DNA of 64,000 nt. Origin: Methanobrevibacter sp. V74 (GTDB lineage: Archaea; Methanobacteriota; Methanobacteria; Methanobacteriales; Methanobacteriaceae). This document shows positions 1 through 64,000 of this stretch, piece after piece. The notes below the pieces were generated by a model that saw only the letters and a program-made list of their open reading frames with translations, did no database searches and had not been told where the DNA came from. Every line of letters starts with the position of its first letter. The stretch's first letter is position 1. A program made the position numbers and the translations under genes. Location of the stretch: the NCBI RefSeq assembly GCF_963082495.1, contig NZ_CAUJAN010000001.1:248001-312000 (forward strand). The letters run 5' to 3'.

Positions 1-3000
1 TGGTGGAGCAGCGATAAGTTTTGTTGGTTCATATGAGGATATTAAAGAAACCTTAACAGTTTATAACTCATTATTTGAAAATAACTCTGTTGAAGGTCTT
101 GGTGGTGGAGCCATTTATGTCAGGGCTGCTACTGCGAATATTGCAAATTCCGTATTCATCAATAACTTGGATAATTCAAATTATACAATTTATTCAAGAG
201 TAACTAGTTATACTACTCCTAAAGTAACTGCAAATGATAACTGGTGGGGAACTAACGATTCACCTAAAGGATTTGTTTCAGATAAAGTAACTTTAAACAG
301 ATGGGCTATTTTAACAGTTTCAAATGATACTGAAATTGTGGCTGGTGAAAATGTAACAATTACTGCCAATATCAATTCATACAATAATGGAGTTGCTGTT
401 GGAGAATTGGAAAACCCAATTTGCATACCTCGTGATGTAACTATTTCAACATCTAATGGCGATATTAAAGGTAAATTAGAATCCGGTGAATTCAGCTATG
501 TTTATAATGTTCCTTTAACCCTAAAATATATTAAAGTCACTGTCGATAATCAAAGTGAAATGATATACTTGATATCTTCCACTATTAATGTTAAGTTAGA
601 AAATATCACTGTTAAAAAAGGGGATAGGCCAACTTATGTAATTAATGTAACTGATGATGGCGGAACAATCGTAAATCAAGGCAATATAGAATTATTCATT
701 AATAACATCTCTTTTGCCAATTTAACAGTTGCAAATGGTATTGCAAAGGGCAAATTTGTTATTTCGTTAGATGAAGGTACTTATGATGTGGTTGCTAAAT
801 ACAGGGATAATGGAGGATTATTTGAAGAAAACTTCGGAACAGGTTCTATAAAAGTCAGCGGAAACAATAACAATATTTACGTATCTAACTTCTTCGACTT
901 CTTTGATGAAGATGGATACATGTACACTGATATTCCATTCAATTCTTTAACTTTCAGGGACACATTCAATGCTAAAGATTTAGGAATTAATAAAATAACA
1001 TTCACAGCACCAATGACATTTAATAATTATGGTAAATTGGGCATATTTAATAATATTACTTTTGATGTTGTATCTCAGGATATTACATTAAGGGATCTTA
1101 CTTTAATCCTTAATAATGGAATTTCTGGTTCTGCTATTTATGTTGCTGGAGATGATGTAAGTTTAAATGCATTAAAAATTAATTATGAAACTGTTGCAAA
1201 TAGTGAAGCATATGGAATATTTGCTAATGGTGTAGATAACTTAACCGTATCCGGAATAGTCATTGACATTGTTAGTAATTCTATTGGAAGTGTTGGTTAT
1301 CACCAATATGCTATTAAAGTTCGTGATTCAACCAATGTTGTTGTAACTGGTGGAAACATAAATGCTAATTTGCCTGCTTGTGATGTGGATTACGAAGAAT
1401 CCGGCATTGATGCTGATTTAGTTTTAGCTATTGGTATTCAAGGCAGTGAAAATGTAACAATTGCTAATGCAAGAATAAATACTAATGTAATTGGTGCTTA
1501 TGGAAGTTACCCAACACTTGATTCTATCATGGCTAAGGATGTAACTAATTTATTAATTAGTAAAAACACTATTGCTCAAACCGATTTCATAACTACCGGT
1601 GCAGGTTACTCTAATGTTGTAGATTTATACACTTGTAACGATGCTCAAATAATGGGCAACAACATTTTAGTTAACTCCACTGCAGGTACAAACGGTGCAG
1701 GCACTGCTTATCCAATTCAATTAACTGGTCCGTACAAAGGTCTTTTAGTTGACGGAAATACTTTAACCGCAATTAGTCGCGGTCCTACTTTAGGTATTTA
1801 CTCACAAAACTATTATGGTGCATCTTATATTACTGTAACCAATAACTTAATTAATGTAACTGGTTTAGCAACTAATACTAGTTCCTGGTCTTTAGTTTCA
1901 GGAATAGAACTCCAAGATACTCTTGCTAAAGTATACAATAACACAGTTTACTCTCAAAGCATTGGTGATTATTATGAAAATAATTATTTATATGGTATAA
2001 GCTATGCTCAGAATATAAATGGGAATCATTCATTTGATATTAGGGATAATCAAATATTCACTAAAGGTAAATATTCAGTATATCTATTAAATGCTATTAA
2101 TTCTAATGTAACCACTAACAATTTGCATGGTCATGAATTATGGGGCGATTCAGCTGCAACTATTGTGTCTGGTAATGGAAATGTTATTAAAAACAATTAC
2201 CCTCCATATCTGGCTGAAATAATTATTGATGTTCCAAATGTATTTGCAGGATATGATGCTACCATTGTTGTATCTGTTACAAATGCTACTGGAGGTAATG
2301 TAACTATCAAAGTAAATAATAAAGAATTTAAAGATTTGCCACTTATTAATGGAAAAGTATCACAATTGGTTGAATTTGCTGATTTAATTGATGTTAACAA
2401 TGTAACTGTTACTTATAATGGTAGTGAATTGGTTAATGCTGGTGAAGCCAATACTACTTTCAGACTTTTAGACGGAGTCATTACCAATTCCACATTCTTC
2501 AACTACTTTGATGAAAATGGATACTTATTGCCTACTCCTGAAGGAGCTACTTTAGACTTCCGGGGACCATTTATAGGTAATACTTACTCAGTATACATTA
2601 ACTCACCTGTAAATGTTATTTCATCTACTGGGGATGCTGTATTTGACAGTGGAGTAAATCCTGGTAACTGGGTAAAATTCAATGTTGTTGAGGGTGCAAA
2701 CCACACTAATATCACAGGCATTAGCATTATTAACGGCGATCTATTCATCAAAGGCGCTTCTTACGTAACTGTTGATGATATCTATATGAAAGCTAATATG
2801 AGCGGTGTTGGCGCAGGTACAGGATTCTTGTCCATACACTCTAATGCCTACTACACTACCGTTAAAAATTCAAAATTTGAAAACGGCGGCACTGGCTCAA
2901 GCTGTGTTGTTTTAGGTAAAGGCGGCAAATATGCAACATTTGACAATAATGAGTTCTTAATTACTGGATCTTCTGGTAATGTATTGTCTTCCAACATATT

Positions 3001-6000
3001 TGTGGGATCTGGAGAAATTCCTCAATTTGTAAACTACACCAACAACATAATCAACTCCCAAGTTCCCGCTTCCCCATTCATGTACGGAATTACTGTATGC
3101 GGACAAGGCAACATTATTGAAAATAACAGCATATTGAACTTTAAAGGCAATGCAATTGTCAATCAATGGGGCGCTACTTCAACCGAAAACATATACAGAA
3201 ACAACACCATTACCGGCGGAGGATCAATGAGTGTCGGCACTTACAGTTTAGTAGAAAATAACAATATTGCCGAAGGAGCTTTAACTGCAACCGAAGGATG
3301 TACTTTAACTGGAAATACCGTTAACTCATTAGCAATTAATGGTAAAAATGTTGTTGCATCCAAAAACACTATTCTGACTACTGTAAATGTTGGATCTGCT
3401 GCTAAAAACACAACATTCACAGAAAATAATGTATCAGATCTTGTAACTGTAAACTCAAATGACAATAGACTTACTTATAATACGATTAATACTCAAACTG
3501 TTTATGCAATTGATTTAAAATCAACTTCTAATAACGTTGTAACTGATAATAAATTGTCTAGTGCTTCTTATTTGGGTGATAAAGCAGTTAATTATGTTGA
3601 AGGCAATAATAACACAGTTGTTAGGAATGGTGGCAATGCGATTATAACTATTGATGCCAATACAGTATTTGTTGGTAATAATAATACTATTGTTATTTCT
3701 GTTGTAAATGCAACTGGTAATGTAACTGTAAAAGTAAACAATAAAGAATACTTTGAAGTTGTTTTAGTAAATGGCACTGTAACTATTAAAGTTAATGCTT
3801 CTGATATTGCAGTTGGCGAAAATAACATTACTGTTACCTATAATGGCGATGACTATATTTGTGTTGGAACTGCAACTTCTACATTCACCGCATTAACAAA
3901 TGTAGTAACTGAAGAGGTATTCTATGAATTCTTTGATGATACCGGATTCTTAAATGGGGATGTGCCATTTGATGAGTTAATATTCAAAGGAGAATTTAAT
4001 AAACTTTCATATTACATATATCTTGATAAGCCGATTAAGATTACTGGTGAAAATGCTGTATTAAATGATATGTGCATTATTATTAACAATGATGATGTAA
4101 TTATTCGTAATCTTACTTTAAATTCAACTATGGAATTTGGTTCATTGATTACTGTTGGTGGAAGTAATGTAACTTTATCTAACTTAAATATTACTTACAT
4201 TGTTGGTGATGTATCTGCTGAAATTATTAATGTAAATGGTCAGAATAATGTAAAACTTTTAAATAACATAATCACATTTGAAAGTAATCACAGTGTAGAT
4301 AATGATGATCATGCATTAGGTGTAAATATAGTTGATTCAAGTAACATTGTAATTGATGGAAACATAATTAGAGTTAAATATCCAGCATTATATGTAAATA
4401 ACTGGGAAGAATTAGGATTAAATTATGTGAATGCCGTTAGAGTAAAAACAGTTGAAAACTTAAATATCACTAACAATATAATTACTGCAGCTTCAAATAA
4501 CTTCAATGCTAGTTTCCCAACTATTCAGGCAATGTTAATTAGTACTGTAACTAACGGTTTGATTGACCACAATAATATCTCAATTATTGATGAATTATGT
4601 GAACAAGGTAAATCTAGCTATCTTTATGCAATGAACTTTGCTAAATCAACTAATTTGGTTATTTCTAATAATAACTTTAATTTATCCACCAAAGGTGGAC
4701 AAAATGCTGCAGGTACTGCATATGCATTACAAGGTACCACTTCTGAAGTAAAAATTCTTGGAAACAATATAACTTCAGTATCTAACGGCCCTAACTTAGG
4801 TATTTATGTTGCAAGCATGTCTGGTGAACCATCTACTTTATATATTGCTAATAACTTTATCAATGTAACCGGTTATGCAAGTTCTTCTCATTCATGGGCA
4901 TTAATATCAGGTATTGAAATTCAAAATGGGGATGTTAAAGCATATAATAACACTATTTACACTTACAATGTTGCAGGATATGTTGACGAAGCTCCGGTTT
5001 ATGGTATAAGTTATGAACAATTCATGTATGGTGAACGTTCATTTGATATTCAGAATAATACAATTTTCACCACAGGCAAATACACAGTTTCAGTATTAAA
5101 TGGAACTCCAGCCAATGTAACTGGTAATATTTTATATGCTAATGAATTATTTGGTGATAATTCAGTTGCTGAAGGTTATGTGGGTGTTGTTGAAAATAAC
5201 TATCCTCCATTTGAAGCTGAAATTTCTATTGATGCTAAAATGGTATGGATTGGAACTAATGGTGTAATTACTGTTAATGTTGCTGGTGGTACTGGTAATG
5301 TAACAATTAGAATTGGAAATAAAGTATTTGAGGAATTGCCGTTAGTGAATGGTAGTGTAACTCAGGTTGTTGATGCAGAGGATTTAGTTGCAGGGGATAA
5401 TGCTATTGAAGTAACTTACAATGGAGATGGGTTAATTGCTCCAACCATTGTCACTGGTAATTTACAAGTTATTAATGGCGTAATTACTAATGAAACATTC
5501 TATTACTACTTCAATAAGGATAATGGTAATTATTTAGTAGATATTGTTCCTGAAGGAGCTACTTTGGACTTCCAAGGATTATTTATTGGTGGAAACTACT
5601 CAGTATATATTGATACTCCTGTAAATGTTATTTCATCTACTGGAGATGCTGTATTTGACAGTGGAGTAAATCCTGGTAACTGGGTAAAATTCAATGTTGT
5701 TGAGGGTGCAAACCACACTAATATCACAGGCATTAGCATTATTAACGGCGATCTATTCATCAAAGGCGCTTCTTACGTAACTGTTGATGATATCTATATG
5801 AAAGCTAATATGAGCGGTGTTGGCGCAGGTACAGGATTCTTGTCCATACACTCTAATGCCTACTACACTACCGTTAAAAATTCAAAATTTGAAAACGGCG
5901 GCACTGGCTCAAGCTGTGTTGTTTTAGGTAAAGGCGGCAAATATGCAACATTTGACAATAATGAGTTCTTAATTACTGGATCTTCTGGTAATGTATTGTC

Positions 6001-8290
6001 TTCCAACATATTTGTGGGATCTGGAGAAATTCCTCAATTTGTAAACTACACCAACAACATAATCAACTCCCAAGTTCCCGCTTCCCCATTCATGTACGGA
6101 ATTACTGTATGCGGACAAGGCAACATTATTGAAAATAACAGCATATTGAACTTTAAAGGCAATGCAATTGTCAATCAATGGGGCGCTACTTCAACCGAAA
6201 ACATATACAGAAACAACACCATTACCGGCGGAGGATCAATGAGTGTCGGCACTTACAGTTTAGTAGAAAATAACAATATTGCCGAAGGAGCTTTAACTGC
6301 AACCGAAGGATGTACTTTAACCGGAAACACTGTTAAATCATTAACAATTGATGGTAAAAACGTTGTTGCATCCAAAAACACTATTCTGACTACTGTAAAT
6401 GTTGGATCTGCTGCTAAAAACACAACATTCACAGAAAATAATGTATCAGATCTTGTAACTGTAAACTCAAATGACAATATAATTACTGGAAACTTCATTA
6501 ATTCTACTACAACAGAATATGCTATAGATCTTAAATCTACTACTAATAACACTGTAGTTAATAACATATTACACTCTAGTGCTTTAACTGGAAATTCTGC
6601 TGTAACTTATCAAAATGTGAATAACACAGTTAAAAATAATTTCCCAATTGACCCTAAATTAAGTATTCAGGTTGAGAATATTCTCGTTGGTCAAAATGCA
6701 GAAATCCACATTAAATCTGGTGAAAATATATCAATTGCTGTTGAAGTAATTTTAGATGGTAAAAAATACTCTCTTAATCTTGTAAATGGTGAAGCTATAT
6801 TAATTGTATCTGGATTAAATGCTAATACTTATACTGTATCTGCATACTCTGAAGGTAATTTATTCTATATGCATTCTAATTGCTCTAATCAATTCACTGT
6901 TGATAAATTAGCACCTGATGTAAATGTTGCTATTGGTGAAATAAAACTTGGTGAAGACGTTATTGTGTCTATTAACATTCCTCATGCTACTGGCAATGTT
7001 AATGTTATTGTTGATGGTGTTGGAGTGGTTGTTTCTTTAGATGTGAATGGAAATGCTACATATACTATTGATAGTATTTCTGCTGGAAATCATAGTGTTG
7101 TTGTTGCATATCTTGGTGATAATCATTATCTTCCTAAGGTAGAAAGTATTCATTTCAATGTTTCAAAAGAAATTCCTGAAGTAAATATCATGGTGCCTGG
7201 GGATATTAAGGTTGGTGAAGATGTGAAGGTAACTGTTAATATTCCTCATGCTACTGGCAATGTTAGTATTATTGTTGATGGTGTTGGAGTGGTTGTTTCT
7301 TTAGATGTGAATGGAAATGCTACATATACTATTGATAGTATTTCTGCTGGAAATCACAGTATCGTTGTGATTTACTCTGGTGATGAAAAACATGATTCAG
7401 TTTACAAAGCAACTTCAATCTTTTTAGAAGAATTCAGCACTAAATTTGATAATATCACTGTTGAATGTGGTAAAATAACTGCTACTTTACTTGTTAGTAC
7501 TGGTGAATCTATTGCAAATGCTGCTATTTCATATACTATTGATGGTGTAAAGTATACTACTACAACCGATGAAAAAGGTACTTTTGCAATTTCTAATGTT
7601 ACTGATAAATTAGTATGTATTAATTATGAAGGGGGAGATGCTTTGCTTGGATGCAATATCTCAATTTCATTAAAGAATATGGCTAAAGTAACTGATTCTA
7701 GTGTGATTACTTCTGAAGATTACACTCAATACTCTTGTGAAGCCATAACTGGTGAAAAAGGAGGATACTACTCACTGCGTCTCACTGATCCTAGTGGCAA
7801 TCCATTAGTAAACAAATCAGTTGGTATTGGATACAATGGTATATTGGCTTGGTACACTACTGATGAAAATGGTACTGTCAATAAATTAATTGGTTTGCAA
7901 AATGCTGGAGTATACACATTTGCATCTGCATTTTTAGGTGATGAAGACAATAATGCTTCATTTGCGGTAAATAGAATTATTATTGTTAAAAAACCTACCT
8001 ACATTAAAGCATCTTCAAAAGCATACAAAGCAACTGCAAAAACCAAAAAATACAAAGTAACACTTTCGACTGTCAAAAACATTGACGGTAAAATGTATTT
8101 AGCTGCTGGTAAGAAGATAACTTTAAAAGTTAACGGTAAAATATACACCGCTAAGACTAATGCGAAAGGTCAAGCAACATTTAAACTTAAACTTACCAAA
8201 AAAGGTAAATACACAGCTAAGATTTCTTATGCTGGGCAATACTTGTTGTATGAGGCATCTAGTACAAATGCAAAAATAACAATTAAATAG
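1..8290 (+). CDS. Adhesin-like surface protein, 5' end outside window
   Basis: The reading frame is open from base 2, so the gene begins upstream; the TTG at 167 is only the first start-like codon inside the window. More than 2,700 residues are visible. Parallel beta-helix repeats rich in Asn, Thr and Gly (short N-N-x-I/F strands) fill most of the protein, in blocks separated by Ig-like domains. An NWWGTN motif near base 240 closes the first beta-helix. Two related beta-helix modules (about bases 890-2210 and 3900-5220) alternate with a second module type that is duplicated almost perfectly (see repeat entries). Two near-identical Ig-like domains lie around 6930-7400. The end is a Lys-rich Ig-like domain (about 7990-8287), with no C-terminal membrane helix. 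The protein is probably exported and held on the pseudomurein wall, perhaps through the basic tail (inference). Ligand unknown. Confidence 0.9.
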   Translation, partial: GGAAISFVGSYEDIKETLTVYNSLFENNSVEGLGGGAIYVRAATANIANSVFINNLDNSNYTIYSRVTSYTTPKVTANDNWWGTNDSPKGFVSDKVTLNRWAILTVSNDTEIVAGENVTITANINSYNNGVAVGELENPICIPRDVTISTSNGDIKGKLESGEFSYVYNVPLTLKYIKVTVDNQSEMIYLISSTINVKLENITVKKGDRPTYVINVTDDGGTIVNQGNIELFINNISFANLTVANGIAKGKFVISLDEGTYDVVAKYRDNGGLFEENFGTGSIKVSGNNNNIYVSNFFDFFDEDGYMYTDIPFNSLTFRDTFNAKDLGINKITFTAPMTFNNYGKLGIFNNITFDVVSQDITLRDLTLILNNGISGSAIYVAGDDVSLNALKINYETVANSEAYGIFANGVDNLTVSGIVIDIVSNSIGSVGYHQYAIKVRDSTNVVVTGGNINANLPACDVDYEESGIDADLVLAIGIQGSENVTIANARINTNVIGAYGSYPTLDSIMAKDVTNLLISKNTIAQTDFITTGAGYSNVVDLYTCNDAQIMGNNILVNSTAGTNGAGTAYPIQLTGPYKGLLVDGNTLTAISRGPTLGIYSQNYYGASYITVTNNLINVTGLATNTSSWSLVSGIELQDTLAKVYNNTVYSQSIGDYYENNYLYGISYAQNINGNHSFDIRDNQIFTKGKYSVYLLNAINSNVTTNNLHGHELWGDSAATIVSGNGNVIKNNYPPYLAEIIIDVPNVFAGYDATIVVSVTNATGGNVTIKVNNKEFKDLPLINGKVSQLVEFADLIDVNNVTVTYNGSELVNAGEANTTFRLLDGVITNSTFFNYFDENGYLLPTPEGATLDFRGPFIGNTYSVYINSPVNVISSTGDAVFDSGVNPGNWVKFNVVEGANHTNITGISIINGDLFIKGASYVTVDDIYMKANMSGVGAGTGFLSIHSNAYYTTVKNSKFENGGTGSSCVVLGKGGKYATFDNNEFLITGSSGNVLSSNIFVGSGEIPQFVNYTNNIINSQVPASPFMYGITVCGQGNIIENNSILNFKGNAIVNQWGATSTENIYRNNTITGGGSMSVGTYSLVENNNIAEGALTATEGCTLTGNTVNSLAINGKNVVASKNTILTTVNVGSAAKNTTFTENNVSDLVTVNSNDNRLTYNTINTQTVYAIDLKSTSNNVVTDNKLSSASYLGDKAVNYVEGNNNTVVRNGGNAIITIDANTVFVGNNNTIVISVVNATGNVTVKVNNKEYFEVVLVNGTVTIKVNASDIAVGENNITVTYNGDDYICVGTATSTFTALTNVVTEEVFYEFFDDTGFLNGDVPFDELIFKGEFNKLSYYIYLDKPIKITGENAVLNDMCIIINNDDVIIRNLTLNSTMEFGSLITVGGSNVTLSNLNITYIVGDVSAEIINVNGQNNVKLLNNIITFESNHSVDNDDHALGVNIVDSSNIVIDGNIIRVKYPALYVNNWEELGLNYVNAVRVKTVENLNITNNIITAASNNFNASFPTIQAMLISTVTNGLIDHNNISIIDELCEQGKSSYLYAMNFAKSTNLVISNNNFNLSTKGGQNAAGTAYALQGTTSEVKILGNNITSVSNGPNLGIYVASMSGEPSTLYIANNFINVTGYASSSHSWALISGIEIQNGDVKAYNNTIYTYNVAGYVDEAPVYGISYEQFMYGERSFDIQNNTIFTTGKYTVSVLNGTPANVTGNILYANELFGDNSVAEGYVGVVENNYPPFEAEISIDAKMVWIGTNGVITVNVAGGTGNVTIRIGNKVFEELPLVNGSVTQVVDAEDLVAGDNAIEVTYNGDGLIAPTIVTGNLQVINGVITNETFYYYFNKDNGNYLVDIVPEGATLDFQGLFIGGNYSVYIDTPVNVISSTGDAVFDSGVNPGNWVKFNVVEGANHTNITGISIINGDLFIKGASYVTVDDIYMKANMSGVGAGTGFLSIHSNAYYTTVKNSKFENGGTGSSCVVLGKGGKYATFDNNEFLITGSSGNVLSSNIFVGSGEIPQFVNYTNNIINSQVPASPFMYGITVCGQGNIIENNSILNFKGNAIVNQWGATSTENIYRNNTITGGGSMSVGTYSLVENNNIAEGALTATEGCTLTGNTVKSLTIDGKNVVASKNTILTTVNVGSAAKNTTFTENNVSDLVTVNSNDNIITGNFINSTTTEYAIDLKSTTNNTVVNNILHSSALTGNSAVTYQNVNNTVKNNFPIDPKLSIQVENILVGQNAEIHIKSGENISIAVEVILDGKKYSLNLVNGEAILIVSGLNANTYTVSAYSEGNLFYMHSNCSNQFTVDKLAPDVNVAIGEIKLGEDVIVSINIPHATGNVNVIVDGVGVVVSLDVNGNATYTIDSISAGNHSVVVAYLGDNHYLPKVESIHFNVSKEIPEVNIMVPGDIKVGEDVKVTVNIPHATGNVSIIVDGVGVVVSLDVNGNATYTIDSISAGNHSIVVIYSGDEKHDSVYKATSIFLEEFSTKFDNITVECGKITATLLVSTGESIANAAISYTIDGVKYTTTTDEKGTFAISNVTDKLVCINYEGGDALLGCNISISLKNMAKVTDSSVITSEDYTQYSCEAITGEKGGYYSLRLTDPSGNPLVNKSVGIGYNGILAWYTTDENGTVNKLIGLQNAGVYTFASAFLGDEDNNASFAVNRIIIVKKPTYIKASSKAYKATAKTKKYKVTLSTVKNIDGKMYLAAGKKITLKVNGKIYTAKTNAKGQATFKLKLTKKGKYTAKISYAGQYLLYEASSTNAKITIK
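2633..3309 (+). repeat. Perfect internal duplication, copy 1 (677 bp)
   Basis: This segment of the first adhesin gene is identical base for base, including synonymous sites, to 5645-6321, exactly 3012 bp downstream. After a short diverged stretch, identity resumes over 3350-3467 (matching 6362-6479). It encodes a beta-helix module beginning just after a DSGVNPGNW motif. Its codons (GGC, ATC, ACC) look more GC-rich than those of the surrounding gene. Confidence 0.95.
5645..6321 (+). repeat. Perfect internal duplication, copy 2 (677 bp)
   Basis: Second copy of the 677-bp cassette at 2633-3309, in frame (offset of 1004 codons). The copies first differ at 2632/5644 and 3310/6322. The rest of the two parent modules is clearly more diverged, which fits recent gene conversion or unequal recombination inside the gene. 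Confidence 0.95.
6977..7356 (+). repeat. Two near-identical Ig-like units
   Basis: Bases 6977-7092 are repeated almost unchanged at 7241-7356 (offset 264 bp, 88 codons). Each encodes the core of one Ig-like domain that starts with IPHATGN and continues into VDGVGVVVSLDVNGNA. Only two adjacent codons differ. This is an ordinary tandem domain duplication in an archaeal adhesin. Confidence 0.9.
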
Positions 8291-8326
8291 AAGAGTATTT
8301 CACTCTTCTAATTATTTCTTTTTTTA
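8288..8326 (+). terminator. Hairpin plus T-run after first adhesin gene
   Basis: A 9-bp stem (TAGAAGAGT pairing with ACTCTTCTA) with a 5-nt loop begins at the stop codon and is followed by T-rich sequence ending in seven T. It looks like a factor-independent terminator; the T-run alone may suffice in archaea. Confidence 0.7.
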
Positions 8327-8395
8327 TACTCAAATTTAATTAATTTTAAAGATAACTTTATAAACTAATTTTTATATATACTCTATTGCCTTTAA

Positions 8396-10672
8396 GTGAT
8401 TTTTAAAAATATATTTTTAAAATCTCTGAAAAGAGTAAAACTTTTGAAGGGGGTGAAAAATATAGGTTTAAATTGGAAATTGATATTGGGATTAATAATT
8501 ATATATGGTGTTCTGAGTATTTCTTCACTTTCAGCTACTGAAATTGATGATAATTCATCATTAGAAGGAGTAAGCATTGAAAAAGTTTCAACTATTGCTA
8601 ATGGCACTGTATTAAATTCTATTGATGAAGAAATTCCCGATGAACCTGATTTGGTAGTTGATGATACCGTATATGTCACATCAAAGAATATTGATGATTA
8701 TTTTGATAGTGGTGTTTTAAAATCAAGATTTAATGGCAAAACAGTAATTTTTGCTGAGAATTTTGAAAATTTAGGTAAATTAACAATTAATGCAGACAAT
8801 GTAACTATTAAAGGTATGGGATATTCCTTAAAAAATTGCGTATTTAATTTAGAAGCAAAAAATATTACTTTGTCTGATTTAAATATCGATCTTGATAGTG
8901 AATTTGCAAATAATGATTATGCGGGTGTTTTAGTTTATTCAGATTATGCAAATTTGATTAATCTTAATATTAATTATGTTGTTCCGACTAATGTTCAAGC
9001 ATATGGTGTTTATGTAGAAGGAATAGGCAACAGAGCTGTTAAAAATCTTCGCATGATTAATTGCAGCATTAATTTTGAAGGACATAATAATAATGTAAAG
9101 GTTTATAATTGTGCTTTAAAAATAGTAGATTGTGATAATGCTTTAGTTGCAAATAACACGATTTCATCAGCTTTGCCTCTTAAAGATATTATATTTGGCG
9201 CAAATGGTGCAGAACTTGCTTCTGATTTAGTATTGACTGTTGGAATTGGCGGATGTGATAACCTAACATTTGTAGGAAATAAGTTAATATCTGAAGTTAA
9301 TAAACGCCCTCAATGTGCATATCCATCTTTAGATACAATGTTAATATCTAAGTCTCATAATTCATTAATAGCTAATAACTCTATCTACATGTCTGACTTT
9401 TTAACATTTCCGGGAGTAGATAATTATCTTTATGGATTGGATATTTATAATTTGGAAAATCTGACAGTTATTGGTAATAATATTTCAATTATCACAACTG
9501 GAGGTAAGTTAGCTGCTGGTACTGCATATCCGATTCAAATCACAGGTCCTATTGCTAATGTAAATATAACTCATAATGATTTGTATTCATTTTCCAATGG
9601 TCCAAACATTGGTGTTTATTCACAAAACTTCTATGGTGCAACTTCATTATCAATTACATACAATAAAATCAATGTAACAGGTTTAGCAGGTACACATGAA
9701 TGGGCTTTAGTGGCAGGTATTGAATCACAAGATACTCACTCTATAATTCAACATAATATAATTGAAGTTCACAGTGTTGGTGATGTTTCAATTAATGATA
9801 ATTTATATGGGGTTAGTTATCATCAAAGTACTTCTGGAGACCACCAATATGATATTCAAAACAATACTGTATTCAGTGATGGTTATTATTCAGTTAATTT
9901 ATTAAGTTCTGTTAATTCAACAGTAGCTAATAATTTATTAGTAACTTATAATCCTAAGGCAAATAACACCAATGGATATAAATATGGAGATTTGTCCGCT
10001 CATAAAAATATGGAATTTTACAATAATCCGGTAATTTCCGCATTTAATTATTTTGCTAATCATGAAAATAATGTTGATAACGGAGAGGAATTTAATTATA
10101 ATCCAACTAATAATAATGATATTTCAAATAATATTGACGGCAGTCAAATTTCCAGTGATGAAGATACAAATAATCATCATTACAATCCTTTAATTCCGGG
10201 ATCTTCTAATCAATCTGGAAGTCATGAGGGTGAAGAAGGTTGGGTGATACCTATTGAGGAAAATGGCAATAATCAACACAATGGCGAGTCTCAGGGTAAT
10301 AATGATGGAAATGGGAATTCTACCAAGACCATCATGTCTTTAAAGGAATTGATTATGAACTATATTAACTCCAATACTCAAAGTGGTAAAGTTAATAACA
10401 CTTCCTATAATGGTCATAAGGTTAATGCTGATTCAAATAATTCTGATGATTCCCCATCCGATTCCGGAAGTGAATCAATTGCAAGTCAATCTAAATCAAC
10501 CAAAAGTGTTGATGAATCTTCAACTGGCGAGTCTTCAAGTGTCAGTAAAAAGATTTATGAAATTGATGAGAAAAACGAGATAAATAAATTTATTCCATCA
10601 GTATTTTTCATTATACCTATGCTGATATTATTTGTTATTGGACTTAGACGGAAAAAATTAAATTTTAAATAA
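8396..10672 (+). CDS. Membrane-anchored adhesin-like protein
   Basis: 758 residues if read from GTG 8396; in-frame TTG 8444 and GTG 8453 are possible alternative starts and none has an ideal ribosome binding site. A positively charged N-terminus leads into a hydrophobic segment (LILGLIIIYGVLSISSLSA), a signal peptide. Residues about 60-540 form a beta-helix clearly homologous to the two non-duplicated modules of the upstream adhesin (shared GTAYPIQ, SNGPN and INVTG motifs). Residues about 560-730 are low-complexity and rich in Asn, Ser, Asp and Gly, probably a stalk. The C-terminus has one membrane helix (PSVFFIIPMLILFVIGL) followed by RRKK, a typical stop-transfer anchor. It therefore appears membrane-anchored, unlike the neighbouring adhesins with basic Ig-like tails. 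The partner it binds is unknown. Confidence 0.85.
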   Translation: MIFKNIFLKSLKRVKLLKGVKNIGLNWKLILGLIIIYGVLSISSLSATEIDDNSSLEGVSIEKVSTIANGTVLNSIDEEIPDEPDLVVDDTVYVTSKNIDDYFDSGVLKSRFNGKTVIFAENFENLGKLTINADNVTIKGMGYSLKNCVFNLEAKNITLSDLNIDLDSEFANNDYAGVLVYSDYANLINLNINYVVPTNVQAYGVYVEGIGNRAVKNLRMINCSINFEGHNNNVKVYNCALKIVDCDNALVANNTISSALPLKDIIFGANGAELASDLVLTVGIGGCDNLTFVGNKLISEVNKRPQCAYPSLDTMLISKSHNSLIANNSIYMSDFLTFPGVDNYLYGLDIYNLENLTVIGNNISIITTGGKLAAGTAYPIQITGPIANVNITHNDLYSFSNGPNIGVYSQNFYGATSLSITYNKINVTGLAGTHEWALVAGIESQDTHSIIQHNIIEVHSVGDVSINDNLYGVSYHQSTSGDHQYDIQNNTVFSDGYYSVNLLSSVNSTVANNLLVTYNPKANNTNGYKYGDLSAHKNMEFYNNPVISAFNYFANHENNVDNGEEFNYNPTNNNDISNNIDGSQISSDEDTNNHHYNPLIPGSSNQSGSHEGEEGWVIPIEENGNNQHNGESQGNNDGNGNSTKTIMSLKELIMNYINSNTQSGKVNNTSYNGHKVNADSNNSDDSPSDSGSESIASQSKSTKSVDESSTGESSSVSKKIYEIDEKNEINKFIPSVFFIIPMLILFVIGLRRKKLNFK

Positions 10673-10673
10673 A

Positions 10674-10710
10674 ATTAGTCATTTTTGACTGATTTTCTCT
10701 TTTTTTTATT
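10674..10710 (+). terminator. Hairpin and T-run after second adhesin gene
   Basis: AGTCA and TGACT form a 5-bp stem around a 4-T loop, extendable by a T-G and a T-A pair, followed by T-rich sequence with a run of eight or more T. It looks like a terminator placed directly after the stop codon at 10672. Confidence 0.6.
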
Positions 10711-10816
10711 TTTAATTTTTATGATACTTTTAAATACCTTGTTATTATATAACTATATCTATCAACGATAAATTATAATTTATAAAGTTAAAATTAAAAT
10801 AAATGAGGTATTTAAT

Positions 10817-13800
10817 TTGAAATTTAATAAATTGGTATTAATAACTTTCATTGTTTTAGTTTTATTAACAATATCTGCTGTAAGTGCAAATAATGTTAAT
10901 GTTAATCAAACAGAGGATAGTTTAGACCTTTTAGGTGAAAATCAAAATTCTATTTATGTTGATGCCATATTTGGGTTGGATTCAAATAATGGATTTTCAA
11001 ATGAATCTTCTGTTAAAACAATCTCCAAGGCTATTTCAATATCCGGTGGTGATGACAATATTTATTTAGCTGACGGAACTTATAGTGGTTTGGAAAATAC
11101 TAGGTTGAACATTACCAAATCTTTAAATTTCATAGGTTCTGGAAACACGATTATTGATGGGAAAAATAAAAACTATTTATTTATTGTTTCAGATAATATA
11201 ACTGTCACATTTAAAAATATACAGTTCGTTAATGCTTATAAATCTCCAAATTCTTATTCTGTGCATTATAATCATCAGGTTTATGGGGCAGCTATTGACA
11301 TTAAAAATTCAAATGTGGTAATTGATAATTGTACCTTTAAAAATAATGTCTTATATTATGATACAATTGACGAGAGTATTTACGGTGGGGCAATTAGTAA
11401 TTTTGGTGATTTGACTATATTGAATTCTTATTTTGAAAATAATACTGCATTATCTACATCAGGATTATTGTCATATGGCGGTTGTGTTTATAATAAAGGA
11501 AGATTATTAATCAACAGTTCAGTTTTAAATAAATCAAAAAGCGTTGATTTTGGTTATGGTGCAGGTATTGGTAACGATGGATATGCTGTCATTGATTCAA
11601 GTGTCATTACAAACTCCTACACTGCTCAAGAATGTAAGGGTTCGGCTATTTATAATGCCGGAGAATTAATCTTGACGAATTCGAAAATAGAAAATAATCA
11701 TATTAAAAGAGCAAGCTTCGACACCATGTTTGGTTCTATTTATAACTCAGGAAACTTTACAGCATATGGCAACATATTTAGAAATAATACTGCACATTAT
11801 CAAACACCAATGTCAGCATATAAAGGATCTCCTAACATATACAATTGTGGAAATTTAAATTTAACTTATAATGCATTTACGGATAATTTAGGATTTGAAG
11901 GCATCTCACAAGATGTTTATATTTATTCTGGTGATGAGTTATGCCTTGATTATAATTGGTGGGGTACAAATGAAAATCCATTCACTGATTTAAATAGAAT
12001 TAATGTTGACTTAGTTAATTCTTGGTTAATATTTAATTTAATACCGGATTATACAAAACTTGACATTGGAGATGATGTTGAAATTTCTGCATTCTGGTCA
12101 AGTAGCAGTAATGTTTTGCCTAAAATTGAGTTATTGCCTATATTTAACGTGACTTTCATGCCGGATAACATTGTAAAAGCATTGACCGGTGGTGAAACCT
12201 CATTCATATTCAATCACAGTCAAGTTAAAAGTTCATGGATTGTTACCGCAAGCATAGGGTCTTTTTCTCAAGGCGTAATTGTTGATGTTGGTAAAATTTA
12301 CACTGATGTAAACATTGCCAGCGATAATAATATAACTTATGGTGATGATTTAAACATTAATATTGAAGTTACCAGTCATGATTCAAGTGTTGTAGAGGGC
12401 AATGTCTCTGTAATTATTAATGATAATGTATATACAGTTAGTTTAACAAATGGAAAAGCCAACATCACTGTTTCAAATTTAGTTCCGGGAAAGCATATTG
12501 TTAAGGTAAGATATAATGGAAATGACGATTATTTTAAGGCATTTAACAATGAAACAGTTAATGTTGAAAAACAAGATGTTAACATGTCCCTAACAATTCC
12601 GGAAATATATATTGATCAAAAAGGAAGGGTGATAGTTACATTACTTCCAAAAGGGGTTCAAGGTCAGGCTTTTTTGTATATTAACGGAGTTCGCAAAAAA
12701 ATAGTTTATCTATACAATGGCAACACTACTATTTCATTAAGCAACTTTGCTGAAGGGGAATACAAAATCACTGTTGAATTTGTTGAAACCATGTATTATA
12801 AATCGTTTAATGCAAGTGGTGTTTTAAAAGTCAATAAATATGTTTCAGCTTTAAATCTAAGTGTTGAAGATGTTTATGTCGGTGAAAACGTCACAATTAA
12901 AGTCATAGTTTCACCAGATTCACTAAGGGGTGAAGCGACTTTAATAATAAATAATTTTAATACAACAATTAATTTGGATAATGCAACAACCACGGTTAGT
13001 TTATCAAATCTTACAGGTGGAACTTATAATGTGATGGTTTTATTTAAGGGTGATTCAAAATATTACCCATCTAATGCTTCAGCAACATTTAAAGTATTAA
13101 AAGCAAATTCCAGTTTAAACGTGAAGCTAAATTATGATGAAAATAAATTAAATGGAACAATAACTGTTGAATGTATTCCAAATAATTGCACTGGAGTCGT
13201 GGGAGTTTATATTAACTATAAAGAATACAGATTAAACCTTACAGGTGGAAAAGCTACATTCAATGTTAATTATTATAAGGGAACCAATTATATCTATGTT
13301 TATTATGATGGTGATAAGTATCACTATGGTTGTAACTGGAATACCACAATTGGCGTGGCTGATGAGTTTGTATTTATAGGAAAAAACGTCACCGGATGGC
13401 AATATAATGATTTTAATTATACGGTAAGATTGCTGGAAGTAAATGGTGTTCCTTTACCAAGCAGAACTCTAACAATTACTTTTGAAGGCAAATCTTATAA
13501 TGTTACCACTAATAGCCATGGATTTGCAGAGTTTAACTTGAATTTGCCTAGTGGGGAATATAGTATAGCTACAACTTATAAAAACACAACAATTTATAAT
13601 ACCATAACTGTAAAGGACATTAAATTTAATTTAACTAGTAAAAATATAATCTATGGTGAAAATGGAGAGTTTAAAGCCAGTTTTGATGAAGGAATCTCAG
13701 GTAAAGTTAATTTCATAATAGATGGCATTTTAAATGTCAGTGTAAATATTGTAAATAAAACTGCCGTATTTAATTTATCCGGAATTGATGCAGGTTCATA

Positions 13801-15988
13801 CACTCTTAAAGCTATTTATACAAATGATTTATTTAGTTCAAATGAAGTTTTAACTACTTTCATAGTTAAAAAGGCAGACGCTAGTTATAATTTAGTTGCA
13901 AATGATGTAACTCCTGAAATGGATCAAATCATTTCATTAAGTAATCTTGGAAATGCTACAGGCGAAATAACATTCGTTGTTAATGGGACAGTTTATAGAG
14001 AATATATTAATAACTCACAGGTTTCTATAAAATTGTCTGGTCTTCAAAAGGGTAATTACTCATTTGTAATTAGTTATGGGGGAGATAAAAATTACAATAA
14101 TTTCACCATATCCTCAGTATTTTATGTAAAATCTTCTTATTCTAATGTTGTTTTAAAAATTAACAATGCTCATTATGGTGAAAATTTAGCTGCAATAGTT
14201 ATTTTAGATACAAATGCAACTGGAACTGTGAGATTTAGTGTGGGACATTTAATTAAAGATGTTGAAATCAAAAATGGAATTGCAAAATGGAGCTTCACGG
14301 GATTAAATGCAGGAAAATATAATATATCTGCAAATTATTTGGGAAATCATTATTATATATCTTCAGCCAATGTTACCTCATTTGAAGTTCAAAAAGCAAA
14401 TTCAACAATTGTTTTATATACTAAAGGAGCATATTTAGGAGAAAATATCAGAATCTATGCTAATTTAAGCACTAATGCAACAGGTGTTGTTAGTTTTAGT
14501 ATGTTGGGATATTATACTCCAAGAGATAAGGTGATTGTTGATTCAACTGCAAACTGGTATATTTCACCTTTAAAAACCGGTTCATACACTGTAATTGCAA
14601 AATACAAGGGAGATTCTAATTATTGCCCATCAAATACTACATTTATTTTAAACATTACTCAGAAAAAAGCTATTTTGAATGTTTCAATAAATGATGTTGG
14701 ATTAAACGATAGGATAATTGCAAAAATTACATTAGTGTCAAGTGAAGGTGAAAAGTTAAATGCAACAATTAAACTAATTGTTAACTCAAAATCTTACTCT
14801 GTTACAATTAGAAATGGTGCATTAACATTTGTAATTGGCAAATTAAATGAGGGCAGTTATACATATAGCGGGACTTTTGAAGGTGATGATAATTATTCTT
14901 CAAGTTACTGTGAGGGCAATTTTGAAGTGAGTGACAATTTATTAGACGTTAATGTCACGGTTAGCGATATTGAAATGTTTTATAAAGGTAGTGAAAAATT
15001 AACTATTTCTCTTGTATCCGCTAAGGGAAAGGTTTTAAGTGGAGAGAATGTTTTTGTAATCATTAATAATAAAAATTATAAACTCACAACAGATGTTTCT
15101 GGAAAAGCTTATTTAATTTTAAATTTGACATCCGGAAATTACACAGCATATGTTTATTTCAATGAAACTACTAAGTACAAATCTGCAAATGCCAGTGCAA
15201 ATGTCATGATATTCCCAACTGTTGAAGGAATTGATGTTGTTAAGCTATATGGAAGTGGAACACAATATTTTGCCGTATTTTGTGATTCAAATGGGAAGGT
15301 TCTAGCGAATACCAAAGTTACTTTTAAAATTGGCACCAAAACGTTTACCACAAAAACATTGCCAAATGGTATTTCCAGATTAAATATTAATTTTGCTCCT
15401 GGAAGTTACATAATATCAACTGTAAATCCGGTTACCGGTGAAAAGGTTACTAATAAAATATTTATCTATAATTATTTGGTGGAAAATAAGGACATAATCC
15501 AATATTGGGGTGCTAAAAAAGTTTATAAGGTGCGTGCTTATGGTCATGATGGCAAACATGTTGGTGCTGGAGTTTGTGTGAAAATTAAAGTAGGTGGAAA
15601 AACTTATAATGTTAAAACTGATAAAAAGGGTTATGCTTCTCTAGTAATTAATTTAAAGGTTGGTTTACATACTATTAAATCTACTTATAATAAATATTCA
15701 GTATCCAATAAAATCATGGTCAAATCAATCATAATCACTGATAATTTCAAAGTTAAAAAAGGTAAAAAAATTAAGTATGCAGTCAAATTAGTTAATAAAA
15801 AAGGCAAAATCCTTAAAGGTAAAAAGATTACTTTTAAATTCAAAGGCAAAAAATACACTTCTAAAACTAATAAGAAAGGAAATGCTATAATTGTCCTTAA
15901 TATACCATATAAAGTTGGTAATTATAAAATAGTATATAAATATGGCAAAAAATTTAAAATAGCTAAGACCATTAAAGTTATAAATTAA
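10817..15988 (+). CDS. Adhesin-like protein with Ig-like repeats
   Basis: 1723 residues. The TTG start is supported by GAGGT eight bases upstream and by a clean signal peptide directly after it (KLVLITFIVLVLLTISAVSA). Residues about 45-400 are a beta-helix with N-N-x-x repeats that ends in the NWWGTNENP motif. A long array of about ten Ig-like domains follows (about residues 430-1480), many closing with G-x-Y-x-x-x-x-x-Y-x-G-D, as in Ig-like bacterial/archaeal repeat families. The last 250 residues are three Lys-rich Ig-like domains ending in a very basic tail with repeated KGKK motifs. The extended rod shape and basic end suggest wall-attached surface display (inference). A promoter-like AT-rich stretch lies in the 144-bp gap upstream. 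Confidence 0.9.
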   Translation: MKFNKLVLITFIVLVLLTISAVSANNVNVNQTEDSLDLLGENQNSIYVDAIFGLDSNNGFSNESSVKTISKAISISGGDDNIYLADGTYSGLENTRLNITKSLNFIGSGNTIIDGKNKNYLFIVSDNITVTFKNIQFVNAYKSPNSYSVHYNHQVYGAAIDIKNSNVVIDNCTFKNNVLYYDTIDESIYGGAISNFGDLTILNSYFENNTALSTSGLLSYGGCVYNKGRLLINSSVLNKSKSVDFGYGAGIGNDGYAVIDSSVITNSYTAQECKGSAIYNAGELILTNSKIENNHIKRASFDTMFGSIYNSGNFTAYGNIFRNNTAHYQTPMSAYKGSPNIYNCGNLNLTYNAFTDNLGFEGISQDVYIYSGDELCLDYNWWGTNENPFTDLNRINVDLVNSWLIFNLIPDYTKLDIGDDVEISAFWSSSSNVLPKIELLPIFNVTFMPDNIVKALTGGETSFIFNHSQVKSSWIVTASIGSFSQGVIVDVGKIYTDVNIASDNNITYGDDLNINIEVTSHDSSVVEGNVSVIINDNVYTVSLTNGKANITVSNLVPGKHIVKVRYNGNDDYFKAFNNETVNVEKQDVNMSLTIPEIYIDQKGRVIVTLLPKGVQGQAFLYINGVRKKIVYLYNGNTTISLSNFAEGEYKITVEFVETMYYKSFNASGVLKVNKYVSALNLSVEDVYVGENVTIKVIVSPDSLRGEATLIINNFNTTINLDNATTTVSLSNLTGGTYNVMVLFKGDSKYYPSNASATFKVLKANSSLNVKLNYDENKLNGTITVECIPNNCTGVVGVYINYKEYRLNLTGGKATFNVNYYKGTNYIYVYYDGDKYHYGCNWNTTIGVADEFVFIGKNVTGWQYNDFNYTVRLLEVNGVPLPSRTLTITFEGKSYNVTTNSHGFAEFNLNLPSGEYSIATTYKNTTIYNTITVKDIKFNLTSKNIIYGENGEFKASFDEGISGKVNFIIDGILNVSVNIVNKTAVFNLSGIDAGSYTLKAIYTNDLFSSNEVLTTFIVKKADASYNLVANDVTPEMDQIISLSNLGNATGEITFVVNGTVYREYINNSQVSIKLSGLQKGNYSFVISYGGDKNYNNFTISSVFYVKSSYSNVVLKINNAHYGENLAAIVILDTNATGTVRFSVGHLIKDVEIKNGIAKWSFTGLNAGKYNISANYLGNHYYISSANVTSFEVQKANSTIVLYTKGAYLGENIRIYANLSTNATGVVSFSMLGYYTPRDKVIVDSTANWYISPLKTGSYTVIAKYKGDSNYCPSNTTFILNITQKKAILNVSINDVGLNDRIIAKITLVSSEGEKLNATIKLIVNSKSYSVTIRNGALTFVIGKLNEGSYTYSGTFEGDDNYSSSYCEGNFEVSDNLLDVNVTVSDIEMFYKGSEKLTISLVSAKGKVLSGENVFVIINNKNYKLTTDVSGKAYLILNLTSGNYTAYVYFNETTKYKSANASANVMIFPTVEGIDVVKLYGSGTQYFAVFCDSNGKVLANTKVTFKIGTKTFTTKTLPNGISRLNINFAPGSYIISTVNPVTGEKVTNKIFIYNYLVENKDIIQYWGAKKVYKVRAYGHDGKHVGAGVCVKIKVGGKTYNVKTDKKGYASLVINLKVGLHTIKSTYNKYSVSNKIMVKSIIITDNFKVKKGKKIKYAVKLVNKKGKILKGKKITFKFKGKKYTSKTNKKGNAIIVLNIPYKVGNYKIVYKYGKKFKIAKTIKVIN

Positions 15989-16190
15989 GTTTTGTTAAAA
16001 TTTTTCATTTTTATTTTTCCATGGTAGATTAACTCTATGCTATGTCCCATTTTTTTCAATAATGTTTTATTTAATTAAAAATACATATTTTTATTTTATA
16101 TTTTTCATCAAAAACTATTAAAATAATCAACTGAATTTTTAAGCATTCAGTAGGAAAAATTTTATTAGTTTTTCTAACCAATTATTAATC

Positions 16191-16604
16191 ATGATTTTCA
16201 AACTTAAAAGTAAAGGTCACAAAAATGTAACTTCACTTCACAAATCTACTTTTGAGATAACAAAAGATGCTGAAATTGGTCCGACTGCAGATTGTATTAT
16301 TGGCACTGGTGCAGATAGTTCAATGTTGAACTTCCCACAGGAGTTTAAGGATAAAATAGCTAACTCCAATACTAAAATTAAAGTTATATTGGATACAGAA
16401 AACGGTCATGATGAAATAAATGGATATGGTCATGAAGATTTAACATTAACTCATCAGACGGATATTGTTTGTAGAACCAGTGATTATACATGCTCACGTA
16501 CATTGATGATTAGAGCCGATAAAGCGGCATGTGATCTTGATAGCAACTTAATTGAAGATTTAAAAAATGAGAAAATTATGGAAATTTCCATAATATTAAT
16601 TTAA
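16191..16604 (+). CDS. DUF371 family protein
   Basis: 137 residues. I recognise the archaeal DUF371 pattern: an early GHKNV motif, H-x-S-T-F-E-I-T-K-D, then DCIIGTGAD, and a late region with several conserved Asp. No signal peptide or membrane helix, so cytoplasmic. Function is unknown; the conserved acidic and His residues could bind metal or nucleotide, but that is a guess. It stands alone between an adhesin gene and a tRNA gene, with about 200 bp of AT-rich DNA upstream. No strong ribosome binding site is visible before the ATG. Confidence 0.8.
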   Translation: MIFKLKSKGHKNVTSLHKSTFEITKDAEIGPTADCIIGTGADSSMLNFPQEFKDKIANSNTKIKVILDTENGHDEINGYGHEDLTLTHQTDIVCRTSDYTCSRTLMIRADKAACDLDSNLIEDLKNEKIMEISIILI

Positions 16605-16662
16605 AATCGTTAAGTTTATATAACTTAATAAACATAATTTTTAATAACTACTTTTGTTTTAT

Positions 16663-16746
<84 letters not shown>

Positions 16747-16768
16747 CTACTTGAACTTATTTTTCGGA

Positions 16769-16930
16769 TCTTTCAAAAACTTAGGTTATTTAAATATCTG
16801 CAAGTTTTTTATTAAAACTTTTTCTTTGGAGTTATTTTTATAATTTAAAGCTAATTAATCAGTTGTTTTGAAAATTTTAAAGGAATAGATTAATCGAAAA
16901 AACTATTTATCACACAAGTTTTTGAAAGAG
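16769..16930. repeat. Possible MITE-like element with inverted ends
   Basis: The left end TCTTTCAAAAACTT (16769-16782) is the exact reverse complement of AAGTTTTTGAAAGA (16916-16929), bounding about 160 bp of AT-rich non-coding DNA directly after the tRNA gene. The right-hand 22 bp (16909-16930) recurs exactly at 25202-25223, beside a decayed transposase. No obvious target-site duplication is visible. It could be a miniature element derived from that insertion sequence, or simply a shared regulatory sequence. Confidence 0.45.
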
Positions 16931-16988
16931 ACAACATTTATATTATGATTTAATCAAATATACTTTATATATTTTTAAAGGTGATACT

Positions 16989-19427
16989 TTGTATAAAAAA
17001 TTAACATTTGTTCTAGCAGTAGTGTCTTTAATATTAATTTGCGCTCCGATTATTAGTGCTGATGAGTTGAATACTACTGATTTTAATGAGTTAGATAGTC
17101 AAATTAATCTTGCTCCTGAAAATAACACTTTAATTTTAGAAAAAGATTATCGGTTAACCAATACTTCCCAAAAACATATTGTAATTGAGAAATCGATTAC
17201 TATTGATGGGAATAATCATACAATTGATGCTCCCGATGTTTCAAGAGTATTTTGGGTTAAAGCAGATAATGTGGTAATCAAAAACATTAACTTTGTCAAT
17301 TCAAAAGCAGATGGCCTTGCAGGTGGAGTTATTTCTTGGTGGGGGGATAATGGAATACTTGCAAACTGTAATTTCACCAATAACTCTGCTGTATCTGGTG
17401 GTGGAGCAGTTTATTGGGGTGGAACCAATGGTGTCATTACCGATTGTAATTTTAAAAACAACTCTGCTGTTACTGGTGCGGATTTAAGCTTGACTTGTGG
17501 TGAAGGATTTGATCCTCATCAAATTCACATTGCGACTGTAAACAATGACGGTGGAGCAATATGTTTAAAGGGGAAAAATATTTCAATCAATCATTGTAAT
17601 TTTGAAAATAATCGCTGCGGATTTTCAGGAGGAGCCATTTCAGTTAAATTTGCTCGCAATATTAAAATTTTAAATTCCAAATTTGAAAACAATAGCTGTG
17701 GGGATTTTGGCGGTGCAATAGACTTAAATTCTGATAAAGCGATTATATGCAATTCTACTTTTACAAATAACTCTCCAAAGGATTTATTCAACAACTGTGT
17801 GAATACCTCAATTGTTTATTGTAATAAGTTGGCTGTTGACACACGGTATGAAATTAATTATGCTGATTCATTTGACGTGTTAGCTCGGTTAATTGATAAT
17901 ACTCCTGAAGGAGGTATTTTAACACTAACAAATGATTATCAATACGTTGACGGTGCAAATAAAGGTATTTTAATAAACAAATCAATCACTATTGATGGCA
18001 ATGGCTATACTTTGAATGGTAATCACCTGTCAAGAATTTTTAATATTACTGCCTGTGATGTGGTAATTAGAAATATTAACTTTATTAATGGCAATGCCTA
18101 TGGAAAATACTATATAAAGTATGTCGGAGGCGGAGCAATCTATTGGAATGGAGCAAATGGAGTTATGGAAAATTGTAACTTCACTGGCAACACTGGACAG
18201 GGAATAGAAGATGACCCATTTGTTGAGGATAAAAAATACATCGATAAAAATGGAATTATTGTCCATATACATATTCAGAGACCAGTAGGTGCAAAAACCA
18301 ATGAAGGTGGAGCTATTGTTTGGAATGGTACAAACGGCACTGTTTTTAAATGTATTTTTACAAACAATAATGTTGGTTATCCTAACAGTGGTGGAGCAAT
18401 CTGTTGGAGAGGTGATTTTGGCAGAATTTTAGAAAGTCAATTTTATTACAACCATGCTTGGAGTGGAGCTGCAGTCTCTTGGTTTGGGGATAACGGCACA
18501 ATTCGATTTTCAAAATTCTTCAATGCAGGTTCAATTTTTTCAAAAGACTTAATATGGTTAGGTAAGAATGGAAACATATCCTATTCATTTTTAATATCTT
18601 CTAATGGTATAAATTCAATTTATGGAGATGTAGTTGCTGACTATAATTTCTGGGGAGATATATTGGGAAATGCTCCTATTTCTAAAATTGATAATTTAAA
18701 AAATTGGATCGTTTTGAATGTGACATATGATAAAGGATTTATAACTAAAGGTAAAACTGTTGTGGTTAATGGAAGCTTTTTGCTTTATGAAAACGGTTCT
18801 TTTTCAAATTTTACTGTATTTGATACTCCAAATGCCGTATCTATAAAAGCCAATCAGGACGGTTTTATAAAGGTTGTTTATAAGGATGGTAAAATCACAG
18901 TCAGAATTGTTCCAAAGACAAAAATTGTATCTGGGAACCTAAAAAAATATTATAAGCAATCTAGGCATTTTAAAATTCGTGTTTATGGAGCGGATGGAAA
19001 ATTGGCCATTGGCAAATATGTTAAATTTACACTAAACAGGGAAACTTATAAGGTTAAAACTGATAAAAAAGGTTATGCAACTTTAAAATTAAACTTAAAA
19101 CCTGGAAAATATAAAATCACTACTCAATTTGCCAATGTTAAAGTCAAAAATAAGATAACTGTTAAAACCACTTTGATAACTAAAGATATTTTCAAAAAAG
19201 TTAAGAAATCAGCAGAATTCAAGGTTAAGGTTCTAAATTTTAAGGATAAAAAATCTTCCACTCAATTAGTTAAAGTCAAATTCAAGGGCAAACTCTATAA
19301 AATAAAAACCAATAAAAAAGGAGTAGCCATATTTAAACTACCTAAAAATCTTAAAGTTGGAAAATACACTATTAAAACCATGCATGATGGTTTAACAAAT
19401 AAAAACAGAATTATAGTTAAAAAATAA
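16989..19427 (+). CDS. Adhesin-like protein, beta-helix with basic tail
   Basis: 812 residues. TTG start with GGTGAT just upstream and a clear signal peptide (KLTFVLAVVSLILICAPIISA) right after it. Two homologous beta-helix halves follow (about residues 25-300 and 300-560), each opening with an I-T-I-D-G-N segment and containing W-G-x-N-G and GGA-I/V repeats. The second half ends in YNFWGD, a variant of the NWWG motif of the other adhesins here. Residues about 640-812 are two Lys-rich Ig-like domains with the same KGYA-T/S-L motif seen at the end of the 10817-15988 protein. Likely secreted and wall-associated. Ligand unknown. Confidence 0.88.
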   Translation: MYKKLTFVLAVVSLILICAPIISADELNTTDFNELDSQINLAPENNTLILEKDYRLTNTSQKHIVIEKSITIDGNNHTIDAPDVSRVFWVKADNVVIKNINFVNSKADGLAGGVISWWGDNGILANCNFTNNSAVSGGGAVYWGGTNGVITDCNFKNNSAVTGADLSLTCGEGFDPHQIHIATVNNDGGAICLKGKNISINHCNFENNRCGFSGGAISVKFARNIKILNSKFENNSCGDFGGAIDLNSDKAIICNSTFTNNSPKDLFNNCVNTSIVYCNKLAVDTRYEINYADSFDVLARLIDNTPEGGILTLTNDYQYVDGANKGILINKSITIDGNGYTLNGNHLSRIFNITACDVVIRNINFINGNAYGKYYIKYVGGGAIYWNGANGVMENCNFTGNTGQGIEDDPFVEDKKYIDKNGIIVHIHIQRPVGAKTNEGGAIVWNGTNGTVFKCIFTNNNVGYPNSGGAICWRGDFGRILESQFYYNHAWSGAAVSWFGDNGTIRFSKFFNAGSIFSKDLIWLGKNGNISYSFLISSNGINSIYGDVVADYNFWGDILGNAPISKIDNLKNWIVLNVTYDKGFITKGKTVVVNGSFLLYENGSFSNFTVFDTPNAVSIKANQDGFIKVVYKDGKITVRIVPKTKIVSGNLKKYYKQSRHFKIRVYGADGKLAIGKYVKFTLNRETYKVKTDKKGYATLKLNLKPGKYKITTQFANVKVKNKITVKTTLITKDIFKKVKKSAEFKVKVLNFKDKKSSTQLVKVKFKGKLYKIKTNKKGVAIFKLPKNLKVGKYTIKTMHDGLTNKNRIIVKK

Positions 19428-19524
19428 CTATAATTTACTATTTTTTTATACTTTCTTTTTTCATAACTTATTTATCTTATTAAATTAAAATCTATAGATA
19501 ATTAAACTTTATATGGTGATAATT

Positions 19525-20376
19525 ATGAAAGCTGTAATTCCCGCAGCAGGTTTTGGAACTAGATTTTTACCTGCTACAAAGGCACAACCTAAGGAAATGT
19601 TGCCAGTTTATGACAAACCCACTATTCAGTATGTTATTGAAGAAGCAGTAGCTTCAGGTATTGATGATATTTTAATAGTAACAGGTAGAAACAAACGTTC
19701 AATTGAAGACCACTTCGACAAATCATTTGAACTTGAGCAAACCCTTCAAAGCGCAGGTAAAGATGACCGTTTAAAGCAAGTTCGAGCCATAACTGATTTG
19801 GCGGATATTTGTTATGTAAGGCAAAAGGAACAAAGGGGTCTTGGAGATGCTATTTACTGTGCTAAAAAACATGTCGGTGGCGAACCATTCGCAGTACTTT
19901 TAGGAGATTCAATTACTAAAGGTCCAACTCCATGCACCAAACAATTAATGGACGTTCATGAAAAATACGGCGCTTCAGCTATTTCCCTTGAAGCTGTACC
20001 AAAAGAAAAAGTGGAAAGATATGGCATCATTAAAGGAAGGGAAGTTGAAGATAATGTTTATAATATTGAACAATTAGTGGAAAAGCCATTAGCTCATCAA
20101 GCACCATCTAATCTTGCTATTATGGGGCGTTATGTTTTGACACCGGATATTTTTGATAAAATCGATGAAACTGAACCTGGCGTTGGTGGTGAAATCCAGT
20201 TAACTGATGCACTTCAAAAATTAGACGCTATTTATGGTGTAACCTTTGAAGGAAAGACTTATGATATTGGTAATAGATTCGAATGGCTAAAAACTTCTAT
20301 TGAATTTGCAATGTATGATCCGGAATCTAAAGAGGATCTGATTAATTACATGAAAGAAATGATAAATGAGGAGTGA
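19525..20376 (+). CDS. galU: UTP-glucose-1-phosphate uridylyltransferase
   Basis: 283 residues, the usual length for GalU. It makes UDP-glucose from UTP and glucose-1-phosphate in the cytoplasm. The nucleotidyltransferase signature GFGTRFLPATKAQPKEM lies at residues about 8-24, LLGDSI supplies the metal-binding Asp, and VEKP and GGEIQLTDA are typical of the family. I chose the second ATG (19525) because GGTGAT lies between it and the earlier in-frame ATG at 19513. The stop overlaps the region of the next gene's start, so galU, the SDR epimerase and the GT2 gene probably form an operon feeding surface glycan synthesis. A TATA-like stretch lies around 19480-19500. Confidence 0.93.
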   Translation: MKAVIPAAGFGTRFLPATKAQPKEMLPVYDKPTIQYVIEEAVASGIDDILIVTGRNKRSIEDHFDKSFELEQTLQSAGKDDRLKQVRAITDLADICYVRQKEQRGLGDAIYCAKKHVGGEPFAVLLGDSITKGPTPCTKQLMDVHEKYGASAISLEAVPKEKVERYGIIKGREVEDNVYNIEQLVEKPLAHQAPSNLAIMGRYVLTPDIFDKIDETEPGVGGEIQLTDALQKLDAIYGVTFEGKTYDIGNRFEWLKTSIEFAMYDPESKEDLINYMKEMINEE

Positions 20377-20378
20377 AT

Positions 20379-21347
20379 ATGGAAACTCAAAGAATTTTAG
20401 TAACTGGAGGAAGTGGGTTTATCGGAACAAACCTTTGTAATGAACTTAGAAGTCGAGGTCATGAAGTTTTGGCTGTAGATTTACTTCACCATGAAGGTGA
20501 AGCTGATTTATACTCTGATTCTTATTCGGATTATGTAAGGGGAGATGTGAGGAATTATCGTCAAATGGAACGAATTTTTGAGGATAATGATAAATTTGAT
20601 TATGTTTACCACTTAGCAGCTGAATACGGCAGATGGAACGGTGAGGGATATTACGAAAACCTTTGGGAAACCAATGTAGTTGGTTTAAAAAACATGATTA
20701 AACTTCAAGAAAAATTAGGATTTAGAATGATTTCTTTTTCCTCAGCTGAAGTGTATGGGGATTATGAAGGAATTATGAGTGAAGATGTCATGGAAAACAT
20801 ACCTATTTCCCAAACTTACCAAATGAATGATTATGCTATTTCAAAATGGGCTGGAGAGTTAATGTGTATGAATTCAGCTACTATGTTTGGAACTGAAACA
20901 GTACGTGTAAGGCCGGTTAATTGTTATGGTCCTCATGAAGCTTATTCTCCATATAAGGGTTTTATCCCAATTTTTATTTATAAAGCTTTACATGGGCTTC
21001 CTTATTCTGTTCACATGGGTCATAAAAGAATCATCGATTATGTTGAAGATACTGTAAGAACTTTTGCAAATATTGTTGATAATTTTATTCCTGGGGAAGT
21101 TTACAATGTTGGAAGTAAACAAGAATGGGAAAGGGATATCAAACAATACTCTGATATGGTTTTGGATGCTGTTGGTGTTGATGATTCATTAGTTGCTTAT
21201 ACTCCTGCTGAAGAATTCACAACAAAAGTTAAAACTATTGATTTTTCAAAAGCTATTCGTGATTTAAAACACAATCCTCAAGTTCCACCTGAAGAAGGTA
21301 TTAAAAGAACTGTTGAATGGATGAAATTTTATTATAGAATAGAATAA
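20379..21347 (+). CDS. NAD-dependent epimerase/dehydratase (extended SDR)
   Basis: 322 residues from the ATG at 20379, which has GAGGAG upstream; an in-frame GTG at 20373 overlapping the galU stop is possible. The N-terminal GGSGFIGTN motif binds NAD. SSAEVYG and the catalytic YAISK motif follow, as in GDP/UDP-sugar epimerases and dehydratases. The C-terminal half carries the substrate-binding part (VRPVNCYGP). Its placement after galU and before a GT2 gene suggests a nucleotide-sugar modification such as 4-epimerisation or 4,6-dehydration; the exact substrate cannot be read from sequence. Confidence 0.85.
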   Translation: METQRILVTGGSGFIGTNLCNELRSRGHEVLAVDLLHHEGEADLYSDSYSDYVRGDVRNYRQMERIFEDNDKFDYVYHLAAEYGRWNGEGYYENLWETNVVGLKNMIKLQEKLGFRMISFSSAEVYGDYEGIMSEDVMENIPISQTYQMNDYAISKWAGELMCMNSATMFGTETVRVRPVNCYGPHEAYSPYKGFIPIFIYKALHGLPYSVHMGHKRIIDYVEDTVRTFANIVDNFIPGEVYNVGSKQEWERDIKQYSDMVLDAVGVDDSLVAYTPAEEFTTKVKTIDFSKAIRDLKHNPQVPPEEGIKRTVEWMKFYYRIE

Positions 21348-21348
21348 A

Positions 21349-22029
21349 ATGAAAACCATTGTTGTTATTCCTGCATTTAATGAGCAGGCAACTATTGGAG
21401 GTGTTGTTGAGAAATCACTCCAATATGCTGATGATGTTTTAGTAGTTGATGATGGAAGTAAGGACAATACTTCTGAAATAGCTAAAAATGCTGGTGCATC
21501 TATTATAAAACATCCTACTAATTTTGGAAAAGGTGTTGCACTTAAAGATGCTTTTAACAATGTCGATGGCTATGATGTTGTTGTAACTATTGATGGTGAT
21601 GGACAACATAATCCAGAGGAAATACCTGATTTAGTTAAGCCTATTTTAGAAGGCCGTGCTGATTTTGTAAATGGCAGTAGGTATATTGACGGATTTGAAG
21701 AAAATACTCCGGCTTATAGGCGTGTAGGTCAAAGAGTATTGGATATTGCTACTAATGTTACGGCGGGAACTAGTGTAACTGATTCACAAAGTGGATTTAG
21801 AGCATTTCGGGGCAATACTATTTTTTGCTATAAATTTAGAGATCCCGGTTTTGGAATAGAAAGTGAAATGATTGCTGATGCAGCTGAAAATAATTTAAGG
21901 ATTCTTGAAGTTCCGATAACAGTTAAGTATGATGTTGAAAACTCATCTACTAAAGGGCCGGTCAGTCATGGTGTAGGCGTACTTTTAAAAATTGTTAAAG
22001 ATAAATTTATTAGGATAACTAAAAGATAA
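21349..22029 (+). CDS. GT2 glycosyltransferase, DPM1-like
   Basis: 226 residues and soluble. It begins with VVIPAFNE, has VVDDGSKDNT for nucleotide-sugar binding and DGDGQH, the DxD-type metal site. SDSQSGFRAF-like sequence (TDSQSGFRAF) is characteristic of polyprenyl-phosphate mannose/glucose synthases. No C-terminal membrane helices, so it is the short dolichol-phosphate mannosyltransferase-like type. It starts two bases after the epimerase stop, suggesting co-transcription. It likely loads a sugar onto a lipid carrier for protein or wall glycosylation; the sugar is not predictable. Confidence 0.85.
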   Translation: MKTIVVIPAFNEQATIGGVVEKSLQYADDVLVVDDGSKDNTSEIAKNAGASIIKHPTNFGKGVALKDAFNNVDGYDVVVTIDGDGQHNPEEIPDLVKPILEGRADFVNGSRYIDGFEENTPAYRRVGQRVLDIATNVTAGTSVTDSQSGFRAFRGNTIFCYKFRDPGFGIESEMIADAAENNLRILEVPITVKYDVENSSTKGPVSHGVGVLLKIVKDKFIRITKR

Positions 22030-22031
22030 CT

Positions 22032-23252
22032 ATGCAGAATAGAATTATTCTAAAGACAGGTGAAGAAATTTCCCCATTGGGATTTGGAGCTATGAGATTG
22101 CCATTAAAACATGGTAAAATTGACAGGACTAAAGCAAAAGGATTGATTTATCAGGCTATTGATAGGGGAGTTAATTTTATAGATACTGCTTATTTATATG
22201 GGGATAGTGAAAGCTTTTTAGGTGAAATTCTCACTGACGAGCATGCTGATGTTAAAATTTCCACAAAATTGCCTACAATCAATGTTAGAAAATACGAGGA
22301 TATGGAGAAATTTTTAGAAGAACAGCTTGATCGCCTTCAGAGGGATTGTATTGATTATTATTTTATTCATGCAGTTGATTTAAAGGTTGTTAATAGATTA
22401 CTTAAAAAAGATTTATTTAAATTTATTTCTAAAGCTAAAAGGGAAGGTAAAATAAAATATGTCGGTTTTTCATATCACGGTCCAAAAGAAGAATTCCCAT
22501 TAATTGTTGATGGTTTTGACTGGGATGCTGTAATGGTTCAGTATAATTACTTTGATGAGGATATCCAAGCCGGCATGGAAGGAATCGAGCATGCTGCATC
22601 AAAAGGATTGGGAATTTTTGTAATGGAGCCATTGAAAGGCGGAATTTTAGCTGGAAAAATGCCTGCTGAAGCTGAAGAAATATTTAAAAAGGCAAACCCT
22701 AATAAAAGTAATGCTGAATGGGCTTTAGAATGGGTTTTGAATAATCGCAATGTTACTTGCGTGCTGTCTGGAATGAATAGTTCTGAGCAAATTGAAGAGA
22801 ATTTAAAAGTAGCCGATAATACTCCTCCATTATCTATGAGTTTTGAGGATATGGAAACAGTCGAACTTGTTAAAAGAGTAATGAGAAATTCTTTAAGGAT
22901 TAATTGTTCAATATGCGGATATTGTATGCCCTGTCCTAGAGGAGTCAATATTCCTGAATGCATGAAAATTTACAATGAAAAATATCTATTTGGCCATAAA
23001 GGATTAATCAATCAGTCTTTCCTTGACTATTATCAGTATGTTGGAGGAATCATGGGAAATGCAGGCAATGCGGGTAAATGTAATGGCTGTGGAAAATGTC
23101 TAAGGAAATGTCCTCAAAAATTAGACATTATAAAGGAGCTTAAAAAAGTTGAAAAGGAATTTGAATTTCCCGGAAGCAAATTTGCACTTTCTTTTGTAAT
23201 GAATGTTGGGTTTCCGATTTATAAACATGTAATTAAATTTTTAAATCGTTAA
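22032..23252 (+). CDS. Aldo/keto reductase with 4Fe-4S domain
   Basis: 406 residues. The N-terminal 280 residues are an aldo/keto reductase barrel (LGFGAMRLP, then D-T-A-x-x-Y-G-x-S for the catalytic Asp and Tyr, KISTKLP for the Lys). The C-terminal 120 residues hold two Cys clusters, CSICGYCMPCPRGV and CNGCGKCLRKCP, typical of the ferredoxin-fused aldo/keto reductases of anaerobes. It probably couples a carbonyl/alcohol conversion to iron-sulfur electron transfer. It follows the GT2 gene by two bases but its function may be unrelated. Physiological substrate unknown. Confidence 0.88.
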   Translation: MQNRIILKTGEEISPLGFGAMRLPLKHGKIDRTKAKGLIYQAIDRGVNFIDTAYLYGDSESFLGEILTDEHADVKISTKLPTINVRKYEDMEKFLEEQLDRLQRDCIDYYFIHAVDLKVVNRLLKKDLFKFISKAKREGKIKYVGFSYHGPKEEFPLIVDGFDWDAVMVQYNYFDEDIQAGMEGIEHAASKGLGIFVMEPLKGGILAGKMPAEAEEIFKKANPNKSNAEWALEWVLNNRNVTCVLSGMNSSEQIEENLKVADNTPPLSMSFEDMETVELVKRVMRNSLRINCSICGYCMPCPRGVNIPECMKIYNEKYLFGHKGLINQSFLDYYQYVGGIMGNAGNAGKCNGCGKCLRKCPQKLDIIKELKKVEKEFEFPGSKFALSFVMNVGFPIYKHVIKFLNR

Positions 23253-23310
23253 TTTCATTTTTATATAAAGTTATATATTTTAAAAATAAAAGTATTATTA
23301 AGGTGGAAAA

Positions 23311-23520
23311 ATGAAACTCGAGGAATTATTGGCACCATGTCCTAAATGTGGTTCAAAGGATAAGATTGCTCACAGAAAATTATTAGATAATCACAGGGCT
23401 CATGCTGAGATGGATACTGTAAAATGTGAAGAATGTGGTTACATATTTTTCGTAAATGATGAAATGGATCCTGATGAAAAGAAAAAGTTATTAATGGAAT
23501 TAAATAAAATTTACGGATAA
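23311..23520 (+). CDS. Small Cys-rich protein, putative radical SAM substrate
   Basis: 69 residues. It has two CxxC knuckles (CPKCG near residue 10 and CEECG near residue 42), giving a zinc-ribbon-like layout, separated by a His-rich stretch HRKLLDNHRAHAEMD. The end is charged. The length, pattern and position two bases before a radical SAM/SPASM gene fit the methanogen Cys-rich peptide family I recall as TIGR04165, described as paired with such an enzyme and proposed to be modified by it. GGTGG lies upstream of the ATG. It has no leader peptide of classical lantibiotic type. It might instead be a plain zinc-ribbon protein. Confidence 0.75.
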   Translation: MKLEELLAPCPKCGSKDKIAHRKLLDNHRAHAEMDTVKCEECGYIFFVNDEMDPDEKKKLLMELNKIYG

Positions 23521-23522
23521 AA

Positions 23523-24650
23523 ATGACATTTCATGTAATGGTTATTCCTACCCTTAACTGTCCATCAAGATGCAAATATTGCTGGGGTTCTGAACATAAA
23601 AAAGAAATGATGGATACTGCAATTATTGACCAAATTGCTGATTGGTTAGTTGATTTTAGGGATGATAAAGTTCATTTCACATTCCATGGTGGAGAACCTC
23701 TCCTTGCAGGTTATGACTTTTATGAATATGCTTTAGAAAAACTTTCAAGCTTGGATAATTTTGAAGGATTTTCTCTTCAAAGCAATATTTGGCTTTTGAC
23801 AGAGGAGTTAATTGATTTATTCCTTAGATACAATGTAGTTGTAAGTACAAGTATTGACGGGCCAAAGGAAATTAATGATTTTCAAAGGGGAGTAGGTTAC
23901 TATGATAAAACTATGCATAATTATGAATTAGCTAAAAGCAAAGGTTTAATCATTAACTTTGTCTTAACAGTAACTGATTATTCTAAAGACTTCTCTGATG
24001 AATTATATGATTTTTTCAAAGGAGAAAAAATGAATTTAAAGATTCATGCCGCATTACCTTCTCTAAGGAGAGATAATGCAGATCCATGGGCACTTGATCA
24101 GGAGGAACATGGAAAGCTCTTAATCGATTGGTTGGATAAATACCTTTATGACTTAGATAAATTTACAATAATGGATTTGGATCATATCTGCAGAAGCTCA
24201 CTTAGAAGAAGAGGTACTTTATGCACTTTCGCTGATTGTATTGGAACTACACTGGCTGTAGGTTTTGACGGTTCAATTTATCCTTGCTATCGTTTTGTGG
24301 GAATGCCGGAGTATGTTTTAGGCAATGTTGCCACAAATCCTAGTTTCGATGATTTAAAGTCATCAGATGCATGGGCAAAACTTCAGGAATTCAGAGAATA
24401 TGTTGATGAAAACTGTAAAAAATGCAGGCATGTTAAATATTGTGAAGGGGGATGTCCTTACAATGCTATTGTTGCATATCAAACTCCACAGGCTGTTGAC
24501 CCTCAATGCACCGCATATAAAATGATTTTCAATGATGTTTCTAAAAGAATGAATAAAGAATTTGCTCATTCTGCTTTTGGAATGGGAGCTCCGTCTCCTA
24601 GAAAAAAAGGAGGTGCATTCAGTATAATGGATTTGGCAATGAAACCTTAA
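23523..24650 (+). CDS. Radical SAM/SPASM peptide-modifying enzyme
   Basis: 375 residues. The radical SAM motif is NCPSRCKYCW (CxxxCxxC) at residues about 13-22, followed by the SAM-binding FHGGEPL. The C-terminal third has SPASM-like Cys residues: LCTFADC, YPCYRF, CKKCRHVKYCEGGCPYN and a final Cys, which would hold auxiliary iron-sulfur clusters. Enzymes of this layout modify ribosomal peptides or proteins, for example by thioether, C-C or epimerisation chemistry, and mature sulfatases. I think it belongs with the archaeal TIGR04083/04084-type enzymes. Start and stop nearly abut the Cys-rich gene, so translation is coupled. The conserved-looking Lys/Gly tail (PSPRKKGGAF) has no clear role. 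Confidence 0.85.
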   Translation: MTFHVMVIPTLNCPSRCKYCWGSEHKKEMMDTAIIDQIADWLVDFRDDKVHFTFHGGEPLLAGYDFYEYALEKLSSLDNFEGFSLQSNIWLLTEELIDLFLRYNVVVSTSIDGPKEINDFQRGVGYYDKTMHNYELAKSKGLIINFVLTVTDYSKDFSDELYDFFKGEKMNLKIHAALPSLRRDNADPWALDQEEHGKLLIDWLDKYLYDLDKFTIMDLDHICRSSLRRRGTLCTFADCIGTTLAVGFDGSIYPCYRFVGMPEYVLGNVATNPSFDDLKSSDAWAKLQEFREYVDENCKKCRHVKYCEGGCPYNAIVAYQTPQAVDPQCTAYKMIFNDVSKRMNKEFAHSAFGMGAPSPRKKGGAFSIMDLAMKP

Positions 24651-25080
24651 TTATTCTATTAGATTAAACTTTTCTTTGAGCTTTGTTTTTTCATGTTGAA
24701 GTGTTGTGCTTCTACTATAGTTGAATCTTCTTTTTATTACAAATACTGTGTGTTCTACATTTATCTTTCTTGCATATGACCTTCCAGAAGGTTGTGCTAT
24801 TTAGCATATAATGTCCGGTTTTCGCAATTTTTTTAAAAGTATTTGGTCAAATGCATCTGTTTTTCATTTATGCATTATATTAGGTTTTTTCTGAATCAGA
24901 TGATATGTCTGATAATATATAATGTGATTTATATGATTTTAATTGTCTCATGGATGGTATTGTGCATTGTATTTTGGATATTTATTCGCTGCTTAATTTA
25001 TCATTCTTGTGTCGGATATTCTTAAGAAGAATTTCTGGATTGCTGTAATGGGAGTAGCTTCGTAAGTTTCAAAAATCTGG
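24651..25080 (-). pseudogene. Decayed DDE transposase (C-terminal part)
   Basis: Reading the minus strand gives transposase-like pieces in different frames, broken by stops. In order they are RQLKSYKSHYILSDISSDSE, then DAFDQILLKKIAKTGHY, then ARKINVEHTVFVIKRRFNYS, ending at a TAA at 24651-24653. These resemble the last third of IS4/IS5-type DDE transposases (the DKxYDSE, GHYRLNS and VE-x-x-FVIKR-x-FN regions). At least one frameshift and several stops are visible and the N-terminal half is missing. The plus-strand reading frame at 24843-25025 is a shadow. Exact IS family not determinable by eye. Confidence 0.7.
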
Positions 25081-25201
25081 TTATTTTATCTTAAACTTCC
25101 AAAATTTTTATTATTTCAATATAAACGATTTATTGGCATTAGATTATTAAAGTTGCCTTCATATAAATAAAAGTTTTAAATGAAAAATTATTTAAAGTGA
25201 A

Positions 25202-25223
25202 ATCACACAAGTTTTTGAAAGAG
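25202..25223 (+). repeat. 22-bp exact repeat of 16909-16930
   Basis: ATCACACAAGTTTTTGAAAG and two more bases match 16909-16930 exactly. The repeat lies upstream of the 5' side of the decayed transposase, so it may be the terminal repeat of the dead insertion sequence. A weak inverted partner (TTTCAAAAA) is present near 25066. Confidence 0.55.
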
Positions 25224-25277
25224 TCATGATTTCTACAAGGTCAAACTTTATATATTCCTTTTTTTATAATTAATAAT

Positions 25278-25438
25278 AGTAATACTGAGTATTTAAATAA
25301 ATTCAAAAAAAGTAATACTTTTTGGCTGTGAGTAATTACTTTTTGATTTTTTTTAATTGTTTCCTTATTGGTGGGGTTACCTTTAAAAAAATTTTAAGTA
25401 ATACTGAGTATTTAAATAAATTCAAAAAAAGTAATACT
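25278..25438 (+). promoter_or_regulatory. Duplicated promoter/operator of the metal ATPase
   Basis: A 42-bp block at 25278-25319 is repeated exactly at 25397-25438. Each copy contains the palindrome AATACTGAGTATT (25281-25293 and 25400-25412), which overlaps a TATA-like TATTTAAATA, and each block begins and ends with AGTAATACT. The second copy is correctly placed for a transcript with a short leader to GTG 25454. A palindrome over the TATA box suggests repression by a small dimeric metal-sensing regulator (inference). Confidence 0.65.
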
Positions 25439-25453
25439 AAAGAGGGTGTTAAT

Positions 25454-27502
25454 GTGATTGATGAAATAACAGATTTATTATTTGGATTAAATATGACTAT
25501 TATTTCAGGTATATTTCTATTGATTGCAATTGTTTTCATGATTTTTGGAATTGACACACCAGTTTACTTAAACCCGGCATGGGGAACAGTAATTATAAGT
25601 GGTATTCCAATGTTACTTTTAGCTTTAACAAGATTAATCCGTGAAAGATGGATTTCTTCAGCATTACTTATTGCAATAGCTATGGTAGCTTCACTTTTCA
25701 TTGGTGAAATATTTGCAGCCGGAGAAGTTGCTTGGATTATGGCATTAGGAGCATTATTAGAAGATTGGACTGTTAAAAGAGCTAAAAAAGGTTTAAGGAA
25801 TCTTATTGATTTAACTCCGCAAACAGGTAGGAAAATTGTTGGGGGAGTTGAAAAAGTTGTTCCTGTTGAAGATATAAAAATTGGGGATACTTTAAGAATA
25901 CTTCCTGGTGAAAGTGTACCTGTTGATGGGGAGATAATAAATGGCGCTTCTTCACTTGACCAATCAATTATGACTGGAGAATCTTTACCGATTGATAAGG
26001 GAATGGGTGATGAAGTATTTTGTGGAACCATGAATATGTATGGAGCTATTGATATTGAAGCTACAAGTTTAGGTGAAAATTCATCACTTCAAAAATTAAT
26101 TGATCTTGTAAAATCTGCTGATGAAAAACAAGCTCCAACCCAAAGAATTGCAGATAAATGGGCAACTTGGTTAGTTCCTGTTGCATTAATGATAGCTATT
26201 GTTGCATGGTTGGCAACTGGCAATATTGAAAGGGGAGTGACTGTTTTAGTAGTATTCTGTCCATGTGCACTGATACTTGCTACACCAACAGCAATCATGG
26301 CCGCTATTGGTCAGGCAACAAAATATGGGGTATTAATAAAGTCTGGTGAAGCTTTAGAAACCTTAGGTGGATTAAATACTTTGGTATTCGATAAAACTGG
26401 TACTTTAACTTATGGGGATTTGGAAGTTTCTGATGTTATATCTGTAAATGTTGATTTAAATGAATTTGATTTGCTTAAGATTGCTGCATCATGTGAGAAA
26501 TTAAGTGAGCATCCATTAGCTAAAGCAGTTGTCAATAAGGCTCATGAAGCGAAAATTGATATTGAAGAGCCCCAAAGCTTTAAAATGTATCCTGGAAAGG
26601 GTGTTGCATGTCTAAATTCTTACGGCAGTATATATGCTGGAAACTCCAAATTCTTATTGGAAAATAAAATCGATGTTGATGTGGATAGTTATTTGGATGC
26701 ACTAAAAAACGAAGGGAAAGCTTCAATTATCATTGCATTAAATGGCCAAATTGTTGGATTAATTGGTTTGTCTGATGTAATTCGTGAAGATTCTAAAAGC
26801 ATGATTGATAAGTTACATGAATTAGGTACTGAAACTGTAGTGCTTACAGGAGATAATGCGGAAACTGCTAATTATTTTGCTTCACAGGTGGGAATTGGTA
26901 AAGTTTATGGAAATTTACTTCCAGAAGAAAAACTTGAATGGATTGAAAAACTTAAAAGTGAAGATAAAAAAGTCTGCATGATTGGTGACGGTGTTAATGA
27001 TGCACCTGCACTTAAAACTGCTGATGTAAGTGTAGCTATGGGGTCTGTTGGAAGTGATGTAGCTATTGAAGCAGCAGATATTGCTCTTTTAGGTGATGAT
27101 ATAGGAAAAATCTCCTATCTTAAAAAGTTGTCCAATTCCACATTATTTACAATTAAGGTAAATATTGCACTTTCAATGACAATTAATGCATTGGCAATTA
27201 TATGCTCTATTCTTGGTTTGCTGAATCCAGTTACAGGAGCAATTGTTCACAATGCAGGGTCATGTCTTGTAGTTTTAAATGCAGCATTGTTGTATGACAG
27301 GCATTTTGATGATTCAATTAAAAAAATCGATTCAGAAAATGTAGAACATAATCATTATCACTATCACAATGATGGTGAGCACACTCATTCTCATGAAGGT
27401 ATTGAGATATTGGATGAAATTAAAACTGAAAATGGAATAAAACATATGCATTTTCACAAACATGCTTTAAATAGAGAAAGTTGTGAATTATATCACAACT
27501 AA
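25454..27502 (+). CDS. P1B-type heavy-metal ATPase
   Basis: 682 residues from GTG 25454, which has GAGGGTG upstream. The longer frame back to TTG 25322 runs through the duplicated promoter and is unlikely to be translated. It pumps metal ions across the membrane using ATP. Features in order: N-terminal membrane helices, the actuator TGES motif (MTGESLP), the CPC metal site in FCPCALILATPTA (about residue 268), DKTGTLT phosphorylation site (about 313), the HP motif SEHPLAKA, GDGVNDAPAL, and final helices containing HNAGSCLVVLNAAL. The last 60 residues are His-rich (HNHYHYHNDGEHTHSH), a probable metal sensor. There is no N-terminal CxxC domain. Zinc, cadmium, cobalt or copper are all possible. 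Confidence 0.88.
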   Translation: MIDEITDLLFGLNMTIISGIFLLIAIVFMIFGIDTPVYLNPAWGTVIISGIPMLLLALTRLIRERWISSALLIAIAMVASLFIGEIFAAGEVAWIMALGALLEDWTVKRAKKGLRNLIDLTPQTGRKIVGGVEKVVPVEDIKIGDTLRILPGESVPVDGEIINGASSLDQSIMTGESLPIDKGMGDEVFCGTMNMYGAIDIEATSLGENSSLQKLIDLVKSADEKQAPTQRIADKWATWLVPVALMIAIVAWLATGNIERGVTVLVVFCPCALILATPTAIMAAIGQATKYGVLIKSGEALETLGGLNTLVFDKTGTLTYGDLEVSDVISVNVDLNEFDLLKIAASCEKLSEHPLAKAVVNKAHEAKIDIEEPQSFKMYPGKGVACLNSYGSIYAGNSKFLLENKIDVDVDSYLDALKNEGKASIIIALNGQIVGLIGLSDVIREDSKSMIDKLHELGTETVVLTGDNAETANYFASQVGIGKVYGNLLPEEKLEWIEKLKSEDKKVCMIGDGVNDAPALKTADVSVAMGSVGSDVAIEAADIALLGDDIGKISYLKKLSNSTLFTIKVNIALSMTINALAIICSILGLLNPVTGAIVHNAGSCLVVLNAALLYDRHFDDSIKKIDSENVEHNHYHYHNDGEHTHSHEGIEILDEIKTENGIKHMHFHKHALNRESCELYHN

Positions 27503-27650
27503 TTTTTATTTTTTATACTTTTTTACATATTTTATTATTTTTTTTATTAACTGTTCATTTGTAAAATTTAAATATCATTATAATTCATTAACATTTATAA
27601 AGTATGCTTAACATAAATAGTTACATTATTTTATTTAATGGGGATAAAAC

Positions 27651-28553
27651 ATGTTAACATCTGTTCAAAAAGAAATTTTACAAACATTAATTAATTTATA
27701 TCAATCTTCTAAGGGTAAGTCTATTAAGGGTGAAGATATTGCAGAAGTTATGAGTAGGAATCCAGGTACGATTCGCAATCAGATGCAATCTTTAAGAAGT
27801 TTAAGTTTAGTTAAAGGAGTTCCCGGTCCCAGAGGAGGATATAAGCCAACAATTGAGGCATATCATGCTTTAAATATTTCAGTTTCTGATAATGATTCTA
27901 CTGTTCCTATTTATATAAATGGTGAAAGATTGGATGATATTTCTGTTGCCAAAATCGAGTTTACAAGTATCCCTCAACCTACCGAATGTGAAGCCGCAAT
28001 AAAAGTTTTAGGAAGTATTAAGAACTTGCATTTGGGGGATGAAATAAGAATCGGCCCCACACCTGTTAATAACTTGGGGGTACTAGGTACAATCGTCGGT
28101 AGAGATGATATGGACAATATCTTGTTGGTTGATACAACAACCATAAGAAGCATCCCTAAATTAACTGTTGGAGATATTGCAAGTCGTAGTGTAATCTCAT
28201 TCACTGTAGATTGCTCTATTAAAGATGCGGCGAAAAAATTATCTGAAAATAAAATTGATGGCGCACCGGTTATTAAAGACGATAAGGTAGTGGGCGTGTT
28301 TACTTTAACTGATTTGGTAAATGCAATAGCTAATGATGAAGAAGAGAGTACTGTTGGTGATTTGATGTCAACAAATGTAGTTATTGTTAATGAAAATTTA
28401 AAGATAGCAAATGCTATTGAGGTAATGCTTAAAAAATCTATTTCTAGATTAATCATCGCCGATAATAATCAGGTTTTACTCGGAATTGTCACAAGAACAG
28501 ATTTAATTGACAGCATAACAAATTTAAAACAATTCCCAATTATTACTAATTAA
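27651..28553 (+). CDS. CBS-domain transcriptional regulator
   Basis: 300 residues. Residues 1-75 form a winged helix (QKEILQTLINLY, then NPGTIRNQMQSLRSL and GPRGGYKPT at the wing) like the DUF293/Rrf2-type domain found in archaea. A middle domain (about 80-170) of unclear fold follows. The C-terminal 130 residues contain two CBS motifs (DCSIKDAAKKLSENKIDGAP and the NENLKIANAIEVML repeat), which usually bind adenine nucleotides or SAM. It is probably a cytoplasmic regulator sensing energy state. GGGGAT precedes the ATG. It is followed eight bases later by deoxyhypusine synthase. Targets unknown. Confidence 0.82.
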   Translation: MLTSVQKEILQTLINLYQSSKGKSIKGEDIAEVMSRNPGTIRNQMQSLRSLSLVKGVPGPRGGYKPTIEAYHALNISVSDNDSTVPIYINGERLDDISVAKIEFTSIPQPTECEAAIKVLGSIKNLHLGDEIRIGPTPVNNLGVLGTIVGRDDMDNILLVDTTTIRSIPKLTVGDIASRSVISFTVDCSIKDAAKKLSENKIDGAPVIKDDKVVGVFTLTDLVNAIANDEEESTVGDLMSTNVVIVNENLKIANAIEVMLKKSISRLIIADNNQVLLGIVTRTDLIDSITNLKQFPIITN

Positions 28554-28561
28554 GTGATTTA

Positions 28562-29485
28562 ATGAAAGTTAACCAAATAAATGTTGCTCAAGATATGAAA
28601 ATATCTGATTTAGTTAGCCAATTTGATAAATCCGGTGTTTTAGGTGCAGGCAGAGTTGGAAGAGCTTGTAATATTTTAACCGATATGATTCAAGATGATG
28701 AAATGAAGGTATTCATGAGTCTTGGAGGTCCTTTAATTCCTGGAGGCATGAGAAATATTGTAACTCAAATGATTCGTGAAGGGCATGTTGATTTAATTGT
28801 ATCTAGTGGAGCAAATATTACTCATGATTTGCTTGAAGCGTTTGGAGGAGCACATTATCGCCATGAAGGAAAAGACGATGAAGAGCTAAATGAAGAGGGT
28901 ATCGGAAGAATTGCCGATATTAATGTCGGATCCGATGATTTCACTGTTTTTGAAAGTGAAATAATTAAGATATTTGATAATATATCCTCTACTAAAAGCC
29001 ATATTTCAATTCAGGAACTGCTCTATGAAATCGGATTATTAATAGATGATGATTCTTCATTTGTCGCAACCGCTGCAGAAAATAAAATTCCTATTTTCGC
29101 TCCGGGTTTGATTGATTCTATGATGGGTTTGCAATTATGGATATTTAATCAGGATCATGACTTTGTAGTTGATGCGGTTGCCGATATGCATTATTTGTCG
29201 GATATTGTTTTCGAAGCTCCTAAAGTTGGAGCAATCCTTTTAGGGGGAGGTCTTACTAAACACTACACCTTGGCATCTAATGTTATAAAAGGCGGTTTGG
29301 ATGCTGCTATTCAAATTACAATGGACAGACCAGAAGCGGGTAGTTTGGGAGGTGCTCCTCTTGAAGAAGCCAAATCATGGGCTAAGGCAAGATGTGGTTC
29401 TAGTCTAGCAAGTGTTGTTGGAGATGTAACTGTAATTTTCCCATTAATATATGCAGCGGCCTTAGATAAAATTTCAAGTGATTAA
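28562..29485 (+). CDS. dys: Deoxyhypusine synthase
   Basis: 307 residues. It transfers the aminobutyl group of spermidine to a Lys of the translation factor aIF5A using NAD. Recognisable parts are SLGGPLIPGGMR near the N-terminus, VSSGANITHDL, the GGGLTKHY region and EEAKSWAKAR, where the catalytic Lys of the family sits. Length is normal for archaeal enzymes. ATG follows a GTGATTTA sequence. Stop is immediately followed by the next ATG, indicating an operon with the regulator upstream and the membrane protein downstream. Confidence 0.93.
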   Translation: MKVNQINVAQDMKISDLVSQFDKSGVLGAGRVGRACNILTDMIQDDEMKVFMSLGGPLIPGGMRNIVTQMIREGHVDLIVSSGANITHDLLEAFGGAHYRHEGKDDEELNEEGIGRIADINVGSDDFTVFESEIIKIFDNISSTKSHISIQELLYEIGLLIDDDSSFVATAAENKIPIFAPGLIDSMMGLQLWIFNQDHDFVVDAVADMHYLSDIVFEAPKVGAILLGGGLTKHYTLASNVIKGGLDAAIQITMDRPEAGSLGGAPLEEAKSWAKARCGSSLASVVGDVTVIFPLIYAAALDKISSD

Positions 29486-30013
29486 ATGAGTTATATTATT
29501 TTAGCAATTTTATTCTTGTTATCCGGATTTTTCATGAAATATTCAGATGATTTATTTGATGTAAATCATGATGTATTGTTAGCCAGTGTCTATGGCATAT
29601 TATGTGGTTTGGTTTCAGCTTTTGCAACTGTAAGTGATGCTGGATCAGCTTACATGTTTATGGCGATTCTGATAGGTAATTTAATCGCCTTTAAAGTTGA
29701 TGGCATTCATCATATTATTACACTTATTGTATTTATAATAATTTGTCTGATATGTGGAATTCCAGATTTAAGTTTAGTTATTTTATTAACTTGTATTCTA
29801 GCGGCACTTTCAGATGAAGTAGGTCATGAAACTATTTCTAAAATCTCAGATAATGTTTTTTTAAATCTATTTTTTGAATATAGATTTGTAATGAAAATAA
29901 TAATATTTCTACTTGGAGTTTTCGGAGCATTTGATATTTCAGTATTTATTTACTTCATATTCTTTGAAGTGGCTTATGAAATTGCAGCGATTGTTTTTGA
30001 AAATTTAAATTAA
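29486..30013 (+). CDS. Conserved membrane protein, unknown function
   Basis: 175 residues with about six hydrophobic segments, beginning MSYIILAILFLLSGFFMKYSD and including LIVFIIICLICG and IIIFLLGVFGAF. A few charged residues (SDEVGHETISKISD) form a conserved-looking loop. I do not recognise a named family; the arrangement resembles small archaeal integral membrane proteins. It begins directly after the deoxyhypusine synthase stop, so it is likely cotranscribed. A T/A-rich stretch after the stop faces the convergent gene and may end both transcripts. Confidence 0.75.
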   Translation: MSYIILAILFLLSGFFMKYSDDLFDVNHDVLLASVYGILCGLVSAFATVSDAGSAYMFMAILIGNLIAFKVDGIHHIITLIVFIIICLICGIPDLSLVILLTCILAALSDEVGHETISKISDNVFLNLFFEYRFVMKIIIFLLGVFGAFDISVFIYFIFFEVAYEIAAIVFENLN

Positions 30014-30059
30014 AAAAAAGTTAAAAAAGGAATTAAAAAAATTAATTTATAATTCTTAT

Positions 30060-30302
30060 TTATTCAATTTCAATACCCATTCTACCAGCTACTCTTGCGA
30101 GTAATATGGTAATAATTACCGCTACAATAGTCACTACAATAGCATAAGTGAATAAACTTGGAAGAGCATCTCCAGCTCCGATAACGGATTCAATTAATTT
30201 TTGAATTGCTTCATTCCATGCTAAACCTGCAACGAATGCAAATGCAGTAGTAATTAAAGTAAGAATGGTTTCCATAATTAATTTTCCTACTTCTGATGCC
30301 AT
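30060..30302 (-). CDS. DUF5654 family small membrane protein
   Basis: 80 residues. Two hydrophobic helices (TILTLITTAFAFVAGLAW and the YAIVVTIVAVIITILLARVAG segment) flank a short loop with the NEAIQKLIESVI motif. This matches the small DUF5654 proteins of archaea as I remember them. Function is unknown. It is transcribed alone from the minus strand; the gap to pyrF (also minus) is 78 bp, so it may be read independently. GAGGCAGAAAT-like sequence precedes the ATG. Confidence 0.72.
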   Translation of the reverse strand: MASEVGKLIMETILTLITTAFAFVAGLAWNEAIQKLIESVIGAGDALPSLFTYAIVVTIVAVIITILLARVAGRMGIEIE

Positions 30303-30380
30303 ATTTCTGCCTCTATTTAATAATTTTTTATAAAGTTCTAAAGAACATTAATACTTTTATTTTTCTTAATTAAAATAGGT

Positions 30381-31034
30381 TTACTTTTGTTCAAGTGATT
30401 TAATTAAATTTTCACATGCAAGTTTCGGATTGTCTGATTCATATATGCTTCTTCCAACGATTATTGCATTTGAATATTCTAATGTTTTTTTACCGTCCCC
30501 TCCTTGTTTTCCAACACCTGGAGAGATTATATATGCATCTTTTCCAACAATATTTCTAATGTCGGATAAACGATCTAGTCTTGTAGCAGGCGCAACATAA
30601 TTTTTAATTCCCATTTTCACACCCATTTTAGCTATTTCATCGGCATTTTTTTGTAAAAACATTATAGCACCTGGATGAGACATTTCTGTTAATAAAAATA
30701 ACTCTTTTTCGTGTTTTTCTGCCATATCCAAACATGCCTGGACACTATCTTTTCCAACAAATCCATGGCAAATTATTGCATCGGCTCCTGCTTTAAATGT
30801 TTCGTCGCATATTTTTGAGTTTGTTGCATTGATATCGGCTACTTTAAAATCACATATCACTTTAAATCCAAATTTATCTTTTAATTTAGTGATTATTTCA
30901 AGTCCTTCAGCAAGTGCTAGTGGGTAACCAACTTTAATGGTGTCAATATGGTCTTTAACATTGCCACAAATTTTTATTGCATCTCTTTCATTCATTACAT
31001 CAAGAGCCAAAATTAAGTTATTTTTTATAATCAT
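30381..31034 (-). CDS. pyrF: Orotidine 5'-phosphate decarboxylase
   Basis: 217 residues. It converts OMP to UMP, the last step of pyrimidine synthesis. The catalytic DFKVADI motif (DxKxxD) is at residues about 62-68, followed by the TIM-barrel phosphate site near the C-terminus (SPGVGKQGGDG and IIVGRSIY). Length and motifs fit the archaeal family. A sequence resembling AAAGCTGATACT precedes the ATG. It diverges from cbiM; the 200-bp gap contains both promoters. Confidence 0.95.
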   Translation of the reverse strand: MIIKNNLILALDVMNERDAIKICGNVKDHIDTIKVGYPLALAEGLEIITKLKDKFGFKVICDFKVADINATNSKICDETFKAGADAIICHGFVGKDSVQACLDMAEKHEKELFLLTEMSHPGAIMFLQKNADEIAKMGVKMGIKNYVAPATRLDRLSDIRNIVGKDAYIISPGVGKQGGDGKKTLEYSNAIIVGRSIYESDNPKLACENLIKSLEQK

Positions 31035-31103
31035 AGTATCAGCTTTCTTTTTTTTAACTAATAATTTTTTAAGTTCGCCTAATTTTTCTTAAATTATTAA
31101 ACA

Positions 31104-31142
31104 ATATATTTATATGTAATAAGTAATAAAATATTGTATTAT
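31104..31142 (+). promoter_or_regulatory. TATA box and palindrome upstream of cbiM
   Basis: A TATA-like ATATATTTATATGT lies at 31104-31117. Directly downstream, GTAATAAAATATTGTATTAT (31123-31142) is an imperfect 20-bp palindrome lying at the expected transcription start. It is a good candidate operator for a metal or corrinoid-responsive repressor such as NikR (inference). I see no bacterial-type cobalamin riboswitch in the leader. Confidence 0.5.
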
Positions 31143-31233
31143 CAATAGAACTTTATAAAATTTTAATTTAAATTTAAGTTTTGATTGAGAAGATTATCAA
31201 ATTATTTTGATATAAATTTGGAGGAAAAAATTT

Positions 31234-31899
31234 ATGCATATTATGGAAGGATATTTGCCATTACAATGGTGTATTGTTTGGTTTGTTGTTGCAATAATAT
31301 TCGTTGCTTATGGTATTTATCAAATTAGAAAAATCGTAGATGAAAATCCTGAATCCAAAGCATTACTTGCTGTGAGTGGAGCATTCATGTTCATCTTATC
31401 ATCTTTGAAATTACCGTCTGTTACTGGAAGTTGTTCTCACCCTTGTGGTAACGGATTAGGTGCAGCATTATTCGGACCTGCTGTAACCTCAGTATTGGCA
31501 GCTATCGTACTTATTTTCCAGGCTCTTTTGCTTGCACACGGTGGATTAACCACTTTAGGTGCAAATATTGTTTCTATGGGTATCGTAGGTCCTATTATAG
31601 CTTGGATTGTATACAAAGGTTTAACTAAAGCTAATGTTTCATCAACTGTTGCAATTTTCTTTGCAGCATTTTTAGGTGACTTATTAACTTACGTAGCTAC
31701 TTCATTCCAATTAGCTTTCGCATTCCCTGCTCCTAGTTTTGCAGCTTCATTAACTAACTTCTTAACTATTTTTGCAGTAACTCAAGTGCCATTGGCTATT
31801 GGTGAAGGTATTTTAACTGTAATTATTTGGGATAGATTAAAATCTTACAAACCTAAATTATTAAACAAACTCGGTGCATTAGCTCCTAATGAAGCATAG
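31234..31899 (+). CDS. cbiM: Cobalt ECF transporter S component CbiM
   Basis: 221 residues. Substrate-binding membrane subunit of the energy-coupling cobalt importer. The N-terminus MHIMEGYLP is diagnostic: in CbiM/NikM the exposed N-terminus and His2 help bind the metal. Several membrane helices follow, with [19 protein letters not shown] as the conserved loop; the family normally has SHPTG here, so the PCG is slightly unusual. GGAGG precedes the ATG at ideal distance. First gene of cbiMNQO. Confidence 0.93.
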
Positions 31900-31908
31900 G
31901 TGATTAAT

Positions 31909-32196
31909 ATGAAAACATCAACATTAATAATATTAGCAGTTGTTTGTATAATTCTCTTCATTGCACCATTAGTAATGTTCAGTGGTCATGGAGAAGATGA
32001 TGGATACTTTGGTGGTTCTGATGATGCAGCTGGTGAAGCTATAGAACAATCTGGTTTTAAACCATGGTTCTCTTCAATATGGGAACCACCTAGTGGCGAA
32101 ATTGAAAGTTTATTATTCGCTCTTCAAGCAGCTATAGGGGCAATCATTATTGGTTACTTCTTTGGATACTGGAGAGGACAAGGTAAAGAAGAATAA
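31909..32196 (+). CDS. cbiN: Cobalt transport protein CbiN
   Basis: 95 residues from ATG 31909, with GGTGAT directly upstream; a GTG at 31900 is in frame but less likely. Two membrane helices (STLIILAVVCIILFIAPLVM and SLLFALQAAIGAIIIGYFFG) flank an extracellular loop rich in Gly and Asp with the conserved WEPPSGEIESLLF. CbiN is an accessory subunit that helps CbiM take up Co2+. The start lies nine bases past the cbiM stop. Confidence 0.92.
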   Translation: MKTSTLIILAVVCIILFIAPLVMFSGHGEDDGYFGGSDDAAGEAIEQSGFKPWFSSIWEPPSGEIESLLFALQAAIGAIIIGYFFGYWRGQGKEE

Positions 32197-32239
32197 TTAA
32201 TCTTCTTTACTCTTTTTTCTATTTTTTTTTAGTGATTTT

Positions 32240-32935
32240 ATGAAATTTGATATGGATTATATAGCGCATCATAATGAACTAACTGAAGCAAATCCTTATT
32301 TTAAATTGTTTTTAACAATTTTCTTGTTAGTTTTAACATTGGCTCTTGATAATTTATATTTTGATATTTTTATCCTTATTGCAATGTCTATTGTAATTTT
32401 AGCAATAGCTAAAATAAGCTACCGTTCATATTTTAAATTTTTAACTATTCCCATGGCATTTGTTATTATAACATGTTTCTTTTTAATATTCTTCTTTGGA
32501 AAGGGGGAAGTAATTTATGAAACTGGATTGTGGGGTATTGTAGTTACAACAGATTCTCTACATTATGGTGTTTACACATTCTTTAGAGTAGCTGGATGTT
32601 TGCCGTTATTAGGTTTTTTAGCTCTAACAACACCTGTTGCGAAAATATTGCATTGTTTAGCCACTCTAAAAGTTCCAAAAATTTTCATTGAAATTGCACT
32701 TTTAATGTATAATTCAATATTTATATTCTTAAATGAAATAGACACAATGCAAAAAGCACAAGAAACAAGATTAGGTTATAATTCCTATTGGAATTCATTT
32801 AAATCTTTAGGTGCACTTGTAAGTACAATATTTTTAAGATCTCTTGATAAAAGTGAAACATTACAACATTCTCTTGATTCAAGAGGTTATACTGGCGAAT
32901 TGCCTGTTTATACACCAAAAAAGAGGGATAATTAA
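32240..32935 (+). CDS. cbiQ: Cobalt ECF transporter T component CbiQ
   Basis: 231 residues. Transmembrane coupling protein of the ECF importer. It has five or so membrane helices and two cytoplasmic helices with the Ala-Arg-Gly type motifs that bind the ATPase: AQETRLGY and SLDSRGYTG. Length is typical. It starts after a GTGATTTT sequence and its stop overlaps the cbiO start by one base (TAATG), so the two are translationally coupled. Confidence 0.92.
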   Translation: MKFDMDYIAHHNELTEANPYFKLFLTIFLLVLTLALDNLYFDIFILIAMSIVILAIAKISYRSYFKFLTIPMAFVIITCFFLIFFFGKGEVIYETGLWGIVVTTDSLHYGVYTFFRVAGCLPLLGFLALTTPVAKILHCLATLKVPKIFIEIALLMYNSIFIFLNEIDTMQKAQETRLGYNSYWNSFKSLGALVSTIFLRSLDKSETLQHSLDSRGYTGELPVYTPKKRDN

Positions 32936-33762
32936 TGTTAGAAGTTAAAAATATAAAATACTCTTATAATGCAGATTACCAAGCACTTAACGGCGTTAGC
33001 TTAAAAATTGAAAAAGGAGAAATGGTTGCACTTGTAGGAAAAAATGGTGCAGGAAAATCAACATTATTTTTACATTTAAATGGCATTTACAAACCAGATG
33101 AAGGAAAAGTCTTTATTGATGGGGAAGAGTTAAAGTATGATAAAAAATCTTTACTTAAATTCAGACAAAAAGTTGGAATTGTTTTTCAAAACCCTGATGA
33201 TCAAATCTTCGCCCCAACAGTAGAGGAAGATGTTGCTTTTGGACCTTTAAACTTAGGTTTACCTATGGAAGAGGTACAGGACAGAGTTGAAGAGGCATTA
33301 GCTCGTGTAGGAATGTCAGGATTTGAAAAAAAGGCACCTCATCACTTAAGTGGAGGTCAAAAGAAAAGAGTTGCAATTGCAGGCATTCTTGCAATGAAAC
33401 CGGAAATCATGGTTTTAGATGAACCGACTGCTGGACTTGACCCGCAGGGTGTTGAAAACTTAACTAACCTATTAAAAGAACTTAACCAAGAAAACATTAC
33501 AATAATTATTTCAACACATGAAGTTGATTTGGTTCCAGATTATGCAAAAAGGATTTTTGTTTTAGTAGATGGGTTATTAATTGCTGAAGGCACTCCTAAA
33601 GAGATTTTTTCACAACCTGAAATTCTTAAGAAAGCCAATTTGAAAGTTCCTATTGTTACTGAATTATTCCAACAACTTGAAGCGGAAGGCTTTGATATGG
33701 AAGATGATTATCCTTTAACAATCGAGGAAGCTAAGGAAAAGTTTCTCAAATTCGCAAAATAG
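32935..33762 (+). CDS. cbiO: Cobalt ECF transporter ATPase CbiO
   Basis: 275 residues. Energises the cobalt importer. Walker A GKNGAGKST is near residue 36, the Q-loop is FQNPDDQ, the signature LSGGQKKRV is near residue 138, Walker B is MVLDEPTAGLD and the switch His is in STHEVD. FQNPDDQIFAPTVEEDVAFG is typical of ECF-type ATPases. A single ATPase presumably acts as a homodimer. Last gene of the operon, followed by T-rich sequence. Confidence 0.95.
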   Translation: MLEVKNIKYSYNADYQALNGVSLKIEKGEMVALVGKNGAGKSTLFLHLNGIYKPDEGKVFIDGEELKYDKKSLLKFRQKVGIVFQNPDDQIFAPTVEEDVAFGPLNLGLPMEEVQDRVEEALARVGMSGFEKKAPHHLSGGQKKRVAIAGILAMKPEIMVLDEPTAGLDPQGVENLTNLLKELNQENITIIISTHEVDLVPDYAKRIFVLVDGLLIAEGTPKEIFSQPEILKKANLKVPIVTELFQQLEAEGFDMEDDYPLTIEEAKEKFLKFAK

Positions 33763-33897
33763 AAACTATTTTTTTTTAAATAAGATTTTTTTCATAATTA
33801 TACTTTCTAAATTATTACTCCAAGTAATACTTCATAATACTTTTTTATTTTAATTAAACATTTATATTAATAGAAACATAATTTTTTTATAAGGTGA

Positions 33898-34362
<465 letters not shown>

Positions 34363-34373
34363 ATAGGTGTAAG

Positions 34374-35078
34374 ATGAATTTTGAAATTTCCGATGAAGAT
34401 AAACATTCAACTTATGTTATTCTTCCAGCATATAATGAGGCAACGAGAATTCAACCGGTCATTGAAGAAATTGCTAAAAAAGGATATAAAATGATCATTG
34501 TTAATGATGGTTCTCTAGACAATACATTAGATGTAGTTATGGAATCCCAAAGGAAATATCCTAAAAATATTTACATATACTCCCACATTATCAATCGTGG
34601 TGTTGGGGTGGCAATGCAGACAGGTTTTGATGCAGTTTTAAGATATAATCCAAAATTCATTGTTAATATGGATTCAGATGGTCAACATTCAGCCGATGAT
34701 TTAGAAAATGTTTTAGAGCCATTAATAACTGGTAGGGCTCAAGCCGTAATTGGAGTTAGGCCTCTTAAGGACATGCCTTTAAGTAGAAATATTGCCAATG
34801 CTATAATGAATTTGTTAACAAAAATATTTTATAAAGTAGATGTAAGTGACTCACAAACGGGTTTTCGAGCATTGACAATTGAAACTTTAAGAAAAATTAA
34901 TATTAATGCTAGAGGATATCTTATTTCATCAGAATTCATCCGTGAAGTTAATGATAATGATATTCCATTTGTAGAAGTTCCTATTCAAACAATCTACACT
35001 CCGGAAACTCAAGCAAAAGGAACAAATATTACAGAAGCATTTAAAATATTGCTTCAAATGATTAGACATCAATTTTAA
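34374..35078 (+). CDS. GT2 glycosyltransferase
   Basis: 234 residues. The GT-A fold is shown by YVILPAYNEATRI, IVNDGSLDNT and the metal site NMDSDGQHS. SDSQTGFRAL is like that of polyprenyl-phosphate sugar synthases. No membrane helices of its own; the next gene encodes a DUF2304 membrane protein, and such pairs are common in genomes making lipid-linked sugars, so the two probably act together at the membrane. Sugar donor unknown. Confidence 0.85.
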   Translation: MNFEISDEDKHSTYVILPAYNEATRIQPVIEEIAKKGYKMIIVNDGSLDNTLDVVMESQRKYPKNIYIYSHIINRGVGVAMQTGFDAVLRYNPKFIVNMDSDGQHSADDLENVLEPLITGRAQAVIGVRPLKDMPLSRNIANAIMNLLTKIFYKVDVSDSQTGFRALTIETLRKININARGYLISSEFIREVNDNDIPFVEVPIQTIYTPETQAKGTNITEAFKILLQMIRHQF

Positions 35079-35087
35079 GGTGATTAA

Positions 35088-35438
35088 ATGTTATTATATT
35101 CAATATTATTCCCAATAATTTCAGTTATTGCTATTGTTTGGTTTTTAATTAGATATTTAAAGGAAAAACAATCTTTGCTTACAACTATATTGTGGACTAG
35201 TTTATGGCTGTTTGTTATTTTATTTTCAATTTTCCCAAATTTTAGTGAGAAATTTGCAAACCTATTTGGCATAACCCGTGGTTTGGATTTTATCATCATT
35301 GTTGTCTTTGCAGTGTTGTTTTACATAATTTTTAGATTATTTAATAAAATTGACAAATTACAGGATGATACAAATAAGATAGTAAAAGAGATAGCTCTTT
35401 CAAATGAAATATCCCTTGATGATAAAGAGGATGAATAA
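35088..35438 (+). CDS. DUF2304 membrane protein
   Basis: 116 residues. Three hydrophobic helices (SILFPIISVIAIVWFLIRYL, TILWTSLWLFVILFSIFPN, FIIIVVFAVLFYIIFRLF) and a cytoplasmic coiled-coil-like acidic tail match DUF2304. The family typically follows a DPM-like GT2 gene, as it does here, and may recruit the enzyme to the membrane. GGTGAT lies upstream of the ATG. The stop overlaps the next start by one base (TAATG). Confidence 0.8.
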   Translation: MLLYSILFPIISVIAIVWFLIRYLKEKQSLLTTILWTSLWLFVILFSIFPNFSEKFANLFGITRGLDFIIIVVFAVLFYIIFRLFNKIDKLQDDTNKIVKEIALSNEISLDDKEDE

Positions 35439-36109
35439 TGCTTTATTTTAGAGGTTGTACTGCAAGAGAAAAACAGACAGATATTTCAAAAGCAACAGAG
35501 AAATTATTAAATCTCGCAGGTGTTGGCTATCATATTCTAGAAGATGAAAATTGTTGTGGGTCAGTCTTGCTAAGGACAGGTTTTTTAAAAGAAGCACAGG
35601 AACAAATTGAAAAAAATACAGAATGTCTGAAGGATGAAAAAATCATAACATCTTGTGCAGGTTGTTATAAAACACTAAAAGAAGACTATGAAGGTTTGGA
35701 TGTTATTCACATTTCACAATTATTGTCTCACTTAATCAAAGAAGGCAAATTTGATTTTAAAAAAAGCGATTTGGATGTTACTTATCATGATTCATGTCAT
35801 TTGGGTCGTCATATGAATGTTTTTGATGAACCTAGAGATGTCATTGAAAATGTAGCCAATTTAGTTGAAATGGAAAATATTCGTGAAAATAGTTTATGTT
35901 GCGGTGCTGGAGGTGGTGTAAAATCAGCATATCCTGAAATTGCAGCACAAATGGCAAAATCAAGAATTGCTCAAGCTAAAAATACTGATTGCAATGTCTT
36001 AATAACTTCTTGTCCGTTTTGCAAACTAAACTTAGAAAACGAAGAGATGGAAGTACTTGATTTAACTGAATTTTTAGTAAAATATGGAGGGTTAGATGAA
36101 ATCCAGTGA
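35438..36109 (+). CDS. CCG-domain iron-sulfur protein (HdrB/LutA-like)
   Basis: 223 residues with two CCG modules: ENCCGSVLLRTG with CAGCYKTL, and HDSCHLGRH with SLCCGAGGGV and CPFCKLNL. This Cys pattern occurs in HdrB, GlpC and LutA, where it binds a noncubane or 4Fe-4S cluster. It overlaps the following LUD-domain gene by 14 bases. The pair mirrors the LutA-LutB arrangement of lactate oxidation, though a hydrogenotrophic methanogen may use it for another redox step. Confidence 0.82.
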   Translation: MLYFRGCTAREKQTDISKATEKLLNLAGVGYHILEDENCCGSVLLRTGFLKEAQEQIEKNTECLKDEKIITSCAGCYKTLKEDYEGLDVIHISQLLSHLIKEGKFDFKKSDLDVTYHDSCHLGRHMNVFDEPRDVIENVANLVEMENIRENSLCCGAGGGVKSAYPEIAAQMAKSRIAQAKNTDCNVLITSCPFCKLNLENEEMEVLDLTEFLVKYGGLDEIQ

Positions 36110-37289
36110 ACTTGAAACTATGAGAAAATCATTTAACACAGTTAAAAATAGATCAGACTCTATTAAGGATTCGCACTCTTCTAAAAGACTGATTAAACTG
36201 GTTCAGGAAGTTAAAAAGTATTCAATTGAACATAAAAATGAGTTATTTGATGAGATTTGTGAATCATTTAGGCGTAACGATATTGATGTGAAATTTGCAA
36301 AAACCTCAAAGGATGCATTAGATTACATTGATGCTTTACTTAATGAGTATGATGCTAAAGTAATTGCTAAGGCAAAATCAAATACATTAGGTGAAATTAA
36401 TCTTAAAGATCATTTGAATATTGAGGTTATTGAAACTGACCTTGGGGACAGGATCCTGCAGCTTAAAAAAACCGATAATAAACCAGTTCATCCGACAGGG
36501 CCGGCTTCACATTTAAATGTACGTGAAATTGCCAAGATTGTCAATGGTTCTCTAGATGCCAAGGTTCATGAGAATCCTCGTGAAATTATGGAATTTGTTA
36601 GAAGTGATGTTCTAAAACGCCTTGAAAATGCAAGAGTAGGTATAAGTGGAGCTAATGCAATTGCTGCCGAAGAAGGTTCTATTGTAATGGCTCACAATGA
36701 AGGTAATATTTCAATTGTGTCTCTAAAAGATTTGCATATAATTGTAGTTGGAATTGATAAAATAGTGCCGACATTGGAGGATGCTATTTCTGTTGTAAAA
36801 TTGGAAACACTGTTTGCAACAGGAAATTATGTCACTTCATATATGAATGTAATTTCAGGACCATCAAAAACGGCAGATATTGAGAAAAAACTCCTAAAAA
36901 ATATGTATGGTGCTGAAAGAGTTGTAGTTATTCTTTTAGATAATGGTAGAAGCGAAGCAATCGAAGAATGTTTATATTGCATTGGATGTGGAAATTGCAT
37001 TGTTCACTGTCCAGTATATAATTCCGTTGGAAACGAATTTGGATTTAACAATTACTTAGGTGGCCTTGGTGTTGCGATGTCTAAATTTATTGAAGACGAT
37101 GAAACTTGTTTTAACTCAGGACTTTATATGTGCACTTTATGTGGATTATGCACTTTAAATTGTCCATTGAGCATTCCTACAAATGAAATACTTGAAAATA
37201 TGAGAAAACTGTCTACTGATATCGGATTTTACCCTAAAGCTCATGGTAAAATTAAAGACAATGTTAGCCAAAATAATTCCCCATATTAG
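36096..37289 (+). CDS. LUD-domain/4Fe-4S protein (LutB-like)
   Basis: 397 residues. The N-terminal part (about residues 35-280) is an LUD domain (AKSNTLGEINL, VRSDVLKRLENARVGISGAN, EEGSIVMAHNEGN). The C-terminal 110 residues carry two ferredoxin-type clusters, CLYCIGCGNCIVHCPVY and CTLCGLCTLNCP. This is the LutB/LldF layout. Start ATG has GAGGGTT directly upstream inside the end of the previous gene, indicating translational coupling. No third lut gene is adjacent. Substrate uncertain. Confidence 0.82.
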   Translation: MKSSELETMRKSFNTVKNRSDSIKDSHSSKRLIKLVQEVKKYSIEHKNELFDEICESFRRNDIDVKFAKTSKDALDYIDALLNEYDAKVIAKAKSNTLGEINLKDHLNIEVIETDLGDRILQLKKTDNKPVHPTGPASHLNVREIAKIVNGSLDAKVHENPREIMEFVRSDVLKRLENARVGISGANAIAAEEGSIVMAHNEGNISIVSLKDLHIIVVGIDKIVPTLEDAISVVKLETLFATGNYVTSYMNVISGPSKTADIEKKLLKNMYGAERVVVILLDNGRSEAIEECLYCIGCGNCIVHCPVYNSVGNEFGFNNYLGGLGVAMSKFIEDDETCFNSGLYMCTLCGLCTLNCPLSIPTNEILENMRKLSTDIGFYPKAHGKIKDNVSQNNSPY

Positions 37290-37406
37290 TTATTTTATTA
37301 TTAATTTTGCCAAACACTCTATTTTATTAAAAATTTCTAATAAAACAATAGTATTTATAAATAATAAAGGAATAATATTATTATATTATAATATTGGAGG
37401 AAATAC

Positions 37407-38120
37407 ATGCTTCTATTAATTAGTCCTATAAATCGTGAAGAAGCTCTTGAATCTATTGAAGGTGGAGCAGATATTGTTGATGTGAAAAATCCTAAAGAAG
37501 GATCTCTTGGTGCTAATTTCCCTTGGGTTATTAAAGAAATAAGAGAATTGACCCCTGAAGATAAGCTAGTTAGTGCTACTCTAGGAGATGTGCCTTACAA
37601 GCCAGGTACAGTTTCACTTGCAGCAATGGGCGCACACGTTTCAGGAGCAGACTATATTAAAGTAGGTTTATATGGAACAAAAGACCATGATGAAGCAGTT
37701 GAAGTCATGGAAAACGTTGTAAAAACTGTAAAAGATGTTAGAGAAGATACTATTATTGTAGCAGCAGGTTATGCTGATGCTCACCGTGTAGGTGCAGTTG
37801 ACCCTATGGAAATACCAAAAGTAGCAAAGGATGCAAGTTGCGACCTTGCAATGCTTGACACTGCTGTTAAAGACGGTCATTCTTTATTTGATTATTTGGA
37901 TTTAGATCAACTCAAAGAGTTTGTAGACGAAGCTCACAGTTACGATTTGTTAACTGCACTTGCAGGTTCTGTTAAAAAAGACCAATTGAAACCATTATAT
38001 GATCTTGGTTGTGATGTGGTTGGTATTAGAGGAGCCGCTTGTGTTGGTGGTGACAGAAATACTGGTAAAATCCACCATACTGCCGTAGCTGAGCTTAAAG
38101 AATTAATTGATTCATTTTAA
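37407..38120 (+). CDS. mfnB: (5-formylfuran-3-yl)methyl phosphate synthase
   Basis: 237 residues. It makes the furan ring of methanofuran from two glyceraldehyde-3-phosphate molecules. [20 protein letters not shown] and [12 protein letters not shown] are characteristic; the two catalytic Lys known from the Methanocaldococcus enzyme, K27 and K155, are both present at exactly these positions. GGAGG precedes the ATG and a TATA-like TTTATAAATA lies about 50 bp upstream. It is followed 15 bases later by guaB. Confidence 0.94.
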
Positions 38121-38135
38121 GTAGGTGTTATATTT

Positions 38136-39620
38136 ATGTCATTTTCTAAAAAAGTACAAGAAGCTAGAATGTCTTACACTTTTGACGATTTTCTTTTAAC
38201 TCCTAATGCAAGCTATGTTGAACCAAAAGATATTGATACTAAAATTGAATTAGGAAATGGAATCAAGTTAAATATTCCAATTTTAAGTGCTGCTATGGAT
38301 ACTGTTACTGAAGCAGATCTTGCAATAGCTATGGCGCAGGAAGGAGGGGTAGGTGTAATTCACAGAAACATCACACTTGAAAGACAGGTTGAAGAGGTTA
38401 AAAAAGTCAAATGTGCTGAAGATTTAACTATTCGTGATGTTGTAACTATTACTCAAGATTCAACTATTGCTGATGTTCAGGCAAAAATGCAAGATGAACT
38501 TATCAGTGGCCTGCCGGTTGTTGACGGTGATGAAATTATAGGCATTATCTCTAAAAGAGATATCAGGCCTGTTTTAAAATCAGAACCTGATAAGACGGTT
38601 AAAGATATCATGACTTCAGAGGTTGTAACTGTTGAAGAAGGAGTTACTGCCGAAGAGGCTTTGAATATTGCTTATGATAATAAAGTTGAAAGATTGCCTG
38701 TTCTTCGTGATGGTAAATTAGTTGGAATTATTACTATTAAAGATATTTTAAACAGATCCCAATATCCTAGTGCATCAAGAGACGATAATGGTGATTTTTT
38801 AGTTGCTGCTGCCTGTGGTCCATTTGACTTGGACCGTGCAATGGCACTTGACCAAGCTGGTGCGGATATTATTTCAATTGATTGTGCTCATGCTCATAAT
38901 ATGAATGTAGTTAAATTTACGGAAACTATTAAAGATAATATTGATGCTGAATTATGTGTAGGTAACATTGCAACTGCAGAAGCTGCAGAAGACTTAATAT
39001 CAATGGGTGTTGATGCACTTAAAGTAGGTATTGGTCCCGGTTCAATGTGCACCACCCGTATTGTTGCAGGTGTTGGTGTACCTCAATTAACTGCAATTTC
39101 AGATGTTGCTGATGCAGCAGCTGAATCAAACATTCCAGTTATTGCTGATGGAGGCATTAGATATTCTGGTGATGTTGCAAAAGCAATTGGTGCCGGTGCA
39201 GATGCTGTAATGCTTGGAAACTTACTTGCAGCTTCATACGAAGCTCCGGGAGACATTGTTGTTATGAATGGTAAACAATACAAAAAATACCGTGGAATGG
39301 GTTCAATGGGTGCAATGACCAGTGAATTTGATGGTGGGGCAGATAGATACTTCCAAGGACAAAAAAGTAAAATGAACCATACTAAATATGTCCCAGAAGG
39401 AATTGAAGGAGCTGTACCATATAAAGGAACTGTTTCTGAAATATTATTCCAATTAGTAGGTGGTTTAAAATCATCTATGGGTTATTGTGGTGCTGAAAAT
39501 ATTAAAACAATGCAGGAAAAAGCAAACTTTGTTAGAATTACAAGCAGTGGTATTAAAGAATCTCATCCACATGACTTATTAATTACTAATGAAAGTCCTA
39601 ATTATCCAACACTTGACTAG
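38136..39620 (+). CDS. guaB: IMP dehydrogenase
   Basis: 494 residues. Oxidises IMP to XMP with NAD, the committed step to GMP. An N-terminal barrel part, two CBS domains (about residues 95-215) and the catalytic loop [17 protein letters not shown], containing the active Cys, are all present. The flap [10 protein letters not shown] and the C-terminal KGTV motif are intact. Length is normal. AGGTGTTA precedes the ATG. It may share the mfnB transcript. Confidence 0.96.
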
Positions 39621-39638
39621 TTGAATATTATTTTGAAT

Positions 39639-39703
39639 TTTTTTGATGGGAAGTTTGGAATTGACAAAAAGATTTATAGGTAATTATTTTTCTCATCAAA
39701 AAA
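39639..39703 (+). other. Long inverted repeat downstream of guaB
   Basis: TTTTTTGATGGGAA (39639-39652) pairs with TTCTCATCAAAAAA (39690-39703) to form a 14-bp stem with one G-U pair around a 37-nt loop. It lies just after the guaB stop. It may be a bidirectional terminator or RNA 3' structure. Confidence 0.5.
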
Positions 39704-39738
39704 GTAATTTTTTACTTAATATGCTATTTTTAAGCAAA

Positions 39739-39777
39739 CATTTAAATATTAGTTAATCTAATATTGTAATATTAGAT
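39739..39777 (+). promoter_or_regulatory. TATA box and inverted repeats before rpl37A
   Basis: A TATA-like CATTTAAATATT starts at 39740. It runs into AATATTAG (39745-39752), a 5-base gap, and then ATCTAATATT-GT-AATATTAGAT (39756-39777), a perfect 10-bp inverted repeat with a 2-base spacer. The half-site therefore occurs three times in alternating direction around the likely transcription start of the ribosomal/RNA polymerase operon, suggesting a dimeric regulator. Confidence 0.5.
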
Positions 39778-39842
39778 AGTTTTATGATTATTTTATATAA
39801 TCAATTTATTTTAAATTATAATTCATTACGGAGAGAATATAA

Positions 39843-40112
39843 ATGGCAAGAACTAAAAAAGTGGGTATTACAGGTAGGTTCGGTGCAAGATACGGAAGAA
39901 AAGCTAAAAGATCTGTTAAAATCATTGAAGAAAACATGAAAAAAAATCATGTTTGTCCTAAATGTGATAGGCCATATGTAAAAAGACAAGCTGCTGGAAT
40001 TTGGAAATGCAGAAAATGTGGTGCAGTATTCACTGGTGGAGCTTATGTTCCTCAAACCCCTATGGCAAAATCTGCAGCACGCAGTATTAGAGATATTAAA
40101 GTGGAGGAATAG
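39843..40112 (+). CDS. rpl37A: Ribosomal protein eL43 (L37Ae)
   Basis: 89 residues, full length. Large-subunit protein with a C4 zinc finger: CPKC and, 18 residues on, CRKCG. The N-terminal [20 protein letters not shown] is diagnostic. GGAGAGAAT lies upstream of the ATG. First gene of a six-gene operon (Rpo12, Brix, Pcc1, prefoldin beta, DUF3194) with the same order known from other Methanobacteriales. Confidence 0.97.
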
Positions 40113-40115
40113 GCC

Positions 40116-40247
40116 TTGTATAGGTGTCCACGTTGTGGAGCAGAAGTAGACCATAAAAGCTACATGGAAAATAAATGTCCTAAATGCAGATATAGGATTT
40201 TATTTAAAAATGTTCCAGAAACCACAAGAGTTATAAAAGCAAGATAA
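40116..40247 (+). CDS. rpoP: RNA polymerase subunit P (Rpo12)
   Basis: 43 residues, a short gene read directly from the DNA. It begins with TTG (GGAGG ten bases upstream) and runs YRCPRCGAEVDHKSY, then NKCPKCRYRIL and ends TRVIKAR before TAA. The two CxxC knuckles bind zinc. Rpo12 is the archaeal counterpart of eukaryotic Rpb12. It sits three bases after rpl37A, the standard archaeal arrangement. Confidence 0.95.
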   Translation: MYRCPRCGAEVDHKSYMENKCPKCRYRILFKNVPETTRVIKAR

Positions 40248-40289
40248 TACCTTTGCTTTTACTAAATTTTTTTACTATTTTTGATTTAA

Positions 40290-40775
40290 ATGTTAATATC
40301 AACTTCTAGAAAACCTTCTCAAAAAACTAGAAAGTTTTGTAAAAACTTAGCACATGCTACAGATTCAATTTCAGTTAATAGAGGTAAAATGAATATGCGT
40401 GAGTTATTGTTAAAGACAATAGAAGTAGATGAATATAACTTAGCTGTTGTTAATGAGATTAAAGGAAATCCGAGTAGAATTTCTTTTTATTCAAATAAAG
40501 GTGAATTATTACTTACGATTCTTATTGGTGTAACATTAGCTAAAGAAAAATCAGATATTGCACCATATAAATTAAAATTAGTGTCTGAAGTTAAAGAACT
40601 TGATGTTTTAAGTGAAATTTTAGACTTAGATTTAGTAGACAAAGCAGAAGATAATTATATTTTAGTTTCTAAAAGCGATGATTCAGTAGCTAGAATTCAT
40701 TTCATTAATAAGTTTGGAGATAAACGTGAATTCCAAATTAATGTTAAAAAGATTTTAGAGGTCACAAATGATTGA
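40290..40775 (+). CDS. Brix-domain ribosome biogenesis protein
   Basis: 161 residues. The opening LISTSRKPSQKTRKFCKNLA is the hallmark of archaeal Brix/Imp4-like proteins, which help rRNA processing and large- or small-subunit assembly. NRGKMNMRELL follows, and the rest shows weakly conserved strands ending in a typical HFINKFGDKREFQINV region. Its position after rpoP and 8 bp overlap with pcc1 fit the conserved operon. Confidence 0.88.
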   Translation: MLISTSRKPSQKTRKFCKNLAHATDSISVNRGKMNMRELLLKTIEVDEYNLAVVNEIKGNPSRISFYSNKGELLLTILIGVTLAKEKSDIAPYKLKLVSEVKELDVLSEILDLDLVDKAEDNYILVSKSDDSVARIHFINKFGDKREFQINVKKILEVTND

Positions 40776-41034
40776 TGAAAGTCCTCTGGAACATGTGAAA
40801 AGTAATATAGCTGTTGAATTTGAAAGTAGCAATCAAGCTGAAATTATTTATGATGCAATAATTTTAGAATTTGAAACTGCTCCGGATTTTAGATCATCCA
40901 TGACAATTGAGTTAGATGGATCTAATATTATGATTAATATTGATGCAGATGATTCTACTTCATTTAGAGCTTCTGTTAACTCGGCAATTAAGTGGATTAA
41001 ATTAGCATTAGAAATAAATACTTTAACAGATTAA
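40768..41034 (+). CDS. pcc1: KEOPS complex subunit Pcc1
   Basis: 88 residues. Pcc1 dimerises and scaffolds the KEOPS complex that makes the t6A modification of ANN-decoding tRNAs. The small alpha/beta protein has the SSNQAEIIYDAIILE pattern near the start and FRASVNSAIKWIKLALEI at the end, both typical. It overlaps the Brix gene by 8 bp. GAGGTCACAA lies upstream of the ATG. Confidence 0.85.
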   Translation: MIDESPLEHVKSNIAVEFESSNQAEIIYDAIILEFETAPDFRSSMTIELDGSNIMINIDADDSTSFRASVNSAIKWIKLALEINTLTD

Positions 41035-41061
41035 TTTTATATAATAATTAAAGGTGATATA

Positions 41062-41409
41062 ATGGAGATTCCTGAAAATATTCAAGAACAATTAAACCAG
41101 TTTCAACAATTACAACAACAAGCTCAAGCTATAACTATGCAAATTCAAAATGTTGAAGTACAGGTTCAAGAAACTGAAAAAGCATTAGAAGAACTTAAAA
41201 AAACTGATGAAAATACCGAAGTATTCAAACAAGCTGGTACTTTACTTATTAAAGTAGAATATGCAGATGCTTTAGCTGATATGGAAGATAAGTTAGAAAC
41301 TCTTCAATTAAGAAAACAAACTATGGCTCGTCAAGAAGAAAGAGTTATGAAAAAACTTGAAGAGATGCAAAGTAATATTCAAGCAGCTATGCAAGGTACG
41401 GGCCAATAG
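41062..41409 (+). CDS. pfdB: Prefoldin subunit beta
   Basis: 115 residues. Two long coiled-coil helices (PENIQEQLNQFQQLQQQAQA at the start, and QEERVMKKLEEMQSNIQAAM at the end) joined by a beta hairpin region (VFKQAGTLLIKV) identify it. Prefoldin is a hexamer of alpha and beta subunits that passes unfolded proteins to the thermosome. GGTGAT precedes the ATG. Conserved operon position. Confidence 0.94.
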   Translation: MEIPENIQEQLNQFQQLQQQAQAITMQIQNVEVQVQETEKALEELKKTDENTEVFKQAGTLLIKVEYADALADMEDKLETLQLRKQTMARQEERVMKKLEEMQSNIQAAMQGTGQ

Positions 41410-41439
41410 GCTTAAACCTTTTATTTTTTTTAGATTTTC

Positions 41440-41724
41440 ATGTCAAAACTTAAAGTATTAACTCAAGATGATTTGGCAACTATTTCTGATGACTTTGGTG
41501 AAATTTTAGAAAATGAAGTTTCAAAAGCATTACCTTCAAAGGAAATCGAAGATTTAGATTTGGACATTGTTCTAGATTATAAAGACAATCAATTAGATGT
41601 TGATGTTGATGTTGGAGTTAGTTTTGATGAGTTATCTGATATTACTCAAGAAAAAATCTTTCAAGCCATTGATGAAGCTTATATAAGATTTGATTCCTAT
41701 ATTGATGATAATTGCAGAGTTTAA
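41440..41724 (+). CDS. DUF3194 family protein
   Basis: 94 residues, acidic. It belongs with the small DUF3194 proteins found directly after prefoldin beta in Methanobacteria. Sequence shows alternating LDLDIVLDYK and LDVDVDVGVSFDEL strands. Function unknown; the link with prefoldin suggests a role in protein folding or translation (inference). T-rich sequence follows its stop and probably ends the operon. Confidence 0.78.
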   Translation: MSKLKVLTQDDLATISDDFGEILENEVSKALPSKEIEDLDLDIVLDYKDNQLDVDVDVGVSFDELSDITQEKIFQAIDEAYIRFDSYIDDNCRV

Positions 41725-41840
41725 TTATTTTTTTTAAAATTTTTAGTAATACTTTTATTATATTTTATATTATTATTTGTATTACTTTTTTTTAAAAAAG
41801 TATTTATATTATTATTTCATAATTATTATATAGAGTTTGG

Positions 41841-41936
41841 AGTAATATAATAGCTTAGCATAAATTGGACTTTTGTTGCCTACTAAAAAAAATAGGAGGT
41901 GAAAGTAGTAATATAATAGCTTAGCATAAATTGGAC
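41841..41936 (+). repeat. 30-bp direct repeat with a 36-bp gap
   Basis: AGTAATATAATAGCTTAGCA plus ten more bases at 41841-41870 is repeated exactly at 41907-41936. The 36-bp gap holds a strong AGGAGGTGAA sequence with no good start codon after it. The sizes resemble a CRISPR repeat and spacer, but there are only two copies and no cas genes in the window. A TATA-like GTATTTATATTATT lies near 41800. The surrounding region (41725-42203) otherwise holds AT-rich DNA and no convincing gene. Confidence 0.85.
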
Positions 41937-42203
41937 AAACACAAAATACTATCTTTCAAATTCCCTCTTCAATTACTTCAAACTTTAATTTATAATGTTA
42001 TTTTTCAAATAAATTTTATCAAGTTACTTTTATTAATTTTAACCATTTTTAAGGTCTCTAAATTTTCGTGTTTTATTGTTTTAAAATTTTTTATACAATT
42101 TGTTAATGAAAATTATTTTTCTTTATATTTATGTTTAATATTGTCATAATTAAGTATAAATGATTTATTCAAGTTCACTTTAATTTTTTTAAATTATAGT
42201 AAC

Positions 42204-42213
42204 ATTTATATAC
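42204..42213 (+). promoter_or_regulatory. TATA box of the structured RNA
   Basis: ATTTATATAC lies about 25 bp before the 5' end of the predicted RNA stem at 42231, the normal archaeal spacing between the TATA box and transcription start. Confidence 0.55.
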
Positions 42214-42230
42214 TATGTAAATTAACTTAA

Positions 42231-42353
42231 TAAGTAGGGGTTCATAACACATATTGTTATTACCGAAAAATTGATCATAAGTTTTATACTTCGGATGGAC
42301 TGAATAATATTTCAGTTCATCTAACCTCCTTAAGTTTTTAATACTAGTTTTTT
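42231..42353 (+). ncRNA. Predicted structured RNA, three hairpins in a closing stem
   Basis: The closing stem pairs TAAG-(TA bulge)-GGGGTT (42231-42242) with AACCTCCTTA (42323-42332), ten pairs including one G-U. Inside it are three hairpins. Hairpin 1 is ATAACA/TGTTAT (42244-42260, loop CATAT). Hairpin 2 is CCGAA/TTCGG (42263-42294), with an inner AAATT/AAGTTT-type stem and a 5-base bulge. Hairpin 3 is an 11-bp stem, GATGGACTGAA/TTCAGTTCATC (42294-42321). TTTTT and TTTTTT runs follow at 42335-42353. A TATA box sits at the right distance upstream. It is not a tRNA and I do not recognise a known family. It may be an independent small RNA or the leader of the gene at 42367. Confidence 0.65.
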
Positions 42354-42366
42354 CTAATTTTATATC

Positions 42367-43056
42367 ATGATTAAAAAAATTCCAGTAATAGATTTAAAAC
42401 AACATCAAGCTGTAAGTGGCAAATCCGGAATGAGGGACACTTATCAACTTTTAAATACTGTTTTTGCAAAATCCGCTAGTCCTGTGGAAATAGCTCAAGG
42501 TTTAAAACTCAATGGTGCTGATGAAATGTATATTGCGGATTTAGATTTGATTGAATCAAAAGGACACAATATCAATGAGATTAAAATGGTCAACACAATA
42601 CTTCCAGTAATGTTTGATGGTGGAGTTAAAAATTGCGAAGCATTTGAATTTTTCCTTGATTATGCCTACAAGGTCATTGTTCCAACAGAAACTATTGAAA
42701 GCATTGAAGAGATGGAAAAAATCTTTGAAAAATATCCAAAAGAGAGGATTGTTGTAAGTATTGACACTAAAAATAATGAATTGCTTGCTAATCATTTGGA
42801 TATGACATTGTCTGAATTAAAAGATGTTTTAATAAGACTTGATTCTAATGAAATTATTCTTTTAGATATTAGTAGTGTCGGTACTGAAAAAGGATATAAT
42901 GAAAAATTATTAAATGAATTCAGTGAACTGAAAGAAAAATTAATAATTGCTGGTGGAGTAAATAAAGATTCTTTAAGTGAATTAGAGTCATTAGGTATAA
43001 AAAAAGTATTAATTGGAACTAGTCTTCATTCAGGAGAAGTCAAACTCCTAGACTAG
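42367..43056 (+). CDS. HisA/HisF-like TIM-barrel protein
   Basis: 229 residues. KIPVIDLKQHQAVSGKSGMR at the start, MYIADLDLIES, VMFDGGVKN and IIAGGVNKDSL are the HisA/HisF-type strand ends, but with key changes that set apart the hisA/hisF-related family of methanogens (TIGR00734 as I recall). Its reaction is not established; the conserved phosphate-binding loop suggests a sugar-phosphate substrate in cofactor synthesis (inference). No ribosome binding site is visible; the U-tract of the structured RNA ends 14 bp before the ATG. Confidence 0.82.
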   Translation: MIKKIPVIDLKQHQAVSGKSGMRDTYQLLNTVFAKSASPVEIAQGLKLNGADEMYIADLDLIESKGHNINEIKMVNTILPVMFDGGVKNCEAFEFFLDYAYKVIVPTETIESIEEMEKIFEKYPKERIVVSIDTKNNELLANHLDMTLSELKDVLIRLDSNEIILLDISSVGTEKGYNEKLLNEFSELKEKLIIAGGVNKDSLSELESLGIKKVLIGTSLHSGEVKLLD

Positions 43057-43227
43057 AACACTTAAAACTAAATATGGGAAAACACAAGCAATAATAAATA
43101 GTATAACTCCTAAACCTAATTTAGGATTATTGTTTTCTAAAGATCCAGAAATTATCAAAATAAATGCGAAAAATCCAAACATCACAGGAAGTATGTGGGA
43201 AAATATTGTTGTTCCAATTATTGCCAT
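43048..43227 (-). CDS. Small membrane protein, 59 residues
   Basis: A short minus-strand frame: ATG at 43227, stop TAG at 43048-43050. It reads MAIIGTTIFSHILPVMFGFF onward, then a polar SGSLENNNPKLGLG loop and IIACVFPYLVLSVL. Two membrane helices with a hydrophilic turn look like a genuine small protein. GTGAT lies seven bases before the ATG. It overlaps the end of the convergent HisA/F-like gene by 9 bp. Function unknown. Confidence 0.65.
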   Translation of the reverse strand: MAIIGTTIFSHILPVMFGFFAFILIISGSLENNNPKLGLGVILFIIACVFPYLVLSVLV

Positions 43228-43406
43228 TTTAAATCACTATTATGATTTTACTTTTTAAATTATATATAATTAACTTAAATTTTCTTTAAAAATCATCCTC
43301 AAATTTAAATAACATTTTTATATTTCTTTTTTTAAATAATATATTCATGGGATTAGATACATATTTTCACTACAAGCTGGGTAAAATTTAGCATTTGTAT
43401 TTTTCA

Positions 43407-43870
43407 TGAATCTTATTTTTAATATCACTGCCATCATTTGCGGTCTTGCAACTAACAGTGTGGCAACATTAAGCGATTGTATTCATGAGTTATCAGAGAT
43501 GTCTTTGAATGTGTTGCAATTTTATCTCATGTCATATATTATAGTTTTGGGTGGGGCGCTATATCAGATTCATTTGTTTCAATTGGAATTGCATTATGCT
43601 TTTATTTAATTTAGGGTGTAATTTAATAAATCAATCAAGTTTGCTTCAAAACACAGGATAATTTTGATGCAGATGAATTTAAATCATCCCTCGAATCAAT
43701 TGGATGTGCAAGTGCAATTGGTGATTCATGTTTGGTCACTAGACGGATCGGTTCTGTTTTAACAATTAGGGTTTCCATTGATGAGTGAAATCAAAGATAA
43801 AATCAGAAAAGAGATTTATAACATTGTATCTAAATGTCATATTGTTGGTAGCACTATTGAATTTGATTAA
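43407..43870 (+). pseudogene. Remnant of a cation-diffusion-facilitator gene
   Basis: Pieces of a CDF metal exporter are spread over three frames. They are NSVATLSDCIHELSEMSLNV (like TNSVAILSDAIHDLGD), then ISDSFVSIGIALCFYLI, then IHVWSLDGSVL (the conserved HxVHVWSLDG region), and finally IKDKIRKEIYNIV with HIVGSTIEFD at the end (like NIxHSTIEIE). At least three frameshifts and large internal deletions are needed. The first fragment can be read as a 67-residue ORF but is not likely functional. Confidence 0.75.
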
Positions 43871-44005
43871 TTCATAGAACATTTCTTTCAAAAATTAGGT
43901 GATTTCACCATATTTGGATTTATTTTTAATAAATCCGTGTCGTGAAAATCCATTCACTTGATTTTTTGAAATTATCTAAAAAAAAATTTGGGATTTAATT
44001 TTCAC

Positions 44006-44815
44006 ATGACACTAGTTATTATTGGGCCGGTTACTAAAGATTTAGTTATTATTGGAGATGATGAGTTTCACAAAGTAGGTGGAGCAACTTACTTTCAAAG
44101 TTTTGTTTTTGAGGAATTTTACAAGGATTACTTAGCTATCACTAACTGTTCAGATGAAAGTTTAGTTAATGATTTTCCGGATTTGGAGAAAGTCAAAGTA
44201 ATTAAGAAAGAAGATACTCATTTTTTTATAAACAATTATCCCAATAAAGATAATTTGGATATACGTGAGCAATCCAGTAATTTTGCCAATATTCCAATTT
44301 TACCTTCAGATTTGGAGGGGATTTTACCTGAAAAAATTGATGGATTTGTTATAAATCCACTTAACAGGTATGATTTTCCAGTTGAAACTATTGAATATTT
44401 AAAAAGTTTCGATGTTCCTGTGTTCTTATCAATACAAGGATTTTTAAGACTTCCAGATGTGCAAGTAAATGAAAACTATACCTTAAAATTAGATAGCTTT
44501 GATAAGTTGGACAGTATTTTATCAAATGTTAATGCAATATTCATGGATGAATCTGAAGCAAAGATAATCGGCGTTGGCTATGATGTAGATGAAATAGTTA
44601 TAACTGATGGAAGTCATGGGTCTAGGATTATTTGCGGCCGTGAAATCAAAATAGATGCTGTTGAATGTGAGGATATAGTTGATACTACAGGATGCGGCGA
44701 TACTTATATGGCCGCTTATGTTTCATATAGGCTTAACAATTATTCTATTGTAAAATCAGGTGATTTTGCTTCTTTAATTGCTAGTGAAAAATTAAGAAAT
44801 TTTGGCCATTTTTAA
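44006..44815 (+). CDS. PfkB/ribokinase-family sugar kinase
   Basis: 269 residues from ATG 44006 (MTLVIIGPVTKD); a TTG at 43988 is in frame but less convincing. The C-terminal signature DTTGCGDTYMAAY is the PfkB active-site loop with catalytic Asp, though it has Cys where most have Ala. KVGGATYFQS near the start is the substrate-binding GG motif. The N-terminal domain is short. Such proteins near HisA/F-like genes in methanogens may act on cofactor precursors, but the substrate is unknown. Confidence 0.8.
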   Translation: MTLVIIGPVTKDLVIIGDDEFHKVGGATYFQSFVFEEFYKDYLAITNCSDESLVNDFPDLEKVKVIKKEDTHFFINNYPNKDNLDIREQSSNFANIPILPSDLEGILPEKIDGFVINPLNRYDFPVETIEYLKSFDVPVFLSIQGFLRLPDVQVNENYTLKLDSFDKLDSILSNVNAIFMDESEAKIIGVGYDVDEIVITDGSHGSRIICGREIKIDAVECEDIVDTTGCGDTYMAAYVSYRLNNYSIVKSGDFASLIASEKLRNFGHF

Positions 44816-45148
44816 AGTTAAATTCATATGTAAACTAAAAAATCATGGCTTAATCAGGCATTATTAAATATTGCTTCTGAAATTTAATTTTTCATAATGT
44901 TAATTAATCACTTAAGTAGGAATTTAAATTAAAAACAGCCAATATTCTTTTAAAGTTCAAAAAATAGAAATAGTACAATGCTAAAATTTAAAAACACTTA
45001 GTTTCAGCGAACATTCATTATTTTACTTCATTTTCAGGCATAAATTTTAGTTATTAGCTTTTTACAACATTTAGAAAACTTTATTAATCAAATAAATTAT
45101 AGTTATACATACATTCTGAATTTTTTTTACACTTTTTAAAGGGTCATC
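44816..45148. other. Intergenic stretch, nothing recognised
   Basis: About 330 bp of AT-rich DNA between the kinase and the helicase. I see no ORF, repeat or clear hairpin. A TATA-like region (about 45080-45105) probably serves the helicase gene, which is preceded by AAAGGGTCATC. Confidence 0.5.
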
Positions 45149-48100
45149 ATGTTAAACAAGTCAAATAATATAATCGAAAAGGAATTTAAAAATTTACGTA
45201 GAGAGTTATTGGATTTAACTTTAAGAAATCAACTTCTTAATTTTAAAACAAGGGCTAAAACTATTACTATAGTAAATCAAACACCAATAAATCTTTTTCA
45301 AACTTTAGTTTTACAAGACAGTAAAATGTACTTTGTAGCTAATAAAAAGGATAAAATAGAAGATAAATCCTCAGTTTGGGATCATATTCCATTTGATTTT
45401 TCAAAGTTTTCAGAAGGAGATAAGAAATTAGCCACTGATTTAACTCCAAAAGAACTCCAAAAAAGGTTATATTACATTAATAACCAAGCAAAAACAATGC
45501 TTCAAGAGCAAGGTTATAATATTTTATACTTGGCCATTGGCTTTTTAGAGTGGAAGGATAAATCTAAACCAAAACAAAAGAACAATGCTCCTTTAGTATT
45601 GATTCCTGTTGCAATGGAGAGGAAAAAAGTAGGGGAATCATTTAATCTTGAATGGACTGGAGAGGATATTCAGACAAATATTTCACTTAAAGCTAAATTA
45701 TTGGAAGCGGGCATTGAACTTCCAGATTTTGAATTTAAAAAATATGGTGAAGTCATTGATCATTACATCGCTAGCGTACGCCGTGCAGTATCTAGGATGG
45801 ATGGATGGAAAGTTAACAGTAATGTAGCTTTAGGTTTCTTTAGTTTTACAAAATTTGTAATGTATAATGATTTAAACCCGGAAGCATGGGAAGATAATGT
45901 TGATTTAACTAAAAACGAATTAATACAAGCTATTTTTAATCCTGCTAAAAATAATCAAGAAGCTTTTAGAGAAGAAGATATTGATACTCAATTAGAATAT
46001 CAAAACATGTATCAGGTTCTTGATGCTGATTCATCTCAAATTGCAGCTATCCAGGATGTTAAAGCAGGTAGAAATTTAGTTGTAGAAGGACCTCCGGGAA
46101 CTGGTAAATCACAAACAATCGTAAATTTAATAGCTGAATTATTGGCAGAAGGCAAATCAGTTTTATTTGTTTCAGAAAAAATGGCAGCATTGGATGTTGT
46201 AAAAGACAGATTGACTGCAGTTGGTTTAGGTAAATTCGTTTTAGAATTACATTCACATAAAACAAGACGTAAAAAATTCCTTAAAGACTTGCAAAAGGCT
46301 ACAAATGTACGTGCTCAAGAGCCTTTAAATATCGATAATACCATTCGCAAATTAGAAACTTTACGTCGTCAACTTGATGATTATTCTCAAATTATTCATA
46401 AACCTGCATTTGCAGTTAATTTAACTCCATTCCAATTATATGGGATGAAAGAATCAGCTGATGACCATTTTGCTAGAAAAGATGCTTTAATGCCATTAGT
46501 CAGATTTGAAAATCCTGAAAGTGTTACTTTAAAAGATTTGGATGATATGAAAATAGCTTTGGAAAATCTATCTGAATTATATCAAACAATTTCTAAGGAG
46601 AATCCATGGAGCAAATGCGCTCCTAAAAGTTTGCTTCCAGCTGATTTAAGAGAAATAGAAATGCTTATTAATGATACTCTTCATGCGCTGGATACTTTCT
46701 TGGTGGAACGTGGAAGGGTTTATGATATTTATGGAATTAAAAAACCAAATACTTTAAATGAGTTTCAAAATTCTCTATCTGCCTTTGAAATAATCAAATC
46801 TCAAAATGCAGAATCGATTGACGGAAATATAATTAAATCAGGGGCATGGAATAATAATACTGATGATGCATTTAGATTGATTCAGGAGCTTGAAAAATAC
46901 CAAAGATCCGCACCGGCATTAAATAAATTTAATCAAAGTATCCTACAGGCAGATATTGATAGGTTAATATATGAGTTACAGCATTTATCCACTAAGAAAT
47001 TCCGTTTATTTAGCAGTAAACAACATATTGAAATTGTTGATAGATATTATGCCATTCAAGTTCCAGACAGTATCAGTGAAATCATAAATGATCTGCAACA
47101 AGTAAAAGCCGTAATTCACATGAGAAAAACTTTAGAAATCAATAGTCCTTTAGGTCAAAAATATTATGGAGGATATTGGCATCTAAATGCAAATCCTAAT
47201 GATTTAAAAGCTATTGCTAGTTGGATGAATGAATTTACTGCATTAGTTAGGGAAGGAACATTTTCACAGAATACCATTGACTTAATGAGTAAAGATTTAT
47301 TTGATATTAATCCTGAAAGAGATTTATCTGAGTATATTGATTCTGGTGAAGAATTCGTAAGAGTCTTATCAAGACTTAAAGATAAATTAAATCCAAGAAG
47401 TAAATTAATCTTTAAACGGGAAACCGGGGATGTACAATTTGAAGCATGGCAAGAACAGTTGTATAATTGGAGAGGACAACTATCAAGTCTTCATTTATGG
47501 TCCCAATACTTGAATACTAAAAATGCACTTAAAAGCTCTAATGCTAAAATGTTTGTGGATTCAATTGAAAAGAGAAACATTAAAAAAGAGGATATTGAAG
47601 CATTAGTTGAAGGAAACTTCGCAGATTCACTTTTAAATATATTATTCCTTGAAAATCATGAACTTGCAACATTTGTTGGTGAATTACATGAAAATCGTAT
47701 TCGTGAATTTAAGGATTTAGATAAAAAGATTTTAACACTAAACCGTAAAAGAATTTACCATAAATTAAACAGCAATATTCCAAAGATATTTGGAGGAACA
47801 GAAAATCCACAAGCAAAAATATTAGCTGGAGAGTTTACAAGAAAAAGTGGGCACATGCCAGTTAGAAAACTCTTGGAAAAAACTGGTGGAATGATAAAAC
47901 AAATTAAACCTTGTTTTATGATGAGTCCATTGTCTATTGCCCAATACTTAGATCCGACAAATGAGGAATTGCAATTTGATGTTGTTATTTTTGACGAAGC
48001 AAGTCAAGTTAAACCAGAAGATGCATTAGGTGCATTTATGAGAGGAAAAACTGCTGTAGTTATGGGGGATACTCAACAATTGCCTCCAACATCATTTTTC

Positions 48101-51100
48101 GACCAAATGTCTGATGCTGAAAGCGATGAAGAAGAGGCAACCTCTCTTGACATGGAAAGTATTTTACATTTATGTAAATTATCATTCCCAGTTAAAATGC
48201 TTAAATGGCACTATCGTTCACGCCATGAATCCTTAATTTCCGTATCAAATCGTGAATTTTATGATGATGACTTGTTAGTTTATCCTTCACCTTCACATTC
48301 AGATCCTGAACTTGGTTTAAAATTTAGATATAATCCAAATACTGTATATTTAAGAGGAACATCATCTAAAAATCCTATAGAGGCAAAAGATGTTGTTGAT
48401 GAAATATTCAATCACTTTGAAAAGTATGGTGATAGTAAAAGTTTAGGTGTTGGAACATTTTCTGTTGCTCAGAAAAATGCAATCTTAGAGGAATTAGAGG
48501 TAAAACGTAAAGAACACCCGGAATATGAACCATTGTTCTCAGATAACAAGGAAGAACGTTTCTTTGTCAAAAACCTTGAAACAATTCAGGGAGATGAAAG
48601 GGATGTTATTTTGATTAGTGTAGGTTATGGTTATGACCAAGACCGTAAAATGTCTCTTAATTTTGGTCCACTAAACCAAGATGGTGGAGAAAGAAGATTA
48701 AATGTATTAATCACACGTGCAAGAGAGAAATGCGTAGTATTCTCAAACTTTAAAGCTCATGATATGAATCTAACAGCTAACCCACCATATGGTGTCAAAT
48801 CATTAAAAGAATTCTTGGAATATGCAGAAAACTTAACACTTGGAACTCAAAAGGTTAGTGAATCAACTAAAGAACCTTTTGAAGATGCAATAGCAAGCTT
48901 TTTACAAGAAAATGGTTATACTGTTGACAAAAATATTGGTTGTGCGGGTTTTAGAGTGGATTTAGCTATTGTTGATGATGAAAATCCTGGAAAATATATT
49001 TTGGGAATTACAACTGATGGAAAAATGTATTCATCAAGTAAAGTAGCTCGGGACAGGGACAGGCTTCGTGAACAAGTATTAACTGGTTTAGGTTGGAAAC
49101 TATATCACTTATGGTCTACTGATTGGTATAGAAACAGAGACTTAGGTCGTAAAAAATTATTAGAAAACGTTGAAAAATCTATCAAAGCGTCTCGTGAAGA
49201 AGAAAGATGTAGGTCTGAAGAAGAGAAAAGATTAGCTGAAAAAAGAAGATTGGAAGCTGAAAAGAAAGCTGAAGAATTACGTATTGCTCATGAAAAAGAA
49301 GAAGCTGAAAGAAAAGCGAAAGAAGAAGAGGAAGCTAATGAAATCAACATTGAAGATATTGGACCTGCTGACTTTGTTGAAGTTGAAAAAGTAGATGATG
49401 GAGATATTTTAGAAAAGCCTATTGATGTAAGTAAACTTAATCCCTCAGATTTATTCGGCAATGAGGATGAAGTTAATCCCTCAATTAATAATGACGAATC
49501 AGAAGTTAAAGGGGAATCTGAATTTGTCAGTGTTGAAATGCCTAAAAGTGAATTTGGAGAAGATGACTCGGAATTTGTCAGTGTTGAATCTCCTAGTGAT
49601 GATGAAGAAATTCAAGGTAGTGATGAGTTATCAGACAGTAGTGAAGTTGAAAATTCTAGCAGTGAGGAAGAAGTTCACAAACGTGATGATTTAGTGGACA
49701 GTAGTGAAGTTGAAGCTTCTGGTGGTGATGAAGACACTCCAAAATCAAGTGATAATGCTAAAATAGGTGAATTTAATGAGGAGATATCTGCAGAAGATAA
49801 TGCTGATGAAGATGTTGGATCTCAATCTTTAGGCAATAAAATAAAATCATTTATTAATCCTAATTCTGCCGAAGAAGAGGATAAAAAAGTATCATTCTTT
49901 GATTCTCTTAAATTCCATAAAGATTTAGGTGATAATTCTAATTTGGATGATGATTTAAAACCTAATTTGGATGAAACTCCCGATATTGATGTTAATTCTA
50001 GAGAGGAGTCTATAGTTGATAATAAAGTGGATTTAGGTTCTGATGATGATTATATTCCTGTTGACCATAATGAGGAGGTAGTTGAAAAGACAACAACTAA
50101 AGAAGTTCCGAATGTGAAATTTAGCAGTAAAATAGACAAAGATATTAAAGAACCTATTGTTGAAGAAAAACCTAAAAAAGGTTTAAAAACTAATGCTAAT
50201 AAAAAGTCTTCCTCTAAAAAAGATAAAAATCTTCATATTGTTCCTGATGTTACTCCTGAAAAAGAACATGTAATTGATGATAAAGTGGATTTGGGTTCTG
50301 ATGATGATTATATTATTGTTGATCATAGTGATGATGAAGATTTGAGTTTTAATATTAAACCTGAAGAAAAGGTTGATTTAGGTTCTGATGATGATTATAT
50401 TGTTGTTGATCATGGTGGTAGTGATGTGGAATCTGATATTGATGAAAGGGTTGATTTAGGTTCTGATGATGATTATATTGTTGTTGATCATGGTGGTGAT
50501 GATGTAAGTTCTAATGATGTGTCTAATGAAGAAAAGAATTTAGCATCAGATGATAACTCACAGATAATGGATAAACAACCAGTAAATAGCAAATCTAAAC
50601 ATTCAAATTTCGTAAAATCAATTATATCTGATGTTGTAGTCGGAGAAACTAAATTAAAACCTCAGGAAGTTAAAACGGTTAAAGGAGAATTCATTGATGA
50701 TGTCACAGAATTGCACAAACCATCTCCTAAGGAGGATTTTGTTGTAGAAGCTGAAATTGTTAATGATGATGATTCCTATGCTTTGGGAGATGATTCAGAA
50801 GATGAATTGAACATATTCAATGATAATTTGCCTGATTGGGATAATGATGATTCCGATGATATTTTAAACATTGTTGAAGATGCTAAAAAAGAGTACATTG
50901 ATGAAACTTTTGATAATATTGAAATCGATGGTGATAAAAAAGTATTTGATTTGGAAGATGATGATTCCAATGAAGAATATGACATTAACGAATCAGAAAG
51001 TGAAACTCCAAAAATCGATAATAATGATGTGGAAATTCAAGATGCTGAAACTTCGGAGGTAGTTGAAGAAACTGATATAAACGAAGCTACAGGTGATGGA

Positions 51101-52168
51101 GTTACTTATTATCAAGGTTCAAATGATGTTACAAGTAAACTTAGAAAAAACAATTTCTACTATGAAGATGAAAAGCCTAGAACCGTAAAAGAGTCTATAA
51201 AAGGAATTAAAAAAGACATGGCATATATTAATAAATCTTTAAAGGAAATTGAAAACCCAACGCAAATTGATTATGTTTCTGTAGTTGACAGAACTGAAGA
51301 ATATGATCCTGCTGACTATTTAAATATGCCTGAGGATGATTCTGATTTAATAATTGAAAAGGAAGAAGGATTAACTTTCGCTGAAAAAGAAGAGCAAAGA
51401 ATTGAAAAAGAAATGAAAATGGAAGCTCTTAAAAAAGAAATCGAAAGCGATGAAGATGTTATTGTTCCGGTTCATGAACAACATAGAAGAGAAGATTTGA
51501 AAGACCAAGATTTGGAGGACATTATTCTATCAGCTAATGAAGATTACAAACAAATTGAAAAAGAAAGACACAGACAGGATAATCAATTAAAAGCTTTTGA
51601 TAATCATAAATTGCCGGGTAAAAAGAAACTCGAATCCAATATTTTTAATTATGTTCAATCTGGAGACATTGGTCTTAGTTCATCAGATGATTTATATAAA
51701 AAGTCTATTGATACTGTGGCTGATAGTGTTAAATTAATTGTTGATATTGAAGGTCCAATTCATGTTAATGAAGTAACAAAAAGAATTAAAGATAGTTGCC
51801 ATATTAAACGGGCCGGATCTAAATTGAAAAAAACTGTTAATGCTGCCATTGATAATGCAGAAAGCACTGGAAGCATTATCAAAATTGGGGACTTTTTATA
51901 TGATGCTTCAAATAATAATGTAGTTATTAGAAAAAGGGATAAACCAAACATTGAATTAATCTCTGATGAGGAAATAGCTAAAAGTATTGAGCTTGTATTG
52001 ACTTATAATAAAAATATCACTACTGGTCAAATTGCAAAAAAGACCTCACGTAATTTTGGATTTAAATCAACATCTAAAAAGACAGCTTCAAGAATTAATA
52101 GTGTTTTGGATTTAATGATAGCAAATAACACTGTTAAAATCACTGATGATATTGTTGAACTTAATTAG
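45149..52168 (+). CDS. Giant DUF4011-type helicase/nuclease protein
   Basis: 2339 residues. N-terminal DUF4011-like region (RRELLDLTLRNQLLNFK), then an SF1 helicase: Walker A GPPGTGKSQT (about residue 314), Walker B FDEASQVKPED (about 949), GDTQQLPPT, then QGDERDVILIS and NVLITRAREK. A Vsr/MTES_1575-like endonuclease domain follows (about 1250-1330; FRVDLAI, GITTDGKMY, ARDRDRLREQVL, STDWY). A charged coiled coil (about 1349-1396) leads into about 790 residues of acidic, low-complexity sequence with four copies of a KVDLGSDDDYIxVDH repeat. The last 150 residues are a winged-helix DUF3320-like region. Such proteins occur in defence islands and are suspected to act on foreign DNA. GITTDG lacks the Glu that relatives have (GIECDG). 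Confidence 0.85.
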   Translation: MLNKSNNIIEKEFKNLRRELLDLTLRNQLLNFKTRAKTITIVNQTPINLFQTLVLQDSKMYFVANKKDKIEDKSSVWDHIPFDFSKFSEGDKKLATDLTPKELQKRLYYINNQAKTMLQEQGYNILYLAIGFLEWKDKSKPKQKNNAPLVLIPVAMERKKVGESFNLEWTGEDIQTNISLKAKLLEAGIELPDFEFKKYGEVIDHYIASVRRAVSRMDGWKVNSNVALGFFSFTKFVMYNDLNPEAWEDNVDLTKNELIQAIFNPAKNNQEAFREEDIDTQLEYQNMYQVLDADSSQIAAIQDVKAGRNLVVEGPPGTGKSQTIVNLIAELLAEGKSVLFVSEKMAALDVVKDRLTAVGLGKFVLELHSHKTRRKKFLKDLQKATNVRAQEPLNIDNTIRKLETLRRQLDDYSQIIHKPAFAVNLTPFQLYGMKESADDHFARKDALMPLVRFENPESVTLKDLDDMKIALENLSELYQTISKENPWSKCAPKSLLPADLREIEMLINDTLHALDTFLVERGRVYDIYGIKKPNTLNEFQNSLSAFEIIKSQNAESIDGNIIKSGAWNNNTDDAFRLIQELEKYQRSAPALNKFNQSILQADIDRLIYELQHLSTKKFRLFSSKQHIEIVDRYYAIQVPDSISEIINDLQQVKAVIHMRKTLEINSPLGQKYYGGYWHLNANPNDLKAIASWMNEFTALVREGTFSQNTIDLMSKDLFDINPERDLSEYIDSGEEFVRVLSRLKDKLNPRSKLIFKRETGDVQFEAWQEQLYNWRGQLSSLHLWSQYLNTKNALKSSNAKMFVDSIEKRNIKKEDIEALVEGNFADSLLNILFLENHELATFVGELHENRIREFKDLDKKILTLNRKRIYHKLNSNIPKIFGGTENPQAKILAGEFTRKSGHMPVRKLLEKTGGMIKQIKPCFMMSPLSIAQYLDPTNEELQFDVVIFDEASQVKPEDALGAFMRGKTAVVMGDTQQLPPTSFFDQMSDAESDEEEATSLDMESILHLCKLSFPVKMLKWHYRSRHESLISVSNREFYDDDLLVYPSPSHSDPELGLKFRYNPNTVYLRGTSSKNPIEAKDVVDEIFNHFEKYGDSKSLGVGTFSVAQKNAILEELEVKRKEHPEYEPLFSDNKEERFFVKNLETIQGDERDVILISVGYGYDQDRKMSLNFGPLNQDGGERRLNVLITRAREKCVVFSNFKAHDMNLTANPPYGVKSLKEFLEYAENLTLGTQKVSESTKEPFEDAIASFLQENGYTVDKNIGCAGFRVDLAIVDDENPGKYILGITTDGKMYSSSKVARDRDRLREQVLTGLGWKLYHLWSTDWYRNRDLGRKKLLENVEKSIKASREEERCRSEEEKRLAEKRRLEAEKKAEELRIAHEKEEAERKAKEEEEANEINIEDIGPADFVEVEKVDDGDILEKPIDVSKLNPSDLFGNEDEVNPSINNDESEVKGESEFVSVEMPKSEFGEDDSEFVSVESPSDDEEIQGSDELSDSSEVENSSSEEEVHKRDDLVDSSEVEASGGDEDTPKSSDNAKIGEFNEEISAEDNADEDVGSQSLGNKIKSFINPNSAEEEDKKVSFFDSLKFHKDLGDNSNLDDDLKPNLDETPDIDVNSREESIVDNKVDLGSDDDYIPVDHNEEVVEKTTTKEVPNVKFSSKIDKDIKEPIVEEKPKKGLKTNANKKSSSKKDKNLHIVPDVTPEKEHVIDDKVDLGSDDDYIIVDHSDDEDLSFNIKPEEKVDLGSDDDYIVVDHGGSDVESDIDERVDLGSDDDYIVVDHGGDDVSSNDVSNEEKNLASDDNSQIMDKQPVNSKSKHSNFVKSIISDVVVGETKLKPQEVKTVKGEFIDDVTELHKPSPKEDFVVEAEIVNDDDSYALGDDSEDELNIFNDNLPDWDNDDSDDILNIVEDAKKEYIDETFDNIEIDGDKKVFDLEDDDSNEEYDINESESETPKIDNNDVEIQDAETSEVVEETDINEATGDGVTYYQGSNDVTSKLRKNNFYYEDEKPRTVKESIKGIKKDMAYINKSLKEIENPTQIDYVSVVDRTEEYDPADYLNMPEDDSDLIIEKEEGLTFAEKEEQRIEKEMKMEALKKEIESDEDVIVPVHEQHRREDLKDQDLEDIILSANEDYKQIEKERHRQDNQLKAFDNHKLPGKKKLESNIFNYVQSGDIGLSSSDDLYKKSIDTVADSVKLIVDIEGPIHVNEVTKRIKDSCHIKRAGSKLKKTVNAAIDNAESTGSIIKIGDFLYDASNNNVVIRKRDKPNIELISDEEIAKSIELVLTYNKNITTGQIAKKTSRNFGFKSTSKKTASRINSVLDLMIANNTVKITDDIVELN

Positions 52169-52177
52169 GTGATTTAA

Positions 52178-53929
52178 ATGTCCACCAAAGTTAAATCCCC
52201 TGATAATTTACCGAATAAACCTGGTGTCTACATAATGCGTGATTCAACAGACACCATTATTTACATCGGCAAAGCAAAAAACCTCATTAAAAGGGTTAAA
52301 TCTTATTTTAGGGAAAAACTTGACAGGCCTAAAACTCAAATTTTAATGAGTCATTTTGATAGTTTAGAATATATTGTAACTAATTCTGAAAAAGAAGCTT
52401 TGATTTTAGAAGCTACTCTAATCAAAAAACACAGACCAAGATACAATGTTCAGCTTAAAGATGATAAACGCTACCCTTATGTTAAAATAACTGAAGAGGA
52501 GTTTCCTCGTTTAGTTATTACACGAAACATAACTAAAAATGGAATCTATTATGGTCCTTTTACGGATGTTGGTTCTGTAAAACAAACTGTTAAATTTTTA
52601 AAATCATTATTTAAAATAAGAACTTGCCGCAATATGGATGGGCCTTGTTTAAATTATCAAATTGATTTATGTTACGCACCATGTGATGGTAAAATCTCTA
52701 AAGAGGAATATTCTGAAATTATTCACAAAATCGATTTATTTTTCCAAGGAAAATACTCAACAATTGTTAAAAATTTAAAAAAAGAAATGATACAAGCTTC
52801 TGAAAATGAGGAATTTGAAAAAGCAGCTGTTATAAGAGACCAAATTGCATCAATTGAAGAGATTATGGAAAAACAATTTGTTGATTTGGTTGATGATGAT
52901 TTAGACCAAGATGTAGTAGCTATTGCACCTGGCGAAAATGAGGTGGTAGTTATTATAATGCCGATTAGAAATGGTAAGATTGTTGGACGTGATGACTTTT
53001 TAATGAGTGCATCGGAATATGATTCATCATCTGAAATTATCTCTGCTTTTATCCAACAATATTATGGTTATAATCGTCATATTCCAAAGCAAATTCTTTT
53101 AGATGAAGATATTGAGGATAAGGATTTGCTTCAAGATTGGTTAAGTGATTTAAGAGGAAATAAAGTTAAAATAAAAGTTCCTCAAAAAGGTGTTAAATTA
53201 AGGCTTGTTAAAATGGCTAAGAAAAATGCTGAAATCATCAAACATCAAAAGAAAAAGATGGAATCATCATTAATTGAGCTTAAAAAATACCTTAAGCTTG
53301 ATAAATCGCCTCGTGTAATTGAAGGATATGATATTAGTAATATTTCAGGCAAGTTTGCTGTTGGTTCAAAGGTATCTTTTAAAGATGGCAAACCTAATAA
53401 AAAAATGTATAAACATTTTAAGATGAAAACTCCCGGTCCCAACGATTTTGCAATGATGGAGGAATTATTGACTCGTAGATTAAAAATGGTTGATCGTGAC
53501 CCCGAACCAGATTTAATAGTCATTGATGGGGGTAAAGGACAACTAGGTATGGCATATGGAGTTTTAGAAAAATTAAATCTCACACATATTCCAATTATAG
53601 GTCTTGCTAAAGAGTTTGAAGAAGTATTCACTCCAAATTCCAGTCGCCCAGTTATTATTCCAAAAAACAATAAAGCATTATACTTGCTTCAGCAAGTGCG
53701 TGATGAATCTCATAGATTTGCAATAACCTATCACAGAAAGCTTCGCAGCAAGAATATTTCATCCTCTTCACTTGATGATATAGTTGGTGTGGGTAAAAAA
53801 AGAAAGATTGCTCTTTTAAAAGAATTTGAAAGTATTGAAAACATTAAAAATGCTTCATTGGAGCAATTATCTAAAACAGAGGGCATTAATCAAAAAACGG
53901 CTGAAAATGTCTATAATTATTATCACTAA
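52178..53929 (+). CDS. uvrC: Excinuclease ABC subunit C
   Basis: 583 residues. UvrC makes both incisions in nucleotide excision repair. GIY-YIG nuclease (PGVYIMRD then IIYIGKAKNL) lies at residues 15-95, the UVR motif near residue 200-235 (AVIRDQIASIEEIM), the C-terminal endonuclease with EGYDISNISG and VIDGGKGQL, and helix-hairpin-helix motifs at the end (GVGKKRKIALL). Length slightly below the bacterial norm. GGTGAT is upstream of the ATG. It is 9 bp from the helicase gene, so the two may be co-transcribed; uvrA and uvrB are not here. Confidence 0.96.
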   Translation: MSTKVKSPDNLPNKPGVYIMRDSTDTIIYIGKAKNLIKRVKSYFREKLDRPKTQILMSHFDSLEYIVTNSEKEALILEATLIKKHRPRYNVQLKDDKRYPYVKITEEEFPRLVITRNITKNGIYYGPFTDVGSVKQTVKFLKSLFKIRTCRNMDGPCLNYQIDLCYAPCDGKISKEEYSEIIHKIDLFFQGKYSTIVKNLKKEMIQASENEEFEKAAVIRDQIASIEEIMEKQFVDLVDDDLDQDVVAIAPGENEVVVIIMPIRNGKIVGRDDFLMSASEYDSSSEIISAFIQQYYGYNRHIPKQILLDEDIEDKDLLQDWLSDLRGNKVKIKVPQKGVKLRLVKMAKKNAEIIKHQKKKMESSLIELKKYLKLDKSPRVIEGYDISNISGKFAVGSKVSFKDGKPNKKMYKHFKMKTPGPNDFAMMEELLTRRLKMVDRDPEPDLIVIDGGKGQLGMAYGVLEKLNLTHIPIIGLAKEFEEVFTPNSSRPVIIPKNNKALYLLQQVRDESHRFAITYHRKLRSKNISSSSLDDIVGVGKKRKIALLKEFESIENIKNASLEQLSKTEGINQKTAENVYNYYH

Positions 53930-54030
53930 CTTATATGTATTTTTTATGAAAAAATACTAGTTTTGCATTAACTTTAAATATAAGTATTTTTATAATGTTT
54001 TTATAATTGATATAAAAAAGGTTATGGTAT

Positions 54031-54573
54031 ATGGTAAAATGTCCGCGGTGTGGATATGAGAATTCATCCACAGCCGTATATTGTGATAACTGTACTTATT
54101 TACTTTCCGACTCTGATGGTAATAAAATAAAAAATACAAAAAGAGAAAGTAGTTGGAATATGAGTATAGGTAAAAAAATCGTAATAGTGTTGGGGATTAT
54201 TGTTATAGCATTTTTATTATTCTCTTTTGTTTATAATAGTACTCAACCGTCAAATCAAGATTCATTAAATATTGTTTCTGATGATGGAAGTAATCACCAG
54301 ACTTCTTCTTATCCTTATAAAACAGTAATCCAATATGGAGGCAGTTGGTATGCTGAAATGGGTGATCCAAATTATCTTGTAAAAGAATCAGGTTATGGTA
54401 ATAAACGTTTTACACTTGATTGTGCTGCATGGGAAAGAGTTTCTCTTGATGTTCAAAAACAGGATTATGGTGAAGGAGAACTTAAAGTTCAATTATTGAG
54501 AAATGGTGAGGTGGTAGCTGAAAATTCAACTACTCAATCTAATGGAAGAATTGTAATTAACTACAATTATTAA
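54031..54573 (+). CDS. Zinc-ribbon membrane protein with lipocalin-like end
   Basis: 180 residues. The N-terminal zinc ribbon (CPRCGYENSSTAVYCDNC) is followed by one membrane helix (IVIVLGIIVIAFLLFSFVY) and an outside domain of about 110 residues (YPYKTVIQYGGSWYAEMGD). The outside domain shows beta-strand alternation but no family I can name. This zinc-ribbon/helix/domain layout is common in archaea. AAAGGTTATGGT precedes the ATG. Function unknown. Confidence 0.75.
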   Translation: MVKCPRCGYENSSTAVYCDNCTYLLSDSDGNKIKNTKRESSWNMSIGKKIVIVLGIIVIAFLLFSFVYNSTQPSNQDSLNIVSDDGSNHQTSSYPYKTVIQYGGSWYAEMGDPNYLVKESGYGNKRFTLDCAAWERVSLDVQKQDYGEGELKVQLLRNGEVVAENSTTQSNGRIVINYNY

Positions 54574-54866
54574 AATTCCTTAATCCTATCTTCTAGAAGT
54601 TCGACTAATTCATCGGTTTTGTAAATCCTGATTTCCTGTGAATCTTTATCTTGAAATATTTTGATAAAGGTAATTAGGTCGTTACATAATTGGTCATATT
54701 GGATACTTAGTGTGTTAAAGTTATTTAGTAGTCCAAATGCTTTTTGCTGGTCTAATTTAGAGTTGTCTCTTAAAATCCTTTCAATATTAGCAAAATGTGT
54801 TTCAATCATGATTTTTTCTTCTTCTAAACTGTTCATGTATTCTTGAATTTTAGTGTCGCTAGCCAT
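54570..54866 (-). CDS. Small coiled-coil protein, unknown
   Basis: 98 residues if read from the second ATG (54866), with GTGATGAAA just before it; the first ATG at 54875 is less likely. It is charged and helical (SLEEEKIMIETHFANIERIL, LVELLEDRIKEF) with no Cys or membrane helix. No family recognised. It converges on the zinc-ribbon gene with a 4-bp overlap and diverges from atwA. Confidence 0.68.
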   Translation of the reverse strand: MASDTKIQEYMNSLEEEKIMIETHFANIERILRDNSKLDQQKAFGLLNNFNTLSIQYDQLCNDLITFIKIFQDKDSQEIRIYKTDELVELLEDRIKEF

Positions 54867-54950
54867 TTTCATCACTTATTTTAATTTTAATTATTAACAT
54901 ATAAATAGTTTCAAAAATATACCTTAATAAAGTATAAAGGGGCATTAATA

Positions 54951-56654
54951 ATGATAAAAGTTGAAAATGTAAGTAAAGAATATGAATTAGCTGATGGAAC
55001 TAAAGTTCCTGCTCTTAAAGATGTTAGTTTTGAAGTTAAAGAAGGTGAAATTCTTGGAATCATGGGAAAAAGTGGGTCTGGTAAAACAACACTTTTAAGA
55101 GCATTAAGAGGTGTTGAACATATTGATGATGGTAGTATTGAAGTTGGTAAAGTGAAAGTAACTTCCACATCTTCTCAATTTTATTATAATAATCTTAAAA
55201 AAGAAACTGCAATTCATCTTCAAAGATCTTTTGGGTTATGGCCGGATACAGTACGTGAAAATGTTTTAAGAAAATTATATGCACGTAAATACTTTGATGA
55301 AGGAGATACTAATTTTGAAATAGCAGAAAGTGAATTTGGCCATGAAGCTGATGAACTATTGGAATTGGTTTCACTTACTCATAAAGCTGATCATTATGCA
55401 TCTGTTTTAAGTGGTGGTGAAAAACAAAGGCTTATCATGGCAAGACAGCTTGCAAAACAACCTAAAGCTTTACTTCTTGATGAACCTGCAACTATGGCAT
55501 GCCCCAGAACAAAACAAGAAATTTTAGATGCGGTTAAAAAAATCAACAAGGAATTAAATATTACAGTTATTATTGTTTCTCATTTGCCTGATGTTCAAAA
55601 ATACTTAGCTGATAGGGTAATTTTACTTGAAGACGGTGAAATTGCTGATGAAGGTTCAACAGATGAAATCTGTGATACGTTCATGAGAGATATGGATGAT
55701 ATTGTGGATATTCAAAATATTTCAACTGATGAAGACGTTATTGATGTAAAGGATATTTATAAAAGATTCTACCTATTAACTGGTGGTGAAGTTCTTCAAA
55801 TTGAAGATATTAACTTTAAGGTACGAAATGGGAATATCTTAAGTATTATTGGTCCAAGTGGGTCTGGTAAAACTGTACTTTTAAGAATGCTTGGAGGATT
55901 AGATGATCCTGATGAAGGAGAAGTATTATATAAAGTAGAAGATGGCTGGGCTGATATTGACATTCCGGGATTGAATCGTATGAAAATACGTTCTAAATTA
56001 GGTTTCATGCATCAAGAATTTGCTTTAAGTCATTATGCAACGGTTCTCGATCAATTAGCTACACGTCTCGGATATAAAAATCAGGATATTGTTAAAGAAG
56101 CAAAAGTGAGAGCTAAAAAATTAGGATTAAGTGAAGAGTTGTTAGATTCATTTTATTTATTAACTGATTTGCCTGAAACTGAAGCTAAGGAACGTTTAAG
56201 ACAAATTAATCTTGATGGTGAAATTTTAAATGATCTGTTCCCAAGATTCCCTGAAACTGCTACAAAAGAAGCTGTTGCGGATATCTTTGAAAGTCTTGAC
56301 TTAGATATGGATATTTTATTTAGAAAATCCTATGAACTGTCTGGTGGTCAAAAAGTACGTGTAATGCTTGCTTTAATATTAGTTTCAAGACCTAAATTCT
56401 TACTTTTAGATGAACCATTTGGAGATTTAGATCCGATTACTTTAAGAGATGTAACTAATGCTTTAAAATCAATTTCAAAAGAATATGGTATTACAATAGT
56501 CATGATTTCACATAATACTGATTTTATTAAAGAATTATCCGACAGAGCAATATTTATGGATGAAGGTAAAATCATAGAGGATAGTGGAAATATTGATGAA
56601 ATAGTGGATAATTTCATTGATTTCTGTCATGCAGATTATTTAAAAGGAGATTAA
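54951..56654 (+). CDS. atwA: Methyl-CoM reductase system component A2
   Basis: 567 residues. Two fused ABC-type ATPase domains, with Walker A GKSGSGKTT (about residue 40) and GPSGSGKTV (about 302), signatures LSGGEKQRL and LSGGQKVRV, and Walker B LLLDEPA and LLLDEPFGDLD. No membrane helices. In methanogens this soluble protein (A2) uses ATP to activate methyl-coenzyme M reductase, reducing its Ni(II) F430. The unusual ACPRTK after the first Walker B is also seen in the family as I remember it. Cytoplasmic. A USP gene follows 3 bp after its stop, so they form an operon. Confidence 0.9.
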   Translation: MIKVENVSKEYELADGTKVPALKDVSFEVKEGEILGIMGKSGSGKTTLLRALRGVEHIDDGSIEVGKVKVTSTSSQFYYNNLKKETAIHLQRSFGLWPDTVRENVLRKLYARKYFDEGDTNFEIAESEFGHEADELLELVSLTHKADHYASVLSGGEKQRLIMARQLAKQPKALLLDEPATMACPRTKQEILDAVKKINKELNITVIIVSHLPDVQKYLADRVILLEDGEIADEGSTDEICDTFMRDMDDIVDIQNISTDEDVIDVKDIYKRFYLLTGGEVLQIEDINFKVRNGNILSIIGPSGSGKTVLLRMLGGLDDPDEGEVLYKVEDGWADIDIPGLNRMKIRSKLGFMHQEFALSHYATVLDQLATRLGYKNQDIVKEAKVRAKKLGLSEELLDSFYLLTDLPETEAKERLRQINLDGEILNDLFPRFPETATKEAVADIFESLDLDMDILFRKSYELSGGQKVRVMLALILVSRPKFLLLDEPFGDLDPITLRDVTNALKSISKEYGITIVMISHNTDFIKELSDRAIFMDEGKIIEDSGNIDEIVDNFIDFCHADYLKGD

Positions 56655-56657
56655 TTA

Positions 56658-57083
56658 ATGTTTGATATTATTGCAGTTCCGGTTGATGGTTCTGAATATG
56701 GATCTAAAGCGGCTGATGTAGCTATTGAAATAGCTCGGAAATTTAACTCAAAAATAGCCGCTGTACATGTTCTTGAAGAATTTTCATTAAATAGTTACGA
56801 TTCAGAAGAGGATTCTGGTGATGAACTTTTAGGAAAAATCACTGATAAAGCTTCAAAAGCAGGTGTTGATGTGGTTGAACATTTACTTACAGCAGATCCT
56901 TTAAGGGACATGAAATTTGTCATTGACCAAACAAGAGCAGATTTAGTGGTTATCCATGCCCATGGGGCAAATAATAACAGGTTTGTTTCATTTGATAAAA
57001 ACTGTGTTTCAGATACTCAAATTGGTTCAGTCTCAGAAAGACTTTTGAGAACTTCTGATGTTCCGGTATTGTTAGTAAAATAA
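56658..57083 (+). CDS. Universal stress protein
   Basis: 141 residues. UspA fold with AVPVDGSEYG at the start and the C-terminal ATP-binding region (VIHAHGANNN then GSVSERLLRTSDVPVLLV), which is a slightly degenerate G-2x-G-9x-G motif. It starts three bases after atwA. In methanogens a USP next to atwA is a recurring pairing; it may modulate MCR activation or energy stress responses (inference). Confidence 0.88.
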   Translation: MFDIIAVPVDGSEYGSKAADVAIEIARKFNSKIAAVHVLEEFSLNSYDSEEDSGDELLGKITDKASKAGVDVVEHLLTADPLRDMKFVIDQTRADLVVIHAHGANNNRFVSFDKNCVSDTQIGSVSERLLRTSDVPVLLVK

Positions 57084-57207
57084 CACTTTAAAATTATTTT
57101 TTTTATTTATATTCTCTTTTTTGCTTATTTCTAACTAAATATTTAAATAATATAAGAATCTATATTATTCATAAAATAAACTATTTATATTGAATGGAGA
57201 TATTTTT

Positions 57208-57375
57208 ATGATTGTTAAAGATTGGTGTTCATTCTGTGGAGAATGTGCAGGTGTTTGTCCAAAAAATTTAATTCAAGTAAGAGAGTATAGTCTAGTATTT
57301 AACGAAGATAACTGTAAAGAATGCTCAATTTGTATTGAAGCATGTCCTATTGATGCTTTAGAAAGGGAGGACTAA
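57208..57375 (+). CDS. 2[4Fe-4S] ferredoxin
   Basis: 55 residues from ATG 57208, with GGAGA just upstream; an earlier TTG (57190) is less likely. Two classic motifs CSFCGECAGVCPK and CKECSICIEACP bind two clusters. Its stop is two bases before the geranylgeranyl reductase ATG. Ferredoxin next to such reductases supplies electrons for lipid saturation, as shown for a Methanosarcina pair. Likely the electron donor here. Confidence 0.93.
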   Translation: MIVKDWCSFCGECAGVCPKNLIQVREYSLVFNEDNCKECSICIEACPIDALERED

Positions 57376-57377
57376 GT

Positions 57378-58556
57378 ATGATTGAAACTGATGTAATTGT
57401 AGTAGGTTCCGGACCTGCAGGTTCAAGCGCAGCAAAACACGCTGCTTTAGGCGGAGCAAAAGTAATTTTAATGGATAAAAAATCCGAAATTGGATCTCCA
57501 AAGAGATGTGCTGAAGGAGTTTCAATTGAAGGGCTTGAAAAATTAGGTATCGAACCTTCTCCAAGGTGGGTTACTCAAGAAATCGAAGGTGTAAGAATAC
57601 AAACTCCTGATGGAACTGATGTGTGGTTAACTAGTGATGAAGTAAAATTACCTGAAGCTGGATATATTCTTGAAAGAAAAGTATTTGATAAACACATGGC
57701 AATGGATGCAGCTAGAGCAGGTGCTGAAATTAAAATTAAAACTTTAGTAACTGGTGTTGAAAAAATCAATGATGGATACATTGTTGAAACTGAATCAATG
57801 GGCGAGAAAATAGACTATAAATGTAAAATTTTAATTGCAGCTGATGGTCCTGAAGGACATATTGCAAGATGGGCAGGTCTTAGACCAGCAGCAAAAGCTA
57901 AAGAAATGGAATCTGGGGTTCAATATGAAATGTGTAATGTTGAGTTTGAAAGGCCGGGAATTATTGAATTTTACTTAGGTTCATGTGCTCCTGGTGGATA
58001 CGTCTGGATTTTTCCTAAAGGAGATGACATTGCTAATGTTGGTTTAGCAGTATTGCCTCATAAAGCTGAAAAAACAGCTAAAGAATATTTAGATGATTTT
58101 GTAGCTACATGTCCTTACTTAAAAAATGCTCAGGCTGTTGAATTAAATGTTGGCGGAGACCCTGTCGGTGGAATGACTAAAAAATTATACGATGATAATA
58201 TTTTAGTATGTGGGGATGCGGCAGGACAAGTAAATCCATTAACTGGTGGAGGAATTATCTCTGGCATGACTGGAGGAATGTGTGCAGGTCAAGTGGCAGC
58301 TCAAGCTATTAAAGAAGATTGTTCTAAAAAATTCTTAAAACAATATGATAAAATGGCTCATGAAGCTCTTGATCATGATATTAAAAGATATAAAAAAGTA
58401 CAAGAATACTTACTCACTTTATCTGATAGTGAACTAAATAGTATTGCTCATGCATTCCAAGGTGAAAGCTTTGAGAAAATTTCAACTACTGAAATTGTTC
58501 AAAAATTAATTAAAATCTCTCCAAAAGCATTACTTAAATTGGGTAAATTTATTTAG
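57378..58556 (+). CDS. Digeranylgeranylglycerophospholipid reductase family
   Basis: 392 residues. An FAD enzyme that hydrogenates the isoprenoid chains of archaeal ether lipids. The Rossmann motif GSGPAGSSAA, the conserved RCAEGVS region and the second FAD motif CGDAAGQVNPLTGGGI are present. Length is normal. GGGAGGAC precedes the ATG. Together with the ferredoxin gene just upstream it forms a redox pair. Confidence 0.93.
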   Translation: MIETDVIVVGSGPAGSSAAKHAALGGAKVILMDKKSEIGSPKRCAEGVSIEGLEKLGIEPSPRWVTQEIEGVRIQTPDGTDVWLTSDEVKLPEAGYILERKVFDKHMAMDAARAGAEIKIKTLVTGVEKINDGYIVETESMGEKIDYKCKILIAADGPEGHIARWAGLRPAAKAKEMESGVQYEMCNVEFERPGIIEFYLGSCAPGGYVWIFPKGDDIANVGLAVLPHKAEKTAKEYLDDFVATCPYLKNAQAVELNVGGDPVGGMTKKLYDDNILVCGDAAGQVNPLTGGGIISGMTGGMCAGQVAAQAIKEDCSKKFLKQYDKMAHEALDHDIKRYKKVQEYLLTLSDSELNSIAHAFQGESFEKISTTEIVQKLIKISPKALLKLGKFI

Positions 58557-58564
58557 GTGTTTAA

Positions 58565-59533
58565 ATGATTTTAGTTACTGGTGGTGCAGGTTATATTGGT
58601 TCTCATACAAATAAAGCATTGCACAATGCAGGTTATGGGACTGTTGTTTTAGATAATCTCTCAAATGGTTATGAAAATTTCGTAAAATGGGGAAACTTAG
58701 AAAACTGTGACATTGGAAGTAGTGATTTAAGTGAAATTTTTGAAAAATATGACATAGAGGGAGTTATCCATTTTGCAGGGTTTATATCAGTAGCTGAATC
58801 TGTTGAAATGCCTCAAAAATATCTTAAAAATAATTATAAAAATACTCTTAATCTCCTTAGGGTAATGCGGGAGTATAATGTAAATAAATTTATTTTTTCA
58901 TCAACTGCAGCTGTTTATGGAACTCCGGAAAAGATTCCAATTACTGAAGATTCAGATTTAAAACCTATAAATCCTTATGGGCAGTCTAAATGGTTAGTTG
59001 AAAAAGCTCTTGAAAGAGAAGCTCAAAAAGGCGATTTCAATTATGTTGCATTAAGATACTTTAATGCATCTGGATGTGACTTTGATGGTGAGATTGGGGA
59101 ATTGCATGATCCTGAAACCCATTTAATACCGTTAATATTAGATGCGGCTATTGGAAAACGTGATTGCATATACATTTACGGGGAGGATTATGACACTCCT
59201 GATGGAACTTGTATTCGTGATTACATTCATGTAGATGACCTTGCAGATGCACATATTAAGGCATATGAATATTTATGCAATAATGGAAAATCCGATGTGT
59301 TTAATTTAGGGAATGGTCAGGGATTTTCTGTTCGTGAAGTAATTGAAATGTGTAAAAAAGTCACTAAAAAAGACTTTGAAGTTAAAGTTGGACAACGTCG
59401 TGAAGGAGACCCTGACAGATTAGTAGCGGATTCTTCTAAAATTCAAAATAATCTTGGTTGGACTCCAAAATATGATTTAGAAAAAATTGTAGAGTCCTCT
59501 TGGAAATGGCATCAAAAAATTAATGGAATTTAG
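58565..59533 (+). CDS. galE: UDP-glucose 4-epimerase
   Basis: 322 residues. Converts UDP-glucose and UDP-galactose. GGAGYIGSH (NAD), SSTAAVYG and the catalytic YGQSK are intact, as is the C-terminal substrate region (RREGDPDRLVADSSK). GTGTTT precedes the ATG. It joins the galU region functionally, giving UDP-galactose for glycans. Confidence 0.93.
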   Translation: MILVTGGAGYIGSHTNKALHNAGYGTVVLDNLSNGYENFVKWGNLENCDIGSSDLSEIFEKYDIEGVIHFAGFISVAESVEMPQKYLKNNYKNTLNLLRVMREYNVNKFIFSSTAAVYGTPEKIPITEDSDLKPINPYGQSKWLVEKALEREAQKGDFNYVALRYFNASGCDFDGEIGELHDPETHLIPLILDAAIGKRDCIYIYGEDYDTPDGTCIRDYIHVDDLADAHIKAYEYLCNNGKSDVFNLGNGQGFSVREVIEMCKKVTKKDFEVKVGQRREGDPDRLVADSSKIQNNLGWTPKYDLEKIVESSWKWHQKINGI

Positions 59534-59543
59534 GTAATAGTAT

Positions 59544-60434
59544 ATGGAAAGCGAAACTCATGAATCTAAAATTGATGTTCGTATAATTGTAAGTGGTTTG
59601 GATGTTGCACAGCTTGTATCAAAAGCCGTTAACAATATTCAACTTGCAAATGATTACAATATTATTGTTTCATCAATTATACCAACAGTGGAATTGAACA
59701 TTGTTAAAAAAGTAGCTAGTGGTGCTGATATTTTACTCATTGGCGGTTATGGTCATGATGAAACATATAATATCCTATTTAATGAATTAAAAACTGATTT
59801 TAACAATATTGGATTGTTTGATTATAATAATATTATTGTTGAAGACGAATCTATTGATTTTAATTTGGCTGAAAAAGAGATTTTAAATTCAATAATAAAA
59901 TCAACATTATCCTATTCTTTAAATTTAATTAACATCCATACTTTGGAAAATAAACTGATGAAAGTAACCCATAACTATAATAATCTTTTAGATGATTATA
60001 ATCAACTTTTAAAAGAACAAGAAGTAATAACTCGTGAAAATAGTGATTTGCGTGAAGATTTTGATGAGATTAAAGCAGATTATTCCGTATTCAAATCACG
60101 TTATGAGGATATTTATTCAAGAGAAATTTTAGAAATTTTTAATTTAAATGAATTGTGGCAGGATAATTTTCATCAAGATTTGGTTGATGAGAAAAGGATT
60201 GTAATTGCTACAAACAAGTTTAAACCTGATAATATCATTGTTGGACAAGGTTACATTGCTGCGGAATCTAGAAATAAAGCAATTGAATGGTTAAATATTG
60301 TTAGAACTGCATTAATATTTGTTGATGATAATAGTGATGATTTAAAAAGAGAATTAAGTTCTGAAGAGACAAAATCTCCTGAAGTTGATGAGGAATATGA
60401 AATCCCTAACTCTTTTGAAAACTTTTGGGAATGA
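59544..60434 (+). CDS. Conserved methanogen protein, unknown
   Basis: 296 residues, cytoplasmic. Residues 1-100 look like a Rossmann-like domain (VRIIVSGLDVAQLVS, ADILLIGGYGHDE); the middle 70 residues are a coiled coil with Leu/Glu heptads; the end is acidic. I do not recognise it. It starts 11 bases after galE and is followed by purF with a separate ATG 65 bp later. Function unknown. Confidence 0.7.
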   Translation: MESETHESKIDVRIIVSGLDVAQLVSKAVNNIQLANDYNIIVSSIIPTVELNIVKKVASGADILLIGGYGHDETYNILFNELKTDFNNIGLFDYNNIIVEDESIDFNLAEKEILNSIIKSTLSYSLNLINIHTLENKLMKVTHNYNNLLDDYNQLLKEQEVITRENSDLREDFDEIKADYSVFKSRYEDIYSREILEIFNLNELWQDNFHQDLVDEKRIVIATNKFKPDNIIVGQGYIAAESRNKAIEWLNIVRTALIFVDDNSDDLKRELSSEETKSPEVDEEYEIPNSFENFWE

Positions 60435-60498
60435 AACATTAATTATTTTATACTAGTTTGACTAAAAATACTATTATATTTTAAATTGGAGTTAGCAC

Positions 60499-61920
60499 AT
60501 GCAAGGCGAAATGGAAGACAAGTGTGGTATTGTTGGATTTCATTCTAAAGATGAATCTAAGGATGTTGCATCATTAGTTTATTATTGTTTATATGCTTTA
60601 CAGCACAGAGGTCAGGAATCAGCAGGAATAGCTACTTTTAATCCTAAAAAAGGTTTAAATTATTACTGCGGTATGGGTTTAATCACTGATGTTTTCAAAG
60701 ACTATGAAATTCAAAATTTGTCAGGTAGTATGGCTGTTGGTCATGTAAGATATTCAACCACTGGCCAGTCAAAACTTGAAAACTCTCAACCTTTTGTAAC
60801 TGATTTTGATGATGGATTTATAGCGATGGCTCATAATGGGGATATTGTTAATTCAGCAGAATTGAGGGAAGAATTAATTGCTGAAGGTTATGAATTCAAA
60901 TCTGACACTGATTCTGAAGTAATATGTTATATGCTTAAAAATGAGCATTACTATAACAATAAAAGTATCATCGATTCAATAGAATCTGTAACAAAAAAAC
61001 TTGTTGGATCTTATGCTTTAACAATACTTGTCAATGGTGAATTGTATGGTGTGAGGGATCCTATGGGAATCAAACCTCTTGCAGTTGCTAAGCGAGGTGA
61101 TGATTATATTCTAGCTTCTGAAACTGTTGCTTTTGACGTAATCAATGCTAAATACATCAGGGATATTGTTCCTGGGGAAGTTGTTTACTTTGACAATAAT
61201 GAAATTAACTCCCATATGTTAGAAATTGCTGATAAATGTGGTTTGTCACATTGCATGTTTGAATATGTTTATTTTGCAAGACCTGATAGTACCATTGATG
61301 GTATTAATGTTTATCAGACTAGGATGAATATCGGCAAGCAATTATATGAATTATATCCTATTGATGCAGATGTGGTAATTCCAGTTCCTGATTCATCAAT
61401 TCCTGCTGCTATTGGATTTTCTAGAGCTTCTGGAATTCCTTACGGTGAGGGATTAATTAAAAACCGTTATGTTGGAAGAACATTTATCATGCCGACTCAA
61501 GAAGAACGGGAATTGGCTGTTAGACTTAAATTAAATCCTATAAAAGAAGCCATTAAAGGCAAAAAGATTATTTTAATTGATGACAGTATTGTAAGAGGAA
61601 CCACCTCTAAAAAATTATTAGATCTTGTAAAAGAATCCGAACCGGCTGAAATACACTTTTTAGTAGGATGTCCTCCTGTAATTTCTCCATGTTACTATGG
61701 TGTTGCAATGGCAACTAAAAAAGAGTTGATTGCAGCTAATTATGGCATTGAAGAAATTAAAGAGCAATTAGACATTGATACTTTAGGATACATTACTTTG
61801 CATGCTTTAGTTGAAGCCATTGGTATGCCTGAAGAAAATCTATGTTTGGGATGTCTTAATGAGAGATATCCTACAGAACTTCCTGAGGGTATTGAAGCTG
61901 AAACTTATTATAAACCTTAG
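60499..61920 (+). CDS. purF: Amidophosphoribosyltransferase
   Basis: 473 residues. First step of purine synthesis: PRPP plus glutamine. The catalytic Cys follows a short propeptide (MQGEMEDKCGIVGF; Cys9 would become the N-terminus). The PRPP loop is IILIDDSIVRGTTSKK. Cys residues in HCMFEYVY, PCYYGV and CLGCL match the ligands of the 4Fe-4S type of PurF. GGAG precedes the ATG. Confidence 0.95.
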   Translation: MQGEMEDKCGIVGFHSKDESKDVASLVYYCLYALQHRGQESAGIATFNPKKGLNYYCGMGLITDVFKDYEIQNLSGSMAVGHVRYSTTGQSKLENSQPFVTDFDDGFIAMAHNGDIVNSAELREELIAEGYEFKSDTDSEVICYMLKNEHYYNNKSIIDSIESVTKKLVGSYALTILVNGELYGVRDPMGIKPLAVAKRGDDYILASETVAFDVINAKYIRDIVPGEVVYFDNNEINSHMLEIADKCGLSHCMFEYVYFARPDSTIDGINVYQTRMNIGKQLYELYPIDADVVIPVPDSSIPAAIGFSRASGIPYGEGLIKNRYVGRTFIMPTQEERELAVRLKLNPIKEAIKGKKIILIDDSIVRGTTSKKLLDLVKESEPAEIHFLVGCPPVISPCYYGVAMATKKELIAANYGIEEIKEQLDIDTLGYITLHALVEAIGMPEENLCLGCLNERYPTELPEGIEAETYYKP

Positions 61921-61926
61921 ATAATC

Positions 61927-63162
61927 ATGGTTGAATTATTAGCTCCTGCAGGGAATTTTATTTCGCTACGCGCTGTTTTAGAAAATGGTGCTGATGCAGT
62001 TTACTTGGGTCTTGATGATTATAATATGAGGGCCAATGCTAAAAATTTCTCTTTAAATGATTTAAATGAAGTTTCTAAAATTTCTAAAGAATATGGGGCT
62101 AAAACTTATTTATGTACAAATATTATTTTAAATGAATCTTTAGCATGTCAATTGGAAGATAGCTTAGAGAAAATCTCCTCATCAGAAATTGACGGACTTA
62201 TTTTATCTGACATTGGATTGATTGAAGATACTGTTTCACATGGTCTTGAAGCACATATCAGCGTTCAGGAAAATGTTACTAACTCATACACTCTTAAAAC
62301 CCTTAAGAAATTAGGAGCTAAAAGGGCTATTTTATCTCGTGAGCTTTCCCTGGCTGAAATTACGGATATTACTCGCAAATCTCCAATTGAAACTGAGATT
62401 TTTATTCATGGTGCAATTTGCATGGCAATTTCTGGAAGGTGTTTTTTAAGCTATGGGTTGTATGGAAGAAGTGCTAATTGTGGGGACTGTTTACAGCCTT
62501 GCCGTAAAAACTGGACATTAACATATGAGGAAGGTGAGGATAATGTTGTTAATTTCTCTGATGTTGAAGATGAGAGTTTTATTATCTCCGGTAGTGATGA
62601 TGGAAGTTATAGAACCAACTTTTTTTCACCAAAAGACATGTGCATGATCGAATACATTCCCGAGTTAATGAAAAGTGGTGTTGCATCATTTAAAATTGAA
62701 GGAAGAGCTAGAAGTCCTGATTATGGTGCTATGGTTACAGGAATGTACAGGCAAGCTATTGATAGCTATTCAGATAATCCAACTGGCTATGAAGTTAGGT
62801 CAGAGTGGATGGATGAATTAACAAGTGTGTTCAATCGTGGATTTGACACTAATTTTTACTTCAGCACTCCATTTGAGATAAGTGAGGATAACCAATCGAA
62901 ATATATTAAAAAAGACATTGGTCAGGTGGTTAACTACTACAATAAAGTTAAGGCAGCAGAGCTTAGAATTTGGGATGATTTGAAGCTGGGGGATAAAATC
63001 ATAATTCAAGGTAAAACTACAGGATCTATTACTCACACAATCGAATCCATGCAGATTGAAGGAAAATCTGTTGAAAGTGTAAATAAAGGTTGTAATGTGG
63101 CAATAGCTATTCCAGATAAAGTTCGCCAAAACGATTTTGTATATAAATTAATTAAAACATAA
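61927..63162 (+). CDS. Peptidase U32 family protein
   Basis: 411 residues. The signature EIFIHGAICMAISGRCFLSY and SANCGDCLQPCR carry the conserved Cys. N-terminal LLAPAGNFISLRAVLENGAD is typical. Some U32 proteins work in tRNA or rRNA hydroxylation or collagenase-like activity; the archaeal form's target is unknown. It begins six bases after purF. Confidence 0.88.
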   Translation: MVELLAPAGNFISLRAVLENGADAVYLGLDDYNMRANAKNFSLNDLNEVSKISKEYGAKTYLCTNIILNESLACQLEDSLEKISSSEIDGLILSDIGLIEDTVSHGLEAHISVQENVTNSYTLKTLKKLGAKRAILSRELSLAEITDITRKSPIETEIFIHGAICMAISGRCFLSYGLYGRSANCGDCLQPCRKNWTLTYEEGEDNVVNFSDVEDESFIISGSDDGSYRTNFFSPKDMCMIEYIPELMKSGVASFKIEGRARSPDYGAMVTGMYRQAIDSYSDNPTGYEVRSEWMDELTSVFNRGFDTNFYFSTPFEISEDNQSKYIKKDIGQVVNYYNKVKAAELRIWDDLKLGDKIIIQGKTTGSITHTIESMQIEGKSVESVNKGCNVAIAIPDKVRQNDFVYKLIKT

Positions 63163-63175
63163 TGAAGGTTTTTTC

Positions 63176-64000
<825 letters not shown>

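Follow-up and report, generated by a model that had tools for sequence, protein, structure and literature searches.

What is the structured element that lies in front of a HisA/HisF family gene in Methanobrevibacter sp. V74, and on what does it act? The window, that is, the whole 64,000-nt stretch analyzed here (contig NZ_CAUJAN010000001.1, positions 248,001 to 312,000), contains this element at 42231..42353, downstream of the prefoldin beta and DUF3194 genes and upstream of a gene for a HisA/HisF family protein (TIGR00734; hisAF hereafter). A preliminary description based on the letters of the window took it for an RNA of no known family, either a small RNA or a leader or riboswitch of hisAF. 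Judging from sequence comparison, we consider it probable that the locus encodes a trans-acting antisense small RNA, the seed of which pairs with the leader of mtrE and which likely lowers translation of mtr. Methanobrevibacter is a main methane producer in ruminants and the human gut, and this RNA may tune methane production via the Mtr complex.

Transcription Signals and Distribution

The gene is read on the forward strand. The TATA box that had been assigned to it, TTTATATA, lies at 42205..42212, and a TATA-like box precedes 56 of the 56 copies examined. The transcript is likely to run from about 42234 to somewhere in 42335–42353; the start was placed by the spacing between TATA box and start site, which we take to apply here, and the end by two T-runs (T5 at 42335–42339 and T6 at 42348–42353; 42335..42353 together) that likely serve as terminator. 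The longest T-run 3′ of the C-rich tail is at least 4 in 55 of 56 copies. The limits first proposed for the RNA were thus about right, and the TATA box and U-tract of its own are supported. The predicted RNA, ~105–120 nt long, would consist of a 5′ hairpin (GGUUC-AUAACA..UGUUAU-U-ACC, 42239..42264, helices 1 and 2), an exposed linker, a 3′ hairpin of highly variable sequence (42293..42322, helix 3, 12 bp in the window's genome), and a CCUCC tail (42325..42329), all on the forward strand. A promoter core similar to that of the small-RNA gene was seen at nine other sites, two of which precede tRNA genes; the core near TAGTAACATTTATATA recurs ~79 and ~20 nt upstream of these genes (L405, L408), hinting at a promoter of the stable-RNA type.

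By searching the DNA of 67 genus genomes and the regions upstream of hisAF, we obtained 52 copies in which TTGATCAT follows a TATA-like box; 48 of these were used to build a covariance model, R1. With E below 1e-4 as the limit, 54 of the 67 genus genomes (31 of the 37 good ones) contain a strong R1 match, always a single one. The RNA is conserved, where a lack of conservation would have refuted the preliminary description. Run with fast filters on 150 genomes of the order, R1 returned the same 54 and none of the 83 genomes outside the genus. At the locus itself it matched 42231..42338 on the forward strand (G000:C1:290231-290338, G000 being the window's genome) with 91.9 bits and E 6e-15, the window's own copy having been part of the training set. 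In addition, a promoter-plus-seed pattern run on 149 genomes of the order led to no such RNA recognizable by eye outside the genus.

Several weaker candidates were set aside. An exact pattern of the motif occurs in 42 stretches of named public genomes, 31 from Methanobrevibacter and 11 from unrelated bacteria, and the bacterial ones score at most 29.7 bits with the model. Eight weak extra hits in the genus (E 0.007–0.09) were also rejected; seven are copies of one conserved sequence elsewhere, which is probably coding, and the eighth looks coding too when read by eye. A further weak R1 match, in G033, has 32.8 bits. A small protein gene at the locus was rejected because the reading frame is not kept across homologues, the distance from the motif to CTCC being 0, 1, or 2 modulo 3 in 19, 18, and 13 of 50 copies, respectively. 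As for known RNA families, nothing in Rfam 15 reached the gathering cut-off at the locus or in seven related loci, and a search at E up to 10 gave sub-threshold matches only; the original impression that the RNA matches no family holds over this range.

Conserved Structure

The sequence 42231–42353 folds to -27.9 kcal/mol and beats 200 of 200 dinucleotide shuffles (z -3.27). Its conserved structure was set by hand from one copy and counted first on a plain alignment (A1; 48 of the 52 copies, without G039, G057, G062, and G065) and then on a model-fitted alignment of all 54 model hits (A2), which leans towards the hand-set structure. Because double changes exceed those of the shuffles in both alignments, the two predicted hairpins are strongly supported: double-change cells number 179 against 57 ± 6.5 in shuffles of the model-fitted alignment and 116 against 46.9 ± 7.3 in those of the plain one, and in each case none of 500 shuffles reached the observed value. 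Two other measures on the plain alignment were reached more often by shuffles, "pairs with a change on both sides" by 20 of 500 and "further pair types" by 46 of 500, and RNAalifold applied to a plain sequence alignment of the 52 copies gave five pairs only. In the model-fitted alignment, 88.4% of cells pair (74.5% in shuffles), and 20 of the 22 pairs in the two hairpins have changes on both sides, i.e., 8 of 9 pairs in helices 1 and 2 (77 and 88% of cells paired) and 12 of 13 in helix 3 (92%).

The preliminary description had drawn a ten-pair closing stem around three hairpins and suggested looking for compensatory changes. Strong change of this kind was found for the 5′ and 3′ hairpins and not for the other two elements. 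The closing stem behaves like shuffled sequence (its paired cells amount to 64.0% and its covariation score to 0.112, where shuffles give 64.6% and 0.116), one of its five measures, pairs with a double change, being reached by only 15 of 500 shuffles, and it competes with the conserved 5′ hairpin. The third hairpin (AAAAUU/AGUUUU, 42267–42285) was built on letters unique to the window's genome; the same segment in other copies is the conserved linker and has no such stem. This linker holds the conserved unpaired AAUUGAUCAUUAUUUU between the two hairpins, and the predicted probability of being unpaired averages no more than 0.68 over the seed, with a minimum of 0.43, and 0.52 over the tail, with a minimum of 0.14, values that count against the antisense reading.

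Separation from the HisA/F-Like Gene

The RNA lies directly upstream of hisAF in most genomes read, as would be expected of a cis-acting leader or riboswitch of this gene. The two are nevertheless parted in several genomes where the RNA persists. Between them, G023 has 737 nt with a protein-like reading frame and G053 has 147 nt, compared with 28 nt in the window; in G005 and G036 they are at the ends of different contigs, where the contig-end sequences were read by eye as an inserted element. In all four genomes the RNA and hisAF each keep a TATA-like box. In the window, the gene (ATG at 42367) has the TATA-like sequence TTTTTAATACT (42335..42345, forward strand, by eye) ~26 nt before its ATG, placed after the first T-run of the RNA. 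Because the RNA is not in cis with the gene in every genome, we regard the leader or riboswitch that was originally offered as one of two readings as very unlikely indeed, and the other, a small RNA, as the one favored by these four genomes. The feature appears to be real, and a gene for a small RNA more than a leader of hisAF.

Complementarity to the mtrE Leader

The linker sequence UAAAUUGAUCAUU, conserved and unpaired, has its complement in the leader of mtrE, the gene with which the Mtr methyltransferase operon starts. The gene was identified by TIGR01113 (E 2e-135) between mcrA (TIGR03256) and mtrD (TIGR01112), and in the window's genome its leader is on another contig than the RNA; there, AAAUUGAUCAU (42268..42278, forward strand) and the leader sequence AUGAUCAAUUU form 11 contiguous pairs. 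We found mtrE in 33 of the 67 genomes (E up to 1e-20); 30 loci were read, giving 29 leaders (that of G020 is cut off), and three leaders added later made 32, of which 28 come from genomes with the RNA (all except G006, G021, G045, and G066). The site reads AAUGAUCAAUUUA in 29 of the 32 leaders, G066 has one extra A, and G030 and G025 have AAUGGUUAAUUUA. In 28 of the 28 genomes with both partners read, 11–13 of the 13 seed positions pair with the leader, positions 3–12 in every one of them; 352 of the 364 cells are paired, as against 17–54% after sliding the site by 1–3 nt. The reverse complement of the invariant core, AATGATCAATT, occurs five times in the window's genome, once in the mtrE leader, compared with three times for the reversed control, and the frequency of this 11-mer by itself is not a significant excess over expectation.

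When genes were called in 400 kb per genome and their leaders ranked by the genome's own 14-nt seed, mtrE came first of 409 in G039, first of 380 in G030, and second of 349 in G007. With a 20-nt window the ranks were 1, 13, and 7, respectively, and with the whole G039 RNA mtrE came 141st of 409. In the six genomes measured, the site occupies -39 to -25 and the Shine-Dalgarno (SD) sequence -14 to -9. A TATA-like box located 130 to 172 nt before the mtrE ATG (13 genomes read) makes transcription of the site probable.

Conservation of the linker runs past the seed into UAUUUU, for which no partner was seen in the mtrE leader. This extension is what a structural or protein-binding RNA would be expected to have, with AUUGAUCAUUAUUUUUA as a protein site (the U-run could, for example, hold an Sm-like protein) and a coincidental match to mtrE; such a reading leaves unexplained the coordinated change in G025 and G030 described below, and we hold it to be improbable. 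For the antisense RNA, it is our guess that an Sm-like protein binds the U-rich stretch after the seed.

The mtrE Leader Hairpin

The putative target site is part of a leader hairpin, UUAUUAAAU-GAUCA-AUUUAAUAA, that ends 6–8 nt before the SD sequence. Hairpin followed by SD was found in 32 of the 67 genomes, at mtrE, and the reversed pattern never. The loop is fixed in the genus with three exceptions, G025 and G030, whose RNAs differ as well, and G066, which yielded no RNA. G006 and G066 both keep the mtrE site although no RNA was found in either, which counts against the antisense reading, as does the presence of the hairpin in genera without a detected RNA. Outside the genus, the stem UUAUUAAAU/AUUUAAUAA is kept with other loops in genera g6, g8, and g9 and in one genome of g3 (leaders of this kind are L256, L261, L268, L273, and L260), and the GAUCA loop is present in one g3 and one g7 genome. 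Because the hairpin is kept in genera where R1 found no RNA, it appears to predate the RNA or to have a role of its own.

Most leaders of the genus (e.g., L217) have a second hairpin further upstream, GAUUUUUGUAUGGAACAAAAAUC or similar, with AUGGAA conserved in the loop. The RNA's 5′ hairpin and this other leader hairpin were considered as partners and rejected, no matching changes being visible by eye. G023 has a second mtrE copy (L250, G023:C32) with a second copy of the hairpin, the leader of which resembles that of genus g9; it represents either transfer or contamination.

Coordinated Change in Two Sister Genomes

G025 and G030 are sisters (support 100/99) in a tree of hisAF, which covers 51 of 59 rows and whose bootstrap had not settled. 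Their RNAs read UAAAUUAACCAUC and UAAAUUAACUAUU, respectively, and both leaders read AAUGGUUAAUUUA. At two pairs both partners differ from the standard type, G-C having become A-U and U-A having become C-G; at a third, G025 has C-G and G030 has U-G. The model had already aligned the G030 row, at no more than 20.1 bits, when mtrE came under study; the G025 RNA, missed by the model, was identified by eye from its syntenic position, and the leader of G025 was predicted in advance and then read. The changed seeds are predicted to bind their own leaders with -12.4 (G025) and -11.3 kcal/mol (G030), and three standard leaders with -1.6 to -4.3 kcal/mol. Binding of the changed leader by three standard seeds is predicted at -8.6 to -11.1 kcal/mol, which would have left a plausible path for the coordinated change. 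Evolution thus appears to support the RNA-leader pairing at two paired positions, through a single event in sister genomes, and the standard and G030 types constitute a natural compensatory pair supplied by evolution.

The main rival explanation is a shared DNA operator, in which one transcription factor has a 13-bp site at both genes, inside the RNA gene and in the leader of mtrE, so that the match would tell nothing of RNA pairing. In favor of it, TGATCA is palindromic, the mtrE element forms an inverted repeat, and a factor with shifted specificity in the G025/G030 lineage would alter both sites. The site is, however, well inside both transcripts, and in the RNA it forms the linker between covarying hairpins; outside the genus the stem is kept while the middle varies, as in a hairpin; the non-palindromic version of G025 and G030 has the antisense orientation; and the sole difference between RNA and leader in G030 keeps an RNA wobble pair. 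We therefore judge the operator unlikely, and return to the antisense RNA.

Proposed Mechanism and the C-Rich Tail

In the proposed mechanism, the RNA would be made from its own promoter, its two hairpins would flank the exposed linker, and the seed in the linker would base-pair with the leader of the mtrE mRNA, where the operon for the Na+-pumping methyltransferase starts, meeting the loop of the leader hairpin. The C-rich tail could pair with SD sequences, including that of mtrE, and the bound RNA would hinder ribosome binding, either by its position or via the tail. We infer that the RNA is made and that the duplex forms in cells. The effect on mtr would probably be repression, and activation is conceivable instead.

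That the 3′ side carries an SD complement and could act on translation had been pointed out before, and both statements are supported: CCUCC is present in 49 of 56 copies, and the predicted tail pairing with the mtrE SD extends over 15 nt in G039, 13 nt in G001, G026, and G032, and 12 nt in G013. It is shorter elsewhere (9 nt in eight genomes and 8 nt in G028). When the tails of eleven genomes were all ranked against the 409 leaders of G039, not against their own leaders, mtrE came first for G039, second for G032, fourth for G013, 17th for G001 and G026, and 19th for G004; it came 50th for G030, 53rd for G007, 109th for G012, 120th for the window's genome, and 165th for G008. Because mtrE ranks 50th or lower there, the tail in many species, including that of the window, appears to be a general anti-SD element only. 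Its use on mtrE beyond a few clades is hypothetical.

The frequency of CCUCC, and the rank of 50 or lower in 5 of the 11 genomes, would also suit a general anti-SD small RNA that represses many mRNAs through CCUCC and does not have mtrE as its main target. This reading leaves the most conserved part of the RNA, the linker, unexplained, and the 14-nt linker seed ranks mtrE first or second in three genomes; we hold it to be improbable. A more elaborate form of the antisense reading is tentative at best: a two-handed RNA dedicated to the control of mtr, with the linker on the older hairpin loop and the tail over the SD, that has co-evolved with the leader. Because the order of the seed and tail sites is the same in the small RNA and in the mRNA, gripping both together would need an awkward fold, with linker and hairpin bridging. 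If the two-handed reading is true, Methanobrevibacter of gut and rumen would set the supply of their Na+-pumping, energy-conserving step of methanogenesis through a single RNA, and one lineage would have evolved a different matching code.

Relation to Known Systems

The C-rich small RNAs of bacteria (RsaE/RoxS type) bind SD sequences. They share with the Methanobrevibacter tail an unpaired C-rich motif able to cover the ribosome binding site; in the Methanobrevibacter RNA, by contrast, a separate AU-rich linker would give specificity, and we claim no relationship.

sRNA162 of Methanosarcina mazei is reported to mask the ribosome binding site of a trans-encoded mRNA with an unstructured linker (PMC3510493). 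It resembles the Methanobrevibacter RNA as an archaeal RNA with a single-stranded linker directed at a distant mRNA near the ribosome binding site and with a link to methanogenesis. It differs in belonging to another organism group, in its targets, which are MM2441 and MM2442 rather than mtr, and in having experimental support (PMC3510493); the Methanobrevibacter RNA is predicted from sequence. In M. mazei, two small proteins, MtrR and MtrI, have the Mtr complex as the object of their action (PMC13370731, PMC12774963). They concern the same enzyme complex as the proposed target, but are proteins that act on the finished complex, while the Methanobrevibacter RNA would act on the mRNA. The mtr operon of M. 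mazei is called constitutively expressed in one of these articles (PMC12774963), which counts against RNA control.

In the open-access literature searched, neither the Methanobrevibacter RNA nor control of mtr at the RNA level was found. A survey of the human microbiome mentions five archaeal candidate structures, unnamed in the text consulted (PMC8040213), and the RNA may be among the listings of its supplement. If the antisense reading is true, hydrogenotrophic methanogenesis has a core energy step under the control of an RNA, and such control is directly testable.

Other Elements at the Locus

Different elements precede hisAF in some genomes. In genus g6, G077 (L153, 1160–1310) and G078 (L139) have an element composed of TATA box, hairpin, hairpin, and U-run before hisAF, 88% identical between them, which in G077 follows prefoldin beta-like and DUF3194-like genes. 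It was rejected as the same RNA, being without the shared seed and having no match by eye to the mtrE loop of these genomes, and is possibly a distant relative. G006 (99% complete) has an inverted-repeat element directly before hisAF (L129, L078, G006:C33); no RNA copy was found in this genome, though its mtrE leader keeps the site.

In the window, a perfect 28-nt direct repeat, TAATATAATAGCTTAGCATAAATTGGAC, is located between the DUF3194 gene and the RNA, at 41843–41870 and 41909–41936, with 38 nt between its copies and AGGAGGTGA in the intervening stretch. Its 18-nt core occurs in 3 of the 413 loci compared, all from the window's own genome.
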